The translations under genes were made by a program, and so were the position numbers. A stretch of 64,000 nucleotides of DNA from Leptotrichia sp. oral taxon 212 (GTDB taxonomy: Bacteria > Fusobacteriota > Fusobacteriia > Fusobacteriales > Leptotrichiaceae): positions 1,833,126-1,897,125 of the forward strand of contig NZ_CP012410.1 of assembly GCF_001274535.1 (NCBI RefSeq), in the 5' to 3' direction. The stretch's first letter is position 1. Every line of letters begins with the position of its first letter. The notes below the pieces were generated by a model, which worked only from the letters and a program-made list of their open reading frames with translations, made no database searches and had not been told where the DNA came from. This document shows, in pieces, positions 1-64,000 of the stretch.

Positions 1-1479
1 TCATTAATTCAATTAATTCATTCATTTCTTTTCTTATCTTTATTTTGTCTTCATAACTGGATATTTTTATTTTTAATTTTTTAAACAATTCAACATATTT
101 ATTTTCATTATACAAATTTATTGATTCATATATCAAATCTAACTTTTGTAAAATTTTATCTCTATTTGAAGTCGATTCATATTTTTCAGTAAGTCCATTA
201 AATTTATAACCTAATAATGAGTCTTTATTTATAAAACTATTTTTTATCTTCCCCCATTCTATATCTTTTATTTTCTCAATTTCTTTTTTGACTTTATATC
301 TACTTGTTCCAAAATATTCTTTTTTATTTTTCCTTTTCCTGAAAATATTGGAAATTTCTCTATAATATAACCAAAATTATTAGTATCTTCATCTTCAGAA
401 ATTTTTTTCTCTTTTAATTTAGATATTAATTTACTATAAATGAAATCATTAGTATATAGATTGTATAGTTCTTTAAATCCAGAATTTTCAGCATTCAATT
501 TATGCGTTAATCTTAATTCTTTAGTGTTTAAGGTATTTTTAAAATCCCAATCGTTAAAAATATATGTTTTTTTTAATTCTTCAAGAATATTATTATTGCT
601 GTATATAAATTTAACATTTCCTTCTTTTATTTTACCAGTTTTTTCATCTATATTAGTTTCTTTCGTATTCTTTGAAGGGATTTGTTTAATTCCATCATCT
701 CTTAATTTATTTGTTAATTCTATTACTTTTAGTGAACTTCTTCTATTCTGTATTTTATTAATTCGTTTTAGACTATCATCTTTTATATTTCCTATACCTG
801 AATCATATATAGATTGCATAGAATCACCAAAAAAACCTATAATATTTTCTTTTTTACTTTTATTTATATGATTTAAAAATATATTTGCTACCTCTTCACT
901 TGTGTCTTGATATTCATCTATAAAAATAAAATTAGCATTATCTTTTAAAATATCACATAATTTAGAATATTTTTCAAACATCTTTTCCGCTATTAATAAA
1001 ATCTCATCATGTCCTATTTTGCTATCCTCTTCTGATTTCAAACTATAATATTCATCATATACAATTTCTGAATTTAAGAAATATTCTAAATTTATTTTCA
1101 TCTCATTTTTTTCCAGGTTATCTTTTGGTAAAGTAAATTTTTTATATTTTTCTTCTTCGCTATAAATTAATTCTATCATTGTTTCTTTTAATTCTTTTTG
1201 ATACTTCTTTATTATTTTCCATAAAAACTCATGTATTGTAGAAACAAATAATTTATCATTAGAAATTCTTGATTTTATTTCAGCAACAGCATTATTTGTA
1301 TATGTTATACAAATAATTGACTTATTTGGATATAATCTTCCGATTTCTTGAATTAACAAAACAAGTGAATGTGTTTTACCACTACCTGCCCCTCCTGTTA
1401 ATATGAAATTTTTTTTATTTTCTATGCACTGCAATATTTCTTTCACTTCATCTTCTATTTCTAATTTTCCTTCAACCAT
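1..1479 (-). CDS. gajB: GajB-like UvrD-family helicase of a Gabija system (frame change at ~320, 3' end outside window)
   Basis: Superfamily 1 helicase partner of the upstream OLD nuclease. From the chosen ATG (1479) the protein shows Walker A GGAGSGKTH (about residue 29), motif II DEYQDT and motif III GDSMQSIY. The ATG follows a GAGGGG ribosome site and overlaps the end of gajA by 19 bases; an upstream in-frame ATG at 1515 lacks such a site. The zero frame ends at 268. The -1 frame is open from about 320 to the window edge and begins EYFGTSRYKVKKEIEKIKD, which looks like the continuation of the same helicase. Together they give about 490 codons, close to the size known for GajB. The frame change falls on an A6G run (separate entry), so this is either a one-base indel that breaks the gene or a -1 frameshift. 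Gabija is inferred from the pair; the family match is from memory, not a search. Confidence 0.8.
319..325 (-). other. A AAA AAG slippery heptamer at the gajB frame change
   Basis: On the minus strand, zero-frame codons ATA AAA AAG contain the heptamer A AAA AAG, the same slippery site used in dnaX. A -1 slip makes the next codon GAA and enters the long open frame that continues the helicase. A purine-rich AGGAAAAGG lies about 7-15 bases upstream, where an SD-like stimulator would sit. I saw no obvious downstream stem-loop. A simple loss of one A from the run would give the same picture. Confidence 0.6.
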
Positions 1480-3509
1480 TCTAACCCCTCTTTTATATAT
1501 TTTGGTATTTTCCAATCACTGTAATTTTCATCACTACATAACAGAATTTCTATTGCAAAACTAGATTTTTTATTTATACATTTTTGAGTTAATTCATAAA
1601 AATCAATTTCTTCTTCATTTAATTTTTTTTGGTTTTTTAAACCTTCTGAAAATCCATTTTTATTTTCTTTTATAAAATCATAATTTATACTTATAAACGC
1701 ATCTTCAAAACTACTAGCTTGATAGCCTTCTTCCTTGACTTGATATGCAATCATTATTTCGCTACTACCACATTTTACTATTTTTTCTTTTTTAGATAAA
1801 GTTGCTATTTTTTTAAATTCATTATTTTTATTTTTAGATTTTAATGTTTCTCCTAAATAATTTTTTATAGAAAAATTTGTACTTTTTGTTGCTTCTACTG
1901 GATTACATTTTTCTGTTTCTCTTTTATTGTCTTTTGTAATCATCTCTTTAGCAGCATCTATATCTGTTATAATTAATACTTTTATATTTAAAAATTCTAT
2001 AAATTTCTTAAATATTTGTGCATAATTACCAATTTCTATAATTGAAATATTTTGAGATAACAATGGTAAAAATTTCTTTGTTTTATCTTCTAAATCAATT
2101 TTTTTCATCATATAAGGAAGCAGTATTCTTTCTGTAGTTCCTTCAACAAAAATAACTTTTTCAGAAAAAAATAACTCTGCATTATTTAATGTTAGATATT
2201 GTTTTAAAAATTTATATGCTTGTTCATCATCTTTATAATTTTCCTTTAAGATTTCTATATTTTTACTTTCTACTCCTTCATTATTTTTTACAAAATATCT
2301 TATATCATTAAAATTACATTCTGAAACTATATGTGATGAATGAGTTGTTATCAATGTTTGTAATTTAATACCGCTCTCTCTATAACTGCCTATTAATTTT
2401 TTTATGTTACGAATAAAAATATATTGTAATTGAGGATGAGTATGTGCTTCGGGTTCTTCAATATACAAAATATTTATATCTGAAACATTATTAATAAAAT
2501 CATTTACAATGTTTTCTATTTCAAATATCATTCCTATTAAATTTAAATATCCTAATCCATTATGATTTTCAGGAAGTTTTATTCTATTATAATCAAAAAA
2601 TAACCTACTACTACTTTTAAACAATTCTTTTTCTTGTATTTGTGAATTTATATAAATATTTATCTCATTACTATTTCCACTAAATTCTTTTATTTTACCT
2701 GTTATTCCAGAAAATATTCCTACTTGATTTTTGCTTTTCCCATTATATAAATTATTTAACTTTTCATCAGTATTTTCAATTGCCTGTATTAAATCATCAA
2801 ATTCTTTGTCATTTTTAGTTTTAGAAATATCAAAATATTTTTCGGATAATTTAGATAATGAATTTTCATTTTCTTTATTTGATACTTCTCTACTTGCTTT
2901 TATTCCATTAAAACTAATAACTCTTTTTATCTGATTTAAATTTGATATTTCTAATATTTCATTTTCCAAATAACTATTCGTACTTTTATTATATTTTAAA
3001 GCATACATTTCAAGATTGAAATATTTTTCAGAATTTTTTCTCATAAATTTTGTAAAATTATTTTTATCTCCTTTATTTTTTTTATTAAATTCTATCGATA
3101 ATTCTCTCAAATTATCTTCTTTACAGTTATAATTAAATTCTACAATAATATAGTTATTATCTTCATCTAAATCCATCATAAAATCTTGAATATTCCCATA
3201 AAAATCTTCTTTTGTATATTCTATAAATAATGTTAATCTTATTCCATATTCATTAATTTCTCTATTTTCTTTTAGTACTTGAAAATCTTTAGTAGTAATT
3301 TTTTCATAAATTTTATTTTGAAACTCTATGTTAAAATCGTCCCATTTGAAATTTTTCTTTCCTTGATTTAATAATTTATCCATTATTGCTAATACTGATG
3401 TCTTACCAGTATTATTTTTACCTATAATTAATGTTGTTTCATCTTTAAAATCTAATTTGAAATCTTTCAAAATTCTATAATTTTTAACTTCTATTTTTTT
3501 TAATTTCAT
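1461..3509 (-). CDS. gajA: GajA-like OLD-family ATPase/TOPRIM nuclease (Gabija)
   Basis: DNA-nicking nuclease subunit of a probable Gabija antiphage system. Residues 1-40 start an ABC-like ATPase with Walker A GKNNTGKTS (30-38); the signature region GLGYLNLIG is at 318-326 and Walker B ILYIEEPEAHTHP at 346-358. A TOPRIM nuclease domain follows, with the conserved glutamate in FVEGTTE (E456) and the DxD pair in TDID (D516, D518). At 682 residues it is longer than the best-known GajA (near 580), so it could also be called a class 2 OLD nuclease. The start follows AAGGGGA. It overlaps gajB by 19 bases, so the two are translationally coupled. A possible promoter lies just upstream. Confidence 0.85.
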   Translation of the reverse strand: MKLKKIEVKNYRILKDFKLDFKDETTLIIGKNNTGKTSVLAIMDKLLNQGKKNFKWDDFNIEFQNKIYEKITTKDFQVLKENREINEYGIRLTLFIEYTKEDFYGNIQDFMMDLDEDNNYIIVEFNYNCKEDNLRELSIEFNKKNKGDKNNFTKFMRKNSEKYFNLEMYALKYNKSTNSYLENEILEISNLNQIKRVISFNGIKASREVSNKENENSLSKLSEKYFDISKTKNDKEFDDLIQAIENTDEKLNNLYNGKSKNQVGIFSGITGKIKEFSGNSNEINIYINSQIQEKELFKSSSRLFFDYNRIKLPENHNGLGYLNLIGMIFEIENIVNDFINNVSDINILYIEEPEAHTHPQLQYIFIRNIKKLIGSYRESGIKLQTLITTHSSHIVSECNFNDIRYFVKNNEGVESKNIEILKENYKDDEQAYKFLKQYLTLNNAELFFSEKVIFVEGTTERILLPYMMKKIDLEDKTKKFLPLLSQNISIIEIGNYAQIFKKFIEFLNIKVLIITDIDAAKEMITKDNKRETEKCNPVEATKSTNFSIKNYLGETLKSKNKNNEFKKIATLSKKEKIVKCGSSEIMIAYQVKEEGYQASSFEDAFISINYDFIKENKNGFSEGLKNQKKLNEEEIDFYELTQKCINKKSSFAIEILLCSDENYSDWKIPKYIKEGLEWLKEN

Positions 3510-3536
3510 AATCTTTTCCCCTTAATTATTAAGATA

Positions 3537-3565
3537 ATTATATCGTATTTTCAAATAAACAATAA
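3537..3565 (-). promoter_or_regulatory. possible gajAB promoter
   Basis: A perfect -10 box TATAAT (3537-3542) stands about 30 bases before the gajA ATG. The matching -35 (TTATTG, 3560-3565, spacing 17) is weak. The only other candidate leader is the 112-base gap after aroB, which is transcribed away in the same direction. Confidence 0.4.
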
Positions 3566-3621
3566 TAATTTTAAATATATTTTTTCTCTTATCATTCAAA
3601 TATATTATTAAAAATCAATAT

Positions 3622-4713
3622 TTACTCAAAAATCTCTTTTTCCCCTATCTTTCTAATTTCAACTTCCCCAATTTCCTTCAGAATTACAAAACTAATTCCA
3701 TCACTCGTACTTTTTTTATCCCTTTTCATAATTTCAGAAATCCTGTCTTTCGGATATTCAATCTCAGTCGGTAAATTCAATGCCTTCAACAATTTCTCAA
3801 TTTTTAAAAATTCATCCTTTTTAGTAAACCCTTTTTTCTCCCCAATTTTTGTAATGTCTACCATTCCAGCAGAAATTGCTTCTCCATGTGAATATTTCTC
3901 ATAACTTGTAAACTGCTCTATCGCATGTCCGATAGTATGTCCAAAATTCAATATCATTCTCAAATTACTTTCCATCTCATCTTTTTCCACAACTTCCTTT
4001 TTTATCTCACATGAACGGTAAACAAACTCATTTACATATTTCATCAAATGTTCACGCAATTTCTGTTTATAATTTTCATCATCATAAGAAATCCCTGCTG
4101 TTTCCACTATTTCCACAAGTTTATCAAAAAATTTCTTATCATAAATACATCCATATTTCACAATTTCTGCAAATCCATCATAAAAATATCTGTCCGTCAA
4201 TGTATTCAAAAAATAATTATCAATTAAGACAAGTTTCGGCTGATGAAATGCCCCAACAAGATTTTTTCCCTCCGGCAAGTCAACTCCGACTTTTCCGCCA
4301 ACACTGCTGTCAACTTGTGAAACTATCGTCGTGGGTATCTGCATAAATCCAATCCCACGCATATAACTGGCAGCCGCAAATCCGGCAATATCTCCAACAA
4401 CTCCACCACCAAATGCAACAACCATATCCTTTCTCGTAAGCCCTGAATTTACCATTGCAGAATAAATTCCAGGCATTATACCAATATGCTTATTTTTTTC
4501 TCCTGCTTCCAGCACATAAATTTTATAATCAAAGCCTTTAAACATTCTTTCATACTCATTTTTATAAATCCTGTCTACATTAGAATCCGTAATTACAAAT
4601 AATTTCTTTCCTTTATAAACTTCTCCAATATATTCAGGGAATCTCTCAAAAAAATTCTCCCCAATCAAAATATCATAGGAATTCTTCCCCAATCCAACAT
4701 ATAATTTTTCCAT
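3622..4713 (-). CDS. aroB: 3-dehydroquinate synthase
   Basis: Second step of the shikimate pathway: converts DAHP to 3-dehydroquinate using NAD and a divalent metal, in the cytoplasm. The 363-residue length is normal. The NAD-binding stretch GGGVVGDIAGFAAASYMRG is present, followed by QVDSSVGGKVGVD and KNLVGAFHQP. The three metal ligands expected in AroB are visible in GFAEIVKYG (Glu), FGHTIGHAIE (His) and YSHGEAISAG (His). The start follows AAAGGACG. It is the last gene of a minus-strand group that begins with the DAHP synthase that makes its substrate; a GNAT gene and a strong hairpin lie between it and tyrA, so it may have its own promoter. Confidence 0.97.
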   Translation of the reverse strand: MEKLYVGLGKNSYDILIGENFFERFPEYIGEVYKGKKLFVITDSNVDRIYKNEYERMFKGFDYKIYVLEAGEKNKHIGIMPGIYSAMVNSGLTRKDMVVAFGGGVVGDIAGFAAASYMRGIGFMQIPTTIVSQVDSSVGGKVGVDLPEGKNLVGAFHQPKLVLIDNYFLNTLTDRYFYDGFAEIVKYGCIYDKKFFDKLVEIVETAGISYDDENYKQKLREHLMKYVNEFVYRSCEIKKEVVEKDEMESNLRMILNFGHTIGHAIEQFTSYEKYSHGEAISAGMVDITKIGEKKGFTKKDEFLKIEKLLKALNLPTEIEYPKDRISEIMKRDKKSTSDGISFVILKEIGEVEIRKIGEKEIFE

Positions 4714-4781
4714 AGTTTATCCGTCCTTTTACATATCACTATAATACAATTTTTTCAAACGAAAAATAATACATATTAAAA

Positions 4782-4827
4782 TATAGTAAAATCATCAAAT
4801 TTAGAAATTTAAAATGATTTTACTATA
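4782..4827 (-). terminator. hairpin after the GNAT gene
   Basis: Perfect 14-bp inverted repeat TATAGTAAAATCAT / ATGATTTTACTATA with an 18-base loop, followed on the minus strand by a T-rich stretch. It sits directly after the GNAT stop and before aroB, so it probably ends or weakens transcription between them. Confidence 0.7.
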
Positions 4828-4834
4828 TAAAAAA

Positions 4835-5434
4835 CTATTTTAAGTTATATTTTTCAAGTTTTCTTTTTATATAAACTGACTGAAACTCTTCTCTTAACAT
4901 ATCCATTATAATTATATCATAAGTTTCACCCAGAATTTCTGCAGCTTTTCGAAGCCTTCCAACTTCCTTAAAGCCTATTTTTTTATATAAATTATAAGCA
5001 GCTTCATTATATTCAAAAACATTTAGAGATATATTCCTAAAATTCAAAAAGGAAAAACCGTAATCAAGTAATAGATTCACTGCTTCCGTTCCATATCCCT
5101 TTCTCTGATGTTTAGGGTTGCCAAGCATAACTCCTATCACACCTGTTCTGTTTATGGAATCTTCCAAATTAAATCCGACATTTCCTAAAAGCTCATCATT
5201 TTCAAGTAATCTGACAGCAAAATTTTTGCTCTTTTTAATTGAAACCAGAAATTCCTTCTCACTTTCAAAATCAATAATGCTCGTATATGCAATGCTTCCT
5301 AATCCTACCGATACGTTAATATCATTAGCCATTTCTGCATATTCTTCAAAATCATCAATAGAAATTGGAGAAAGATAGACTTTCTCTCCCACTATTTTTT
5401 TTAAATATTTTTTCGTTTCATTATTTCTTTCCAT
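4835..5434 (-). CDS. GNAT-family N-acetyltransferase (RimJ/RimL type)
   Basis: Transfers an acetyl group from acetyl-CoA to an amine, perhaps a protein N-terminus, antibiotic or small metabolite; the substrate cannot be read from the sequence. The acetyl-CoA-binding motif A is seen as KHQRKGYGTEAVNLLLDYGF (around residues 110-130), followed by the usual NVFEYNEAAYNLYKKIGF and a C-terminal GRLRKA segment typical of RimJ/RimL-like proteins. A GGAGGG ribosome site stands 3 bases before the ATG. It lies between tyrA and aroB on the same strand; no link to aromatic synthesis is evident. Confidence 0.88.
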   Translation of the reverse strand: MERNNETKKYLKKIVGEKVYLSPISIDDFEEYAEMANDINVSVGLGSIAYTSIIDFESEKEFLVSIKKSKNFAVRLLENDELLGNVGFNLEDSINRTGVIGVMLGNPKHQRKGYGTEAVNLLLDYGFSFLNFRNISLNVFEYNEAAYNLYKKIGFKEVGRLRKAAEILGETYDIIIMDMLREEFQSVYIKRKLEKYNLK

Positions 5435-5511
5435 TTTCCCTCCAGGAACAATATATTAATAAATTCAATTCTAATTACAGGTTTAATTTTCACAGTGTCA
5501 TCAGATACTTT

Positions 5512-6387
5512 TTAATCTATTTTTTCCCTACGTTTCGTAGACATTATGAATTTTTCCTTCAACGTTCCTAAATCGTTATCATTCAATGCATCTTTAATTA
5601 TATCAAGTTCTTTTTCAAACTGCTGTATCATTTTTAAAAGATTCTTTTTATTTCCCATAAAAAGCTCTGCCCACAAATCTTCATTTATCTTTGCAATCCT
5701 TGTCAAATCACGATAAGAATCCCCAATAAAACGATTAGTCTCATACTTTTCGCTATCGCTATTTACAAGTGAAACTGCAATCGCATGAGTAAGCTGACTC
5801 GTAAACGCAATAATTTCATCGTGTTCATGTGCCGTCAGAAAACTGACTTTCTTAAAGCCTATCAGCTTCACAATTTCTGACAATAATTGTAAATTTTCCT
5901 TCTTATTTTTTTCATCTTCAATTATTATATAATTTGCATTCTTAAAAACTCTGTTATCCGCAAAATCAATTCCTCGTTTTTCACGCCCTGCCATTGGATG
6001 ACCAAAAATAAAGTCTATTTTTTTCCCATTTTTTTTCTTAATTTCCTCTATAATTGGATTAATATCTTTAATAATTTTCTCTTTAATACCTACAACATCA
6101 GTAATTATAGCATTTTCTTTAAAATTATCAATATTATTTACAAAAAACGATTTCATCAAGTTAGGATAAAGAGTAATCACCACAAAATCTGATTTTTCCA
6201 GAGGTTCCTTAGTTTCAACAAATCCTTTATTTATTATATTTTTACCTTCAGCTTTTTTCAAAGTTTCCTCGTCAATATCAATCCCATAAATTCTCTTAAT
6301 ACCAATCTCCCTGAAACTCTGCGCAAAAGCCGCACCAATTACTCCAAGCCCTACTATTGTTACTGTTAGATCCTCTATTTTTTTCAA
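5512..6387 (-). CDS. tyrA: prephenate dehydrogenase
   Basis: Oxidative decarboxylation of prephenate to 4-hydroxyphenylpyruvate in tyrosine synthesis. An N-terminal Rossmann fold is clear (TIVGLGVIGAAFAQSF), followed by GHPMAGREKRGIDFAD and the helical dimer domain with TAHEHDEIIAFTSQLTHAIA and the RFIGDSYRDLTRIA stretch. No ACT or chorismate mutase domain is attached. I prefer the TTG at 6387 (protein begins MKKIEDLTV), 9 bases after AAAGAGGTG; a GTG at 6399 is in frame but overlaps that ribosome site. The gene follows the DAHP synthase gene after 138 bases and is probably in its operon. Confidence 0.93.
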   Translation of the reverse strand: MKKIEDLTVTIVGLGVIGAAFAQSFREIGIKRIYGIDIDEETLKKAEGKNIINKGFVETKEPLEKSDFVVITLYPNLMKSFFVNNIDNFKENAIITDVVGIKEKIIKDINPIIEEIKKKNGKKIDFIFGHPMAGREKRGIDFADNRVFKNANYIIIEDEKNKKENLQLLSEIVKLIGFKKVSFLTAHEHDEIIAFTSQLTHAIAVSLVNSDSEKYETNRFIGDSYRDLTRIAKINEDLWAELFMGNKKNLLKMIQQFEKELDIIKDALNDNDLGTLKEKFIMSTKRREKID

Positions 6388-6525
6388 AATTGCGAACACC
6401 TCTTTTTAAAAATCTTACTTCAAACAGTAATTTCAATATAATTGTCCTACACAAAACATAAAAAACGTACTATTTATTAAATAAGCTTTTATTTTTTTCT
6501 AATTTTTTATAACCTTGCAATAAAT

Positions 6526-7545
6526 CTATTTAAAAGTTTTCCCCAATACGTTTGCAATTTTTTCTACATCCTGCATCAAATCTTCAAATACTTCAAATTT
6601 TAATGACTGCGGTCCATCTGATAATGCTTTGTCTGGTTCAGGATGCACCTCTACCATAAGCCCATCAGCTCCTGCTGCAATCCCCGCCATTCCAAGTGGC
6701 TTAACCATCCAGAATTTACCTGTTCCATGTGCAGAATCTACAATAATTGGTAAATGAGTCAACTTCTTTACCATAGGAACTGCATTTAAATCCATTACAT
6801 TTCTATATGCAGTTTCATATGTTCTTATACCTCTTTCACAAAGAACTATATTTTCATTACCTCCCGCAAGTATATATTCAGCAGACATTAGCCATTCTTC
6901 TATTGTTGCACTTAGCCCTCTCTTCAATAACACAGGCATTTTAGTTTTACCAACTTCCTTCAGAAGATCAAAGTTCTGCATATTTCTGGCACCTAACTGT
7001 ATCATATCCAGATGAGATCCAAACTCGTGCAGCTGTTCTATGGACATTACTTCACATACAATTGGCAGTCCAGTTTCTTCCTTTGCCTTCTTCATAAGTT
7101 TTATACCTTCCATTCCAAGTCCCTGAAATGCATATGGCGAAGTTCTTGGTTTAACTACTCCCCCTCTTAATATATTTCCACCTGCTTTTTTTACAGCAAT
7201 CGCCGTTTCAATAATCTGTTTTTCATTTTCAACTGAACATGGCCCTGCCATCATAGCCAGTCTATCTCCGCCTATTTCTACATTACCTACTCTTACTATA
7301 GTATTTTCAGGCTTAAATTTTCTACTCGCTCTTTTGTATGGCTCCTGTATTCTCTGTACATCTAAAACATAATCTAAAGATTGAATATGTTTAATATCAA
7401 TAGTACTTATATCCCCAACAAGTCCTAAAATTGTATAATCTTCGCCTATTATAGGTTTTACTGTAACATTGTTTTCAGCTTCAAGTCTGGCAATTATTTC
7501 TTTAAGTGTATCATGAGCAATCTTCCCATCAATTTTTATAATCAT
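6526..7545 (-). CDS. aroF: 3-deoxy-7-phosphoheptulonate synthase (DAHP synthase, type I-beta)
   Basis: First step of the shikimate pathway: condenses phosphoenolpyruvate and erythrose 4-phosphate. Residues 1 to about 66 look like the ferredoxin-like regulatory domain of Thermotoga-type enzymes, which binds Tyr or Phe. The TIM barrel follows, with MMAGPCSVE, GGVVKPRTSPYAFQGLG, LCERGIRTYE, DSAHGTGK and EVHPEPDKALSDG. The start follows GGAAGG. A near-consensus promoter lies upstream and the gene heads the aroF-tyrA group. The symbol is one of several in use for this family (aroF/aroG/aroA). Confidence 0.95.
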   Translation of the reverse strand: MIIKIDGKIAHDTLKEIIARLEAENNVTVKPIIGEDYTILGLVGDISTIDIKHIQSLDYVLDVQRIQEPYKRASRKFKPENTIVRVGNVEIGGDRLAMMAGPCSVENEKQIIETAIAVKKAGGNILRGGVVKPRTSPYAFQGLGMEGIKLMKKAKEETGLPIVCEVMSIEQLHEFGSHLDMIQLGARNMQNFDLLKEVGKTKMPVLLKRGLSATIEEWLMSAEYILAGGNENIVLCERGIRTYETAYRNVMDLNAVPMVKKLTHLPIIVDSAHGTGKFWMVKPLGMAGIAAGADGLMVEVHPEPDKALSDGPQSLKFEVFEDLMQDVEKIANVLGKTFK

Positions 7546-7581
7546 ACATCATCCTTCCCTCTTTAAAAAATATTTTAATAA

Positions 7582-7610
7582 ATGATAACAAATATATAGA
7601 TTTATGTCAA
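7582..7610 (-). promoter_or_regulatory. sigma-70-type promoter of aroF
   Basis: TTGACA (7605-7610) and TATCAT (7582-7587) are separated by exactly 17 bases on the minus strand, about 40 bases before the aroF start. Confidence 0.75.
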
Positions 7611-7722
7611 ATATATAATACTTCTTAATACAATTTAAAAAAAACAACATATAAATTATGAATTTAAAATTCAAATAATTACATGCTGTTATCAATATTA
7701 AATTTCAAATCAAACAAAAAAA

Positions 7723-7799
7723 TGGCGTCCCCGGTTGGACTCGAACCAACGACCCTCTGGTTAACAGCCAGATGCTCTAACCGGCTGAGCTACGGAGAC
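7723..7799 (-). tRNA. tRNA-Asn (GTT)
   Basis: A 77-base cloverleaf with encoded CCA. The acceptor arm is GTCTCCG / CGGGGAC (one G-T pair), the D arm GCTC...GAGC, the anticodon arm TCTGG/CCAGA with loop CTGTTAA-type holding GTT, and the T arm GTTGG-TTCGAGT-CCAAC; the discriminator base is G. It follows 5S rRNA after 12 bases and is the last gene of the rRNA operon. Confidence 0.97.
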
Positions 7800-7811
7800 G
7801 CAATTTTAAAA

Positions 7812-7926
7812 GTTTGGCGACGACCTATTTTCCCTGAACTAAGTCCAAGTATCTTGGGCGCTGGCAGACTTAACTTCCGGGTTCGGAATGTAACCGGGTG
7901 TATCCCTGCCGCCATAATCACCAAAC
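7812..7926 (-). rRNA. 5S ribosomal RNA
   Basis: About 115 bases with complementary ends (GTTTGG... / ...CCAAAC) and the conserved CCGAACCCGGAAGTTAAG core on the minus strand. It lies between 23S and tRNA-Asn in the normal order. Confidence 0.96.
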
Positions 7927-7989
7927 ATATATATTGCCATTTAATATAAGAGGGCAATGAGAAATAAATAGTATAAGTAAAAGAGCATT

Positions 7990-10905
<2,916 letters not shown>

Positions 10906-11033
10906 CTAAACTTAAGTTTCCTTCAGTTGTTACTCTTTTACCTACTATTCATTTCCCATTGTCCTCCGGACTCTTTTAAGACATTACAGAGGAAGTATAA
11001 GACAAGCATCATTCTTCTCCCTAGAAAGGAGGT

Positions 11034-12536
<1,503 letters not shown>

Positions 12537-12650
12537 TATTTCTCTTCACCTTAGTTTATTATCTTTATATCCTATCCGATGCTTCTTCCCGTCTTATTTT
12601 TTTTCTTCCTCTTATTTGTCTCCCATTGTCCTCTCCAACCACTCCCGCAG

Positions 12651-12679
12651 TTGACAAAAATTATTCTATCAAATATTAT
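12651..12679 (+). promoter_or_regulatory. promoter-like site facing birA (plus strand)
   Basis: On the plus strand TTGACA (12651-12656) and TATTAT (12674-12679) are exactly 17 bases apart. It would drive transcription antisense to the end of birA. It overlaps the rRNA promoter, the two -35 boxes forming the ends TTGACAAA...TTTGTCAA of an imperfect palindrome. It may be chance in AT-rich DNA. Confidence 0.3.
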
Positions 12680-12692
12680 ACTCCTTTGTCAA
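12663..12692 (-). promoter_or_regulatory. rRNA operon promoter
   Basis: TTGACA (12687-12692) with TAGAAT (12663-12668) at 18-base spacing, about 125 bases before 16S. A TATAAT on the same strand inside the spacer (complement of 12674-12679 region) is an alternative -10 with a poor -35. The leader down to 12537 has no gene. Confidence 0.65.
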
Positions 12693-12703
12693 GTGTTTTT
12701 ATA

Positions 12704-13438
12704 TTAATTTTTAATTAAAATAAAATTCAAAGTATTACATTTAGTTTCTTCTTTATCTCCTTTACCAATGATTAAAAGCTTTCCAGCTCTATTTACTCTT
12801 GAAAATCTATATTCTTTTTCTAAGTATTTACCATTTTTTTCTATCTTTATTTTTCTATTTTTCAAAAAATTATTACTATTTAAAGCTAATAGAATTTTTT
12901 CCCATTCCTTTTCTAAACATTCCTTTTTTTTCTGAAATGTCAACATAATTTTCTCAATTATATCTTCAATTGGATATTTCTGATTTAAAATTTTTGATAA
13001 GGATGTTGCTTTATTATTTATTTTATCTATATCATTATTAACATTTATTCTTATGCCTATTATTATTTTATCTCTAATTTTTTCACAAAAAACGCTGCTT
13101 ATTTTTTCATCTTTATAATAAATGTCATTTGGCCATTTAAATTTGAGATTTTCGATTTCATCTTCAGAATTTTTTTTTGAACTCTCTTTAATATATTCTT
13201 TTATTATTTCAAAAACTATATAGCAACTAAAGATTTCAATTTTTTCCTGTAATTCGTATCTATCATGAAGCCAAAATGAAAAGAGGGCTCCTCCTTCATT
13301 TGAAATCCACACATTCCCTCTTTTCACCCTGTCGTTAGTCTGCTTTTTGGCTACCACAACTTCAAATTCTTTTAGTTTTAAGTTTCTTCTTACATATTCA
13401 TTTGTTGAACCTATTTCTTCAAAACTTATAAATTTCAA
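12704..13438 (-). CDS. birA: biotin--[acetyl-CoA-carboxylase] ligase
   Basis: Joins biotin to the biotin carrier protein using ATP. The catalytic domain is shown by GSTNEYVRR near the N-terminus, a biotinyl-AMP loop DRVKRGNVWISNEGG (a variant of the usual GRGRxGRxWxS), FKWPNDIYYKDEKISSVFCE and the I-I-G-I-R-I-N-V-N region. There is no N-terminal DNA-binding domain (244 residues), so it is a group I, non-regulatory ligase. The start codon is TTG, 2 bases after GAGGAAGAG. It follows the FakA-DegV gene by 40 bases and is probably co-transcribed. Confidence 0.88.
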   Translation of the reverse strand: MKFISFEEIGSTNEYVRRNLKLKEFEVVVAKKQTNDRVKRGNVWISNEGGALFSFWLHDRYELQEKIEIFSCYIVFEIIKEYIKESSKKNSEDEIENLKFKWPNDIYYKDEKISSVFCEKIRDKIIIGIRINVNNDIDKINNKATSLSKILNQKYPIEDIIEKIMLTFQKKKECLEKEWEKILLALNSNNFLKNRKIKIEKNGKYLEKEYRFSRVNRAGKLLIIGKGDKEETKCNTLNFILIKN

Positions 13439-13478
13439 GACTCTTCCTCACTTACATTATTTATATATCGTCACAATA

Positions 13479-15995
13479 TCAACTCAGTTTTGGGAATATA
13501 AAAACACCATAAACAGGTCCTGCATGAGCACCTATTACTGCGCCTATCTGTCTGTTCAATATTGCAAATGTAACTTTCGAGCTCTCTCCTATTTCTGAAT
13601 GTATTTTTGAAATATTTTCCAATTCATCAGGTCCTCCACCCCACCCTGTACATACTACAAGACTTTGTTTTTTACTTTCATCTTTTACATACTTTTCTAT
13701 ATATTTCTGTGCATTTCTTTCTCCGATGACTTTTTTTTCAATCGTAACTTCTCCCTGACTTACTGTCAAAATTGGCTTCAGCTGTATCATTCCTGCTATC
13801 GCAGAGCTTGCTTTACCTATTCTTCCACCCTTTTCAAGATATTTTAAATCCGGAATAATCATAAGTAACTTCCCTTTATTTTTGTATGAATTTACCCAAT
13901 TTATTATTTCTCCGAAACTTTCTTTCTTTACAGCTTTTCTTCCTGCTTCTAACACCAGAATTCCTTGCAATAAAGAAGCTCCCATACTGTCTACCAGTTC
14001 TATGTCATCTTCCCTGTTAGTTAATGATCTTCCTACTCTCGCCGCCTGTACTGTTCCACTTAATTTAGAAGATGGATGAATAGAAATTATTTTTTTATAC
14101 CCTTTTTCAAATAATTTATTATACGCATTTAAAAAATCCTGCGGAGATGGTTGTGAAGTTTTCACTTTCAATTCTTCTTCGTCGCTTGAATTAGTCAGCC
14201 TTCTCCAGAATTCATCTTTTGACATTTCAACACCATCTTTAAAAATTTCTCCATTCATTTCTATTTTAAGTGGAACAATTTTTATTGGCAATCCTATTAT
14301 ATCCTCATCTGATAAATCTGACACTGAATCTGTCAGTATTGCTATTTCAGGCATATTTGGATCTCTATTTTCAATGTAGATATAGTAATTATAATTTTCC
14401 TGTCCGCCATTTATATATGTTGTTTTTATTTTATTCAATTTTCCTGTTATCAGATTTTTAGCTTCTTCATCCTTGTCTTTTCCTTCAGAAACTACCACTG
14501 TAATTGTATTGATAGTAAGCAATTCATCCAGCATTTTTTCAACTAGTTCTTTCAAAGTAGTTGCTGTATATTTTATCTTTCCATTTACAAGTCCTATATA
14601 ATTATCTTTTGTAATTACTAAGTTTTCAACCTTTGTATCTCTTACAGCTTTTGTTATTTCAATTGAATAATTTCTTTTTTCAGTATTTTTCAATTCTTCT
14701 ATGTCTTCAGCCCTGTTTTTTAAGCAATAATGACCTTCAAGCATAGTTTTTGTACCGTAAACTATTATATTTTTATCTGATTTTTCCGCTGCCAGCTTTG
14801 CAGTTGTTATTACATTTTTGTTATTAGGGAAAATATATATTGTTTTCTTATCAATTTTATCTATTGCAGATAATATTTCCTGTACACTTGGATTTTTACT
14901 CTGACCACCTAATATAACGACATCTGCTCCTTCTTTCAGAAATTCATCCTTAATATTTTCTGAATCAGCAAGTATAATATATCCTGAAGCGGTTTTGTTA
15001 ATATTTTTGTTCTGGAATAACTTTGCCTCATCTTTTTCACTGAATATTTGAAGATTATCATGCTGAAGTTTCATATTTTCTATTTTCATTTTTTCCAGCG
15101 GACCATATTCTAGCGCAATTTCCATTGCCTTTCCAGGATGATTTGTATGGATATGTGTCTTAAATTTCTTTGAAGTCTGTGCAAATACTGCCGAATCTCC
15201 TAATTCAAGAACTCTCTTTTTATATTCTTCTGTATCAAATTCACCATTTAAAATGATATATTCAGTACAGTACTGGAATTTTATGCTTTCAGGATCATGA
15301 TCTATATTTGCAATTGTCTTGTCAAATTCATTTTCCTTAACCTGAGCTTTTTGTAATTCCACCAATAAATTTAATTCTGTTGCAACTTTGTAAAATCCTT
15401 CAAAAAGGAAAAACAAACCTTTTCCTCCCGCATCTACAACTCCTGCTTCCTTTAATTTAGGAAGCAGTTCAGGTGTTTCTTCCACGGCTCTATTAGCCTC
15501 ATCCATTATTTCTTTTAAAAATATAACCAGATCGTCAATTTTTGATGCACATTCATTTGCCTTTTCAGATATTCTTCTTATAACTGTAAGCATTGTTCCC
15601 TCTACTGGCTCACTTACAGCATTATATGCAGTTTCCTTTGCACTTGAAAGTGCCTGTGCGACATCAGCTGATAAAAGCTTTGTTTTTTCACCTATACCTT
15701 TTAAGAAACCGGTAATTACCTGAGAAAGAATTGTTCCGGAATTTCCTCTTGCTCCCATAAGAACAGCTTCTTCAACTGTATCTATAAAATCTTTCATTGA
15801 AGTTTTTTCATTAGTTTTTCCTTCTATGTCAGTTATCATAGAATTTAAAGTCATCGCCATATTGCTTCCCGTATCGCCGTCAGGAACAGGATATACATTC
15901 AGTTCATTTAATAATTCCTCATGTTTTATAACCCATTTTCCTCCACCACTAAATAATACTCTCAGCCTTTTGGCATCCAAATACTTTATCGCCAT
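13479..15995 (-). CDS. fused fatty-acid kinase: DAK2/FakA domain plus DegV (FakB) domain
   Basis: An 838-residue protein that joins both halves of fatty-acid kinase. Residues 1-200 are a DhaL/DAK2 kinase domain with the metal/ATP motif NVYPVPDGDTGSNM (N33, D39, D41) and GARGNSGTILSQ. Residues about 200-550 match the middle and C-terminal FakA parts (HIHTNHPGKA, YGTKTMLEGHYCLKNRAED). Residues about 555-838 are a complete DegV fatty-acid-binding domain (ILTDSVSDLS, HPSSKLSGT, DSMGASLLQG, KGGRIGKASS). In Firmicutes FakA and FakB are usually separate; a fused form would hand acyl-phosphate on within one chain. An AGGAGG site precedes the ATG. Function is inferred from these families. Confidence 0.88.
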   Translation of the reverse strand: MAIKYLDAKRLRVLFSGGGKWVIKHEELLNELNVYPVPDGDTGSNMAMTLNSMITDIEGKTNEKTSMKDFIDTVEEAVLMGARGNSGTILSQVITGFLKGIGEKTKLLSADVAQALSSAKETAYNAVSEPVEGTMLTVIRRISEKANECASKIDDLVIFLKEIMDEANRAVEETPELLPKLKEAGVVDAGGKGLFFLFEGFYKVATELNLLVELQKAQVKENEFDKTIANIDHDPESIKFQYCTEYIILNGEFDTEEYKKRVLELGDSAVFAQTSKKFKTHIHTNHPGKAMEIALEYGPLEKMKIENMKLQHDNLQIFSEKDEAKLFQNKNINKTASGYIILADSENIKDEFLKEGADVVILGGQSKNPSVQEILSAIDKIDKKTIYIFPNNKNVITTAKLAAEKSDKNIIVYGTKTMLEGHYCLKNRAEDIEELKNTEKRNYSIEITKAVRDTKVENLVITKDNYIGLVNGKIKYTATTLKELVEKMLDELLTINTITVVVSEGKDKDEEAKNLITGKLNKIKTTYINGGQENYNYYIYIENRDPNMPEIAILTDSVSDLSDEDIIGLPIKIVPLKIEMNGEIFKDGVEMSKDEFWRRLTNSSDEEELKVKTSQPSPQDFLNAYNKLFEKGYKKIISIHPSSKLSGTVQAARVGRSLTNREDDIELVDSMGASLLQGILVLEAGRKAVKKESFGEIINWVNSYKNKGKLLMIIPDLKYLEKGGRIGKASSAIAGMIQLKPILTVSQGEVTIEKKVIGERNAQKYIEKYVKDESKKQSLVVCTGWGGGPDELENISKIHSEIGESSKVTFAILNRQIGAVIGAHAGPVYGVFIFPKLS

Positions 15996-16040
15996 TATTC
16001 CTCCTAAACACTAATCATAATACTTTTTATTAATTATTTT

Positions 16041-16535
16041 TTATTTTACATTTTCTAAAAAAGTTTGCCATTTACCATCTTTTTTCAGTATATGTTCAAC
16101 AAATTCCCTTACTGCTCCTGAACCGCCATTTTTCTCTGAAATAAAATCTGCAATTTGAATGACTTCATTTACTGCATCTTTTGGAGCTCCTGACAATCCA
16201 ACCTGTTTCATTATAAGAACATCATTCAGGTCGTCTCCCATATAGGCTATTTCTTCTTTTGTCAAACCAGTTTTTTTCATTATTTCTTCTAAAATAACTG
16301 TTTTTTCAGAAATTTCCTGATACAGATATTTTATTTTCAGTTCTTTTGCTCTTATTTCAACAAGTTCTGACTTTCTTCCTGTAATTATTCCAAATTCTAC
16401 ACCAAGTTTCTGTGCATTCACTATGACATATCCGTCTTTCACATTAAATCTTTTCAGTTCTTCTCCATTATTTCCTCTGTATATTCCGCCATCAGTCAGT
16501 GTTCCATCTACATCTAGTAAAACTAATTTTATCAT
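16041..16535 (-). CDS. kdsC: 3-deoxy-D-manno-octulosonate 8-phosphate phosphatase
   Basis: HAD-family phosphatase that frees KDO for lipopolysaccharide core synthesis. The 164-residue size with no cap domain is typical of KdsC/YrbI tetramers. HAD motif I is LLDVDGTLTDGG (D8, D10), motif II IITGR, and motif III/IV GDDLNDVLIMKQVGLSGAP. KdsC is a marker of an outer membrane with LPS, which helps place the organism among Gram-negative-type bacteria. GGGAG precedes the ATG. It lies 45 bases downstream of the fatty-acid kinase on the opposite side of transcription order (upstream in the operon). Confidence 0.92.
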   Translation of the reverse strand: MIKLVLLDVDGTLTDGGIYRGNNGEELKRFNVKDGYVIVNAQKLGVEFGIITGRKSELVEIRAKELKIKYLYQEISEKTVILEEIMKKTGLTKEEIAYMGDDLNDVLIMKQVGLSGAPKDAVNEVIQIADFISEKNGGSGAVREFVEHILKKDGKWQTFLENVK

Positions 16536-16733
16536 ATGACACTCCCTAATTATAGATTTTCTAATTATACCATAAGATAAGACAAATATTCAAATTATTT
16601 TACAATATTTATATATTTTTTTCTTTTAAAGATAATACAAAGCAAATTCATAAGAGTATTTAATTTTCATTTCTTAAACTACTTCTGTACTGAAATATTA
16701 GTACATTAACACTAGCTGAAAGGAGATTTATTT

Positions 16734-17888
16734 ATGAAAAAAAGAAAAATATTCACTTTATTGTCATTATTATTTGTTGCAATGAGCTGTTCCAGACCTC
16801 TTGAAAATACAAACGGCAATGATGCTAAAAAAGAACAGAAAGAGCAGACTCAGCAGGTTTCACAGGAAGATTTAAAAAAATATACTAAAAATGCTGTAGA
16901 AACTCAAGATGCATTTGTACAGGTTTATAAAAATACTAAAGATTCAATAGTTAACATCAGGACTAAAAAAACTGTTGTAGTTGATACTTATAATCCATTG
17001 GAAGAATTACTTTTTGGACGTTCAGGAGGGCAGGAAAAACGTGAATCAGGAGCATTAGGTTCAGGATTTGTAGTGTCTGAAGATGGTTATATTGTCACAA
17101 ATAATCATGTTGTAAGCAATGCAGATGAAATTTATGTAAAATTTTCAGATGGTAGAGAATATAGAACAAGGCTTGTAGGAACTTCTCCAGAAGTTGATAT
17201 TGCCGTTCTTAAAATTGAATCTAATGAAAAGTTTAAACCTCTTGAATTCAGTGATTCTGATAAAATTGAAATTGGACAGTGGTCCATTGCATTTGGTAAT
17301 CCAATGGGATTAAATGATTCCATGACAGTAGGAGTTATAAGTGCATCAGGAAGAAGTTCACTTGGAATAGAAGAAATTGAAAACTTTATTCAGACAGATG
17401 CCGCTATAAATCAGGGTAACAGTGGTGGTCCTTTGATTGATATCAACGGTAAGGTAATTGGAGTCAATACTGCTATCCTTTCTACATCCGGAGGAAGTGT
17501 GGGGTTAGGATTTGCAATACCTTCAAATTTAGCATCTGTAGTTAAGGATTCAATTATTTCAACAGGAAAATTTGAAAAGCCATATATAGGTGTCTATTTA
17601 AATAATCTGGATTCTGATAAAATTAAAGTACTGAATATTAAATCAACAAATGGAGTCCTTATTGCAAAGGTTATTCCAAACGGCCCTGCATCCAGAGCGG
17701 GAATACAGGCAAACGATGTTGTTGTTGCAGTTAATGGAAAACCTGTTAATTCTGCAGGAGCTTTTATAGGTGAACTGGCAGCTAAAAAGATTGGGGAAAC
17801 AGTTGAATTAAGCATAATAAGAAATTCTCAAACTGTAAAAGTACGTGTTGCATTGGAAGAAACTCCTAAAATGCTCCATCAACAGTAA
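16734..17888 (+). CDS. HtrA/DegP-family serine protease, lipoprotein
   Basis: Envelope quality-control protease. The N-terminus is a lipoprotein signal peptide with lipobox VAMSC (Cys19), then a charged, Gln-rich linker. The trypsin-like domain holds the full catalytic triad: H125 (VTNNHVV), D155 (EVDIAVLKIE) and S230 (NQGNSGGPL). One PDZ domain covers about residues 275-375 (GVLIAKVIPNGPASRAGIQANDVVVAVNGKPV). A single PDZ and a lipid anchor make it more like membrane-bound DegS/HtrA than periplasmic DegP. AAAGGAG precedes the ATG. It stands alone on the plus strand and its 3' flank is a palindromic repeat that probably ends transcription. Confidence 0.95.
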   Translation: MKKRKIFTLLSLLFVAMSCSRPLENTNGNDAKKEQKEQTQQVSQEDLKKYTKNAVETQDAFVQVYKNTKDSIVNIRTKKTVVVDTYNPLEELLFGRSGGQEKRESGALGSGFVVSEDGYIVTNNHVVSNADEIYVKFSDGREYRTRLVGTSPEVDIAVLKIESNEKFKPLEFSDSDKIEIGQWSIAFGNPMGLNDSMTVGVISASGRSSLGIEEIENFIQTDAAINQGNSGGPLIDINGKVIGVNTAILSTSGGSVGLGFAIPSNLASVVKDSIISTGKFEKPYIGVYLNNLDSDKIKVLNIKSTNGVLIAKVIPNGPASRAGIQANDVVVAVNGKPVNSAGAFIGELAAKKIGETVELSIIRNSQTVKVRVALEETPKMLHQQ

Positions 17889-17918
17889 AACTTGATATGA
17901 ATATAAAGTGAAATATAT

Positions 17919-18149
17919 AAAAAGGGCTATTTTCAGAAAATTGAAAAATAATGTAAAAACCATATTTATGAATTATTTATAATTTCACAATACAAAACAG
18001 AAAATGAATCTAGAAAAAGTCATCAACCTGATTTTTCAGGTGAATTTTGACTTTTTCTTTATGAATGACTGTTTTGTATAAGTGAAATTCTATTAAATGA
18101 ATAAATATAGTTTTCATATTTTTCAATTTTTTCGAGATAGCCCTTTTTT
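17919..18149. repeat. palindromic repeat element (MITE-like) with 12-bp terminal inverted repeats
   Basis: About 230 bases. The ends AAAAAGGGCTAT (17919-17930) and ATAGCCCTTTTT (18137-18148) are perfect inverse copies. The arms stay complementary inward for about 90 bases (for example CTATATTTA/ATATTTATGAA and AATTTCAC...ACAAAACAG against CTGTTTTGTATAAGTGAAATT), and the centre is a hairpin AAAAAGTCA...TGACTTTTT. It has no gene. It fills the gap between the convergent htrA and tpx genes, and its right end overlaps the tpx stop codon, so it probably acts as a two-way terminator. Related copies are at 44679-44766, 21466-21530 and 22792-22843. Confidence 0.75.
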
Positions 18150-18663
18150 ATATTAATGTTTTTATTACTTCCAATGCTTTAGCATAATCTGGTTCTGTAG
18201 CAACTTCAGGTACATATTCAACATATTGTACAGTACCTTCCTTATCAACAATTACTGTTCCTCTTGTCAATAATCTTAATTCCTTTATAACAAATCCATA
18301 TTTTAAACCAAAATCAAGTTCTTTATGGTCTGAAGCAGTTAATGCATTTTCAATTCCTTTATCAGCACAGTATCTTCCCAAAGCAAATGGTAAATCTGCT
18401 GAAATTGTTATAAGCTGAACATCCTTATCAAAATTTGCAGCTTCCTGGTTAAATCTAGTTAACTGTAATGCACAAACTCCTGTGTCTACTGAAGGAAATA
18501 CTGAAATTACAACTACTTTTCCTGCATAGTCACTTAGTTTTACTTCACTAAGATCTGTTCCTAAAACTGTAAAGTTTTTAGCTTTATCTCCTTTTTTTAC
18601 TTCTTCTCCTAACAATGTTATAGGATTTCCTTTAAATGTTACTACACCTTTTCTTTCTAACAT
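18148..18663 (-). CDS. tpx: thiol peroxidase
   Basis: Atypical 2-Cys peroxiredoxin that reduces hydrogen and lipid peroxides with thioredoxin. The peroxidatic cysteine is C64 in FPSVDTGVCALQ and the resolving cysteine C99 in GRYCADKG, the standard Tpx spacing. The 171-residue length and the start LERKGVVTFKGNPITLLG are typical. AAAGGAG lies 7 bases before the ATG, and a near-consensus promoter lies upstream. In an anaerobe it is a main oxygen-defence enzyme. Confidence 0.96.
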   Translation of the reverse strand: MLERKGVVTFKGNPITLLGEEVKKGDKAKNFTVLGTDLSEVKLSDYAGKVVVISVFPSVDTGVCALQLTRFNQEAANFDKDVQLITISADLPFALGRYCADKGIENALTASDHKELDFGLKYGFVIKELRLLTRGTVIVDKEGTVQYVEYVPEVATEPDYAKALEVIKTLI

Positions 18664-18721
18664 GATTTTCTCCTTTCATTTTATAACTATTTTTTCTTTT
18701 GTATATACTAATGTTAGGATT

Positions 18722-18750
18722 ATTTTAATATAAATTTTGATTCTTGTCAA
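18722..18750 (-). promoter_or_regulatory. tpx promoter
   Basis: TTGACA (18745-18750) and TAAAAT (18722-18727) with 17-base spacing on the minus strand, about 60 bases before the tpx start. Confidence 0.7.
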
Positions 18751-18770
18751 TTATATTTATCAATTTATAT

Positions 18771-18802
18771 AAAAAGCTGTAGATAATATAAATTTCTACA
18801 GC
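18771..18802 (-). terminator. terminator after the 18831-19556 gene
   Basis: 8-bp stem GCTGTAGA / TCTACAGC with an 11-base loop followed by TTTTTATATA on the minus strand, just past the stop of the upstream exported-protein gene. Confidence 0.8.
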
Positions 18803-18830
18803 CTAATCAAATTTTATAATTTATTATTTT

Positions 18831-19556
18831 TTACTTTTTTTCCTGCCAGACAGCTGCTGGATATTCTGAAGAATTATCCCATGCCCATGCACTATCATAG
18901 TAATAATTATTTCCATCTGCATTTTTACGCAATTTTTCTTTATCCTTGAAATGTAGGTAAGAATATTTTTTTATGTACTCATTCACTGCGTTAAGATCTG
19001 TTGCTATAATTCCAACTATGATATTTTCCTTTTTTTCACCATTAATCATACAATATTTAAATTTTATATCAGCTCTATACTCCCCTTTTTCATTCATTTC
19101 ATAAAATTGATGTCTTCCTACAGGTGAATTACAGTAGGAATTTTTTTCAAGACTTACAATTTTTTCTACTTTTTTTGCCGGTGCAACATTCTCCTGTTTT
19201 ATACTTTCATTTTTAACTGGAGCAGTTTTTACCACATTTGTCTTAGTGTCTGCTTTCTTCACATTATTTGCCTTTGTTTCCTTTTTCTTTACTGTTTCTG
19301 CTGATTTAGCATTATTTTCAGCAGGTGCAGTCTTTTTAGTTGCTGCAACTGCACTACTTTTAGCAGTTGGTACTTTTTTGACCTTTGCTTCTTCTTTTTT
19401 TGTTTCATTTAACTGCTTAGTCTGATCATGTTTAGTTACAGTCGCCTCTGCATAATAAAACCCCGCATTTTTTAATGTCTTTTCTATGCTAATGTCTAAT
19501 TCTTTGTTCCCAAACAAGATTCCTGACATTAAAATTAACAAAATATACTTTTTCAT
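18831..19556 (-). CDS. exported protein with Lys/Ala-rich linker, function unknown
   Basis: Not recognised. The start MKKYILLILMSGILFG gives a short hydrophobic export signal and sits 7 bases after AGGAGG; an ATG two codons earlier is too close to that site. Residues about 45-135 are a low-complexity linker rich in Lys, Ala, Thr and Val (repeats of the KTAPA/ KKAETKAN kind), as in proteins that span the cell wall or periplasm. The C-terminal 100 residues form a compact domain with two cysteines (SYCNSP, FKYCMING) that could pair, and many aromatic residues (NNYYYDSAWAWD). The gene has its own terminator. A periplasmic or surface role is inferred from the signal only. Confidence 0.75.
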   Translation of the reverse strand: MKKYILLILMSGILFGNKELDISIEKTLKNAGFYYAEATVTKHDQTKQLNETKKEEAKVKKVPTAKSSAVAATKKTAPAENNAKSAETVKKKETKANNVKKADTKTNVVKTAPVKNESIKQENVAPAKKVEKIVSLEKNSYCNSPVGRHQFYEMNEKGEYRADIKFKYCMINGEKKENIIVGIIATDLNAVNEYIKKYSYLHFKDKEKLRKNADGNNYYYDSAWAWDNSSEYPAAVWQEKK

Positions 19557-19733
19557 ACACATTCCTCCTAATAATTTTGAAACAAATTCAATAAATATAT
19601 GGATTATTATAACTCCTATCTATAATATATCACAATTAATGTGTATTTCCAATACATTTATTTATTTTGCATTAATTCTTTTAGAATGTATAATATAAAA
19701 TGCATGTGTATTTTATATATTTTAACTTATAAT

Positions 19734-21323
19734 TTACTTTTTATTTTCTTCAGATTTAATTTTTTCAGAAATTTTTTCTATTATTTCTTCAACCGGAAAT
19801 CCACCACGCATAGCAATCATATCAAGTGTCGCTACTTTTGACATTATCATATACTGAATAGGATCAAGTAACTTTTTGTATGTAGGAGACAATGTTGGCA
19901 TAAACTCTTTTATGTAAGGATATTTATCAATTATTTCTCCTATTACTGTATTTTCAGTTAGTCCATAAGGATTCTCCTTCTGGTCATTTTTTTCAGAATT
20001 TTTACTTTCTTCCGCTTTTATATCTGATTTTTTTGGTCTTTCCCATGTTACCAATGTTCTTTTTCCTTCCAGACCTCTTATTCTTGTAACATCCTGCATC
20101 ATTTCAAGAACACCCTTGAATTTTCCATTTTCATCTCTTACTGCCACATAATAGATATAAATGAATTTCCCATTCATTTCAAGCCAGAAATCCACTTCGT
20201 TTTGCTCTCCGCTTCTAAATGCTTCAATTATTTCAAGAACTGAAGATACACTTTCCCTAGGATGGCAGTTTTTCACATCTCTTCCTATCACTCCTGCACT
20301 TCTAGGAAATATTCTATGTTTTGTATCAGTATAAAACTTAACAATTTCATTTTCATCGACAAACGAAAGATCTACCGGCATATGCTGGAAAATTAAATTT
20401 ATCTGCTCTAAAGTTAGTTTTCCCTGTTTTACATCAAGCACATCAGATTTTCCAGAATTACCGTTCATATTGTATTTTGAAAGAAGTCCTGCCAGATCAC
20501 TCATGAAATTTCCCGTCTGTGCAGCTTCAGTATTTGCAATTTTTTCAAGTTTTTCTTCTTTTTTCAGAGGCAGAAAACCTTCGGGCTTTTCTATAAGGAA
20601 ATATCCTATTTCATCATCACCGTTTCTCATATTTCTGAATTCCTCTTCTGTAATCATCTTTAATGAAGTCGGATATAAAATTTCTTCTTCCTTATGCATT
20701 ATATCGAGTGTCAGTTCCCATACTATTTCCTGTTTTTTCAGAAATTCATCTATTTTATCTTCCTGAAGAAGTTTTCTCGCTTCACTTATATTATCTCTTA
20801 CTGCATTGTCAAAAGTCCACATTATTCTTGACGGTCTGTCAAAACCTTTTGTTTCAAGTAGCGAAAATAGCTGATGCTGCTTTCTCGCAAGGTGTGTAAG
20901 ATTAAATGTATAAAGTTTGTCATAATACTCAAGCCATTTGTTTTTTATAAATTTCTTATTTGCTTCTTCTTTCATTTCTGCAATCAGTTTTTTTCCTGCT
21001 TCATTTTCCTTTAAATAAGTTTTTATTGGATGTCCTTCAGGTAAATCTGATTCTTCCCTTATTATAATCTCATCAAACAAATCCAGCACATCATTCATTT
21101 TGTCGTGAACCGTAGCATCGTCAAATCCTAAATCTTTTATTTTTTGTTCTGAATACGCAAATTCTGCTGGAGTTATCTTTTTTCCTTTAAAAGTTTCCCT
21201 TATCAGATTTCGCGTTGTTTCAATGTCTACCGTTCCTTCTATGTAATTTTTTTTAATTTCCGTCATTTTGTCAATCAGCTCAAAATTTATGTTTAAATAA
21301 TCTTTCATATTCACTTTTTCCAT
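19734..21323 (-). CDS. DUF438 / hemerythrin-like / PAS domain protein
   Basis: Cytosolic multidomain protein, probably a sensor of oxygen, NO or iron state. In order: a DUF438 N-terminal domain (about 1-90), a hemerythrin HHE-like four-helix domain (about 95-225; histidines in THLARKQHQLF and IMHKEEEILYP can bind a di-iron centre), a PAS domain (about 310-430; MPVDLSFVDENEIVKFY, IGRDVKNCHP, FWLEMNGKFIYIYYVAVRD) and a C-terminal DUF1858-like domain (IGEIIDKYPYIKEFM). The chosen ATG at 21323 follows AAGGTGGTG; an in-frame ATG 13 codons upstream has no ribosome site. No partner gene adjoins it. The ligand and output are unknown. Confidence 0.87.
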   Translation of the reverse strand: MEKVNMKDYLNINFELIDKMTEIKKNYIEGTVDIETTRNLIRETFKGKKITPAEFAYSEQKIKDLGFDDATVHDKMNDVLDLFDEIIIREESDLPEGHPIKTYLKENEAGKKLIAEMKEEANKKFIKNKWLEYYDKLYTFNLTHLARKQHQLFSLLETKGFDRPSRIMWTFDNAVRDNISEARKLLQEDKIDEFLKKQEIVWELTLDIMHKEEEILYPTSLKMITEEEFRNMRNGDDEIGYFLIEKPEGFLPLKKEEKLEKIANTEAAQTGNFMSDLAGLLSKYNMNGNSGKSDVLDVKQGKLTLEQINLIFQHMPVDLSFVDENEIVKFYTDTKHRIFPRSAGVIGRDVKNCHPRESVSSVLEIIEAFRSGEQNEVDFWLEMNGKFIYIYYVAVRDENGKFKGVLEMMQDVTRIRGLEGKRTLVTWERPKKSDIKAEESKNSEKNDQKENPYGLTENTVIGEIIDKYPYIKEFMPTLSPTYKKLLDPIQYMIMSKVATLDMIAMRGGFPVEEIIEKISEKIKSEENKK

Positions 21324-21465
21324 AAAAATACACCACCTTATATTATTTTTTATTAGATACACTATTATTTTATAATAAAAATATTTGATTTGTAAACTTT
21401 ATTTTCTAAATTTTAGCATATTTTTTTTCATGATAATGTAACTTATGATACAGGACGAAAAATAA

Positions 21466-21530
21466 AAAAACTATATTTAATTTTTTTATTCAAATTTTAC
21501 AATTTAAATAATTCATAAATATAGTTTTTC
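21466..21530 (-). terminator. hairpin after msmK, related to the palindromic repeat family
   Basis: AAAAACTATATTTA and TAAATATAGTTTTT form a 13-14 bp stem around an AT-rich loop. The right side (ATTCATAAATATAGTTTTTC) resembles the arms of the 17919-18149 repeat. It lies just after the msmK stop and is a likely terminator. Confidence 0.6.
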
Positions 21531-21553
21531 GCATTATTTTTTAAATTTTCTAA

Positions 21554-22657
21554 TTATAAACTGATATTTTCTTCAGTTTCAATGTCAAATATATGAGCCT
21601 TGCTTGTGTCAAATCTGAATATTTTCTGTCCTTTTTTACCTACAGAATCACTTACTCCTGCCACATTTATTCTGCATGTCATCTGATGTCCGTTCAGTGT
21701 GAAGTATATATATTCCTCATTTCCCATCTGTTCTACTACGCTTACTTCACCCACTTTTGAAATATTGTCTTCTGAGTCTGCTATACTTATACTTTCAGGT
21801 CTTATTCCAAAAGTTACTTTCTTTCCTGCATGACTTTTTACTTTTTCTGCCTTTTCTCCAAGTATTTCTATTTCAGCTCCATTTATATCAACAAATATTT
21901 TTCCTTCCTTTTCAATTACTGTTCCTTCCACCAGGTTCATTGTAGGGGATCCTATGAATCCTGCCACAAACTTATTTGCAGGATAATGATAAAGATTTAG
22001 CGGTGTATCAACCTGCATTATTCTTCCTGACTTCATTACTGTTATTCTGTCTCCCATTGTCATAGCTTCAACCTGATCATGCGTTACGTATATCATCGTA
22101 GTCTTCAGTTCCTGATGCAACTGTGTTATTCTTACACGCATCGATACCCTAAGTTTAGCATCAAGGTTTGATAACGGTTCATCAAAAAGGAATACTTCAG
22201 GTTTTCTTACTATTGCCCTTCCCAGTGCAACCCTTTGTCTCTGACCTCCTGACATTTCCTTAGGCTTTCTGTCCAGAAGTTCTGTAATTTCAAGTTTTTC
22301 TGCAGCTTCCTTTACCCTCTTATCTATCTCTTCCTTTGGAGTTTTCTTAAGTTTAAGTCCAAATGCCATGTTTTCATAAACTGTCATATGAGGATACAAC
22401 GCATAGTTCTGGAATACCATTGCTATCCCTCTATCCTTTGGTGGCACATCATTTACAAGTTTATCTCCTATATAAACTTCTCCTCCTGTTATTTCTTCAA
22501 GCCCTGCAATCATTCTTAAAGTAGTTGATTTTGCGCATCCTGAAGGTCCTACAAAAACCATGAATTCTCCATCTTTTATGTCAAGATCTATTCCATGTAC
22601 TGCTTTGAAACCATTTGGATATTGTTTTTCCACTCCTTTTAACACTACTTTTGACAT
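21554..22657 (-). CDS. msmK: sugar ABC transporter ATP-binding protein (MsmK/UgpC type)
   Basis: ATPase that powers CUT1-family carbohydrate importers. The nucleotide-binding domain has Walker A GPSGCAKST, the Q-loop, signature MSGGQRQRVALGRAI, Walker B VFLFDEPLSNLDAKLR and the H-loop THDQVEAMT. The C-terminal third (about 240-367) is the TOBE/regulatory domain of MalK-like proteins. The usual Gly before Lys in Walker A is Ala (codon GCA), an uncommon but conservative change. No permease or binding-protein gene is nearby, so it probably serves several importers encoded elsewhere, as MsmK does in streptococci (inference). It has its own promoter and terminator. Confidence 0.93.
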   Translation of the reverse strand: MSKVVLKGVEKQYPNGFKAVHGIDLDIKDGEFMVFVGPSGCAKSTTLRMIAGLEEITGGEVYIGDKLVNDVPPKDRGIAMVFQNYALYPHMTVYENMAFGLKLKKTPKEEIDKRVKEAAEKLEITELLDRKPKEMSGGQRQRVALGRAIVRKPEVFLFDEPLSNLDAKLRVSMRVRITQLHQELKTTMIYVTHDQVEAMTMGDRITVMKSGRIMQVDTPLNLYHYPANKFVAGFIGSPTMNLVEGTVIEKEGKIFVDINGAEIEILGEKAEKVKSHAGKKVTFGIRPESISIADSEDNISKVGEVSVVEQMGNEEYIYFTLNGHQMTCRINVAGVSDSVGKKGQKIFRFDTSKAHIFDIETEENISL

Positions 22658-22724
22658 TTTTGTTCCTCCTTGATTATATTATATCTTATAGTATATTTAA
22701 TTTTATCTGTTATTATCTACTTTA

Positions 22725-22752
22725 AGTATACTTTGATTTTCGATTTTGTCAA
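22725..22752 (-). promoter_or_regulatory. msmK promoter
   Basis: TTGACA (22747-22752) and TATACT (22725-22730), 16-base spacing on the minus strand, about 70 bases before the msmK start. Confidence 0.6.
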
Positions 22753-22791
22753 TATATTTTTGAAAAAAAATTTCATATTTTTAAAAAAAAT

Positions 22792-22843
22792 AGGGTGTCT
22801 AAAATTAAAAATAACTTTACTTTTTAATTTTTAAAACAACCCT
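22792..22843 (-). repeat. palindromic repeat after dnaJ, likely terminator
   Basis: AGGGTGTCTAAAATTAAAAA (22792-22811) is nearly complementary to the inverse stretch ending ACAACCCT (22821-22843). The ends resemble those of the larger palindromic repeats (GAGACAACC-type). It sits about 33 bases past the dnaJ stop. Confidence 0.55.
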
Positions 22844-22875
22844 GTAATTTCAATAAAATATTTATATATTCTATT

Positions 22876-24063
22876 TTAATTATCAAACTTTTTAAAAAAT
22901 TTTTTAATTTTTTCCATAAAAGAATGTGATTCCTTATAATTTTTCTTTCCTAAGGATTCATCAAATTCTTCAAGTATTTTTTTCTGCTTTTCAGTAAGAT
23001 TAGTAGGTGTTTCTACCTTTATAGTTATTATTTCTGAACCTCTTCTTCCTGACTGAGTTATTCCTTTTTCCCTCAGTCTGAATACTTTACCATTCTGTGT
23101 TCCTTCGGGTATTTTTATTTTTGATTTTCCGTCAATTGTAGGAACTTCAACTTCTCCACCTAAAATGGCAGTAGTCATTCCTATTGGAATTTCACAGTAG
23201 ATATCATTTCCATTTCTTGTAAATATTTCATGTTCCTTGACAGTAATGAATATATACAAATCTCCATACACCCCGTCATTTTCTCCGGCATCTCCACCAT
23301 CTCTTACAATCAGCCTCTGACCTGTTTCAACACCAGATGGTATTCTTATCTTTCTCGTAACAGTTTCTTTTTCCACTCCTGTTCCATGACAAGTATTACA
23401 TGCTTTTTCAGGTATTTTTCCTGTACCATGGCATTGATCACATTCATGCATTACAGTCTGTATTCCAAAAATAGATCTCTGTTGTGTTCTTATATGTCCG
23501 GAACCACTACATTTATCACATGTTTTCATTCTGTTACCTGGTTCAGCACCAGAACCATGACATGTGTGACATTTTCCATTTCTCTTATATTTTATCTCTT
23601 TTTCTACTCCAAATGCCACTTCTTCCAATGTAAGTGTCAGATTATATCTCAAATCGGCACCTTGATGTACTTTAGGCCCCTGATTACGACGACCTCTTCC
23701 ACCGCCAAAGAAATCCCCAAATATATCTCCTAGATCAACATCACCAAAATCAAAGCCACCAAAGCCTCCACCTTGTCCAAATCCGCCAAAGCCACCTGCT
23801 CCTCCAGGTCCTCCTGGTTCAAATGCAGCATGACCATACTGATCATATGCAGCTTTTTTCTGAGCGTCAGACAATATTTCATAAGCTTCATTAATTTCCT
23901 TAAATTTTTCTTCGGCGTCTTTTTTTTCAGCTTCAGATGAATTAGCAAACTTATCAGGATGATATTTCATGGCAGCTTTTCTATACGCCTTCTTTATATC
24001 TGATTCACTTGCATTTTTTGGCACTCCAAGTACTTCATAATAATCTCTTTTCGCCATTTTCAT
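22876..24063 (-). CDS. dnaJ: chaperone protein DnaJ
   Basis: Hsp40 co-chaperone of DnaK. The J domain (1-75) carries the HPD motif (KYHPDKF); a Gly/Phe-rich region follows (about 80-125). The zinc domain has four CxxCxGxG modules ([32 protein letters not shown], about 155-225). Two C-terminal beta domains complete a type I DnaJ of 395 residues. The start is MKMAKRDYY or MAKRDYY three codons on; neither has a strong ribosome site. It is separated from dnaK by a membrane-protein gene and an aldose-epimerase gene, and I find no CIRCE element of its own, so it depends on read-through or a promoter I cannot see. Confidence 0.97.
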
Positions 24064-24125
24064 TTATAGAACTGTCCAAAACCTTATAACAGTCCTATTT
24101 CTCCTTTCCTTTCTTTTATTCCGCG

Positions 24126-25007
24126 TTACAATTTTCCGTTAATAACTATTTTCGCAGTAAAAATATCATTTTCCTTTAATTTCATAATTCCCTTCTTTTC
24201 TTCCAGTTTCCCTGTACAGTTTGCAAAATCTGAAATTCCAAACCATGGCTCGATACACACAAATGGAGCTTTTGGTTTACTCCAGAAAGCAACAAACGGA
24301 AACTTGCTGTAATCCATTGATAGTTCACGTGTACTTTTACTGCATTTTAATGTCACCTTTGCAGAATTCAGATTTTCAAATATTATGGCATCATTATCAA
24401 ATATAGTGCCACTCAATTTTATTATTTTTTCATTTTTCAGATAATCTTTTTTCTCTTCCAGTATTAACGCATCATTACTAAGCTGATAAATCTGTGCAGT
24501 TTCATTTCTTTCAAATTCCAGATAATAATCTTCCAGTTTTGTGTCCTTATTCAGCTCTAATACAAATGCAGGATGTGCTCCCAATGAAAAATACATGTCA
24601 CCTTTAGTTTTATTCAATACTTCATATTTTATTTCAAGACCGTTATCAGTTATTGTATATATAAGAAAAAAATCAAATTCAAAAGGATATTTTTCCAATG
24701 TTTCCTCATTTGAAGAAAATTTAAATTTCAGAAAATTTTCTCCTTTTTCAACTAATTCAAAATCATTGTTTCTTGCAAACCCATGTCTTGTAGTTATTTC
24801 ATAGTCTTTTCCTTCAAAAACATACTTTCCATCTTTTATTACTCCGACAAACGGAAAAAGTACTGGTGAACTGGCAGCCCAATATTCAGGCTGTCTATCC
24901 CACATAAACTCTTTTCCATCCACTTTGTAGCTTGAAAGTTCTGCACCTTTTGAAAGTACTTCTATTTCAACATTTCCATATTTTAAAGTATTTAGTGCAT
25001 TTTCCAT
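24126..25007 (-). CDS. aldose 1-epimerase family protein (LacX-like)
   Basis: Galactose-mutarotase-like fold, 293 residues. The N-terminal EVLSKGAELSSYKVDGKEFMWDRQPEYW and PVLFPFVG are typical of LacX/YihR-type epimerases. The likely catalytic histidines are in TTRHGFARN and SLGAHPAF; the expected glutamate region is FVCIEPWFGISD. It probably interconverts alpha and beta forms of a sugar or sugar phosphate; the substrate is not clear. It sits between dnaK and dnaJ on the same strand, an unusual position with no obvious role in protein folding. Confidence 0.88.
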   Translation of the reverse strand: MENALNTLKYGNVEIEVLSKGAELSSYKVDGKEFMWDRQPEYWAASSPVLFPFVGVIKDGKYVFEGKDYEITTRHGFARNNDFELVEKGENFLKFKFSSNEETLEKYPFEFDFFLIYTITDNGLEIKYEVLNKTKGDMYFSLGAHPAFVLELNKDTKLEDYYLEFERNETAQIYQLSNDALILEEKKDYLKNEKIIKLSGTIFDNDAIIFENLNSAKVTLKCSKSTRELSMDYSKFPFVAFWSKPKAPFVCIEPWFGISDFANCTGKLEEKKGIMKLKENDIFTAKIVINGKL

Positions 25008-25124
25008 TTTAACACGTCCTTTATAAAAAGTTTTGTACTAATTTTTTTCTTCATCATTATGCCATATTTCTTTTTCAATCTCGTTATCCCAGTTTAAATT
25101 TATTTTTTGATATTTTTTATAAAA

Positions 25125-25652
25125 TTAATCCAATATATCTTTTCTTAAAAAATCTAAAAGTTTTGCTATAAATTTGAAATTATATGCAAGAATATATTCC
25201 ATCGTAGGCTCTACAAGTTCTATTTTAAATATCAACCTAGAAGCTCTTACTACAATGAATAATAATATTATTCCCACTATCGCCCCATAGGTCTGTTTAG
25301 AAAATTCTTTACAAACAAAAGTATAAAAATCATTTCTCTCTTTATTTTTATTATTATATAAAGAAAACAGAAAAATAAGCACAGGTATTATAAATAATAA
25401 TAATAATAATATATTATGTGTTACGAAACCCAATAAAATACTACCTATACTAATAAAACAAGAAACTATAGAATGTATTTTATTTTTAAAATCTATAAAA
25501 TTTAAAGAGTCTACGATACTCTCTACACAATACTCTAAAATTAAGAATCCCAATAAGTATTGTTTATTAAATATTAGTATAAATATTAGTATAAGTAATA
25601 ATAAAAATAAAACTATCTTTTTTTCTTTTAATTTTAACAAAAAAATAAACAC
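25125..25652 (-). CDS. small membrane protein, unknown function
   Basis: Not recognised. About 175 residues with four or five hydrophobic segments (roughly 12-45, 65-78, 80-95, 118-135) and a charged loop NNKNKERND. The extreme start is GTG next to AAGAAGG; a TTG four codons on has a better-spaced ribosome site. After the TAA stop the same frame stays open for another 28 codons, to a TAG at 25038-25040, and reads like protein (FYKKYQKINLNWDNEIEKE...). A recent nonsense mutation may therefore have shortened it. It lies between dnaK and the epimerase gene on the same strand. Confidence 0.6.
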   Translation of the reverse strand: MFIFLLKLKEKKIVLFLLLLILIFILIFNKQYLLGFLILEYCVESIVDSLNFIDFKNKIHSIVSCFISIGSILLGFVTHNILLLLLFIIPVLIFLFSLYNNKNKERNDFYTFVCKEFSKQTYGAIVGIILLFIVVRASRLIFKIELVEPTMEYILAYNFKFIAKLLDFLRKDILD

Positions 25653-25735
25653 CTTCTTTCAATTGTTTTCTACAAAAGAAGGAGAAATAGCTCCTCCTCC
25701 TCTGTATTTTAATTCCTTAAAACTTTTTCTGATTA

Positions 25736-27598
<1,863 letters not shown>

Positions 27599-27620
27599 TT
27601 ATTTTTTATAAAGTTAAAAA

Positions 27621-28190
27621 CTATTTCTTATTAACCGTCACCATCGCCGGTCTTATTACCTTCCCTTTTAATTTATAACCTTTTTGAAATACTTGCACGA
27701 TAACATCATTATCCAGTCCATCTTTCTCTTCTGTCATCATTGCCTGATGTTCATAAGGATTAAACTTTACTCCTTCACCTGCCTCAACTTCTTCAACACC
27801 TTCTTCTGATAACATGTATTTTAAGTTTCTTAAAATCATATTTACACCTTCAACTAAAGCATCAAAGTTTTTAGCTTCAACAGAAGCATTTTCAGCTCTT
27901 TCCAGATTATCAATATTTTCAAGAAGTTTTATTATTATTCCTTCTGAAGCATATTTTTTCATCTCAGAAACTTCCGTTTCCTTTCTTTTAGTAAAGTTTT
28001 GAAATTCTGCAAGCTTTCTTGTGTAAGAATTTTTCCATTCCTGAACTTCCAGTTCCAGTTTTGCTATTTTTTCTTCACACGTTTCTTCCTTATTATCAAC
28101 GTTTTCATCTACAGTTTCTTTTGTTTCATTATCTGTTTCAGTATTTTCGTTTTCAAGTTCTACTTTTTCATCAAACTCTTTTTCAGCCAT
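27621..28190 (-). CDS. grpE: nucleotide exchange factor GrpE
   Basis: Dimeric exchange factor that releases ADP from DnaK. An acidic N-terminus (about 1-40) leads into the long coiled coil (EEKIAKLELEVQEWKNSYTR, then LAEFQNFTKR) and a C-terminal beta domain with the family motif VIVQVFQKGYKLKGKVIRPAMV. Length 189 is normal. It lies 24 bases after hrcA and 58 bases before dnaK. Confidence 0.96.
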   Translation of the reverse strand: MAEKEFDEKVELENENTETDNETKETVDENVDNKEETCEEKIAKLELEVQEWKNSYTRKLAEFQNFTKRKETEVSEMKKYASEGIIIKLLENIDNLERAENASVEAKNFDALVEGVNMILRNLKYMLSEEGVEEVEAGEGVKFNPYEHQAMMTEEKDGLDNDVIVQVFQKGYKLKGKVIRPAMVTVNKK

Positions 28191-28214
28191 TTCCTACCCC
28201 TCATCTCCTTCTAT

Positions 28215-29222
28215 TTATTTATTTTTTTGCAATAACTGCTTCACTTCTTCTGAAACATATTCTACAAGTCCCACCGTTTCTGAATATTTCATCCGTTTCG
28301 GACCAATTACTCCCATTATTCCCTTGGCATCGCCCATCGTATAAACGGAAAATACAAATGAAAAATCTTCAAGTCCGGCAATATCCAGATCTTCACCAAA
28401 GATGACATTTACTTCACCATCTTTAAACTGATTTGTCTGAATAAACTGTAGAAATATCTGTTTCATATCTTCAGGATTGTTAAAAAATCTTACTCTGTCT
28501 ATTATTTTCATAACATCTGAAGTATTATTCTCAATTAAATTTGAACCACCCTCAAAAAATAATTTCCCCTCATTTAATATTTTATCCTCTTGGAAATCTT
28601 CCGGTACAAATAAATCTGTATTCATAAGAAACTTTTCTAAATCAGATAAAGTAAAATTTGGACTTTTTCTTATTTCTTCATTTAAAATCACATTTATATT
28701 CTGTACCTCCTGTTCTTTAAGAGGATTTTCCAGAAATATGTTGAGATTTTTAGTCAGAAATGAATCCATAATTATAACAGCCATAATATTTGTATCATTT
28801 ATATGTACTAGCTGTACTTTTCTTATTCCTTCCTGCCTTATAGTAGGTTCTAGCACGACTCCTGCATACTTGCTTATCTTTGACAGTAGCCTTGAAGTTT
28901 CTTCAAATATCATATCTATCTGGTTCATTTTCTTATTATATGCTTCAACTACTTTAGCCTTTGCTTCTGTAGATATATCCCTTATCTTAATAAGTTCCTC
29001 CACATATAATTTATATCCTTCACTTGTCGGAATTCTTCCGGAAGATGTGTGAGTTTTAGCAATCAGGCCTTTATCCTCAAGATCCGCCATCGTATTTCTT
29101 ATTGTGGCTGAAGAAACTCCTATACTATATTTCTTTTCCAGAGTTCTTGAACCTACACTTTCACCGAATTCAAGATAATGCTTAATGATTGCTTTTAGTA
29201 TCAATTGCTCTCTCTCATTCAT
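28215..29222 (-). CDS. hrcA: heat-inducible transcription repressor HrcA
   Basis: Represses class I heat-shock genes by binding CIRCE; its folding depends on GroEL. The N-terminal winged helix is clear ([50 protein letters not shown] region, residues about 15-65), followed by the GAF-like and inserted dimer domains and the ending [18 protein letters not shown]-type motif seen here as [20 protein letters not shown]. First gene of the operon; it regulates itself through the CIRCE 18 bases upstream. Confidence 0.97.
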   Translation of the reverse strand: [335 protein letters not shown]

Positions 29223-29240
29223 ATTTACACCTTCCTTTTG

Positions 29241-29267
29241 TTAGCACTCGTTTCAAAGGAGTGCTAA
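29241..29267. promoter_or_regulatory. CIRCE element (HrcA operator)
   Basis: Perfect consensus TTAGCACTC-N9-GAGTGCTAA, 18 bases before hrcA and just after the -10 box of the operon promoter. Confidence 0.98.
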
Positions 29268-29277
29268 CTACAGATAT

Positions 29278-29306
29278 ATAATATTATATTTTTGCATTAA
29301 TGTCAA
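29278..29306 (-). promoter_or_regulatory. hrcA-grpE-dnaK promoter
   Basis: TTGACA (29301-29306), 17-base spacer, TATTAT (29278-29283) on the minus strand. CIRCE covers the start of the transcript, the classic arrangement. Confidence 0.88.
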
Positions 29307-29354
29307 GCCTTTTTTTAAATTTTTTTCTATTTTATTAAAAATACTGAAAATACT

Positions 29355-29739
29355 ATGTTTAAAGTTATTACCTTTTGACTTATGGGGCGGAAGTCCTTTC
29401 AATCAGGCAAATAGAATTTTTGAAGAAGCACCTGAAAAAAGGGTAATCGTTGCTGGGCTTAATTTACCAATGCTTATAGAAGCTTATTCTGAGAGATTGA
29501 CTGCAACATCAGCTCATGAAATCGCAAAGGCAATTCTTCCTTCAGCTAAAGAAGAAGTAAAAGTGCGTCCGGAAGAATTACAGCCTGAAGAAAAACAGCC
29601 TAAGGCAGCTGTTACTCTGACAACTGTAGGACTTGTTCTTGCTATGGTTGTACATACTTTATCAGTAGTTATAGTTCACCAGGCAGACCGTGCCGCTGAA
29701 CAGGGTAACTTTAAAGGTGTTGAATTTGGCACATGGTAG
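29355..29739 (+). pseudogene. mannose-family PTS relic: EIIA end joined to middle of EIIC
   Basis: The open frame begins without a start at about 29377 with DLWGGSPFNQANRIFEE and NLPMLIEAYSERL, clear motifs of the C-terminal half of a mannose-family EIIA. It then passes through a Glu/Pro linker directly into VLAMVVHTLSVVIVHQADRAAEQGNF, which is the middle of a sorbose/mannose-type EIIC. The EIIA N-terminus with its active-site His, the whole EIIB domain and the first half of EIIC are missing, so a deletion has fused the two. The frame ends at a TAG (29737-29739). Confidence 0.85.
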
Positions 29740-30110
29740 CTCTTGCATGTCAGGGACTACGTATTGCAATTCCTGCAGTTTTACTTATGTTCATTCCTTC
29801 AAGCACTATTCAAGGTGCACTTGGAATTTTACCTCCTTGGTTTACAGATGGTATGACAATAGGTGGATGATTTATTCTAGCAGTTGGATACGCAATGGTT
29901 ATTGACCTTATGGTGACAAAAGAAGTATGGCCTTTTTTCTTCCTTGGATTTGCACTTGCACCGTTAAAAGAGCTGACTTTGATAGCAACAGGAATTATAG
30001 GTGTATGTTTAGCTATTATTTATCTGAACCTTTCTAAAAAAGGTGGAAGCGGCAATAGTGGAGGTTCATCTTCCGATGATTCTTTAGGGGATATTTTGGA
30101 TAACTATTAG
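29733..30110 (+). pseudogene. EIIC (ManY-like) 3' half, frameshifted and with an internal TGA
   Basis: In the +1 frame relative to the preceding relic the EIIC continues: MVALACQGLRIAIPAVLLMF, PPWFTDGMTIGG, then TGA at 29868-29870, then FILAVGYAMVIDLMVTKEVW and FFLGFALAPLKELTLIATG. The TGA replaces what is normally a glycine codon (GGA), so it is a plain nonsense change. The native end with a Gly/Ser-rich tail and DILDNY is kept. A membrane sugar channel in life, now non-functional. Confidence 0.88.
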
Positions 30111-30125
30111 AAGGAGAAATTTGAA

Positions 30126-30591
30126 ATGGCAGAAAATAAAATAAAATTATCAAAAGCTGATCGTCGTAGTGTAATGCTGCGTTCTCAGTTTCTACAAGGT
30201 TCATGGAATTCTTCAGACAATTACAAAAGAAGCATCAATACTTGGAATGTTCGTAATGGGAATTCTTGTTCAGCGTTGGACTAATATTGATTTCTCAATA
30301 GTTATCTCAAAAGTTAAAATGGCTGACGGTGCCTTCATTAAATTTCCTGAAGGTGCTGTAAATGGTACTCAGCTACAGGAAGTACTGACTGCCATGAATA
30401 AAGGAGTAGCTCTTTCACCTGATAAGGTAACTACTCTACAAGATAACTTAAATGAGCTTGTACCTGGATTTGCAGCATTACTGCTTACTTTCCTGTGTAT
30501 GTGGCTTCTTAAGAAAAAAGTTAATCCTATCGCCATTATCTTTGGATTATTTGCAGTAGGTATTATAGGACATGTTGTTGGGATTTTCTAA
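30126..30591 (+). pseudogene. EIID (ManZ-like) with a large internal deletion
   Basis: The true start is kept (AGGAG, then ATG at 30126, MAENKIKLSKADRRSVMLRS and FLQGSWN), but near 30208 the sequence jumps, out of frame, to the C-terminal third (GILQTITKEASILGMFVMG..., ending at 30591). About 150 residues expected between these parts are gone. The remaining open stretch from 30247 is not a gene in its own right. Confidence 0.88.
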
Positions 30592-30609
30592 TAACTTATA
30601 AATATATAT

Positions 30610-30676
30610 AAGTTGGACTAAATTATACGATTCAGAATTATATTTTTCTGTTTGGATTTCTGTCCAACTTTTTTTA
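30610..30676 (+). terminator. terminator of the former PTS operon
   Basis: Stem AAGTTGGAC / GTCCAACTT with a long AT-rich loop, followed by a run of T. It lies 20 bases after the EIID stop and is still intact. Confidence 0.7.
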
Positions 30677-30781
30677 TGAAATTCTCATAATTATTGGCAC
30701 AAACAGTAAAATAATTTTTACATATATGATATAATAATCATTATAAATAGACTGGATTATCTAAAATTAATCAGATAACCA

Positions 30782-30865
30782 ATGAAAAGGAAAAGAGTGT
30801 ATGATATTTATATAATTATTTTTCATATATTTATCATACAAGTTTTAAAATGGCTATTTCAATGA
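30782..30865 (+). other. 27-codon leader frame and hairpin before manO
   Basis: A short frame MKRKRVYDIYIIIFHIFIIQ... ends in TGA that overlaps the ATG at 30862 (ATGA), the second possible start of manO. Inside it TGTATGATA / TATCATACA (30799-30841) make a perfect 9-bp stem. It could be a coupled leader peptide, or a hairpin inserted between the ribosome site (AAAAGGAAAAGAG, about 30785) and the manO start. I cannot tell which. Confidence 0.35.
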
Positions 30866-31236
30866 ATTCAAAAGTAATATTCTCAACAAAGGCAAATTCC
30901 CTGAGTGGAATATTTGGAAATAAAAATGGAAATATTCTGATAGGAAACAAGGCCTTCGAGTTTTATAATGCCCGTAATCCTGAAGATTATATACAGATTC
31001 CGTGGGATGAAATAGAGAAAGTAAGAGCCCAACTCTTTTTTAAGGACAGATATATAAGAGGATTTTTTATTGATACAAAAAATTCCGGAACGTATAACTT
31101 TGTTGTCAGTGAAGCTGGAAAATCATTAAAAATAATGAGAGATTTTATAGGAAATGAAAAAATTGTCAGAAGTAAACCTGTTCTTTCATTAAAAAATATC
31201 TTTAAAAGAAAGAAATCTGATAATTCTAAAAAATAA
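30850..31236 (+). CDS. manO: DUF956 family protein (ManO), mannose-PTS associated
   Basis: Small cytosolic protein always found with mannose-type PTS operons and thought to modulate them; its mechanism is unknown. Recognised by KNGNILIGNKAFEFYNARNPEDYIQIPWDEIEKVRAQLFFK and the following IRGFFIDTKNSGTYNFV (residues about 25-80). 128 residues is usual. The start is ATG at 30850 or at 30862; neither has a good ribosome site. It follows the dead EIIA-EIIC-EIID genes, so it seems to have outlived the system it serves, unless another mannose PTS exists elsewhere. Confidence 0.82.
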   Translation: MAISMNSKVIFSTKANSLSGIFGNKNGNILIGNKAFEFYNARNPEDYIQIPWDEIEKVRAQLFFKDRYIRGFFIDTKNSGTYNFVVSEAGKSLKIMRDFIGNEKIVRSKPVLSLKNIFKRKKSDNSKK

Positions 31237-31329
31237 CTCTATTGAAAAAATTATTCATTAGTAGTAGAATAACTAAATATAAATACTTTAATATAATAAA
31301 AATATACAACTGCAAAGGGGTGCTTATAA

Positions 31330-32271
31330 ATGATATTTCCTGAACCATTAAGAAAAGGGGATAATATATTCTTATTCTGTCCTTCTTCGCCTATAGTTCC
31401 TGAAGAGGATATTGAAAAATGTAAAAAAGTTATAGTAGATTTAGGATTTAATCCTGTCATTGGAAAAAGTTTGTATGAAAACTACGGAGGATACATGGCA
31501 GGAAAGGCTGAAATCCGTATTAAAGATTTACATGAAGCTTTTTCACGAAAGGATATTAAAGGAATATTCTGTGTAAAGGGCGGTTATTCAGCTTCACAGC
31601 TTTTAGATAAAATCGACTATGAGCTGATAAGAAATAATCCTAAAGTTTTTGTAGGATACAGCGATGTCACAAACCTTCACATTGCATTCAATCAGAAATG
31701 TAATCTGGGAACTTACCATGGACCAATGGTAAAATCAAATATGATAAACGACTTCAATGACTATACAAAATCTTCTTTTTTTAAAGCCTTGGAGAAGCAA
31801 GAATGGAAATATGAAGAACCTGAAAATATGCCACTCTCCATTCTTACAAAAGGAAATGCATCTTCCGATATTGTTAGCGGTGTCCTTACAGGAGGAAATC
31901 TGGCAATTATAGTAACCACTCTGGGCACTGAGTACGAAATAAATACTAAAGATAAAATACTGTTTCTGGAAGATGTCGATGAAGAAACAGGTTCCCTGAA
32001 CAGAATGCTTACCCACCTGAAATATGCAGGTAAACTTGATGACTGTAAGGCAGTTGTTTTTGGAAATTTTGCGGCATGTAAAAATACATATACTAAAGAA
32101 AATCAGCATTATGACCTGATGGAACTTTTAAAGGATTTTTTTGCCAACTATGACAAACCTGTTATTTATGGAATGGAATCAGGACATAAAAAACCATATA
32201 TGTTTACATTGCCTTTAGGTGCAGAGTGCAGCATAAATCTTCAGAACAGGGAAATATTTTTTGAAAAGTAG
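31330..32271 (+). CDS. LD-carboxypeptidase (peptidase family S66)
   Basis: Serine peptidase that removes the terminal D-Ala from murein tetrapeptides (LdcA) or cleaves related amides (MccF). The nucleophile elbow is VGYSDVTNL (S111), preceded by GIFCVKGGYSASQLLDKID (around 78-96). A conserved glutamate is in LFLEDVDEETGSLNRML, and the C-terminal histidine region is YGMESGHKKPYMFTLPLG. 313 residues is normal and there is no signal peptide, so it acts in the cytoplasm. AAAGGGG precedes the ATG. First of three peptidase genes spaced 54 and 28 bases apart. Confidence 0.93.
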   Translation: MIFPEPLRKGDNIFLFCPSSPIVPEEDIEKCKKVIVDLGFNPVIGKSLYENYGGYMAGKAEIRIKDLHEAFSRKDIKGIFCVKGGYSASQLLDKIDYELIRNNPKVFVGYSDVTNLHIAFNQKCNLGTYHGPMVKSNMINDFNDYTKSSFFKALEKQEWKYEEPENMPLSILTKGNASSDIVSGVLTGGNLAIIVTTLGTEYEINTKDKILFLEDVDEETGSLNRMLTHLKYAGKLDDCKAVVFGNFAACKNTYTKENQHYDLMELLKDFFANYDKPVIYGMESGHKKPYMFTLPLGAECSINLQNREIFFEK

Positions 32272-32325
32272 AATTCATTACTGGTCAGATATAATAAAAT
32301 TTACAGATACGGAAGGAGAAAAATA

Positions 32326-33294
32326 ATGTTTTTTGATATGCATGCAGATTTATGGACAGACAACCTGTGGGAATATGAAAAGGGGAAAAGTGATGTCATA
32401 AGAAGAAAATATAAAGACCGATTTATAGAAGGTGGTGTCTTTGGAGGCATTTTCGTAATATATCTTAATACTTTTAAAGATTCAAATCCTGAAGAAACTT
32501 TTTTCAGAAGCCTCCGTGCAATGAGCGAAGAGCTTTATCATGCAAGGGATTTAGTACATGTCATAAAAAATCCTGAAGACTTTGAAAAAGCGAAATCTCA
32601 AAATAAATTTGCTACACTTTTAGGAATCGAAGGACTTCCTGGAATTGGATCAAACCTTGACTATATTTATCTTCTTGAAAGAATGGGAATAAGACACATA
32701 GGACTTACATGGAATGAGCAGAATGCCTTTGCAACAGGGCAGAGAGGGGATAAAGACAGAGGATTGACTGATTTAGGTATAAAAGCTGTTGAAATTATTG
32801 AAAATCTGGGAATTCTTCTTGATCTTTCCCATGCAAATGATAAGACTTTCTGGGATGTTGCAAAACATGCGAAAAAACCTTTTTTTGCTTCACATTCCAA
32901 CTCCAGAACTCTTTGCCCGGCAATGAGAAACCTGACCGATGACCAGATACTCTGCATAGGTGAAAGGAATGGAATGGTAGGAATGAACAGCTATCATGGA
33001 TTTGTAAGTGACAAGGAAGATGAAAAAAATCTGGATACATTGCTGAATCATATGGAATATATTGCAGAAAAAATAGGAATTGATAAAGTCGGATTCGGCT
33101 TTGACTTCGCTGAATACTACAATGTACCTGGTGTAGATGAAGATGAAGGTCTGAAAGGCGTTTATGACATTACGGAAGTAAAAAATGTAGCAACAGCCTT
33201 GAAAAAACGTGGATATTCAGATGAAGACATTGAAAAAGTATCATACAGGAACTTTATTGCTTTCTTTGAAAGAATAAGAAATGGCATTAAATAA
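32326..33294 (+). CDS. membrane dipeptidase family protein (peptidase M19, renal-dipeptidase type)
   Basis: Zinc dipeptidase that cuts dipeptides, often ones with a C-terminal D-residue. Metal ligands expected in the family are visible: MHADLW at the N-terminus (H6, D8), the bridging glutamate in LLGIEGLPG, and histidines in LDLSHANDKTFWD and FASHSNSR. The late GIDKVGFGFDFAEYY matches the family's substrate loop. AAGGAG lies 8 bases before the ATG. No signal peptide. Its place between an LD-carboxypeptidase and a gamma-glutamyl hydrolase suggests it digests murein peptides. Confidence 0.94.
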   Translation: MFFDMHADLWTDNLWEYEKGKSDVIRRKYKDRFIEGGVFGGIFVIYLNTFKDSNPEETFFRSLRAMSEELYHARDLVHVIKNPEDFEKAKSQNKFATLLGIEGLPGIGSNLDYIYLLERMGIRHIGLTWNEQNAFATGQRGDKDRGLTDLGIKAVEIIENLGILLDLSHANDKTFWDVAKHAKKPFFASHSNSRTLCPAMRNLTDDQILCIGERNGMVGMNSYHGFVSDKEDEKNLDTLLNHMEYIAEKIGIDKVGFGFDFAEYYNVPGVDEDEGLKGVYDITEVKNVATALKKRGYSDEDIEKVSYRNFIAFFERIRNGIK

Positions 33295-33322
33295 AATACA
33301 GATATACGAAAGGATATAAATT

Positions 33323-34042
33323 ATGAAAAAACCACTTATAGGAATAACTTCTTCCTATGAACATAACCCTGAATCAGAAAACGCTTATAAAACAAGTGTT
33401 TCTATAGATTATAGCCGTGCAGTCATGAATGCGGGAGGAATTCCTGTTGTTCTGCCTGTTCACGATAATATAGAAGTTATAAAAGAACAGATTTCACACC
33501 TTGACGGACTTCTTCTTTCAGGAGGAGTTGATTCTGACCCTGCTTTATATGGAGAAGACAGCTTACAGGAAATTGGAGTTATTTCACCTGAAAGGGATAA
33601 ATTTGAAATCATGCTGCTGGAAGAATATTTAAAAACTGGTAAGCCAATTTTAGCAATATGCCGTGGATTACAGCTTGTAAATATATATTTTGGTGGTACC
33701 CTTTATCAGGATATAAAATATTTGGATACTCAGATTCAGCACAAACAGAAATGGCACCTCTATTTACCTACCCACAATATCGATATTCTTGGAAAAGATA
33801 ATATTTTATACGAAATTTTTGGTGAAAAAACAAGGGTAAATTCCTTCCATCATCAGATGATAAAAGATTTAGCGGAAGGACTCACTCCTATTGCAAAATC
33901 TTCTGATGGTGTTATTGAAGCTCTTCAAAAAAAAGACCACCCTTTCTTTTATGCAACTCAGTGGCATCCGGAAATGATGGCTGTAAGAGGAAACGATGAA
34001 ATGAAGAAAATTTTCAACAAGTTTGTGGAAGCTTGTGAGTAA
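33323..34042 (+). CDS. gamma-glutamyl-gamma-aminobutyrate hydrolase family protein (class I glutamine amidotransferase, C26)
   Basis: Cysteine hydrolase of gamma-glutamyl bonds. The nucleophile is C113 in AICRGLQLVNIYFGG, and the His-Glu pair is in TQWHPEMM near the C-terminus; HHQMIKDLAEGL is also conserved in PuuD. 239 residues. No polyamine genes are near, so putrescine breakdown is unlikely; a gamma-D-Glu-diaminopimelate bond in murein peptides is a better guess from the neighbours. AAAGGAT precedes the ATG. Last gene of the operon, followed by a strong hairpin. Confidence 0.92.
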   Translation: MKKPLIGITSSYEHNPESENAYKTSVSIDYSRAVMNAGGIPVVLPVHDNIEVIKEQISHLDGLLLSGGVDSDPALYGEDSLQEIGVISPERDKFEIMLLEEYLKTGKPILAICRGLQLVNIYFGGTLYQDIKYLDTQIQHKQKWHLYLPTHNIDILGKDNILYEIFGEKTRVNSFHHQMIKDLAEGLTPIAKSSDGVIEALQKKDHPFFYATQWHPEMMAVRGNDEMKKIFNKFVEACE

Positions 34043-34045
34043 CAT

Positions 34046-34090
34046 AAAAATGATATTTATGATTTATAATATTTCATAAATATCATTTTT
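34046..34090. terminator. two-way terminator between convergent genes
   Basis: 17-bp perfect stem AAAAATGATATTTATGA / TCATAAATATCATTTTT with an 11-base loop. A and T runs on both sides serve the peptidase operon (plus) and the dhaL operon (minus). Confidence 0.92.
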
Positions 34091-34123
34091 TTAATAGCTT
34101 AACTATCACTCTTTATATAATTT

Positions 34124-34753
34124 CTATTTTTCTTTATAGTAATTATAGATTCCTTCAAATATCAGCTTGCCAACATAAGAGCCTCCGTCTACATGTCCTA
34201 TTGTTTTTTCTCCATGGTATGCTGCTCTTCCATGAACTGCCATCATATTTTTTGTTGCTTCACTTCCTTTTAACGCAGCTTCATATGTTTCTTTTAAAAT
34301 TTCCGATATTGTTTTCTCCTCATCTACATTTTTCTCAAAAACTTTTGTAGCAGGAGAAAATGAATCTAAAATCGTTTTCTCATTTTCTTTTGAGTTTGCT
34401 CTTTCTTTTAACTTGCTAATTCCGTTTTCCAATGCTATTTTCATCTCATTTTTATCCGCATCCTCTTTTCCTTTAAGGCTTCCACCTATTCCTAATAACC
34501 AAAATGAAATAATTGTTCCTAATGAAGAAGGAGCAGACTCATTAAAAACCATTCCCATCTTAAAAAATAATTTCCCTAAATCCCTTTCTTCAGAAGTTTC
34601 TAAATAATCTTTTAATCCAGAAAATCCTTGAACCATTGATATGCCTAAATCTCCATCTCCAAATTGGCTGTCTAAATCAAGCAAGTAATCTCTATTTTCT
34701 TTTACTAACTTGAATATATTTTCTGTAATTAATTTAATATCATCTCTATTCAT
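34124..34753 (-). CDS. dhaL: dihydroxyacetone kinase subunit DhaL-like
   Basis: ADP/ATP-binding half of a two-subunit keto-sugar kinase, 209 residues. The metal-binding loop is LDSQFGDGDLGISM (D28, D33, D35); the usual GDGDHG histidine is Leu (L36). The downstream DSFSPATKVFE, GSEATKNMMAVHGRAAYHGEKTIGHVDGG stretch is typical of DhaL. Last gene of the PTS-aldolase operon, 21 bases after dhaK. There is no DhaM phosphoryl-donor gene, so either ATP is used directly or an EIIA/HPr acts as donor; the sequence does not decide this. Confidence 0.88.
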   Translation of the reverse strand: MNRDDIKLITENIFKLVKENRDYLLDLDSQFGDGDLGISMVQGFSGLKDYLETSEERDLGKLFFKMGMVFNESAPSSLGTIISFWLLGIGGSLKGKEDADKNEMKIALENGISKLKERANSKENEKTILDSFSPATKVFEKNVDEEKTISEILKETYEAALKGSEATKNMMAVHGRAAYHGEKTIGHVDGGSYVGKLIFEGIYNYYKEK

Positions 34754-34774
34754 GACTGCTTCTCCTTCCTGAAA

Positions 34775-35782
34775 TTACTTATTTACATTAGTATAAAATG
34801 GTGTAATTGCTTCTTTCAATAATAATTTTTTAGTTTTCTCATTCAATTTAAAAATTGTTATTGATAATCCCCCCATTTCCATAGAAGTAGCAAATTCTCC
34901 TATATGTGGTTTTATTATTTTTACATTTTTTTCTTTTAAAATTTTATAAATTCTGTTATATACAATGTAAAGTTCTTCTAAAGGAGTTGCACCTAATCCG
35001 TTTACAGTTACAGAAACTTCATCTTCTGATTTCAGTGCCAATTCTTCATTTATCTTGGAAAATATTAAATCTGCTATTTCATCTGCTTTTAGCATGTCTC
35101 TTACTTCAATTCCCTGTTCTCCATGTATTCCCATACCTATCTCTATTTTATTTTCTTCTATACTGAAAGTAGGTTTTCCAACTTCAGGAACAATACATGG
35201 CGACAAAGCTACTCCCATCGTTTTTATATTTTCCAAAGCATGCTGAGTAATTTCAGCAACTTCTGACAATTCTAATCCCTCATCTGCAGCTGCTCCTGCG
35301 ATTTTATAGGCATACAACATTCCTGCTACGCCTCGTCTTGTATCTTTTTTTTCATACGGTGCTGAAGCAACATCATCTTTAACTAATACATTGGCAGTTT
35401 TTATATCCTCAAAATCAGCTAATTCACATGCCATACTAAAATTCATCTTGTCTCCCCCATAATTTCCATAAAGACATAAAACTCCTTTTCCAAAATCACA
35501 CGCTTTTATCATATCAAACATTTTCTGGGATGAGGGTGAAGCAAATACATTTCCTATTGCACATCCATCAAGCATTCCTTCTCCTACATATCCTAAAAAT
35601 GTTGGAAGATGTCCGCTTCCTCCTGCAGTAACAATTCCTACTTTATTTCTTTTAGGATTATCCTTTCTTACTAATACCCTGATATCGTCATTCAACAACT
35701 GTATTTTATCACTATGAGCAGCTACTATTCCTTCTATCATTTCTTTTACAAAATTTTCAGGTTCATTTATTATTTTCTTCAT
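34775..35782 (-). CDS. dhaK: dihydroxyacetone kinase subunit DhaK-like
   Basis: Binds the keto substrate covalently through a histidine. Substrate-pocket motifs are TAGGSGHLPTFLGYVGEGM (H58) and YGNYGGDKMNF (D111); the hemiaminal histidine is in GMGIHGEQGIEV (H220). 335 residues is a normal DhaK. GSGHLP differs from the more common GSGHEP and suggests a variant substrate such as a C4 keto-sugar rather than dihydroxyacetone (inference). AAAGGTG precedes the ATG; 16 bases separate it from the aldolase gene. Confidence 0.9.
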   Translation of the reverse strand: MKKIINEPENFVKEMIEGIVAAHSDKIQLLNDDIRVLVRKDNPKRNKVGIVTAGGSGHLPTFLGYVGEGMLDGCAIGNVFASPSSQKMFDMIKACDFGKGVLCLYGNYGGDKMNFSMACELADFEDIKTANVLVKDDVASAPYEKKDTRRGVAGMLYAYKIAGAAADEGLELSEVAEITQHALENIKTMGVALSPCIVPEVGKPTFSIEENKIEIGMGIHGEQGIEVRDMLKADEIADLIFSKINEELALKSEDEVSVTVNGLGATPLEELYIVYNRIYKILKEKNVKIIKPHIGEFATSMEMGGLSITIFKLNEKTKKLLLKEAITPFYTNVNK

Positions 35783-35798
35783 AATACAATCACCTTTC

Positions 35799-36458
35799 CT
35801 AGTTCTTTTCTAATTTTTCCGGATATTTCCAACTTTCCAGTTCTTCTGGAGAAAAACTGTCCGGTTCATTGCCTTTATTTATTAATAAAGTGTAGTAGTA
35901 AACTTCTGCCAGTTCTTCTACATACTGTGCTCTTAAAAAAGCTTCGTACATATCTGTGCCGCAGGCTACAACCCCATGTTTTTCAAGCAAAAATATATCT
36001 GCTCTTTTTACAGGCTCAATTACACTCTTAGCCAGTTCTACAGTTCCAGGTCTTGCATAGGGTGCTACCGGTACAACAGCATCTTTTAACCCGAATGTTG
36101 CAACCTCGTATATAATTGCCGGTATAGGTTTATTTAATACTGCAAAAGATGTTGCCATTTTTGAATGAGTATGAACAATTGCCATTATATCTGCCCTTGT
36201 TTTATAAACTTCTAAATGCATCATTGTTTCACTTGATGGTTTTCTGTTATTTTTTACTTCTATTAATTCACCATCTACCGTTAATACACAGATATCGTCT
36301 TCTGTCAATTCTTCTCTATTTACTCCTGATGGCGTTACTACTACGTATCCTGTCTCCTTATCTCTTATACTAAAATTTCCTGACTTATGTTTGCACAGGT
36401 CTAATCTTTGTCCATCTTGTGCTGCTTTTATAACTTCTCTTTTCAAATTTTCCAACAT
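35799..36458 (-). CDS. class II aldolase/adducin family protein (fuculose-phosphate aldolase type)
   Basis: Zinc aldolase or epimerase of the FucA/AraD/RhaD family, 219 residues. Expected residues are present: GNFSIRD, TPSGVN, SSETMMH (E77), the zinc pair HTHSK (H96, H98) and LEKHGVVACG (H161). FucA-like enzymes split ketose 1-phosphates to dihydroxyacetone phosphate and an aldehyde. Here a PTS permease lies upstream and a keto-sugar kinase downstream, so it is the central enzyme of the pathway. The exact substrate is unknown. Confidence 0.92.
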   Translation of the reverse strand: MLENLKREVIKAAQDGQRLDLCKHKSGNFSIRDKETGYVVVTPSGVNREELTEDDICVLTVDGELIEVKNNRKPSSETMMHLEVYKTRADIMAIVHTHSKMATSFAVLNKPIPAIIYEVATFGLKDAVVPVAPYARPGTVELAKSVIEPVKRADIFLLEKHGVVACGTDMYEAFLRAQYVEELAEVYYYTLLINKGNEPDSFSPEELESWKYPEKLEKN

Positions 36459-36483
36459 CTATATCACCTTCTATTAAAATTTA

Positions 36484-37818
36484 TTATCGATTTTGTTTTT
36501 TCATATTCTTTACAAATATATAGAACAATCCAAAAAATAATATTAATGCTATAATTCCTGGTATTTTAGCAGCTAGCCCATTTGCTACTGCCCATCTGAA
36601 AAACGGAGCTTCTACGCCAAAGTATGTTATCATTTGTCCAGCTGGTATTTCTATTGCTTTTGTTGCTTTTGCAAGTTCAGTTGCATATGGAGCGAAACTA
36701 CTGGAAACCAATAAATAAATTGGAGTATATAAAATGCTTAAAATTAACATTTTTAATAGATTCTTTTTTGAAACAATCATTGCTGGTACTACAACTACTA
36801 CATTTACTATTCCTGCCAATGGTAATACATTACTTATTCCCATTTTTGAAAGAACAACAGCTAAAAGCAATTCTATAGGAACTAATAATATGGCAACAAC
36901 CCATAATTCAGATTGTCCTGCCATAAATGGCCAGTCTAATCCAATATAGATTTCTCTATCTTTAAATTTATTTTTCATAAATTCTGATGCAGCATCTGCA
37001 ATTGGAGCAAGAGCTTGCATAAATAATTTAGCTACCATAGGAAATAATACTAGAGCTGTTCCTACTTTTATAGCCACATTTAATGTATCTTTTACAGAAT
37101 AACCTGCAAGAATTGCTATAAGTCCACCTATAATGAATCCCATAACGCTATTTTCTCCGAAAATTCCTATTTTATCTTTTAATTTATCTGCATTTGCATT
37201 TTCTTTTTTAAATAAAGGAATATAATCTAATAATTTGTTTACTGGTTCCATTATTACACATTGAAGCGTCATATAATGAGTACAAGTAACTCCTGGTATT
37301 CCTGTTATTTCCTGAGTTCTTTTTTGAGTAGCTTCTCCTATTTTTAATTCAACTATAACTTGAATTGCCGCTGCAACAAAACCTAATATAATATTTCCTG
37401 TTATTGCCGCCACCATTGTTGCAGTGAAAATTTTTCCCCATACATTCCATAAATCTACATTCAATATATCGGTCTGTTTAAAGATAAGCATTAGAAGATT
37501 AATACCTATCTGTAAAGGAAACATAAATAAAGCATAAGGCCATGCCCATGCAATTGCTGACATTGGTGACCATCCTACATCAATTATATTTAATTGAATT
37601 CCTGTCTTTTCTACAAAAGCTGAAGCGACAGGACTTATAGTATCAAACATAAAACCTAACACTACATTCATTCCAGTAAAAGCAACTCCTAATGTAAGCC
37701 CAGAAGCTATCGCTCTTTTAAATTTCATTTTTATTATTAATCCTATTATTATCATTATTACCGGTAAAAAGATTGCTGCTCCCAATCCTAAAATATAGTT
37801 TAAAATATTTCCAAACAT
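36484..37818 (-). CDS. PTS EIIC component, galactitol family
   Basis: Inner-membrane sugar or polyol transporter with about ten to twelve hydrophobic segments, 444 residues. Family motifs include FDTISPVASAFVEKTG, DVGWSPMSAIAWAWPYALFMFP, DLWNVWGKIFTATMVAAITGN and GIPGVTCTHYMTLQ, which match GatC. Start at 37818 (MFGNILNY) 7 bases after GGGAGG; an ATG seven codons earlier lacks a site. EIIB and EIIA are encoded upstream in the same operon. Substrate unknown; galactitol itself is doubtful because the tagatose-bisphosphate enzymes are absent. Confidence 0.93.
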   Translation of the reverse strand: MFGNILNYILGLGAAIFLPVIMIIIGLIIKMKFKRAIASGLTLGVAFTGMNVVLGFMFDTISPVASAFVEKTGIQLNIIDVGWSPMSAIAWAWPYALFMFPLQIGINLLMLIFKQTDILNVDLWNVWGKIFTATMVAAITGNIILGFVAAAIQVIVELKIGEATQKRTQEITGIPGVTCTHYMTLQCVIMEPVNKLLDYIPLFKKENANADKLKDKIGIFGENSVMGFIIGGLIAILAGYSVKDTLNVAIKVGTALVLFPMVAKLFMQALAPIADAASEFMKNKFKDREIYIGLDWPFMAGQSELWVVAILLVPIELLLAVVLSKMGISNVLPLAGIVNVVVVVPAMIVSKKNLLKMLILSILYTPIYLLVSSSFAPYATELAKATKAIEIPAGQMITYFGVEAPFFRWAVANGLAAKIPGIIALILFFGLFYIFVKNMKKQNR

Positions 37819-37847
37819 TTTATTACCTCCCAAAATCATCTATAATA

Positions 37848-38123
37848 TTATTTCAATAATTCTTTTAATTTCTCAAACTCTTCTGCCATTCCCATTCCAG
37901 TCAAAAATTTAATTCCATTTATCATTGGCTTGTCAAAAGTTTGAGAACCTGGAACGATTGTCACATATACATCAACTTGGTCTATTATGCTTTCAAGAGA
38001 TTTTATATCAACCGCTTCAACTGTTGCTTTTATCCCTTCATCTTCCAACATACTGTTAATTTTTGAAGCAACTGTTTGCGATGTTGCTACTCCTGATCCA
38101 CACGCTACAACTATTCTTTTCAT
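37848..38123 (-). CDS. PTS EIIB component, galactitol type
   Basis: 91-residue phosphocarrier. The phosphorylated cysteine is C8 in IVVACGSGVATSQTVASK. It accepts phosphate from EIIA and passes it to the substrate on EIIC. AGGAGG lies 6 bases before the ATG. It is 29 bases before EIIC. Confidence 0.94.
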   Translation of the reverse strand: MKRIVVACGSGVATSQTVASKINSMLEDEGIKATVEAVDIKSLESIIDQVDVYVTIVPGSQTFDKPMINGIKFLTGMGMAEEFEKLKELLK

Positions 38124-38150
38124 ATAAATTCCTCCTAATTTTATTATTTT

Positions 38151-38414
38151 TTATTCTCCAAAATTTGAATAAAATAACTTTTCCAATTCTTTTAATACTT
38201 CATTTTCATCTTCTCCATCTATTTCTATTTCAACTTTTGTACCATACTTTGCTCCAAGTTTTAAAAATCCTAAAACACTTTTATTCTCTACTTTATTGTC
38301 ACCTACTTTAAATATAGTTTTTGATTTATACTTTGATATTACTTTTATTATTTGTGAAATTGGTCTTGCATGTAATCCTGTTTTATTCTTAACTTCTAAA
38401 ATTTTACTTATCAT
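38151..38414 (-). CDS. operon-specific HPr-family phosphocarrier
   Basis: An 87-residue HPr paralogue. The phosphoryl-accepting histidine is H15 in NKTGLHARPIS, and the regulatory serine is kept at S46 in VENKSVLGFLKLGAKYG. Main HPr genes are usually with ptsI; none is here, so this one is probably devoted to the operon's own EIIA or to DhaKL. The ATG at 38414 is 8 bases after AAGGTG; a GTG three codons earlier overlaps that site. It has 5 bases or so between it and the EIIA stop. Confidence 0.92.
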   Translation of the reverse strand: MISKILEVKNKTGLHARPISQIIKVISKYKSKTIFKVGDNKVENKSVLGFLKLGAKYGTKVEIEIDGEDENEVLKELEKLFYSNFGE

Positions 38415-38428
38415 CGTAATCACCTTGT

Positions 38429-38884
38429 TTAAAAATTTTTACTCAATATTCTTAATATTTCTTCTTTATCTGATGCATTTCTAATAGCGTTATAAACTTC
38501 TTTCTGTTCCAGTAAAGACATTAATTTTGTTAATAGATTTACCTGTTCTTCCCCCTTTTGTACCAGTAACACAAATATTACTGATACTTCCAGATCATTT
38601 TCATCTAACCCCATATCCCTAAAAATAATTGGTTTTTTTAACTTAACTGTTACAATTCCTTCTTCATTAACATACTCTGGATTTGTGTGAGGAATCGCAA
38701 TCTTATATTCTCCAAAATCTAAACCTGTAGGGTATTTTTCTTCTCTTTCAATAATTGAATCATTAAATCCCTCCTTTACATATTTTTTTTCAAATAATAT
38801 TTTGGATATTTTAGAAAGAAAATCTTTTCTGTCATTTGCATCAAAATTTAAAAATATATTTTCCTCTTTAAAATAATTTTTCAT
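38429..38884 (-). CDS. PTS EIIA component (fructose/Ntr/galactitol type)
   Basis: 151 residues, PTS_EIIA type 2 fold. The active histidine is H66 in YKIAIPHTNPEYV; REEKYPTGLDFG upstream and VFVLLVQKGEEQVNLLTKLMSLL downstream are conserved. It takes phosphate from HPr and gives it to EIIB and probably to the PRD regulator. AAAGGA precedes the ATG. First structural gene after the regulator (13-base gap). Confidence 0.93.
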   Translation of the reverse strand: MKNYFKEENIFLNFDANDRKDFLSKISKILFEKKYVKEGFNDSIIEREEKYPTGLDFGEYKIAIPHTNPEYVNEEGIVTVKLKKPIIFRDMGLDENDLEVSVIFVLLVQKGEEQVNLLTKLMSLLEQKEVYNAIRNASDKEEILRILSKNF

Positions 38885-38897
38885 ATCTTATTCCTTT

Positions 38898-40955
38898 CTA
38901 CATATTGTCATTTTTTGAAAAATACTCTACTATTTTATTTTTATCTCTTGTTTTCATTATTTTAAGCATTTTATCTTTAAAAATTTTATTTATAATTTTG
39001 CTTACTTTATTAAGTTCCTTTTCTTTATCCTTTATAGCAAAAGTAAAAATATATTTTATTTTATTTCCATTAAGTTCAAGAATATTTTTTAATTCAATTA
39101 AAATTCCTGAAGTTTTAAACACATTAGCATCATTTCTTGCATGCGGTAAGATTATACCATTGTGTATTATCATATAGGATGTGTGATTCTTCAATATATC
39201 CAGAATACTCTTAGTATATGAGCTTGCTATATACTTTTTTTTCTCCAGAATATTGCATGTATACTTTATGGCATCTTCAATACTTTTAGCTTCATAGTCA
39301 AAAATAATATTCTGAGTCGTAATTATATTTTTATCTTCATTATCTTCGACAGTATCATTAATAATTCTTTCTTTCATTTTATTCTCAAGTTTTTCAATTA
39401 ATTTTTTTCTATTTTTTATTACTGTTTCCTCTTCAATAATTTGAATCAATTCAGTCATTAAAACCTTTTTATTATTAGGAGTAAAACCAACATCCAACAT
39501 TTTTTTCTTATCGTCCATTGTAAATATCGGATTAACTTTTAGTACTGGAATATTGTCTGAAATTTTATCCTCTATATCCACTGTAGTAATTATATAATTT
39601 ATATTTTTATTCTTCTGCAAAGTATCTTTGATTTTAAAATAGGGTGTTACCGAAACTATTTCTACATTAAACATTGAAGATATATTATCTACTAACATTT
39701 GTGAAATTCCATAACCTAATGTACTCACTACCACTACTCTTTTTACTTTTATATCATTACTTATAACTCTCTCCATTGAAGCCTGAAAGTGAAGCATTAA
39801 TAAAAATATTTCTTCATCTGGAATATCTTTTTTTAATATATTAATTAAAATATCTAATGATTCTTTTATTAAGTAGAATAAATGATTTTTTGTAAATTTT
39901 AAATCCTGTATAAATTTTTCATTTAGAGCATAACCATTTTTCACTCTATAAAATAAAGGTTTTAAATGTTGTCTTAAATATTCAAATAACAGTTCATCCT
40001 TTGATATATTCACATTCAATCTGCTATTTATGTTTTCAATCAAATTTTTAGCTAGAATGTCTATATCTATCCAATTTTCATAAAATTGAGAAACTTTATT
40101 ATAAGAAGTTATCCCAACTATCAAATCAGTTATTATAAAAATATCCTGCTCATTAAATATTTCATCCAATTTTTGTTTTTTGATTTCCTCTTTTATTATC
40201 CTGTATTCATCCCAATCCTTTATTATTGAGCCATCAACACATATAAAATTATTAATTTCATCATGAAAAGTTTTAGATTGTAACAAAATAATATATGAAA
40301 TTAATGTTTTATAATTCTCATCTGTTGCTGAAAATTTTAAATCAGTTAAGATTTTTTCTAATAAATTACTTAAAAAATCTACTTTCCTTATATTTAAATT
40401 TTCTTCAAAAATTTCTTCTATTTTTAGTCTATAATTTGTTTTATTTTCTTTTTTCAGTTCCTTTAAGCATTCAGATATTGTTTCAACTCTATATTTTATT
40501 AAGTTTGATATTTTCCCTTCAAGTATTATTCCTTTTTTAGTACTTAAAAGAATATCTTTTTCTTTAAATTCTTTTTTTATAATATTCAAATCATTATTAA
40601 TAGTAATTCGTGATGTATCGAATTTATTCATTAAATTTGATATATTGGTTTTTTTTGCAGATGTAATCAATAGTAATTTTATGAGTTTTTTTCTTTTTTC
40701 AATATCTATAGGTTCTGCCTCTTTAACCATAATCTTGATTTTATTTATTTTATTATTACTATCTAACTTAAATGTTCCTGATTTGTTTCTATATATAGGT
40801 TTAATGTTAAATATTGACAAAACAAAATTGATTTTGTCAATATCATATCTTACCATTCTCTCAGAAATATCAAATTTTTCTTTTAATTTCTTAATCGATA
40901 CCTCTTCTCCAGAAGAAAAAATATCTAACATTTTTATTTCTCTGTTATTTAACAT
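38898..40955 (-). CDS. PRD-containing transcriptional activator (BglG/MtlR type)
   Basis: 685-residue PTS-controlled regulator. Order of domains: an N-terminal helix-turn-helix (SGEEVSIKKLKEKFDISERMVRYDIDKIN) and a second HTH (NLMNKFDTSRITINNDLNII), two PRDs (about 180-400), an EIIB-Gat-like domain (VVVVSTLGYGISQMLVDNI, about 410-500) and a C-terminal EIIA-like domain with an intact site histidine (GIILPHARND). The EIIB-like cysteine is replaced by Ser/Thr (STLGYG), so that domain probably senses rather than carries phosphate. It heads the operon it should control. The start follows AAGGAG. Confidence 0.92.
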   Translation of the reverse strand: MLNNREIKMLDIFSSGEEVSIKKLKEKFDISERMVRYDIDKINFVLSIFNIKPIYRNKSGTFKLDSNNKINKIKIMVKEAEPIDIEKRKKLIKLLLITSAKKTNISNLMNKFDTSRITINNDLNIIKKEFKEKDILLSTKKGIILEGKISNLIKYRVETISECLKELKKENKTNYRLKIEEIFEENLNIRKVDFLSNLLEKILTDLKFSATDENYKTLISYIILLQSKTFHDEINNFICVDGSIIKDWDEYRIIKEEIKKQKLDEIFNEQDIFIITDLIVGITSYNKVSQFYENWIDIDILAKNLIENINSRLNVNISKDELLFEYLRQHLKPLFYRVKNGYALNEKFIQDLKFTKNHLFYLIKESLDILINILKKDIPDEEIFLLMLHFQASMERVISNDIKVKRVVVVSTLGYGISQMLVDNISSMFNVEIVSVTPYFKIKDTLQKNKNINYIITTVDIEDKISDNIPVLKVNPIFTMDDKKKMLDVGFTPNNKKVLMTELIQIIEEETVIKNRKKLIEKLENKMKERIINDTVEDNEDKNIITTQNIIFDYEAKSIEDAIKYTCNILEKKKYIASSYTKSILDILKNHTSYMIIHNGIILPHARNDANVFKTSGILIELKNILELNGNKIKYIFTFAIKDKEKELNKVSKIINKIFKDKMLKIMKTRDKNKIVEYFSKNDNM

Positions 40956-40984
40956 ACAATCTCCTTAATTAAGGTTCTACTTAA

Positions 40985-41013
40985 TATATAACCTATGATT
41001 TTAAGTATTTCAA
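40985..41013 (-). promoter_or_regulatory. possible promoter of the PTS-aldolase operon
   Basis: TTGAAA (41008-41013) and TATATA (40985-40990), 17 bases apart on the minus strand, 30 bases before the regulator start. The region is AT-rich, so the match could be chance. Confidence 0.4.
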
Positions 41014-41149
41014 TATTAAGCTTCTGAAACTTTTATTGAAAAAATATATCAAATTAAAAAGTCATCTTTTACTTGCTTTTCAACTATTAGAAATGCTTTG
41101 TCAAAAAAAAATGAAATATTCTTTATTGTTAAATTTTTAATATATCTTC

Positions 41150-41178
41150 TTGAAGATAAAATTCTATTCTGATATACT
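41150..41178 (+). promoter_or_regulatory. ybaK promoter
   Basis: TTGAAG (41150-41155) and TATACT (41173-41178), 17-base spacing, 34 bases before the ATG. Confidence 0.55.
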
Positions 41179-41211
41179 AAAAATATTCTATAAGCAAACA
41201 GGGGGATAACA

Positions 41212-41703
41212 ATGAAAGATAAAAAGGAAAAGATACATAAAACAAATGCTCTTAGACAGTTGGATAAAAATAAGATTCCATATACTGTCCACACTTATGA
41301 ATGGAGTGAAGATAAAAGCGGTGGGCTTGGAGTTGCCGAACATTTCCCTGAACTTGCAGAAAGAATTTTTAAGACTATTGTCTTAAAGGGAAAAAGTAAA
41401 TATCTATATGTCTGTGTAATCCATGGATATGCTCATCTGGATTTGAAGAAAGTTGCCAAAGCCTGTGGTGAAAAGAATATTGATCTTCTTCCCCTTTCAG
41501 AACTTGAAAAGGAAACAGGATATGTCCGAGGTGGCTGCTCTCCTGTTGGAATGAAAAAATTATATGATACATTTTTTGATGTGGAAGCTAAAAATTTCGA
41601 TAAGATAATAGTTTCAGCAGGAAAAAGAGGTTTACAGATGGAAGTTGAAACTGAAAAACTTATTGAAGCAGTAAATGGAAAAGTTGCTGATTTAACGCAA
41701 TAA
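41212..41703 (+). CDS. ybaK: Cys-tRNA(Pro) deacylase YbaK/EbsC family
   Basis: Trans-editing hydrolase that clears mischarged Cys-tRNA(Pro). The family motifs are KTNALRQLDKNKIPYTVHTYEW, IFKTIVLKGKSKYLYVCVIHG (with the key lysine), and ETGYVRGGCSPVGMKK. 163 residues. The start follows AGGGGGA. Single-gene unit with its own promoter, divergent from the PTS operon. Confidence 0.95.
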   Translation: MKDKKEKIHKTNALRQLDKNKIPYTVHTYEWSEDKSGGLGVAEHFPELAERIFKTIVLKGKSKYLYVCVIHGYAHLDLKKVAKACGEKNIDLLPLSELEKETGYVRGGCSPVGMKKLYDTFFDVEAKNFDKIIVSAGKRGLQMEVETEKLIEAVNGKVADLTQ

Positions 41704-41720
41704 TTTCTATTTTTCTCATT

Positions 41721-41931
41721 TTATTTTTTCTTCTCAAATTTCACTTCAAAATCACTTTTATACTCAGCCCTCCATTTTCGTACTTCTTTTATTTTACCCG
41801 GTTTAACCAGGTACCGTTGCATATATCCCATCATTATTATTTTTGTCTTTATTTGAAGCAGCATTTATTTTATTGTTGCACGAAAATATTAATATCATCA
41901 GTTCAAATAACAAAACTATCTTTTTTTTCAT
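41721..41931 (-). pseudogene. small lipoprotein gene, frameshifted
   Basis: An ATG at 41931, 7 bases after GGGGTGAG, starts a lipoprotein-like peptide (MKKKIVLLFELMILIFSC, then NNKINAASNKDK), which stops after 42 codons at 41803. Shifting frame near 41840 opens MMGYMQRYLVKPGKIKEVRK and continues to FEVKFEKKK and a stop at 41721-41723. The second part reads as real protein, so the whole was probably one lipoprotein of about 70 residues. The start resembles that of the exported protein at 49221-49727 (IFSCN..(I/V)NAA). The rest of 41704-42068 holds no gene I can support. Confidence 0.5.
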
Positions 41932-42068
41932 ATTTTATCTCACCCCTATTATCTTTATTTTCGAAATATTTTTTCCTTTTCAAAATAATTATAATATAAT
42001 ATTCTTAACATATCAAATACTTATATTTTATATAAAATCATAATAAAAAAGTATAGAAAGGGTTTTTT

Positions 42069-42448
42069 ATGGATATCAGAATTTTACGCTACTTTATAGC
42101 TATCGCAAAAGAGAAGAATATTACTAAAGCTGCACAAAGCCTTTATATTTTCCAACCAGCTTTACACAGCAGTTAAAAGAACTTGAAGAGAAACTTGGTA
42201 AAAGTCTTGAAAATTTTTCTCTAAAAATCAGTTACACCTTTCTTTATAACGCTACCCATTTTGTCAGAAAAAACACAAGACATGCAATATGTATAGATGG
42301 AATTATAAATACAGAAAATACTGATTTAAAGTTTATTCCTTTTTATCCGCCATTACAGTCTGAACTGAGCTTGATATGGCATAAAAACAGACAGCTTTCA
42401 AAAGCTGCCCAGAAGTTTCTTGATTTATGTAATGAAAAGTATAGATAA
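42069..42448 (+). pseudogene. LysR-family regulator relic
   Basis: Begins well (AAAGGG site, MDIRILRYFIAIAKEKNITKAAQSLY), the LysR winged-helix start, then frameshifts within QPALxxQLKELEEKLGK. After a large deletion it resumes as the C-terminal effector domain (FIPFYPPLQSELSLIWHKNR, then QLSKAAQKFLDLCNEKYR) to a TAA at 42446-42448. Only about 125 codons of an expected 290-300 remain. Confidence 0.85.
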
Positions 42449-42449
42449 T

Positions 42450-42812
42450 CTAATGATTTTTTAGATACTCATCAATGTAAAAATTAGCAAATTCTTCCAT
42501 TGAATCAAGAATAGGAGTCAGTCTCTTACCTTTCTCTGTCAAAAAATATTCAACTCTAGGAGGAACTTCAGGATAAACTTTTCTTCCCACGATACCGTCT
42601 TCTTCAAGTTCCCTTAACTGTTTAGTAAGTGAACCTTGAGAAATATTCGATAAAAACTTTTTAATTTCACTATATCTTCTGGCTTCATTTTTTAAAAACC
42701 AGATAATTGTTATTTTCCATTTTCCTGCAAAAATTTTTTGAGTATAATTTATTCTACATATTCTTCTATTCTTTTTTATATTTTCTATTTCAAATTTTTC
42801 AAAAATTTCCAT
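42450..42812 (-). CDS. HxlR-family winged-helix regulator
   Basis: 120 residues with the HxlR pattern: one or two cysteines near the N-terminus (RICRINYTQ), then FAGKWKITIIWFLKNEARRYSEIKKFL, ISQGSLTKQLRELEEDGIV and the wing YPEVPPRVEYFLTEKG. Members often sense aldehydes, quinones or redox state. The ATG at 42812 is 7 bases after AGGAGG. It is divergent from nitronate monooxygenase and so probably controls it. It ends 1 base after the LysR relic. Confidence 0.92.
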   Translation of the reverse strand: MEIFEKFEIENIKKNRRICRINYTQKIFAGKWKITIIWFLKNEARRYSEIKKFLSNISQGSLTKQLRELEEDGIVGRKVYPEVPPRVEYFLTEKGKRLTPILDSMEEFANFYIDEYLKNH

Positions 42813-42948
42813 TATAAAACCTCCTAATATCACAAGATTACATTTTTTAATACTATGTCATTTTTTATTGTCTACTTCAATATTTAGTGTAAATGTATTA
42901 TAATATTTTAAAACAAAAAAATCAATAAAAATTGAGAGGAGAATAATA
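42813..42948. promoter_or_regulatory. shared hxlR / nitronate monooxygenase control region
   Basis: A perfect -10 TATAAT on the plus strand at 42899-42904, with a poor -35 (TTCAAT, 17 bases upstream). An inverted-repeat operator is not obvious by eye. Confidence 0.45.
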
Positions 42949-43923
42949 ATGAAAAAAAATAGAATAACAGAAATTTTAGGAATCAAATATCCGATAATAC
43001 AAGGACCAATGGCATGGCTGACAGATGCAAAATTGGTAGCTGCAGTGAGTAATGCCGGTGGACTAGGAATTTTAGGACCTTGTGCAGGTCAAACAACAAT
43101 GACGCCTTCTCCACAGGAAACAATGGAAAGAATGAGGGAAGAAATTAGAAAAACAAGAGAATTAACTGACAAACCTTTTGGTGTTGTTATTTTAGTCGAT
43201 ACTGATATGAGATTTACAGAACCGATATTAGATATGATAATTGAAGAAAAAGTTAATGTTGCATTGGTAAATGGGCTTGATGGAACGGATTATAACGGGA
43301 CTTTTAAAAGATTAAAAAATGCTGGAATAAAAATTGTTTTTAGACCCTTAGACCCAACTATTGAAAATGCTAGAATGGCAGAAAAACTAGGGGCTGATGT
43401 CTATGTAGCGACTGGATTTGATGAAGGTGGAACATTACCTGGAGCACAAATTGGAACTTTTTCGATAGTGCCGTTGATAGTGGATGCTGTAAAAAATATT
43501 CCTGTTATGGCTGCCGGAGGAATTTCTGATATACGTGGCGTCAGAGCTGCATTTGCACTTGGAGCTGAAGGAGTATTTCTTGGAACAAGATTTTTAGCTA
43601 CAGAAGAAGCAAGAACAGCACAGAACGTAAAAGAATTAATGCTAAAGACAACTGCTGAAGATTTACATATTTTTAGAACATTGCCTCACTTTTACAGATC
43701 TATTCCTACAAAACTATCGGCAAAATTAGTTGAAATGGATAAAAACGGTGCTACAAGAGAAGAACTGCTCTTAAAACAGGATAGAAGAAACAATATGAAA
43801 CTCGGAATGCTTGATGGGGATGAAAATGGATACATTTCGGTTGGTTTAGGAGTAAGTTTTATTAAGGAAATTAAATCTGTTAAAGAAGTTGTAAACGAGT
43901 TAATGGCTGATTTTATTGATTAA
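42949..43923 (+). CDS. nitronate monooxygenase family flavoprotein
   Basis: FMN enzyme of the NMO/2-nitropropane dioxygenase family that oxidises alkyl nitronates; FabK enoyl reductases share the fold. Motifs: GIKYPIIQGPMAWLTDAKLVAAVSNAGGLG at the N-terminus, GADVYVATGFDEGGTLP, VMAAGGISDIRGVRAAFALGAEGVFLGTRFLAT. 324 residues. GAGAGGAGA precedes the ATG. Divergent from an HxlR regulator. No fab genes are near, which favours a detoxifying role over fatty-acid synthesis. Confidence 0.9.
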   Translation: MKKNRITEILGIKYPIIQGPMAWLTDAKLVAAVSNAGGLGILGPCAGQTTMTPSPQETMERMREEIRKTRELTDKPFGVVILVDTDMRFTEPILDMIIEEKVNVALVNGLDGTDYNGTFKRLKNAGIKIVFRPLDPTIENARMAEKLGADVYVATGFDEGGTLPGAQIGTFSIVPLIVDAVKNIPVMAAGGISDIRGVRAAFALGAEGVFLGTRFLATEEARTAQNVKELMLKTTAEDLHIFRTLPHFYRSIPTKLSAKLVEMDKNGATREELLLKQDRRNNMKLGMLDGDENGYISVGLGVSFIKEIKSVKEVVNELMADFID

Positions 43924-43949
43924 GTATAATCTTTCTATACATTTTTGTA

Positions 43950-44015
43950 CTGACCAAAAAAAGTTGGACAAATTAATTTAACTAGTCAATAAGGATTGAC
44001 TTCTGTAAGAAGCGG
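43950..44015. mobile_element. possible end of an IS3/IS150-type element
   Basis: TGACCAAAAAAAGTTGGACA and the following bases resemble the terminal sequence of IS150-like elements. It stops where the IS256-type remnant begins. No transposase frame is left. Resemblance is from memory and needs a search. Confidence 0.3.
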
Positions 44016-44017
44016 GT

Positions 44018-44654
44018 GTGTACTAAATTTTGTGTAAACCTCTAAATAATGTATGATAAAATAACTATATAGTATTTGGAGGTTTTTATTATGGGTAAAA
44101 AGAAAATAGATAAGGAAATATTCAAGGCTTTAATTGAAGATTATGGAATTAAGGATACAGATGATATTAAAGATATGCTGAAGGATTTAATGTCAAGCAC
44201 AATTCAGACTATACTGGAAACTGAAATAGAACATGAGCCGGGATATGCCAAGAATTCTGTATCAGAAAAGAACACATCAATCTCAAGGAACGGATATTCT
44301 AAAAAGACTGTAAGACATTAATCTGGATATTCCAAAGGATAGGAATGCTGAATTCGAACCTCAAATGATAAGAAAGCTGATATATACAACAAATCCAATA
44401 GAAAGCCTGAACAGACAGTTAAGAAAATACACAAAGACAAAATCACTGTATCCGACAGATGAAGCATTAATGAAATCAGTATATTTAAGCTTAAAGGAAG
44501 CAACAAAGAAATGGACTGGAAGAATATCAGGCTGGGGAGAAATATATTCCCAGTTAAGCATATATTTTGAAGGAAGAATTTAAAAAACAGGATGATAAAA
44601 TTTACCATCCTGTACCATATATTATATTTTGAGTTTACACAAAATTATATACAC
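44018..44654 (+). mobile_element. internally deleted IS256-family insertion sequence
   Basis: 637 bases between 22-base imperfect terminal inverted repeats: GTGTACTAAATTTTGTGTAA at 44018 and its partner ending at 44654 (GTTTACACAAAATTATATAC...). Between them are the two ends of a Mutator/IS256-type transposase with the middle missing. No matching 8-9 base target duplication is seen at the flanks (AAGCGGGT and TCTCGAAT). It could be moved only by a transposase supplied elsewhere. Confidence 0.85.
44091..44583 (+). pseudogene. IS256-family transposase, internal deletion
   Basis: GGAGG then ATG at 44091 start MGKKKIDKEIFKALIEDYG and run to RNGYSKKTVRH, where a stop appears at 44319. The last part, from about 44352, is the C-terminus (RKLIYTTNPIESLNRQLRKY, then KWTGRISGWGEIYSQL). 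The TTNPIESLN/R motif identifies IS256-type enzymes. The DDE catalytic middle (about 250 residues) is deleted. Confidence 0.9.
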
Positions 44655-44678
44655 TCTCGAATCTTTATTTTTCCTTAA

Positions 44679-44766
44679 CGAATGACTGTTTTATATAAGT
44701 AAAATTTTAGTAAATGAATAAAATATAGTTTTTACATTATTTTTCAATTTTTTGAGACAACCTTTT
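44679..44766. repeat. half copy of the palindromic repeat
   Basis: AACGAATGACTGTTTTATAT and on through TTTTTCAATTTTTTGAGACA match the right arm of the 17919-18149 element (18060-18140) with few changes. The left arm is absent, replaced by the IS256-type remnant, which suggests the IS landed in or next to it. Confidence 0.75.
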
Positions 44767-44831
44767 CCAAATACTTCAGTAATAGTGGCATTCCTTTTTT
44801 TTATAATATTTATAATTTTCCAATATTTACA

Positions 44832-45167
44832 CTAGTTTTTCTTAACGAATTCCGATTTTAATTTCATTGCTCCAAATCCATCAATTTTACAATCAATATT
44901 ATGAATTCCGTCATCTATTAATCTGATATTTTTTACTTTTGTCCCCCTCTTCAGATCATTTGATGCACCTTTTACTTTTAAGTCTTTAATTATTGTAATA
45001 CTATCTCCATTTTGCAGAATATTTCCATTTGCATCCTTTACAACATTTTCTTCATTTTCACTACTTCTTTCCAGTGTCCACTCATAAAAACATTCCGGGC
45101 AGACTAACATACTTCCATCCTCGTATGTATATTCAGAGCCACACTTCGGGCATTTTGGCAAACTCAT
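44832..45167 (-). CDS. yjdM: YjdM/PhnA-family zinc-ribbon protein
   Basis: 111 residues. N-terminal zinc ribbon with two CxxC pairs ([21 protein letters not shown]) and the C-terminal SH3-like PhnA domain ([35 protein letters not shown]-type stretch). Despite the old PhnA name no phosphonate activity is established. AAAGGAAG precedes the ATG. It stands alone. Confidence 0.95.
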
Positions 45168-45298
45168 CCATTACTTCCTTTCAATTTTTAAGATTTGCCA
45201 TTTATTATAACATTTCTTGCTTAATTTTTCTATTTGTTAATTATACTCAGATATGTTAATATAATTATAGAATCTATTAATGACAGGAGAGTGGTGTA

Positions 45299-46408
45299 AT
45301 GAGTTCAAGTAAAATCTTTGAAAAATATGTACTGAATAATGGGGTAGAAATTAAAAACAGGCTTGCAGTAGCTCCTATGACGCTATTCGTTGCCAATGAA
45401 GACGGTACTTTTTCAGATGAAGATTTTAGGTTTATGAGTAAACGTGGGGAAAATATAGGGATGTTCATAGTGGAAGCCACTTTGGTTGCTGATGGGGGAA
45501 AGGCATTCACAAGGCAGCCCGAAGCTATCAATGAAACACATTTACCAGCTTTAAAAAAAGTAGCAGAAATTTTACAGAAGCAGGGAACAAAAGCTATACT
45601 TCAGATACATCATGGAGGAAGGCTGGCAATTCCAGCAGTAAATACCAATGATATAACAGCTCCAAGCTATGATGAAGAAACAGGAGCAAAGGAAATGACA
45701 GTACAGGAAATCAGCAATCTTATAAAGGCATTTGGGAATGCTACAGATTTAGCTATTCAGGCAGGATTTGACGGAGTGGAAATTCATGGGGCAAACAGAT
45801 ATCTTATCCAGCAGTTTTATTCAGGAATAACTAACACAAGAACTGACGAATGGGGAGGAAGTATAGAAAAAAAAATGAAATTTCCTTTAGCTGTTATAGA
45901 TGAAGTAAATAAAGTTAAAAATAAACATAACGCCGATAAATTTATAATAGGATACCGTTTTTCACCTGAAGAACCAGGAGAAAATGGTTTGACAATGATT
46001 GAAACTTTTGCATTGATTGACGAGCTAATAAAAAAACCACTACAATATCTACATGTTTCGTTACCAGATTTCTATATAAATGCTTACCGTGGTGGAGATA
46101 GTGAAAAGCCTGCCATAAAACTGATTCATGATAGGATAAATGGAAAGCTTCCTTTAATTGGAGTTGGAAATCTTTATACTGCTGACCAGATAAATAAAGC
46201 TTTAAATACTGGATGGGCAGAATTTACAGCTCTTGGGAAAACTGCTATTATCAATCCTAATATTGGAACACTAATACGTGAAAACAGGGAAAATGAGATT
46301 GAGACTGAACTGGATCTGGATAGAAAAGATAAATATGATTTAGGTAACTTTTTATGGGAACGTGCCAAAGAAGAAAGTCCTTTATTGCCACCATTGAAGA
46401 AAAAATAA
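45299..46408 (+). CDS. NADH-dependent flavin oxidoreductase (old yellow enzyme family)
   Basis: FMN TIM-barrel ene-reductase, 369 residues. Motifs: NRLAVAPMTLFVANEDG, LQIHHGGRLA, FDGVEIHGANRYLIQQFYSG, TRTDEWGGSIEKKMKFPLAVID and LIGVGNLYTADQINKAL. It probably reduces electrophilic alkenes or quinones. GGAGAGTGGTG precedes the ATG. It is convergent with the sirtuin-macrodomain operon; old yellow enzymes occur in extended SirTM gene clusters of other bacteria (known from the literature on class M sirtuins), so the neighbourhood may be meaningful. Confidence 0.92.
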   Translation: MSSSKIFEKYVLNNGVEIKNRLAVAPMTLFVANEDGTFSDEDFRFMSKRGENIGMFIVEATLVADGGKAFTRQPEAINETHLPALKKVAEILQKQGTKAILQIHHGGRLAIPAVNTNDITAPSYDEETGAKEMTVQEISNLIKAFGNATDLAIQAGFDGVEIHGANRYLIQQFYSGITNTRTDEWGGSIEKKMKFPLAVIDEVNKVKNKHNADKFIIGYRFSPEEPGENGLTMIETFALIDELIKKPLQYLHVSLPDFYINAYRGGDSEKPAIKLIHDRINGKLPLIGVGNLYTADQINKALNTGWAEFTALGKTAIINPNIGTLIRENRENEIETELDLDRKDKYDLGNFLWERAKEESPLLPPLKKK

Positions 46409-46495
46409 CACAGTACAAATAAAACAAGCATTAAATAATGTTATGTTCAATAAAAAAATTTAAATTTTATGTATTTTCTTAAATATCAACAAAAT

Positions 46496-46556
46496 AAAAA
46501 GGATAAACTCTTTACTTATCCCAATATAGATTTAAGTATAGTTTATATCCTTTTTA
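46496..46556. terminator. two-way terminator between OYE and sirTM
   Basis: AAAAAGGATAAACT and AGTTTATATCCTTTTT form a stem with one bulge around a loop of about 30 bases; A and T runs on each side serve both strands. Confidence 0.75.
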
Positions 46557-46635
46557 CTTTTTGTTAATTTTAACAGATAAATACTGTATCTCCTTAATAT
46601 CTAAATGTTCCATTTAAGACTTTTGACGTTTTCTT

Positions 46636-47628
46636 CTATTCTTTTTGTATTCCCTTCAAAACTTCCCCAATATCCCCTTCTAAACAAATACTCCTTTCCT
46701 CAAGTTCATTTGGGCAAAATGCTTCCTGGTAATTTATACATACATAAACAGCTTTCGTATTTTCCATTACCATATACCAGAATGGATACTTAATAATTAC
46801 AGGTGTGTTTGCTCCAACTCCTAATTCTAAAAATAGTACATGCATATTTTCATGATTTTCAAGGAATTCTGAATATTTTTCAGCAGCCGTATACCATCCT
46901 TCATCTTCTACAAATGAACTGTCAGCCCGAAGATTAGTTGTCATATCTGAGCCGTCATCAGGGCATTTAGGAATTAATTCTGCTGGTATTCTCATAAGAA
47001 TTTCTCTACTTTCAGGAACGCCGAATACTCCATTTTCATCCTTCACAAATCCTTGTGCTTCCATCGCTTTCATTATCCATTCTTCATTATCATAGGTTTT
47101 CTGTATTTGTGGATTGACACTTTGAAATAAACCGTAATCCCCTTGCGTATAAAAAAGTCTCTTTTTATCAAATCCTGCCTTTTGAAATTGATGATCTACA
47201 TTTGTTGTAATAACAAAATAATCTTTATCTTTTAAAAATGAAAATAATTCATTATAGACAGGTTTTGGAGCTTTCACATAACGGTTAAAATATATATGTC
47301 TTGCCCACCAGGCCCAACGGATTTCATCATTTGGAAATGGATAAAATCCACCTGAATATATATCTCTAATTCCATATTCCTTTATAAAGTCAAAAAAATA
47401 TTTTTCAAATCTTTCTCCACTATATGTAAAACCTGCTGATGTCGACAGTCCTGCTCCTGCACCGATTACAACAGCATCTGCCTTTTGAATTTCATTTTTT
47501 AGAAGTTCTATACGCTCTTCCCTTGAACCTTTTCCTGAAGATACGTTTCTACCTAACATTCCTAATGCCTTCAATCCTTTTTGAATTGTTTCTAAATATC
47601 CATTTTTTTTATCGTAAGATTTCTTCAT
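46636..47628 (-). CDS. sirTM: class M sirtuin (SirTM), protein ADP-ribosyltransferase
   Basis: NAD-dependent Sir2-fold enzyme. The NAD motif is GAGAGLSTSAGFTYSG (56-71). The catalytic block is ITTNVDHQFQKAGF (N143, Q149) where deacetylase sirtuins have a histidine, and QGDYG follows (162-166). These changes mark the class M group, which ADP-ribosylates the lipoylated carrier GcvH-L in Staphylococcus and Streptococcus (known). The four-Cys zinc site of typical sirtuins is not kept; only IPKCP remains at the place. ATG 47628 follows AGAGGAGG and overlaps the macrodomain gene end by 20 bases, so both are co-translated. No gcvH-L or lipoate ligase gene is near. Confidence 0.92.
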   Translation of the reverse strand: MKKSYDKKNGYLETIQKGLKALGMLGRNVSSGKGSREERIELLKNEIQKADAVVIGAGAGLSTSAGFTYSGERFEKYFFDFIKEYGIRDIYSGGFYPFPNDEIRWAWWARHIYFNRYVKAPKPVYNELFSFLKDKDYFVITTNVDHQFQKAGFDKKRLFYTQGDYGLFQSVNPQIQKTYDNEEWIMKAMEAQGFVKDENGVFGVPESREILMRIPAELIPKCPDDGSDMTTNLRADSSFVEDEGWYTAAEKYSEFLENHENMHVLFLELGVGANTPVIIKYPFWYMVMENTKAVYVCINYQEAFCPNELEERSICLEGDIGEVLKGIQKE

Positions 47629-48415
47629 AATATTTTTTATCCTCCTCTTTAAAAACATTGAAAATTATTCGTTCTATAGCTTCCGGATGTTCCAAAGACC
47701 ATTTCTTAACTGTTTTTACAGCAATTTCTGCCGCCCTTTTATTTGGAAAACGGAATACCCCAGTTGAAATACAGCAAAATGACACACTTTTCAAATTATT
47801 TTCCATACACATATTTAAAACATTTGTATAGCAATCTGCCAATTCCTGCTCCAAATCTGCTGTAATCCTATTTCTTACTATCGGTCCGACTACATGAATT
47901 ACATTTTTTGCTGGAAGATTGTAAGCATCTGTAATCATAGGAACAGATATCGGCTGTTCATAATGACTTCCATATTTATTCCTTAATTCTTCCATTTTAT
48001 AACTGCACTCTTCCCTAAGCTGTATACCTGCATAAGTATGAATCTGATTATCAATGCACGTATGCATCGGTATAAAACATCCTAACATCTGGGAATTTGC
48101 CGCATTTACTATGGCATCCACTTCAAGCCTTGTAATATCTCCCTGCCAGATAGAAACATTCCCTCTAATTACGGGAATGTCTGAAAACTGTACAATACCT
48201 TTTTCTTTAGCACAGACAGATAAATATTCATCCTGCACCTTCAAAACTGAACCTGACATTTTCTTAGGCATACGCACATTCATCAAAGACCTTAAAAGAG
48301 ACCGTTTCCCATTTATATCTTCTGGAATTTCTATATTTTTATATTCAACAGAATCAGCTTTAAATTCTTCTAAAAGATAATCAAGCCTTTTCTCCTGCTC
48401 CTTATTCTTTTCCAT
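47609..48415 (-). CDS. SirTM-associated (zinc-type) macrodomain ADP-ribosyl hydrolase
   Basis: 268 residues. An N-terminal helical extension (1-75) leads into a macrodomain: IWQGDITRLEVDAIVNAANSQMLG, then a Cys-His-Cys set C113/H118/C120 in GCFIPMHTCIDNQIH, as in the zinc-dependent macrodomains linked to SirTM, then NVIHVVGPIV and SFCCISTGVFRFPNKRAAEIAV. It removes the ADP-ribose put on by the sirtuin (known for the S. aureus and S. pyogenes homologues). Second gene of an Rrf2-macrodomain-sirtuin operon. Confidence 0.94.
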   Translation of the reverse strand: MEKNKEQEKRLDYLLEEFKADSVEYKNIEIPEDINGKRSLLRSLMNVRMPKKMSGSVLKVQDEYLSVCAKEKGIVQFSDIPVIRGNVSIWQGDITRLEVDAIVNAANSQMLGCFIPMHTCIDNQIHTYAGIQLREECSYKMEELRNKYGSHYEQPISVPMITDAYNLPAKNVIHVVGPIVRNRITADLEQELADCYTNVLNMCMENNLKSVSFCCISTGVFRFPNKRAAEIAVKTVKKWSLEHPEAIERIIFNVFKEEDKKYYEEILR

Positions 48416-48495
48416 AACTCCATCTTCCTTTCATCTTTCATTCAAATAATTTCTATAAATTTTAGATTTTTTCCTCAATCCTGCTGTTTCTAAAC

Positions 48496-48936
48496 TTAAT
48501 CTTTTTTCCCCAGAAACTCCTGCATCTCATCTTTAAGATTTTCCAATGTGTATTTTTTCATTTCATTTTCCATAGCCTTCCGTATGTTTTCCAGTTTACT
48601 GTCAAGTAATGTATGAATATTTTTTCCCACAGGACATTTTGGATTTGGATTTTTATGAAAATTGAAAAGTTCACCATCCTCCAGCGGCTCAATTGCCACA
48701 TATACATCATAAAATGTTATTTCCTTTAGAGGTTTTGTCACTTCAATTCCTCCAGTTCCTCTTGCAACTGTTATCAATCCTGCACTTTTTAATTTTGTCA
48801 AAATTTTCCTTATAATAACAGGATTTGTATTTATACTTCCAGCAAGAAAATCACTTGTAATCCTGTACTCATCTTTAAATACTTCTACACATGTAAAAAT
48901 ATGTAGTGCTATCGTAAATCTGCTTGATATCTGCAT
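48496..48936 (-). CDS. Rrf2-family transcriptional regulator
   Basis: 146 residues with the Rrf2 winged helix: SSRFTIALHIFTCVEVF, ITSDFLAGSINTNPVIIRKILTKLKSAGLI and RGTGGIEVTKPLKEITFYDVYVAIEP. The effector loop has one cysteine (NPKCPVGKNIH) instead of the three that bind Fe-S clusters, which puts it closer to YwnA/HypR-like redox or electrophile sensors. AAAGGAG precedes the ATG. It leads the macrodomain-sirtuin genes (80-base gap) and is preceded by a palindrome over the promoter, so it very probably represses its own operon. Confidence 0.92.
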   Translation of the reverse strand: MQISSRFTIALHIFTCVEVFKDEYRITSDFLAGSINTNPVIIRKILTKLKSAGLITVARGTGGIEVTKPLKEITFYDVYVAIEPLEDGELFNFHKNPNPKCPVGKNIHTLLDSKLENIRKAMENEMKKYTLENLKDEMQEFLGKKD

Positions 48937-49075
48937 AATTTCATTCTCCTTTTTTTCTAAATTTTATTTTTTATAAATGTCTGTTTCAATTTTTAAAACT
49001 TCAAAAGCTTCGCTGACATTTCCTAAGACTTCTTATTTTTTAGTTGTAATATAAACGGTTACATCTTGTAAAATC

Positions 49076-49119
49076 ATAATACAATGTTTTTGATGTAATG
49101 TCAATAGTTACATCAAAAA
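49076..49119 (-). promoter_or_regulatory. promoter and palindromic operator of the Rrf2-macrodomain-sirTM operon
   Basis: Promoter TTGACA (49099-49104), 17 bases, TATTAT (49076-49081) on the minus strand. A perfect 12-bp inverted repeat TTTTTGATGTAA-N9-TTACATCAAAAA (49087-49119) covers the -35 box. A further TTACATC half-site lies at about 49060, just after the -10. This is the arrangement expected of a self-repressing regulator. Confidence 0.8.
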
Positions 49120-49129
49120 AATATAAATA

Positions 49130-49177
49130 AAAAACTTCTTTAATTAAAATTTTTTCTTAAATTTAAAGAAGTTTTTT
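49130..49177 (-). terminator. terminator after the 49221-49727 gene
   Basis: 14-bp stem AAAAACTTCTTTAA / TTAAAGAAGTTTTT with a T run on either strand. It separates the exported-protein gene from the rrf2 promoter. Confidence 0.85.
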
Positions 49178-49220
49178 ATAACTTTTTGTTACTTTTATTA
49201 TTTTAATCATACCTTTAAAC

Positions 49221-49727
49221 TTATAATCTATTTCCCAAGAAACCAGGTTTATATTCTTTAAGTTTTTTGTCCGCTTCCCTCATATCTGCATCATTTTCAT
49301 GAATTTTTCCATCTTCATCCACATATCTTACAATTTTTCCATTAGAATCAAAATAATATCTTGTTTCATAAATTCCAAGAACTTTAGGATTATCTGTCCA
49401 TATAACATGTTCTGTAGATATTAATTTACTATATATAAAGTAAACTCTATTATTTTTAATATAATATTCCCTGTATTCATTTCCTGTTTCAAAATAAAGG
49501 TGGCTCACTATTTTTTTCAGTATATTGCCTTTATAGTAATAGCTGACTTCTCCTACAGATCCATCATCTACTTCTTCCTTCCGTACTACCAATTTCTCTT
49601 TATCTGTTCTATCCTTTTCATTCCTTATTTCCTGTACTACAGAATTCTCCCTAGTTGCTGCATTCACAGCAATATTACATGAAAAAATACATAACATAAG
49701 CAATACAAAATTCATTATTTTTTTCAT
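49221..49727 (-). CDS. exported protein, unknown function
   Basis: Not recognised. 168 residues with an export signal (MKKIMNFVLLMLCIFSC); it could be lipidated at C17 (IFSC) or cut after VNAA. The rest is hydrophilic and rich in Tyr, Lys and Glu, with repeated YYYKGNILKKIVSH, YYIKNNRVYFIY and YYFDSNGKIVRYVDEDGK strands like the antiparallel repeats of MORN/YD-type proteins. Its leader resembles that of the broken lipoprotein gene at 41721-41931. Single gene with its own terminator. Confidence 0.75.
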   Translation of the reverse strand: MKKIMNFVLLMLCIFSCNIAVNAATRENSVVQEIRNEKDRTDKEKLVVRKEEVDDGSVGEVSYYYKGNILKKIVSHLYFETGNEYREYYIKNNRVYFIYSKLISTEHVIWTDNPKVLGIYETRYYFDSNGKIVRYVDEDGKIHENDADMREADKKLKEYKPGFLGNRL

Positions 49728-49794
49728 AACAGAACATCTCCTTTTTATTTAAATATTGAACATCATCAACCAATTTACAATTACCTTTTATTCG

Positions 49795-50784
49795 CTATTC
49801 TTCTTCAGGATAGGTCATTCCCCATTCCTTACGTAATTTTGTCATAATATCCATAACATCTATCGTATATTCCAGTTTCATTTTGTTGATTCCTGTTTTT
49901 ACAGACTCTTCCATATTCTGAAGTTCATACTGAAGGGCATTTGATGTCATTCCTGCTGTGATTTCTTCAACTTCACCAGTTTCCGTATAAACTATTTTAG
50001 CCTTATCAGCTCTTGGATATTCAGTGATTTCAATATATGCTTTTTCACATGCAATTACAACTCTTTTTGGCTGTTTTGAATGAAGTGTAAGTGCTATTGT
50101 TGACATCTGCTGTTCCTTGTTCATCATGATTATTCCCACCTGTTCATCTACTCCTGTTGGTGCATATTTTACCTGAGAAAGAACATTGTCAGGTTTTGAA
50201 GTCATAAACAGCCTTGTAATGGAAATAGCATAAACTCCTATATCAAGCAATGCACCTCCTGCGAGATTTCTATTGAAAAATCTGTTATTCATGTCATATT
50301 CCTTGTAACTTCCAAAATTGACCTGTATCATCTTTACATCGCCCAGCTTACCTGAATTTACAATTTCTGAAAGTTCAGTATAAAGTGGCATATTAAAAAT
50401 TGTCATTGCTTCCCCAAGAATAAGATCTTTTTCCTTTGCAATTTTTACTGCTTCTTCAAGTTCTTCACTATTTAGTGTAATTGATTTTTCACATAATACA
50501 TGCTTCCCATTTTTAAGTGCTTCAATCATAAATTTTATATGTGTGTTATGAGGTGTCGTAATGTAGATTATATCAGTTTCTTTGTCTGTAAACATATCTT
50601 CTATTTTGTCATAGACTTTTTGAACTCCGTATTTTTCTGCAAATTCCACAGCCTTTTCATGTGTCCTGTTTGCTACTGCATAAAGATTTTTTCCCATTTT
50701 TTCAAGTGCCTGTGTCATTTCATTTGCAATTATGCCTGTTCCCAGAACAGCCCATTTTAATTCTTTTTCTATCTTTTCTTCCAT
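49795..50784 (-). CDS. Gfo/Idh/MocA-family oxidoreductase
   Basis: NAD(P)-dependent dehydrogenase of a sugar, polyol or dihydrodiol, 329 residues. Rossmann start KWAVLGTGIIANEMTQAL, then ITTPHNTHIKFMIEALKNGKHVLCEKSITLN; the catalytic lysine is in CEKS (commonly EKP). The C-terminal domain has NRNLAGGALLDIGVYAISI. Substrate unknown. GAGGAGG lies 6 bases before the ATG. Nothing nearby suggests a pathway. Confidence 0.93.
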   Translation of the reverse strand: MEEKIEKELKWAVLGTGIIANEMTQALEKMGKNLYAVANRTHEKAVEFAEKYGVQKVYDKIEDMFTDKETDIIYITTPHNTHIKFMIEALKNGKHVLCEKSITLNSEELEEAVKIAKEKDLILGEAMTIFNMPLYTELSEIVNSGKLGDVKMIQVNFGSYKEYDMNNRFFNRNLAGGALLDIGVYAISITRLFMTSKPDNVLSQVKYAPTGVDEQVGIIMMNKEQQMSTIALTLHSKQPKRVVIACEKAYIEITEYPRADKAKIVYTETGEVEEITAGMTSNALQYELQNMEESVKTGINKMKLEYTIDVMDIMTKLRKEWGMTYPEEE

Positions 50785-50835
50785 AGTTATCCTCCTCGTA
50801 GCAAATGATATCTCTATTTCAATATAAAATTAATA

Positions 50836-51093
50836 TTATTCATAATGATTTGCACAGGCAATAACTACTATAGCTGTTTCTGTCAGTTTATATATAAACC
50901 TGTGCTTATCAGTAATTCTTCTGCTCCAATATCCATTCAGTTCATGTTTTAAAGGCTCCGGCTTCCCTATCCCCTCATTGCCATTTCTTTTAATATCCTT
51001 TATTATTTCATTTATTTTTTTAACTATTTTTTTATCCTGTTTTTGCCACTGGATATATTCTTCCCAAGCCTCATTATTCCAAATTAGATTCAT
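50836..51093 (-). CDS. yoeB: YoeB-type mRNA interferase toxin
   Basis: 85-residue ribosome-dependent RNase. All key residues of E. coli YoeB line up at the same numbers: E46, R65, H83 and Y84 (ending ANHYE). GYWSRRITDKHRFIYK is the typical core. The ATG overlaps the stop of yefM by one base, so production follows the antitoxin. Confidence 0.96.
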   Translation of the reverse strand: MNLIWNNEAWEEYIQWQKQDKKIVKKINEIIKDIKRNGNEGIGKPEPLKHELNGYWSRRITDKHRFIYKLTETAIVVIACANHYE

Positions 51094-51350
51094 TATTCCA
51101 CCTCAATTATATCATGTATCTGTACATTTCCCGCCTCTACTTCTTCTTTTCTTTTTAATAGTTCATTGTAATATTTCTTATTTGACATGATGTAAAGATT
51201 TTCCATCAAATTGTTATACTCCTCTTCACTCATCAGTACCACATTTTTATCATTTTTTCTTGTTATGATGACTGTTTCATAATCATCCGTTGCCTTATCA
51301 CAATATTTTTTTAAATTGTTTCTCACATTTGAATAATTTGTAGCTATCAT
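51093..51350 (-). CDS. yefM: YefM-type antitoxin
   Basis: 85 residues, Phd/YefM fold: NYSNVRNNLKKYCDKATDDYETVIITRKNDKNVVLMSEEEYNNLMENLYIM. The C-terminal tail would wrap the toxin. AAGAGGTG precedes the ATG. A TTGTACAA operator overlaps the promoter upstream. Confidence 0.95.
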   Translation of the reverse strand: MIATNYSNVRNNLKKYCDKATDDYETVIITRKNDKNVVLMSEEEYNNLMENLYIMSNKKYYNELLKRKEEVEAGNVQIHDIIEVE

Positions 51351-51368
51351 TTAAATCACCTCTTTTTT

Positions 51369-51397
51369 ATTGTACAATATTTTTGACAATTTTTCAA
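51369..51397 (-). promoter_or_regulatory. yefM-yoeB promoter with YefM operator
   Basis: TTGAAA (51392-51397), 17 bases, TACAAT (51369-51374) on the minus strand. The -10 lies in the palindrome ATTGTACAAT (51369-51378), which contains the TTGTACA core known from the E. coli YefM operator. Confidence 0.75.
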
Positions 51398-51493
51398 TAT
51401 ATTTTATCTTTTTTGCAACGAAAAGCTTTTCGTTCCATTTTTTGTTTCATTTTGCAACAAAAAAATACGCCAAATTTATGACGCATTTTCTAT

Positions 51494-52471
51494 TTAGTCT
51501 TCATCTTTCTGATATTGCGATACTGTTTTCCCTGTCCATTTTTTAAATGCCCGATAAAAAGAAGAAGTTTCACTATATCCAACCAGATAGGCTATTTCAT
51601 CTATTGAAAGTTCCTTTGCTTCCAAATAGTTGAAGGTCATCATTTTTTGAATATCTTTTACCATCTGATTGAAACTGGTATTTTCTACTGACAGATTTCT
51701 TTGAAGAGTCCTTCCACTTATCCCAAACTCTTCTGCTACATTTTCCAGTCCAAACTGCCCGCTCGGAATAAGATGAAAAAGTTTTTTCTGAACTCTGCTT
51801 GCAAAAGTTTCAAATGTCTCACTTTCCATTTCTGCCAATTTCTGCTTCAATTGCGGTTCCAAATATTCCACCATTATATTATTTGCTGTCAAAAATGGCT
51901 TTTTCAAATCTTTCATGCTAAAAATGACTTCATTTTGTTTTGCTTTATTTATCGTAGCGTTTATCTCTTTTGTCAATAATTCACCATACTCAAAAGGACT
52001 TGTAACACTTACTGGAGATATTTCCTTTCCAATTCCTTTATTTAATAAATTTATCAACATAAGCTGTTCATTCAAGACCGCAAAACGTGGTAATTGTTTT
52101 TCCCTTTGTTCAAAAAAATACTGAGCTTGAACTATTTCTTCAAATTCTTTAATTTCTAAAGATACAGGTCCTATTAATTTTTTATATTTTGCCAGCCTTT
52201 TTAAACCTTCAAGTCCATTTTTTGAAGAAAGTGCCGCAAAAAAAGATGGAATAAACACATTCAAGTTATCAATATTGCTAATCGCTGAAATTTGCTCATC
52301 AGTAATGACTTCATCAATTTTTTTCAAAAATAAATAATATTCCTCAGTGGAAAACTGAATTTCCTCTTTCCACAAAATATTCGGTATTCCCGTTTGTTCA
52401 AGAATATTTTCAATTGATAATCCAATACTCCTTAAAAAATCCTGAAATTGCTTTGGCATAGTTATTTTCAT
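51494..52471 (-). CDS. AraC-family transcriptional regulator (arabinose-binding-like N-domain)
   Basis: 325 residues. N-terminal ligand domain of the AraC_binding_2/OruR type (about 1-200) and a C-terminal double helix-turn-helix: GLENVAEEFGISGRTLQRNLSVENTSFNQMV and ELSIDEIAYLVGYSETSSFYRAFKKWTGKTVSQY. AAGGGG precedes the ATG. It lies 34 bases downstream of a short-chain dehydrogenase gene on the same strand and may control it. Confidence 0.93.
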   Translation of the reverse strand: MKITMPKQFQDFLRSIGLSIENILEQTGIPNILWKEEIQFSTEEYYLFLKKIDEVITDEQISAISNIDNLNVFIPSFFAALSSKNGLEGLKRLAKYKKLIGPVSLEIKEFEEIVQAQYFFEQREKQLPRFAVLNEQLMLINLLNKGIGKEISPVSVTSPFEYGELLTKEINATINKAKQNEVIFSMKDLKKPFLTANNIMVEYLEPQLKQKLAEMESETFETFASRVQKKLFHLIPSGQFGLENVAEEFGISGRTLQRNLSVENTSFNQMVKDIQKMMTFNYLEAKELSIDEIAYLVGYSETSSFYRAFKKWTGKTVSQYQKDED

Positions 52472-52505
52472 TTATTTAACCCCTTATTTAAAACTATTTT
52501 ATATC

Positions 52506-53324
52506 CTAACCCATTAATTTTTTCATAATTTTATCAAAAACTTTTGTTGGAAGAATAGTATGTAAAAATACTAACGGTTTTGCCATAAATCCTATTAAAT
52601 ATCTTGCTTTAGGACGGTTGCTGTTTACTGCTTTTGAAATGGCTTTTGTAATAACAATAGGATTGGAAAGCAAGTTTCCTGAATATTGTTTTTTCATTCC
52701 TTTTGCTGTTTTCATTGCTTCTTTTTCATATGCTCCACCTTTTGCAGAATTTGCCAGTTTATCTGAAGCAATAATTCCCCAATCAGTTTTTATTCCACCT
52801 GGCTCAATAAGTGAAACATCTATTCCAAAATCAGACACTTCCATACGCAATGCATCACTAAATGCTTCAAGTGCATATTTAGTTGCATGGTACCATGCTC
52901 CAAAATAAGTTGTCAGTCTTCCTCCCATTGATGAAACATTTATAATCCTTCCTTCTTTCTGTTTTCGCATATGTGGAAGTACCAGCTGAACTAATCTCGC
53001 TAATCCAAATAAATTCACTTCAAACTGTCTTCTTGCCTCATTTATTTCTACATCTTCTACTGCACCGAAAGAACCATATCCCGCATTATTTATCAGAACA
53101 TCAATACGTCCTTCATTTCCAATTATTGTATCAATTGAACTTTTAATACTTTCCTCATCAGTCACATCCAAATATATAGGTTTAACTCCAAACTGCTTTA
53201 AAGTTTCCATTTTTTCTATTCTTCTAGCCGCACCATAAACCACATTCCCTTCTTTCGCCAAACTTTCTGCTGTATTATATCCAATTCCACTACTTGCTCC
53301 TGTCAATAAAATTATCTTTTTCAT
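52506..53324 (-). CDS. short-chain dehydrogenase/reductase
   Basis: Classical SDR, 272 residues. Cofactor motif TGASSGIG, NNAGYG, and the catalytic Ser (NVSSMGG) and YHATK. A C-terminal extension with LHTILPTKVFDKIMKKL is common in SDRs annotated as oxidoreductases near AraC regulators. AGAGGAAA precedes the ATG. Substrate unknown; co-transcription with the AraC gene is likely. Confidence 0.93.
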   Translation of the reverse strand: MKKIILLTGASSGIGYNTAESLAKEGNVVYGAARRIEKMETLKQFGVKPIYLDVTDEESIKSSIDTIIGNEGRIDVLINNAGYGSFGAVEDVEINEARRQFEVNLFGLARLVQLVLPHMRKQKEGRIINVSSMGGRLTTYFGAWYHATKYALEAFSDALRMEVSDFGIDVSLIEPGGIKTDWGIIASDKLANSAKGGAYEKEAMKTAKGMKKQYSGNLLSNPIVITKAISKAVNSNRPKARYLIGFMAKPLVFLHTILPTKVFDKIMKKLMG

Positions 53325-53506
53325 ATTTTTAATTTTCCTCTCTTTTCTTCATCATTTTTAAATTTTTATTTTCATTTTTGTTTTTTACATAATTAGTTTA
53401 TCAAAAAGCAATATTATTTCCAATGACAAAAAACGACATTTAATTGACAAAAAACGACAATTTTTATTTATTTTTTCTATTTTTTGGAATTATAATTTAT
53501 ATATTT

Positions 53507-53974
53507 CTATTTTTCCCTTCTCCTTTTTGCCGCTTTATATTGTGCGGGAAGTACAATTCCAAGTAAAGTAATATAAACACTTATTATCATTGCAGGCGGA
53601 TAAAAGGTACACGATATTATTAACCCTATAATTTTTATAATTGTATCAACGCTTAGCCATCTCATCTTTATTTTTAATGATTCCTGTAGTTTCTCATCAT
53701 TTCTATTTGCTTTTCCTATCAAATGTCCTGAAATTATGTTGCAAAATGTAACAGCCAGAACTATTACCCCATAAAATCCTTGCGCTACACTACTGTTATA
53801 ATATGAAGTGACAAAAGAAGTCACATAAGGAAAAAACGAAGAAAAAAACAGTAAAACTACGTTTGTCCAAATAATTGATGTTGTAATATATTTTATTTTA
53901 TGCCATTCATTATGCAGATTTATCCACATTGTTCCAAACCAGAAAAATGAAATCGTATATGCAAAAAAATTTTT
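53507..53974 (-). pseudogene. TMEM175-family potassium channel, 5' end lost
   Basis: The frame is open from 53974 (after a TAG) and reads FFAYTISFFWFGTMWINLHN and on through LLFFSSFFPYVTSF and IISGHLIG, matching transmembrane segments 2-6 of bacterial TMEM175/DUF1211 channels. The first segment with the FSD filter motif is missing. An ATG at 53929 could start a 140-residue product but has no clear ribosome site. TMEM175 identity is from memory. Confidence 0.65.
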
Positions 53975-54051
53975 CTAAAGTACAATATCAATTTTGTAAT
54001 CCACTATAACCAAAATGCATAGCTTTAGTTATTTTTTATTTCGATTAAATA

Positions 54052-54168
54052 CTATTCATTACTTCCTGATGACAACCAGCAGTAACCAATAGCCACTAAA
54101 GCTCCACCAATAACAAAATTTGCAGTAAATATCAAAGCATTTATATTTCTATTTTTCCCAGTAGGAAT
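54052..54168 (-). other. short membrane-segment frame, probable gene fragment
   Basis: Between stops this frame encodes about 38 residues with one hydrophobic segment (NALIFTANFVIGGALVAIGY, then CWLSSGSNE). It has no ATG and overlaps the end of the next gene by about 20 bases. It looks like the tail of a lost membrane-protein gene. Confidence 0.3.
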
Positions 54169-55567
54169 CTATAATTTTCAAAATAGGATCATTTATATCT
54201 TCATTTTGAACTATATAATCAATAAAAACTTGTTCAATTTCAGGATTATCTTTTATCTTGACTAAAAACTCATACATTAATACTTTCAATGCATTAGATA
54301 TTTTATGCTTTAAAGAAGCTCTGGCATACTTAATTATAAATTCCTGAGCTTTTTTCTTATCTGAAAATTCTAAGTTATGTATAATTATCCGTACTTTTCT
54401 TTGACTTTCCCTGTCAAATTTTTTCAAATAATATTCCATTAAATCATCTGTTATTTCCATTTTTTCATAAACCAAGTCATTTACTATAGTTGCATATTTT
54501 ATTAAATTAGGAAATTTTTTTACTGATTCGGTATATTTCTGTTCCCATTCTCTTTTATTCACGCAGCCTTCTTTTATACTTACATTTTTAGTAGGAATAT
54601 TTATTTCAAATTTTGCCAATTTTCTATATTTATCAGAAATTTTATCTCCCTCAATTTCTGTTCCTAAAAATTTTAAATAATTCTTTTTATAATAATCTCT
54701 GTAGCTCTCTCCTTTTATAATCAATAAACATTTTAAAGGTTTCCCGAGCAAAGCAGATGCACATGCTTTATGATGACCATCAATTACAAAATTTATAAAT
54801 TCACCAAAATTATATACAATTGCTCTTGGTTCATCATTGTCACTGTTTTTAAATTTTTCAATATAATAATCTACTCTTTCTTTATTATAACAATCTGTTG
54901 TCTGTGTTGGATAAAGATAGACAGGCTGACCAAATACATAATAATCGTCGCCGTATTCATGTGAAAATACAAGTGCTGTTGCAGGATAATCTTTTAATTT
55001 ATTGGAAATATCCCAATAAAAGTTTTTCTCTCCATCTGTTGGATAACATTCTGCATCTGCAATCATATAAAATCCTGTTTCAAAAAGTTTAAGCAAAGGT
55101 TCTATTGTTTTTATGGATTCCTCAAGTGAAGTAAAGTTAGAATTAATTTCCTTCTGTATTTTTTTCAGTTCTTCGCAATCTGCATTTTCTATTCCATACC
55201 CACTTGCTAATATAGAACTGGTAGTTGAAGAAGATGGCAGATTAACTTGAACAAGAGGAATATCATTAAGCCTTATATTCATTGAACACCCATATTCAGA
55301 TCTATTATTAACAAGTTTTCCTGCACCATTAACATAGACTACTTTTGCTTCCTTAATATTAATCATTTCAGATACATCTACTTCTATATCAGTTAATTCA
55401 ACAGATAATTTATTTTTATTTTCTACAAAACTCATAACTGATTTTAATAATCTACTCCACAATGTTTTTGACCCGCAAATCAATTTATTCTTATTTTTTA
55501 TAATACTCATAACTGACTCTCTAACATATAATTTTTTCCCCTTGTAAATATCATTCTTCCACAACAT
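54149..55567 (-). CDS. unrecognised protein with ParB/sulfiredoxin-like DGHHK motif
   Basis: No family recognised for the whole 472 residues. At 250-285 it has AIVYNFGEFINFVIDGHHKACASALLGKPLKCLLI, close to the DGHHR-A core of the ParB/Srx nucleotide-binding fold (ParB CTPases, free serine kinases). Residues 1-245 form a separate, mostly alpha/beta region, and 290-472 a helical part (KYTESVKKFPNLIKYATIVNDL...) that could be a repeat scaffold. No signal peptide or membrane segment. Several starts are possible (M1, M20, M45); none has a well-placed ribosome site, but the first begins 3 bases after the gntR stop, so coupling is likely. Cytosolic nucleotide-dependent enzyme is my inference only. 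Confidence 0.7.
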   Translation of the reverse strand: MLWKNDIYKGKKLYVRESVMSIIKNKNKLICGSKTLWSRLLKSVMSFVENKNKLSVELTDIEVDVSEMINIKEAKVVYVNGAGKLVNNRSEYGCSMNIRLNDIPLVQVNLPSSSTTSSILASGYGIENADCEELKKIQKEINSNFTSLEESIKTIEPLLKLFETGFYMIADAECYPTDGEKNFYWDISNKLKDYPATALVFSHEYGDDYYVFGQPVYLYPTQTTDCYNKERVDYYIEKFKNSDNDEPRAIVYNFGEFINFVIDGHHKACASALLGKPLKCLLIIKGESYRDYYKKNYLKFLGTEIEGDKISDKYRKLAKFEINIPTKNVSIKEGCVNKREWEQKYTESVKKFPNLIKYATIVNDLVYEKMEITDDLMEYYLKKFDRESQRKVRIIIHNLEFSDKKKAQEFIIKYARASLKHKISNALKVLMYEFLVKIKDNPEIEQVFIDYIVQNEDINDPILKIIDSYWEK

Positions 55568-55570
55568 CCC

Positions 55571-56278
55571 CTATCTTTTTGCAATTGCTGTAAAAGTAAA
55601 TTCATCAGGATGATAAGTTATTGTTTCATATTGAAAAAGATTTCCATTAGATAAATAGGCATGTGTATCTATAACAACAACTCTGTCGATATTTTCAAGA
55701 TTTATATAACTCTTCTCTTCATCTGTACTTTTTCTGAATTTTATTTCTCTTTGGGAATAGGATATCTTTAATTTTAATTCCTTTTCCAAATATTCATATA
55801 TAGATTTTTTTGCAATTTCTTCACTTAAAAAAGGGACTATTCTTCTATCAAAATATGAAGTTGCAAGCTGTACAACTTTGCCATTTAAGGAATATGTCCG
55901 TACAACTTTATAAAAATCTGCTTCCTTTGAAACATGAAATTTCTCCATGAGTTCTTCCATTCCCTGAACTATATATAGACTTATCAGATTTGTTTTAACA
56001 TCTATATTCTTAATTTTATTAAGTTCCTGAAAAGTCTGTATTGATGTCAGCGAAATATTTTTCAAATCCCCTTTCTCTAAAACAAACGACCTTTTCCCTT
56101 TTATTTTTTGAATATATCCTTCATTTTCAAGCATTGACAGCGCTTTTCTTACAGTGAGCACTGAGCAGGAGTAATCATTGGCTAAATCAGCTTCTTTTTT
56201 CAAATAATTTCCTGGCTTGATTTCTTCATTCTTTATGAGTTCTTTTATACTTTGATAAACTTCTTTGTATTTATTCAT
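55571..56278 (-). CDS. GntR-family regulator with UTRA domain (HutC subfamily)
   Basis: 235 residues. N-terminal GntR winged helix (YQSIKELIKNEEIKPGNYL, SVLTVRKALSMLENEGYI, RSFV) and a C-terminal UTRA ligand domain (about 75-235; VVRTYSLNGKVVQLATSYFDR, DTHAYLSNGNLFQYETITYHPDEF). HutC members bind sugars, sugar phosphates or other small molecules. The ATG at 56278 is 7 bases after AAAGG; an ATG five codons earlier contains that site. It leads the ParB-like gene and is divergent from an SDR gene. Confidence 0.92.
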   Translation of the reverse strand: MNKYKEVYQSIKELIKNEEIKPGNYLKKEADLANDYSCSVLTVRKALSMLENEGYIQKIKGKRSFVLEKGDLKNISLTSIQTFQELNKIKNIDVKTNLISLYIVQGMEELMEKFHVSKEADFYKVVRTYSLNGKVVQLATSYFDRRIVPFLSEEIAKKSIYEYLEKELKLKISYSQREIKFRKSTDEEKSYINLENIDRVVVIDTHAYLSNGNLFQYETITYHPDEFTFTAIAKR

Positions 56279-56390
56279 ATTTATACCTTTCATAAATAAT
56301 TTTATATATTATACCCTAAAATATTAATAATAACAATTCCATTTTTAATTTATTTATCTCTATATTTTTTAATAGATATATATAGATGTA

Positions 56391-56418
56391 TTGACTTTTA
56401 AAAAAGATATGCTATAAT
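56391..56418 (+). promoter_or_regulatory. promoter of the 56453 SDR gene
   Basis: TTGACT (56391-56396) and TATAAT (56413-56418), 16-base spacing, 34 bases before the ATG. Confidence 0.7.
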
Positions 56419-56452
56419 ATAGTACAAAATTTTTAATAGGAGATGATTTAAA

Positions 56453-57196
56453 ATGGCTATAAAAAATAAGGTTGTCATAATTACAGGAGCTTCTTCAGGA
56501 ATAGGAAAAGCTACCGCTCTGTTACTTGCCGAAAGCGGTGCAAAAGTTGTACTTGCCGCAAGAAATCAGGAAAAATTAGAGAAAGCGGTAAATGAAATAA
56601 AAGAAAGAAATGGAGAAGCTGTCTATAAAGTAACAGATGTATCAAAAAGAGAAGAGGTAAAATCATTAATTGATTTCACTATTTCAAAATACGGCAAAAT
56701 TGATGTTATATTTAATAATGCAGGATTAATGCCTAATTCACCTTTATCTGAATTTAGGACAGATGAATGGGATGAAATGATTGATGTTAATTTAAAAGGT
56801 GTTGTAAATGGTATTGAGGCTGTACTTCCACATTTTATAGAACAGAAATCCGGTCATGTTATCAGTACTTCATCAGTCGCAGGATTAAATACATATTTGG
56901 GAGCAGGTATTTATTGCGCAACAAAACATGGTGTTAAAGCTTTAATGGAAGTTCTCAGAAAAGAAAGTGCCAACGAAAAAAGAAATATCCGTACAACTAC
57001 TCTTTATCTTGGAGCATTTAAGACAGAACTTGCAGAACGTATTACAAATAAGGCAATTAAGGAAAGAATCGAATTCCTCTATGATACGATTGGAGCAGAT
57101 CCGATAATTGTTGCGGAAGCTGTGAAATTTGCGATTGACTTGCCTGAAGAAGTAAGTATAAACGAAATGACACTGTATCCAACGGCACAATTATAA
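56453..57196 (+). CDS. short-chain dehydrogenase/reductase
   Basis: Classical SDR, 247 residues: ITGASSGIGKATALLLAESG, NNAG, catalytic Ser in STSSVAGLN and YCATK. It belongs to the YdfG/clavulanate-dehydrogenase-like group of NADP-dependent alcohol dehydrogenases with broad substrates. AGGAGATG precedes the ATG. Divergent from gntR; a shared control region of 174 bases lies between. Confidence 0.93.
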   Translation: MAIKNKVVIITGASSGIGKATALLLAESGAKVVLAARNQEKLEKAVNEIKERNGEAVYKVTDVSKREEVKSLIDFTISKYGKIDVIFNNAGLMPNSPLSEFRTDEWDEMIDVNLKGVVNGIEAVLPHFIEQKSGHVISTSSVAGLNTYLGAGIYCATKHGVKALMEVLRKESANEKRNIRTTTLYLGAFKTELAERITNKAIKERIEFLYDTIGADPIIVAEAVKFAIDLPEEVSINEMTLYPTAQL

Positions 57197-57212
57197 TTTT
57201 CTACATATTAAC

Positions 57213-57272
57213 AAAAAAGTATACTGCACCCAAAATCTTGAACACAAGATCGAAAGTGCAGTATAGTTTTTT
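57213..57272. terminator. two-way terminator between SDR and dxs
   Basis: AAAAAAGTATACTGCAC (57213-57229) and GTGCAGTATAGTTTTTT (57256-57272) form a long stem with A and T tails; a second small stem ATCTTG/CAAGAT fills the loop. It overlaps the dxs stop codon region by 2 bases. Confidence 0.93.
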
Positions 57273-59034
57273 ATTTTCCTAAAACTTTCAATACTTTTTC
57301 CACTATCTGTTCCTTTGTAAGATTATTTTTTCTCAAAATTTCCTCAGCTGGAACTCTGTCAGTAAATTCCTTTTTTGCTCCAAAATTCATTACTTTCATA
57401 TTCGATGTCCCATAAAATCTCGTTACCTTTTCACCAAATCCTCCATCAATTACAGCACTTTCAAGAGTTATTACAAGTTCATGATTTTCTTTCAGTTTTT
57501 CCAGCACTTCTTCATCTATTCCTGTAATAAATCTTGGATTGATTAACGTTGCATCTACACCATTTGCCTTCAGAAGTTCTTTTACTTCTTTTCCTAAATG
57601 GTAGAAATCTCCCATCCCAATAATTGCAACATCGCTCCCGGCTTCCTTTATTATATATTTGTTAAGTTCGCTAAAATCAGGTTTTATTTCCTCACCAGTT
57701 GAAACTACTCCATTTAGCGGAACTCTTATTGTTACAGGATGTTCCTTGTATTCTATAGCCCAGTCCAACATTGCAAAATATTCCTCCTTGCCTGTAGGAG
57801 AAAGATAAACCATATTAGGTATATTTCCTATAACCTGCTCATCAAAATATCCCAGATGGGTAACATCTCCCATTCCTGTAAGTCCACCTACAAACACAAG
57901 AATTACTGCAGGATTATTATTTATACATAAGTCCTGTGAAAGCTGGTCGTAAGTTCTCTGAACAAATGTACTGTATACTCCATATACAGGCTTTCCACCA
58001 TTTGCCGCTATTCCTGATGCCAATGCAACTGCATGTTCTTCGGCTATTCCCACATCTACAAACTGTTTTCCTGCTTCTGCTCTTCTTTTAGCATTAAATC
58101 CCAGTACAGTTGGAGTTCCTGAGCTTATTGCAACCAGTGTAGGATCTTTCTTCATTTTTTCAAGCAAATATTCCCCTGTGAGATCAGAATATCCTTTTTC
58201 ATCATCAGGTGTATCAATTTTAATTTTCCCTGTTGTCGGATCAAAAGGTGCATTGTAATGCCAAGGTTCCTTATTTTTTTCTGCAAACGGAAGCCCTTTC
58301 CCTTTTACAGTGTTAATATGCAGAACGATAGGATGATCAATATCCTTCACACTTTCAAATACCTTTATAAGCTCATCTATATTGTGACCATCCTTCACAT
58401 AAATATAATCAAGTCCTAGTGCCTTAAACAGATTATTTGAAGATTTTCCTTCTGTTTCCCTCAATTCCTTCAATGTCTTATATAGGCCACCATGATTTTC
58501 CGCAATTGACATTTCATTATCATTTACAATAATAATCATATTTGTTCCCTGTTCAGAAATATTGTTAAGCCCTTCATATGCTTCTCCTCCGCTCAGTGAA
58601 CCGTCTCCTATAATTGCAACTATATTTTCATTGTCTCCTTTCAAATCCCTTGCTTTTGCAAGTCCTGTAGCCAGACTTATGGAAGTTGATGTATGTCCCA
58701 CTTTAAAAAAGTCATGTACACTTTCATCTTGATTTGTGTATCCTGAAATTTCTGAAAATTTATCAGGATTTAAAAATCCTTCCTTTCTCCCTGTAAGTAT
58801 TTTATGTGGATAACATTGGTGCGAAACATCAAATACAAATTTATCCTTTGGTGAATTAAACACATAATGTAAAGCTATTGTAACTTCAACTATTCCAAAA
58901 TTAGGCCCTATATGACCACCAATTCTTGTAAGTCTGCTAAGTAATGCCTCCCTCACATCACCTGCCAATACTTTTAATTCATCTTTTGTCAATCTCTTTA
59001 CATCTTCAGGAGAATTTATCTTTTCTAATGCCAT
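57271..59034 (-). CDS. dxs: 1-deoxy-D-xylulose-5-phosphate synthase
   Basis: Thiamine-diphosphate enzyme that starts the MEP isoprenoid pathway and supplies thiamine and pyridoxal synthesis. Motifs: GGHIGPNFGIVEVTIALHYVF, DVSHQCYPHKILTGR, the TPP motif GDGSLSGGEAYEGLNN...NDN, GIAEEHAVALASGIA and THLGYFDEQVIGNIPN. At 587 residues it is shorter than most Dxs (about 620) and belongs to the short subgroup seen in some Firmicutes and Fusobacteria, so function should be held with slight caution. GGAGGT precedes the ATG. Confidence 0.88.
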   Translation of the reverse strand: MALEKINSPEDVKRLTKDELKVLAGDVREALLSRLTRIGGHIGPNFGIVEVTIALHYVFNSPKDKFVFDVSHQCYPHKILTGRKEGFLNPDKFSEISGYTNQDESVHDFFKVGHTSTSISLATGLAKARDLKGDNENIVAIIGDGSLSGGEAYEGLNNISEQGTNMIIIVNDNEMSIAENHGGLYKTLKELRETEGKSSNNLFKALGLDYIYVKDGHNIDELIKVFESVKDIDHPIVLHINTVKGKGLPFAEKNKEPWHYNAPFDPTTGKIKIDTPDDEKGYSDLTGEYLLEKMKKDPTLVAISSGTPTVLGFNAKRRAEAGKQFVDVGIAEEHAVALASGIAANGGKPVYGVYSTFVQRTYDQLSQDLCINNNPAVILVFVGGLTGMGDVTHLGYFDEQVIGNIPNMVYLSPTGKEEYFAMLDWAIEYKEHPVTIRVPLNGVVSTGEEIKPDFSELNKYIIKEAGSDVAIIGMGDFYHLGKEVKELLKANGVDATLINPRFITGIDEEVLEKLKENHELVITLESAVIDGGFGEKVTRFYGTSNMKVMNFGAKKEFTDRVPAEEILRKNNLTKEQIVEKVLKVLGK

Positions 59035-59246
59035 TCTTTCATACCTCCATATCTTTAAATTATTTTAAGATAAGTATACCATATGGTGTTAACTTCAAGT
59101 CAAGTGCTTTTTGATTTTAAAAACAAAATAATAATTACAGTCATATTTCTACATAAAATAAATGACTGTATTAACTTTAATAATTTAAATTTTACATTTT
59201 TTTTAAATAAAGTTATAATATAGAAAATAAATTTATGGAGGGAAAA

Positions 59247-60026
59247 ATGAAAAAGAAAATTTTTTTAGTTCTACAATTTTTATTACTTTCAGTAATTTTA
59301 ACTGCTGGAAATGCTGAAACTTACAATAGCTTTGAAAAATTTAATGTAAGATTCTCAAATGCCAACTTACCATTTCAAATTGTTGTTAACGATTCTAAAG
59401 GAAAAGAATATTATCCTGCTGAATTAAATGTTGGAAATTACCTGTTTTTTTCACCAACTAGATTAGCTGGACTAAATTATTATGAATTTTTTTCTGATGT
59501 TTTAAAAAAAGATTTTAAGACTTATACAACTAATAAAAAAGGAAAAATAAAAAAGGAAAGTAAAGTCTACCATTATAATAAATCTGATTTTTATGCTAAT
59601 TATAAAGATATGATAAAAAGCGACAGATCTGAAATAAAAGATTTTTTAGGAATTGTATCAGCTGATACAAAATTAATCAGTCCTAATACTTATAAAATAA
59701 CTAATTATGTCACTGACAGAGGTTTTCTTATAACTATTCCCATGAATATGGCTTTTTATGTAAAACAGGTTAGTGACAGTAAGTTTATATGGTCTTTAAA
59801 TAATAATTTTGATAAGATTGATTACACTTTTACTCTTGAAAATAAGAAACTCATTGTAAGAAATGATAAAGAACAGATTGTTTTTACAGCTTATAGAAAT
59901 GAAAACTCTTTATTTTTTGAAACTGCTAAAGATAAATTTGAATATAAAGTAAATGAAGAAGATTCCCAATTTGAATCTTATAAAAATGGAAAACTTTTTG
60001 AATCATTGAAATATAAAACAGAATAG
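59247..60026 (+). CDS. exported protein, unknown function
   Basis: Not recognised. 259 residues; cleavable signal peptide (MKKKIFLVLQFLLLSVILTA, probably cut after GNA). The mature part is soluble, rich in Lys, Tyr, Phe and Asn, with beta-strand patterns. No cysteines in the mature region. The ATG at 59247 is 4 bases after GGAGGG; an ATG four codons earlier overlaps that site. Convergent with proC; a weak hairpin lies between. Confidence 0.75.
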   Translation: MKKKIFLVLQFLLLSVILTAGNAETYNSFEKFNVRFSNANLPFQIVVNDSKGKEYYPAELNVGNYLFFSPTRLAGLNYYEFFSDVLKKDFKTYTTNKKGKIKKESKVYHYNKSDFYANYKDMIKSDRSEIKDFLGIVSADTKLISPNTYKITNYVTDRGFLITIPMNMAFYVKQVSDSKFIWSLNNNFDKIDYTFTLENKKLIVRNDKEQIVFTAYRNENSLFFETAKDKFEYKVNEEDSQFESYKNGKLFESLKYKTE

Positions 60027-60066
60027 AATACTAGGATCAAAACTTTCTTTTATTAGAAAAATAGAA

Positions 60067-60120
60067 GTAAAATAGCTCTCTGAAGATATACTTTATTTTT
60101 TTACAGATTGCTATTTTTAC
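60067..60120. terminator. possible terminator between the exported-protein gene and proC
   Basis: GTAAAATAGC (60067-60076) and GCTATTTTTAC (60110-60120) can pair with one bulge; T runs lie inside and after. Weaker than the others. Confidence 0.4.
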
Positions 60121-60191
60121 AACTTAAATTTTAATGGTCAGCACATCAGTACACTATTTTTTTATTTTTTCATTAAAAATTATAATATCTT

Positions 60192-60992
60192 TTAATTACT
60201 CATTTTCTTTGATTTTTCAACACATGCCCTTACTGCATTAATTACAGTTCCTCTAAAATTACCGTTTTCCAGGGTATTAACTGCCTCGATAGTTGTTCCA
60301 GCAGGAGAAGTTACTTCATCCTTCAGCACTCCTGGATGTTTTCCTGTTTTTAGAAGCATTTCTGCAGATCCTTTTACTGTCTGGGCTATTATTTCATATG
60401 CCTTGTCCCTCGGCATTCCCTCCAGCACTCCTCCATCTGCAAGTGCTTCTATAAACATATAGACATAAGCAGGCAGTGAACCTGCTATTCCTGTAAAGGT
60501 GTGCATAAGCTTTTCCTCTATTTCGATACTTTTCCCGAAACTACCAAGAATCTTAAAAATATCTTTCTTTTCTTCTTCGCTTATATTTTTGTTAAAAACA
60601 ACTGCCGTCATTCCTTCAAGTACTTGCGCAGATGTATTTGGCATTGTTCTTACTATCTTTTTATCTTTACCTGCAATATTTTCAATATTTTGAATGCTGA
60701 CTCCTGCAGCAATTGCAACTATTATCTTATTTCCACCTATCCTATCCTTTATTTTTTCCAGAACAGAACCATAAATATTTGGTTTTACAGATAAAACTAC
60801 AATATCGCTATTATCAACTATTTCAATTTCATTCTGCAAAGAATTTACATTATATTTTTCAGAAAGTTCCTTTGATTTTTCCTTATTCACATCAAATATG
60901 TTTATTTTATCACCTGAAACATATTCTGATGTAACCAGTCCTTTTATCATGGCACTTCCCATATTTCCAGTACCTATAAATCCTATTTTCAT
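60192..60992 (-). CDS. proC: pyrroline-5-carboxylate reductase
   Basis: Last step of proline synthesis, NAD(P)H-dependent, 266 residues. Rossmann start MKIGFIGTGNMGSAMIKGL, VLSVKPNIYG, KKIVRTMPNTSAQVLEGMTAV and the helical end GSAEMLLKTGKHPGVLKDEVTSPAGTTIEAVNTLE. AAGGGTG precedes the ATG. Third gene of proB-proA-proC. Confidence 0.97.
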   Translation of the reverse strand: MKIGFIGTGNMGSAMIKGLVTSEYVSGDKINIFDVNKEKSKELSEKYNVNSLQNEIEIVDNSDIVVLSVKPNIYGSVLEKIKDRIGGNKIIVAIAAGVSIQNIENIAGKDKKIVRTMPNTSAQVLEGMTAVVFNKNISEEEKKDIFKILGSFGKSIEIEEKLMHTFTGIAGSLPAYVYMFIEALADGGVLEGMPRDKAYEIIAQTVKGSAEMLLKTGKHPGVLKDEVTSPAGTTIEAVNTLENGNFRGTVINAVRACVEKSKKMSN

Positions 60993-61031
60993 TTTTCACC
61001 CTTCATATCAATTTCATTTATAATTTAAGAA

Positions 61032-62291
61032 TTACTCCCTAATCTGTCCATTTCCTCTGATAATATATTTTGTTGTTGTAAGCTCTCTTACACCCATAGG
61101 CCCTCTTGCATGAAGTTTCTGAGTGGAAATTCCAATTTCCCCACCATAGCCAAATTCTCCACCGTCTGAAAATCTTGTAGATGCATTCAGGTAAACTGCC
61201 GACGAATCCACTTCATTTAAGAATTTTTCAGCATTATCTATTGATTCTGTTATTATTGAATCTGAATGCTGTGTACTGTGATTATTTATATATTCTATTG
61301 CTTCATCTACATTTTCTACAAGTTTCAGGGACATTATCATATCAAGATATTCTGCACCAAAATCTTCTTCATTTGCCGGCTTCACATCATTCCTATTTAC
61401 AATATCAAGGGCTTCTTTGCTATATCTGAGCTCCACACCGCTTTTTATAAGCATATCTGTAAGCTCAGGCAATATTCCATCAGCAATATTCTTATGAACC
61501 AGTACTGTTTCTATGGAATTACATGTACTTGGCCTCTGAGTTTTTGCATTTTTTATGATTGGCAGTACGTTGTCCATCTTTGCACTTTCATCTACAAATA
61601 CATGACATACTCCTGCTCCTGTTTCAATAACGGGAATGGTAGCATTTTCAATAATAAATTTTTTCAGTCCTTTTCCGCCTCTAGGTATGAGGACATCAAT
61701 ATACTTATTCATTTTTACCATTTCATTTACAAGTGCCCTGTCAGTATTTTCTATAAGCTGAACTGAATTTTCAGGCAGTCCCGCCTTAACTCCTGTTTCG
61801 TTAAAAAGCCTGTTTAAATAAATATTCGAGTTTATTGCATTTCCCGATCCTCTTAAAATTACTGCATTGGATGATTTTATTGCAAGTCCTGCCGAATCTA
61901 TGGTTACATTTGGTCTTGATTCGTATATAATTCCAAGTACACCTAACGGAACTCTTTTTTTCTCGATAGTCATTCCATTTTTATGTTTCCATCCTGTCAA
62001 TATTTCTCCTATCGGATCAGTAAAAGCTGCTATTTCCAACAATCCCTGTGACATGGCTTCTATCCTTTTATCTGTGAGCTCCAGCCTGTCCAGAAGCGCA
62101 AATGAAAGTCCTTCCTTCTTACCATTTTCAAGGTCTATTCTGTTTGCTTCCTTTATTTCTTCTTTTTTATTAATTAACTCTTCAGCAATCATTACAAGAG
62201 CTTTGTTTTTTATTCTCGTATCTAGAGTAAGCAGCTTTTTCGATGCTTCTTTTGCCTTCTTTCCCATTTCTTCGATATATCCGCTAATCAT
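61032..62291 (-). CDS. proA: glutamate-5-semialdehyde dehydrogenase (gamma-glutamyl phosphate reductase)
   Basis: Second step of proline synthesis, 419 residues. Motifs: KKRVPLGVLGIIYESRPNVTIDSAGLAIKSSNAVILRGSG, LIPRGGKGLKKFI, ETGAGVCHVFVDESAK, the catalytic Cys in RPSTCNSIETVLVH, and RFSDGGEFGYGGEIGISTQKLHARGPMG. ATG 62291 is 4 bases after AAGGAG; an in-frame ATG five codons earlier contains it. 39 bases before proC. Confidence 0.97.
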   Translation of the reverse strand: MISGYIEEMGKKAKEASKKLLTLDTRIKNKALVMIAEELINKKEEIKEANRIDLENGKKEGLSFALLDRLELTDKRIEAMSQGLLEIAAFTDPIGEILTGWKHKNGMTIEKKRVPLGVLGIIYESRPNVTIDSAGLAIKSSNAVILRGSGNAINSNIYLNRLFNETGVKAGLPENSVQLIENTDRALVNEMVKMNKYIDVLIPRGGKGLKKFIIENATIPVIETGAGVCHVFVDESAKMDNVLPIIKNAKTQRPSTCNSIETVLVHKNIADGILPELTDMLIKSGVELRYSKEALDIVNRNDVKPANEEDFGAEYLDMIMSLKLVENVDEAIEYINNHSTQHSDSIITESIDNAEKFLNEVDSSAVYLNASTRFSDGGEFGYGGEIGISTQKLHARGPMGVRELTTTKYIIRGNGQIRE

Positions 62292-62351
62292 TTTTCTCCT
62301 TTTCATTATGTCACATATAGTTCCTGTTTTTTCAAAAATTTATTGTCATGA

Positions 62352-63497
62352 TTACTGTCCTTTTATAACTACCATATTGTCTATATGCACTACAACATCA
62401 TCATACTTATGACCAAGTATTTTTTCTATATCCTCACTTCTATGTCCTTTAATAAGCTCTATTTCATCTGAAGAATAGTTTGAAATACCTGTCGCTATAT
62501 TTTCATTTTTCATATTCATAATTTTCACTACTGTTCCTTTATCAAAATCACCTTCAAAAGATTTTATTCCTACAGGAAGAAGACTCTTTCCCTTAAACAA
62601 TGCTTTTTCAGCACCTTCATCTATAGTAAGCAGACCTTTTTTATTTGTTCCGTATGCAAGCCAGTATTTTTTAGAACTTATTTTTTTATTTTTCTTAGTA
62701 AATAGTGTTCCTATATTTTCTTTTTCAACTATCCTCGATATATTTTTTGGTTCATCTCCACTTGCAATTACCATGTTTGTACCTATTTTAGTTGCCATTT
62801 CCGCAGCAATTATCTTAGTAATCATTCCACCTGTCCCAAATTTTGAGCCTTCTCCGCCTGCAGTTTTTTTAATATCATCATCTATTTTTCCAACAATTTC
62901 TATCAGATTTGCATCTTCATATTTCTGAGGATTCTTATTGTAAAGTCCCTGAACATCAGACAGGATAATCAGCAGATCTGCATCTATAAGTCCCGAAACT
63001 AATGCTGAAAGAGTGTCATTATCCCCTACTTTCAGCTCATTTGATACAACTGCATCATTCTCGTTTATTATGGGTATTATTTTATTTTTAAGTAACGTAT
63101 TACATACATTTCTTGCATTCAGATATCTTCTTCTATCTGAAAAATCACCTCTTGTAAGCAGAATCTGTCCTATTATTTTCCCATATTCCTGAAAAAGTAA
63201 CTGATACAGATGAGTTAATGCCACCTGTCCTACAGATGCCAGTGCCTGTTTTTCAGATAACGTTTTTGGACGCTCCGTCATATTAAGCTTTCCCATTCCG
63301 GCTCCCACTGCTCCCGATGTTACCAGTACCACATCGTAACCTTTGTTAGATAAATTGCTTAATTCCGAAACTATTTTTTTTATTTTTTCTATATTTAAAC
63401 TGCCGTCTTCATTTGTAAGTGTTGATGTTCCAACTTTTACTACTATCTTTTGAATATTTTCCAATATTTCTTCTCTTCTGTTTGTCTGTCTTTTCAT
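62352..63497 (-). CDS. proB: glutamate 5-kinase
   Basis: First, feedback-controlled step of proline synthesis, 381 residues. Kinase domain: VVKVGTSTLTNEDG, VTSGAVGAGMGKL, PIINENDAVV, FGDNDTLSALVSGLIDADLLIILSDV-type stretch seen as VGDNDTLSALVSGLIDADLL, GTGGMITKIIAAEMATKIG. A C-terminal PUA domain (about 280-381; LTIDEGAEKALFKGKSLLPVGIKSFEGDFDKGTVV) is present. Start follows AAGGGAG. First gene of proBAC. Confidence 0.97.
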   Translation of the reverse strand: MKRQTNRREEILENIQKIVVKVGTSTLTNEDGSLNIEKIKKIVSELSNLSNKGYDVVLVTSGAVGAGMGKLNMTERPKTLSEKQALASVGQVALTHLYQLLFQEYGKIIGQILLTRGDFSDRRRYLNARNVCNTLLKNKIIPIINENDAVVSNELKVGDNDTLSALVSGLIDADLLIILSDVQGLYNKNPQKYEDANLIEIVGKIDDDIKKTAGGEGSKFGTGGMITKIIAAEMATKIGTNMVIASGDEPKNISRIVEKENIGTLFTKKNKKISSKKYWLAYGTNKKGLLTIDEGAEKALFKGKSLLPVGIKSFEGDFDKGTVVKIMNMKNENIATGISNYSSDEIELIKGHRSEDIEKILGHKYDDVVVHIDNMVVIKGQ

Positions 63498-63529
63498 ATT
63501 CTCCCTTGCTTTCTGTAAATTATTTTTTA

Positions 63530-64000
63530 TTACTGTTCATCAGGAATCCAGACCGAAATTTTTCCTGCTCTGACTTTAAATGCAGCAAAACCGTTATCAT
63601 CTATCACAACATTTTCAAATCCGCTTCCTGTAACTTCTTTCCATACCTGTCCTGTACGGTTCTGTCCTGCTTCTATCAGTATTTCCCCTTCCTCATTATT
63701 TGACAGGACGGCTATACATCCTGTATTCAGTTCATTTTCCCTTCCTGTTCTGTAAATTCCTATAATATTAGGATTATCAAAGTAATCAATTTCTCCACCA
63801 TAGGCATAATTTTTTCTTACATAAAGCAGCTGATCTATTATCCATCTGTGTTCACTCTCCTGACCACCTACCCCATAATAATCGCCATAGAACAGGCAAG
63901 GATAACCTCTTTCTGCCAGAAGTATTATTGCATAGGCATGTGGCTTGAACCAGCTTTCTATCTGGGATTCCAGTGCACTTCCCTTCTGCGAGTCGTGATT
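63530..64000 (-). CDS. cytoplasmic alpha-amylase, 3' part only
   Basis: The frame is open from the right edge to a TAA at 63530-63532, about 156 codons. NHDSQKGSALESQIESWFKP, YAIILLAERGYPCLFYGDYYG, YVRKNYAYGG and the C-terminal beta domain ending FKVRAGKISVWIPDEQ match the last third of GH13 family 5 liquefying or cytoplasmic alpha-amylases. NHD contains the conserved His-Asp of the active site. The rest lies beyond 64000. It is 32 bases upstream of proB on the same strand. Confidence 0.9.
   Translation of the reverse strand, partial: NHDSQKGSALESQIESWFKPHAYAIILLAERGYPCLFYGDYYGVGGQESEHRWIIDQLLYVRKNYAYGGEIDYFDNPNIIGIYRTGRENELNTGCIAVLSNNEEGEILIEAGQNRTGQVWKEVTGSGFENVVIDDNGFAAFKVRAGKISVWIPDEQ

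What the first reader, a model, noticed from the sequence alone, without database searches (positions are those of the whole stretch)
268..1479. GajB helicase continues in the -1 frame across an A AAA AAG site
The zero frame ends at 268, but a 100-codon -1 frame that reads as the same helicase starts exactly at a dnaX-type slippery heptamer in the right phase (319-325), with an SD-like AGGAAAAGG upstream. Either a homopolymer indel broke an antiphage gene, the run is phase-variable, or a Gabija helicase is made by programmed frameshifting.
Basis: partly seen in the sequence, partly recalled or inferred. Interest (0 to 1): 0.72.

Follow-up and report, generated by a model that had tools for sequence, protein, structure and literature searches.

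The report
GajB frame broken by A-run contraction
A phage-defence helicase gene (gajB of a Gabija system) is split over two reading frames in this assembly because one run of A's is one base shorter than in an intact, nearly identical copy from a related bacterium; this is most likely a sequencing or assembly length error and not a programmed frameshift.

Summary
gajA (1461-3509, minus) and gajB (from 1479, minus) form an ordinary Gabija pair. The gajB zero frame stops at 268; the helicase continues in the -1 frame for 277 codons, to about 508 bases beyond the window edge. A genome of the same family (G016) carries the syntenic gajB as one open frame (662 codons), about 99% identical over 1.65 kb. 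The only gap between the two genes is one A in the second A run (window 283-289): A6 here, A7 there. No downstream structure supports frameshifting, and in-phase A AAA AAG is common and not avoided in this genome (201 in 800 kb). In the same 800 kb about eight other coding A runs show -1 breaks; the two checked (an mreB copy, the rho N-terminus) are intact in relatives. Best explanation: homopolymer undercall (about 0.60), then a real recent deletion (0.32). Programmed frameshifting and phase variation are unlikely.

The parts
1461..3509 (-). gajA, 682 aa, intact OLD-like nuclease (AAA_15 plus OLD-like TOPRIM)
   Evidence: PADLOC GajA PDLC00079 E=4e-233 over the full length; Pfam AAA_15 and OLD-like_TOPRIM
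268..1479 (-). gajB zero frame, 403 aa, helicase motifs I to III; ends early at TAA 268-270. The last codons after the break (289 down to 268) are out of the gene's true frame.
   Evidence: PADLOC GajB PDLC00135 E=7e-133, profile positions 6-361 of 603; Pfam UvrD-helicase
1..289 (-). gajB continuation in the -1 frame (part inside the window; it runs on to about window -508); carries helicase motifs V and VI beyond the window edge
   Evidence: PADLOC GajB PDLC00135 E=9e-65, profile positions 364-601 of 603; 98% identical to the intact G016 protein
283..289 (-). True site of the frame break: AAAAAAG (six A's; the intact relative has seven)
   Evidence: The only gap in the gene-length DNA alignment with G016; position confirmed
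319..325 (-).
332..340 (-).

Best explanation
The gene is an ordinary chromosomal gajB. In this assembly one A run (283-289) is one base shorter than in the intact gene, so conceptual translation leaves the gajB frame at codon 397 and stops at 268. The shortening is not programmed. Shown: the one-base difference, its position, and similar A-run breaks elsewhere in the assembly. Inferred: it is a homopolymer-length error of the assembly, so the organism probably makes normal full-length GajB that works with GajA as in other Gabija systems.
For: Intact, syntenic, nearly identical gajB in G016 with the run one A longer and no other gap; intact single-frame gajB in G080. About nine -1 breaks at coding A runs in 800 kb of this assembly, gajB included, all in the deletion direction. 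A copy of mreB is truncated only here among the family, and the rho N-terminal extension is split only here among 17 loci read. A/T runs of eight are scarce relative to runs of seven (0.23 and 0.25, against 0.34 and 0.33 in two relatives). The downstream frame is undecayed and 98% identical to G016. Residual errors of long-read-only bacterial assemblies are most commonly homopolymer-length errors (PMC8812927 abstract).
Against: No reads and no second genome of the same species could be examined, and the sequencing method is unknown. G010 shows A-run breaks at a similar rate, so the rate is not peculiar to this assembly. The run-length deficit could reflect base composition. A real deletion after a recent gene exchange fits the sequence equally well. 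The other breaks, except mreB and rho, rest on codon statistics only.
Confidence: 0.6

Rival explanations
1. A genuine, recent one-base deletion has inactivated gajB in this strain. GajA is intact but GajB ends before motifs V and VI, so the Gabija system is off.
For: The sequence as given. Defence genes are often lost, and A7 runs are mutable. The locus was recently exchanged between genomes (99% identity over about 1.65 kb, flanks about 85-92%), and the downstream frame has had no time to decay.
Against: Similar breaks occur in this assembly in conserved genes such as rho and an mreB copy, which points to a general cause rather than loss of one dispensable gene.
Confidence: 0.32
2. Programmed or tolerated -1 slippage at A AAA AAG (283-289), on the ribosome or in transcription, makes full-length GajB from the A6 gene.
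For: The heptamer is in phase, and a slip there would give exactly the relative's protein. A AAA AAG is among the most slip-prone heptamers in E. coli when stimulators are present (PMC4066793).
Against: The shift is not conserved: G016 and G080 need none. No downstream structure (z = -0.1 for the 87 nt from the heptamer on), no SD at a useful distance. In-phase A AAA AAG is frequent and not avoided. [quoted passage not shown] Single broken copies of otherwise intact genes are typically indels or errors (PMC3711429).
Confidence: 0.05
3. The A run is a phase-variable switch of GajB.
For: Two lengths (A6 and A7) are seen in two genomes, one off and one on.
Against: The run is short and ordinary: gajB itself holds runs of 7 and 8 that do not differ between the two genomes (codons 302 and 358), and coding runs of 7 or more A's number about 900 in 800 kb. 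Only two sequences were compared.
Confidence: 0.03

Closest known systems
Gabija (GajA OLD-family nuclease plus GajB superfamily 1A helicase)
   Same: Gene pair, order and both protein families; intact in G016
   Different: gajB is broken by one base in this assembly
dnaX-type -1 programmed ribosomal frameshifting (A AAA AAG)
   Same: An in-phase A AAA AAG at the break
   Different: No stimulators found, no conservation, motif as frequent as chance, and intact relatives need no shift
Singleton frameshifted genes caused by indels or sequencing errors (GeneTack classification, PMC3711429; homopolymer errors of long-read assemblies, PMC8812927)
   Same: A single broken copy with intact homologues, at a poly-A run, with similar breaks elsewhere in the assembly
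   Different: Nothing that was tested; reads could not be examined

Membership tests
Gabija | Adjacent gajA and gajB of the right families | tested here: met
Gabija | Complete GajB helicase in one frame | tested here: not met
   Split at 283-289 in this assembly; complete in G016
Gabija | Phage defence activity | not testable with these tools
   Needs plaque assays
Programmed -1 frameshifting | In-phase slippery heptamer at the frame change | tested here: met
   A AAA AAG at 283-289, but as frequent as chance in this genome
Programmed -1 frameshifting | Frame change conserved among homologues | tested here: not met
   G016 and G080 are single-frame
Programmed -1 frameshifting | Stimulator (SD about 10 nt upstream, or a downstream stem-loop or pseudoknot) | tested here: not met
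   No notable fold from the heptamer on; the SD-like site is 42 nt away and also present in the intact gene. Pseudoknots were not modelled.
Programmed -1 frameshifting | A -1 protein product | not testable with these tools
   Needs a reporter or mass spectrometry
Phase variation by homopolymer | Length heterogeneity among cells or isolates at an unusually long tract | tested here: inconclusive
   The tract is only A6/A7, ordinary for this genome; two genomes only, no reads

The most novel reading that the evidence does not exclude
A6 is real, and the many coding A-run -1 breaks in this family are tolerated because ribosomes slip on A AAA AAN, so that GajB, Rho and others are still made: lineage-wide translational rescue of homopolymer contractions.
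Probability: 0.04. Interest if true: 0.65.

Novelty: not a real feature. Interest (0 to 1): 0.08.

Why it matters
It does not change what is known of Gabija. Practically, it shows that this assembly should not be used to call gajB, rho or other genes broken without looking at reads, and that a slippery heptamer in a 32% GC genome is weak evidence for programmed frameshifting. If A6 proved real and full-length GajB were still made, it would be a case of translational rescue of a defence gene.

Tried and rejected
My own codon-statistics segmentation also put the switch near 321, so composition alone misplaces it. Downstream structure: none (the 60 nt past the true site fold slightly better than shuffles, -2 kcal/mol, z = -1.8, too weak to count). 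Preference of the A-run breaks for the slippery phase: about 7 of 9 by eye, which I judge near what the phases of such runs would give, so inconclusive. All breaks lie in sense-strand A runs and none in T runs, but A runs of 7 or more outnumber T runs about 6 to 1 in coding sequence, so this says nothing. Further copies: none in plasmids, only a 64-base match in phages, none in viral contigs; the scan of reference genomes gave only a 23% relative, and records near the window's own genome may be left out there. Literature on Gabija with frameshifting: no title among the 17 listed concerns a GajB frameshift (not read in full).

Full report
What is there. On the minus strand at the left window edge lie gajA (1461-3509) and gajB (ATG at 1479). 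PADLOC and Pfam match GajA over its full length (PDLC00079, E=4e-233). GajB matches in two pieces: the zero frame fits positions 6-361 of the 603-position GajB profile PDLC00135, and the -1 frame fits positions 364-601. The zero frame ends at 268-270. The -1 frame continues beyond the window to about -508, seen by fetching the flanking genome. The next gene downstream reads as aroA and the gene upstream of gajA as aroB; both names are mine, from the sequences.

Where the break is. Of 33 held genomes of the family, one relative (G016) carries gajB almost unchanged and in one open frame. Aligning the two loci shows a single gap within gajB: in TC-AAAAAA-G at window 283-289, where G016 has seven A's. 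A slip at 319-325 would replace 12 codons with ones unlike the relative's. The SD-like AGGAAAAGG is also identical in the intact gene and lies 42 nt from the true break. A more distant intact gajB (G080, 43% identity) is likewise one frame.

Is the heptamer evidence? The true break also sits in an in-phase A AAA AAG, and slipping there would give exactly the relative's protein. But in 800 kb of this genome 201 in-phase A AAA AAG occur in coding stretches, against about 178 expected from codon frequencies. The intact G016 gene itself holds 15 in-phase slippery heptamers, two of them A AAA AAG. Folding from the heptamer on shows no notable structure. In E. coli this heptamer is among the most efficient ones when stimulators are present (PMC4066793). 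In the GeneTack study, single broken copies of otherwise intact genes are attributed to indels or sequencing errors (PMC3711429).

Error or mutation? A codon-statistics scan of two 400-kb samples of this assembly, with 400-kb samples of two relatives as controls, found about nine frame switches at coding A runs, gajB and rho included, all in the -1 direction. Two besides gajB were checked against relatives. One copy of mreB is truncated only here: the aligned matches in the other 32 genomes lie in open frames of 344 aa or more, apart from one 282-aa match near a contig start; this genome has two further intact copies. The N-terminal extension of rho is split only here among 17 loci read, while G014, another member of the family, shows a break inside rho itself. 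A/T runs of eight are scarcer relative to runs of seven here (0.23 and 0.25) than in the relatives (0.34 and 0.33). This pattern fits undercalled homopolymers. It is not proof: G010 shows similar breaks at a similar rate, the sequencing method is unknown and no reads could be seen. I therefore put about 0.60 on an assembly error and 0.32 on a real recent deletion.

If the deletion is real. The truncated GajB keeps motifs I to III and loses the C-terminal motifs (QHSVKGSEF, YVCCTRAKE), which superfamily 1 helicases need (established knowledge of the family, not tested here). GajA and GajB are each essential for defence in vivo, though GajA alone cuts DNA in vitro (PMC10781630). Gabija would then probably be off.

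Evolutionary setting. The aroA-gajB-gajA-aroB stretch is 93% identical between the two genomes, and about 1.65 kb covering most of gajB and its 3' flank is about 99% identical, while most other shared regions in the samples are about 65-85%. This points to recent exchange of the Gabija locus between the two lineages, with the A6/A7 difference arising, or being introduced as an error, afterwards. That is inference from identity alone.

Noticed in passing
window -1892 to 4727 (G000:C1:1831233-1837852; G016:C1:1903060-1909654): The aroA-gajB-gajA-aroB stretch is 93% identical to a genome placed in another genus, with a core of about 1.65 kb at about 99%, while most other shared regions are 65-85%: looks like recent exchange of a Gabija locus by recombination.
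   Followed up: partly
G000:C1 about 2030837, minus strand (outside the window): The N-terminal extension of rho is split by a -1 frame change at an A run here; it is one frame in the 16 relatives read.
   Followed up: partly
G000:C1 about 1933674, minus strand (outside the window): One of three mreB copies is truncated by a -1 frame change at A AAA AAG; orthologues in relatives are full length.
   Followed up: partly
G000:C1 about 1901263-1901297, minus strand (just outside the window): A gene that reads as a D-Ala-D-Ala carboxypeptidase appears split at an A run in the -1 direction; codon statistics only, not compared with relatives.
   Followed up: no
G010:C1 about 231515, 363193 and 453695; G014:C1:1635980-1637323: Other assemblies of the family also show frame breaks at A runs (G010) or inside rho (G014), so A-run breaks are not peculiar to this genome.
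   Followed up: no
window about 7693-12535 (G000:C1:1840818-1845660): Stretch about 88% identical to G016, with a second copy at G000:C1:1991607-1994724; probably an rRNA operon, which gives spurious ORFs there. Not checked with RNA models.
   Followed up: no

Follow-up and report, generated by a model that had tools for sequence, protein, structure and literature searches.

The window analysed here, a stretch of 64,000 nucleotides from Leptotrichia sp. oral taxon 212, carries on its minus strand a set of eight open reading frames (ORFs) at 34124-40955, transcribed in the order regulator, EIIA, HPr, EIIB, EIIC, aldolase, DhaK, DhaL. ORF positions and family matches agree with the place, strand and order given for the eight genes in the original prediction. 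The features are as follows.

38898..40955, minus strand: PRD-type regulator of 685 aa, with N-terminal HTH_11, PRD and C-terminal PTS_EIIA_2 domains (Pfam)
38429..38884, minus strand: EIIA of the Gat/fructose type, with His66 in IPHTNP (PF00359, PRK09665; alignment with E. coli GatA)
38151..38414, minus strand: dedicated HPr of 87 aa with H15 and S46 (TIGR01003; GTG start at 38423 in the ORF list)
37848..38123, minus strand: EIIB of the Gat type, with Cys8 (PF02302, PRK10310; alignment with E. coli GatB)
36484..37818, minus strand: EIIC of the Gat family, EIIC-GAT (PF03611, TIGR00827; start at 37839 in the ORF list)
35799..36458, minus strand: class II zinc aldolase of the FucA/AraD superfamily, 219 aa (PF00596, Aldolase_II)
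34775..35782, minus strand: DhaK-type kinase subunit of the GHLP subclass (PF02733, Dak1)
34124..34753, minus strand: DhaL-type nucleotide-binding subunit of the GDGDLG subclass (PF02734, Dak2)
34040..34123, minus strand: terminator-like hairpin after dhaL with a 17-bp A/T-rich stem, common to a convergent plus-strand gene

The genes of the operon are tightly packed, with intergenic gaps of 8-27 nt, and the hairpin downstream of dhaL (-19.3 kcal/mol, z -4.8) was not equalled in stability by any of 200 shuffled sequences. For HPr the ATG at 38414 is the likelier start, from which the numbering of the retained H15 and S46 is exact, and for EIIC that at 37818, which follows GGGAGG; the latter start matches the homologue in genome G077, which also begins MFGN. 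A homologue of the regulator is found in the same place in G077 (78% identity) and in G092 (35%).

The phosphorelay residues of the phosphotransferase system (PTS) are complete (EIIA His66, EIIB Cys8, HPr His15 and Ser46) and, with the EIIC-GAT domain, the EIIA-2 histidine and the EIIB cysteine all present, the transporter belongs to the Gat family. In a tree the EIIC falls within a 13-row clade with support of 100/100. The HPr scores 83.9 bits against TIGR01003 (cut-off 47.9). Two further HPr genes and one full enzyme I are encoded elsewhere in the genome, so that the operon HPr is an extra copy; being an HPr-family protein with His15, additional to the general HPr and inside a PTS operon, it can be called dedicated. 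The original prediction was thus correct in giving the operon its own HPr, which also recurs on enterobacterial plasmids and so is no one-off. The gene is optional in homologous loci (three of 13 carry it) and in the Leptotrichia operon it adjoins that for EIIA. In fructose systems FPr acts as a dedicated carrier, and the operon HPr may likewise be an optional dedicated carrier for its own PTS.

In alignment, the aldolase keeps the zinc ligands E, H, H and H, the equivalent of the catalytic Tyr113 and the phosphate loop. These are the residues of a class II FucA-type enzyme and the AraD lysine is missing, although the cut-off of the FucA equivalog is not reached. Judged on its catalytic residues, the protein is FucA-like and not AraD-like. 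A role as an epimerase (AraD, L-ribulose-5-phosphate 4-epimerase) was rejected, as TPSG and Glu stand in place of the KPSG lysine and the metal-ligand Asp. Phe replaces the catalytic Tyr in the aldolases of G092 and locus L050, and the related proteins of L160 and L161, from which some conserved catalytic residues are missing, may not be aldolases. Aldolases of the same clade adjoin MtnA in five loci, of which four (L048, L157, L158, L168) also carry MtnK while L167 has MtnA only. One of these loci, L157, also holds an EIIC from the window's EIIC clade; another, L048, also has DhaKL, which would be odd if the pathway there acts on 5-deoxyribose. Other close relatives lie beside a CoA-transferase, a phosphoglucomutase-like gene or a polyol PTS with AraD, and in view of these varied neighbourhoods the clade is not of a single function. 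In the DHAP shunt (MtnK-MtnA-Ald2) of E. coli ATCC 25922, MtnK and MtnA yield a ketose-1-phosphate that is then cut, likewise by a class II aldolase, to DHAP and an aldehyde (PMC10986504). The shunt differs in that the locus in E. coli S88 is without PTS or DhaKL; moreover, the operon of the window contains neither MtnK nor MtnA, which were found only in the loci of its relatives, and is not itself a DHAP shunt. In our trees E. coli Ald2 joins FucA rather than the window aldolase clade, so the link to MtnK-MtnA rests on neighbourhood. The second aldolase tree omits L014, YgbL/OtnC and L161 of the first, L014 and YgbL/OtnC because of their long branches.

The window DhaK retains the equivalents of the catalytic His56, Asp109 and His218, and DhaK and DhaL belong to the same families as the subunits of E. 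coli DhaKLM. They differ from that system in the absence of an adjacent DhaM, so that the operon does not encode a PTS-dependent DhaKLM, and in two motifs: DhaK of the operon type has GHLP (9/9) where the DhaM-linked proteins have GHEP (12/12), and DhaL has GDxDLG (9/9) where they have GDxDHG (10/10). The DhaM-linked DhaL count is 10 rather than 12, as DhaL was not recovered from the DhaKLM loci L221 and L223; the DhaL rows L125, L129, L132 and L133 were left uncounted as duplicates of genomes already included. Six of the seven genomes with PTS, aldolase and DhaKL (G000, G077, G092, G098, G099, G100, G219) are without a DhaM-type DhaK, whereas all three with one or more of the PTS genes and the aldolase but no operon DhaKL (G102, G103, G421) have DhaKLM elsewhere. 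This complementary distribution would be expected if the product of the pathway is a triose; a one-sided Fisher test by hand gives 0.033, for ten genomes that were chosen by homology and are not independent, and one G219 DhaK (L156B) switches side between two trees.

Five core genes, for EIIB, EIIC, aldolase, DhaK and DhaL, recur together in G092, Clostridium guangxiense, C. akagii and a Tissierellia MAG, with identities of 70-82% for EIIB, 65-68% for EIIC, 63-68% for the aldolase and 56-69% for DhaK, and the set thus spans Fusobacteriota, Clostridia and the Tissierellia MAG as well as enterobacterial plasmids. Bacteria of the gut and of soil have related gene sets, as do plasmids from hospital bacteria. 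Relatives were drawn from the best-scoring candidates per genome, so that some may be missed, and Bacilli were sampled unsystematically. The plasmid cluster (for example Klebsiella pneumoniae IncN pC962_2, CP067444; K. michiganensis pKOXM1B) has all eight genes including HPr and a PRD/BglG regulator, with identities to the window of 54% for the aldolase, 52% for DhaK and 48% for EIIC. It differs in gene order, HPr coming at the end, is flanked by ilvA and ilvY and is followed by a second dhaL-dhaK pair; no characterisation of it was found in the literature searched. The lmo2093-lmo2099 operon of Listeria and an operon on an E. faecalis plasmid resemble the window set in having a regulator, EIIA, EIIB, a kinase, a class II aldolase and an EIIC from the window's EIIC clade. 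They differ in having a PfkB/1-phosphofructokinase-type kinase in place of DhaKL and no annotated HPr, and their aldolase lies far outside the window clade; Listeria lmo2094 was rejected as an orthologue on this basis in the second aldolase tree. No paper describing the operon or its substrate was found by title and abstract, in a search with most subscription journals outside its reach, and the earlier description of the operon as having no known substrate holds for the literature covered.

In the model that we consider best, though we would put it somewhat below an even chance, a ketohexose enters through the PTS as its 1-phosphate, the aldolase yields DHAP and glyceraldehyde, and DhaKL phosphorylates the glyceraldehyde. 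The phosphoryl group would pass from enzyme I through HPr (general or private), EIIA and EIIB to EIIC, which would import the ketose and phosphorylate it, most likely at C1. The zinc aldolase would then cut the ketose-1-phosphate to DHAP and a free aldehyde, and DhaKL, probably driven by ATP, would phosphorylate the aldehyde. For a ketohexose this aldehyde would be glyceraldehyde and the product glyceraldehyde-3-phosphate, and both halves would reach glycolysis. It had been suggested earlier that the aldolase might release an unphosphorylated carbonyl for the kinase, and this is the best reading. In favour of the model count the FucA-like residues, the MtnK-MtnA neighbours of aldolase relatives, the motif differences in DhaL, the complementary distribution of the kinases, and the pairing of a kindred EIIC with a kinase of another family in Listeria and Enterococcus. 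Less easily reconciled with it are the Phe in place of the catalytic Tyr in G092 and L050, the PTS plus aldolase loci without operon DhaKL (L042, L050), the DhaKL of L048, the varied settings of close aldolase relatives and a DhaK group, described below, whose neighbours suggest tetrulose kinases. The logic would be that of liver fructolysis with the PTS replacing ketohexokinase. Liver fructolysis proceeds by ketohexokinase, aldolase B and the triokinase TKFC, a DhaK-DhaL protein that acts downstream of the ketose-1-phosphate aldolase. Human TKFC, to which the window kinase is likened by sequence family, phosphorylates D-glyceraldehyde and DHA (PMC6429413); the window system differs in its two kinase subunits, PTS entry and class II aldolase.

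As to the sugar itself, D-allulose (D-psicose) is a guess, prompted by MtnK and MtnA, which adjoin related aldolases and make ketose-1-phosphates of the D-ribulose configuration. A fuller proposal is less likely than the model above: that the operon is a bacterial counterpart of liver fructolysis, in which a PTS with its own HPr forms a rare ketohexose-1-phosphate (possibly D-allulose-1-phosphate) for a FucA-type aldolase and an ATP-dependent glyceraldehyde kinase of the GHLP/GDxDLG type, distinct from the DhaM-linked kinases, and which has spread across Fusobacteriota, Clostridia and conjugative enterobacterial plasmids. If true, this would give a recurrent sugar module a function and define a subclass of DhaKL that is now annotated as dihydroxyacetone kinase despite its differing motifs; it would also place the module on conjugative plasmids from clinical enterobacteria, whose carriage might then be favoured by a carbon source.

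The kinase might instead act on a C4 or branched C5 keto-sugar (a tetrulose or an apulose-like sugar), the aldolase cutting its product and EIIC serving mainly as importer or for a related sugar. Pairs of a DhaK-type kinase and a class II aldolase are known for apulose, and the window DhaK scores higher with PRK14479 (dihydroxyacetone kinase family protein) than with the DhaK model (423.8 against 378.5 bits). In Sebaldella-type genomes a neighbouring DhaK group adjoins RpiB and AP_endonuc_2 genes, a setting that points to tetrulose rather than triose kinases, and alphaproteobacterial kin adjoin ABC sugar transporters. However, EIIA and EIIB are intact with their phosphorylation sites and tightly packed with the other genes, so the imported sugar should already be phosphorylated; isomerase and dehydrogenase genes are missing from the operon, and PTS plus aldolase loci without any operon DhaKL occur (L042, L050). 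We regard this route as unlikely. Slightly less likely is phosphorylation at the far end of the sugar (C6, or C5 of a pentulose), with release of dihydroxyacetone and an aldehyde phosphate and action of DhaKL on the former. This is the simplest account of a homologue of DHA kinase, the targets of Gat-type PTSs are terminal CH2OH groups, and canonical DhaKLM is present in the genomes where the operon DhaKL is missing. Against it, the aldolase is FucA-like at positions that separate ketose-1-phosphate from ketose-5-phosphate enzymes, the MtnK-MtnA adjoining members of its clade make 1-phosphates, and the DhaK pocket motifs are unlike those of all 12 DhaM-linked proteins examined.

It is improbable that the operon is simply a mis-sorted one of the ordinary galactitol/tagatose or L-fuculose type. 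The best NCBIfam matches of EIIA and EIIB are GatA-like and GatB-like, EIIC too has a Gat model as its top match and the aldolase that of fuculose-phosphate aldolase, and the Listeria operon has been read as one of galactitol degradation in a published account (PMC3721983). The specific models are nevertheless matched far below their cut-offs (GatC 301 against 542 bits, FucA 130 against 400), as, less widely, are DhaK (about 379 against 406) and DhaL (133 against 138), so that the operon is no textbook case of gat, fuc or dha; GatD and GatY/GatZ were found neither in the operon nor in flanking ORFs, and FucIK is missing from the operon.

Least probable of all is a PEP-driven kinase in which the operon HPr donates to DhaKL or feeds an orphan DhaM-like EIIA protein encoded in the genome: in the plasmid operon HPr does again adjoin dhaL, at the 3' end, but the operons of G092, C. 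guangxiense and C. akagii keep DhaKL without it, as do most such homologous operons, the operon DhaL lacks the GDxDHG of every DhaM-linked DhaL examined, HPr adjoins EIIA, and in the known systems DhaL is supplied by the EIIA domain of DhaM and not by HPr. Of the original prediction, the operon is confirmed and the free carbonyl is the best reading, while HPr as a donor in place of DhaM is not supported. Given the orphan protein, the genome cannot strictly be said to lack a DhaM-type donor, and the reading that DhaM is altogether absent was rejected. Of the 33 genomes of the family, 31 have the orphan gene and only seven have DhaK, so that the orphan is not the dedicated partner of DhaK; it lies about 1.16 Mb from the operon and adjoins rimM.

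Eight ORFs make up the operon, all on the minus strand and arranged as regulator, EIIA, HPr, EIIB, EIIC, class II aldolase, DhaK and DhaL (window ORF list), with intergenic gaps of 13, 14, 27, 8, 25, 16 and 21 nt when HPr is measured from its ATG and the other starts are taken as in the ORF list. Family scans returned every one of the eight assignments, the GatC, FucA, DhaK and DhaL models, like most of the specific models, being matched under curated cut-offs. The genes, order and families of the original prediction were thereby confirmed, and the His15 and Ser46 that it had noted in HPr are both there, as are the phosphorylation residues EIIA His66 and EIIB Cys8. An A/T-rich, stable hairpin 3' of dhaL (-19.3 kcal/mol, z -4.8) is consistent with a terminator. 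A promoter scan gave 34 promoter-like sites against 48 in shuffled sequence, that is, no excess. None of the flanking genes identified by family scans looks related to the operon: on one side they encode an S66 peptidase, an M19 dipeptidase and a glutamine-amidotransferase-like protein, and on the opposite side a YbaK-type deacylase.

34124-40955, minus strand: the eight-gene operon
38898-40955, minus strand: regulator, with an EIIB-like stretch VVVVSTLGYGISQML whose usual Cys is apparently Ser, judged by what we take to be the Cys motif
29374-30591: mannose-type PTS remains, a fragment of EIIA-man with short broken ORFs
44076-44608: transposase-like fragments, seen by eye in ORF translations

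The system is an as yet uncharacterised form of PTS sugar catabolism in which a triokinase step is plausible. If the PTS yields a ketohexose-1-phosphate, the aldolase would leave free glyceraldehyde, which DhaKL would then rescue; this would answer why a kinase is needed. Of the 13 loci in the EIIC clade (support 100/100), eight have DhaKL and 11 an aldolase from the same clade as that of the window; in the two from Listeria and E. faecalis, PfkB, a kinase of the 1-phosphofructokinase type, takes the place of DhaKL, and the class II aldolase is a distant one. There the order would be kinase then aldolase, with the same two triose phosphates as end products. The Listeria operon lmo2093-2099 has been described in print as a likely galactitol pathway whose aldolase may use a tagatose bisphosphate (PMC3721983). 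DhaKLM was found elsewhere in 3/3 genomes that have the PTS gene(s) and aldolase without operon DhaKL, and in 1/7 with it, a distribution that fits a triose product, DHA or glyceraldehyde alike. We favour glyceraldehyde as the putative kinase substrate because of the FucA-like residues of the aldolase and the links of its clade with MtnK-MtnA.

The window aldolase falls in a 23-row clade (support 99/97 and 100/98 in the first and second trees) that is separate in both from FucA with E. coli Ald2 and from AraD. Its zinc ligands and Tyr113 equivalent are kept in the alignment, and it has TPSG where AraD has KPSG and Asp; the aldolases of G092, another member of the Fusobacteriota, and of L050, a locus without DhaKL, have Phe in place of the catalytic Tyr. 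Aldolases of the clade adjoin MtnA in five loci and MtnK too in four of these, and in the DHAP shunt the aldolase receives a ketose-1-phosphate from MtnK-MtnA (PMC10986504). One such locus, L157 of genome G421, reads MtnK-MtnA-EIIC-aldolase-AP_endonuc_2; its EIIC is of the window type and, since neither EIIB nor EIIA lies alongside, may import free sugar. Elsewhere in the clade the aldolase is accompanied by CoA-transferases, by a phosphoglucomutase-like protein, or by a true AraD and polyol PTS genes; the clade is therefore not uniform.

DhaK splits cleanly into two groups (support 100/99), with GHEP in 12/12 DhaM-linked sequences and GHLP in 9/9 of the operon type (window, G077, G092, L043, L044, L112, L048, L156A and L233); both keep the His56, Asp109 and His218 equivalents. 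With four rows added, support fell to 91/86 and the L156B/L222 group, whose Sebaldella-type member adjoins RpiB and AP_endonuc_2 genes, shifted to the DhaM-linked side. DhaL has GDxDLG in 9/9 operon-type versus GDxDHG in 10/10 DhaM-linked sequences, and an aligned sequence that we take to be the ATP-dependent Citrobacter enzyme has GDGDTG. GDGDHG also occurs in DhaLs without an adjoining DhaM (L156B, L224, L225 and the second copy of L233), so that His alone is no proof of DhaM dependence. From these motifs we infer that operon-type DhaKL is independent of DhaM, and it would most likely be ATP-driven. Two Sebaldella-type loci (L224 and L226; the Pfam run covers L224) hold a PRD regulator, EIIA, FBP-type aldolase, ADH, AP_endonuc_2, cupin, RpiB, DhaK and DhaL, a set that may represent a tetrulose pathway.

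The single-contig, 2.44 Mb genome has three HPr genes, one enzyme I above cut-off and one DhaK, the operon copy. An orphan DhaM-like EIIA (G000:C1:706030-706443; L039:4030-4443) adjoins rimM-trmD on its upstream side. The DhaM model matches in 31/33 genomes of the family, above cut-off in five, and DhaK occurs in only 7/33.

The operon HPr had been proposed as phosphoryl donor to DhaKL in place of DhaM. It is missing from most related operons and is therefore accessory, being present in three of the 13 EIIC loci (window, G077 and Klebsiella plasmid); the simplest reading is a dedicated carrier that bypasses the general HPr in supplying EIIA. Because it retains Ser46, it could still be under the control of HPr kinase. 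The G077 HPr shares 38% identity with the third HPr of the window's genome, 29% with the general HPr of that genome and 29% with the plasmid HPr, so the operons of G077 and the plasmid may each have acquired their HPr independently.

At 65% identity or more, the aldolase was found in 3/98 genomes of the phylum: the window's own, G077 (all eight genes) and G092 (seven, HPr missing). Genome-contig scans found EIIA, EIIB, EIIC, aldolase, DhaK and DhaL in Clostridium guangxiense and C. akagii, EIIB to DhaL with a HAD phosphatase in a Tissierellia MAG whose contig starts at EIIB, and PTS and aldolase without DhaKL in a Peptoniphilaceae MAG and Clostridiaceae M8S5. Aldolases above the set thresholds occurred in at least eight genomes in a sample of 391 and at least four in one of 398, the samples overlapping in one positive genome (G098).

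Among plasmid records 128 match the aldolase, and the best 25 of the 128 are all enterobacterial (54.4-54.8% identity); three of these 25 were examined and hold EIIA, EIIB, EIIC, regulator, aldolase, DhaK, DhaL and HPr between ilvA and ilvY. In E. coli, 8/5426 genomes match, all on plasmids, six with coverage of at least 80%. The segment with the eight-gene set and ilvA/ilvY/ilvC is apparently of chromosomal origin. It was seen in L233 (CP067444), L238 and L239, on conjugative Klebsiella plasmids and E. coli plasmids; IS26 copies border it in L238, IS5-family copies in L239.
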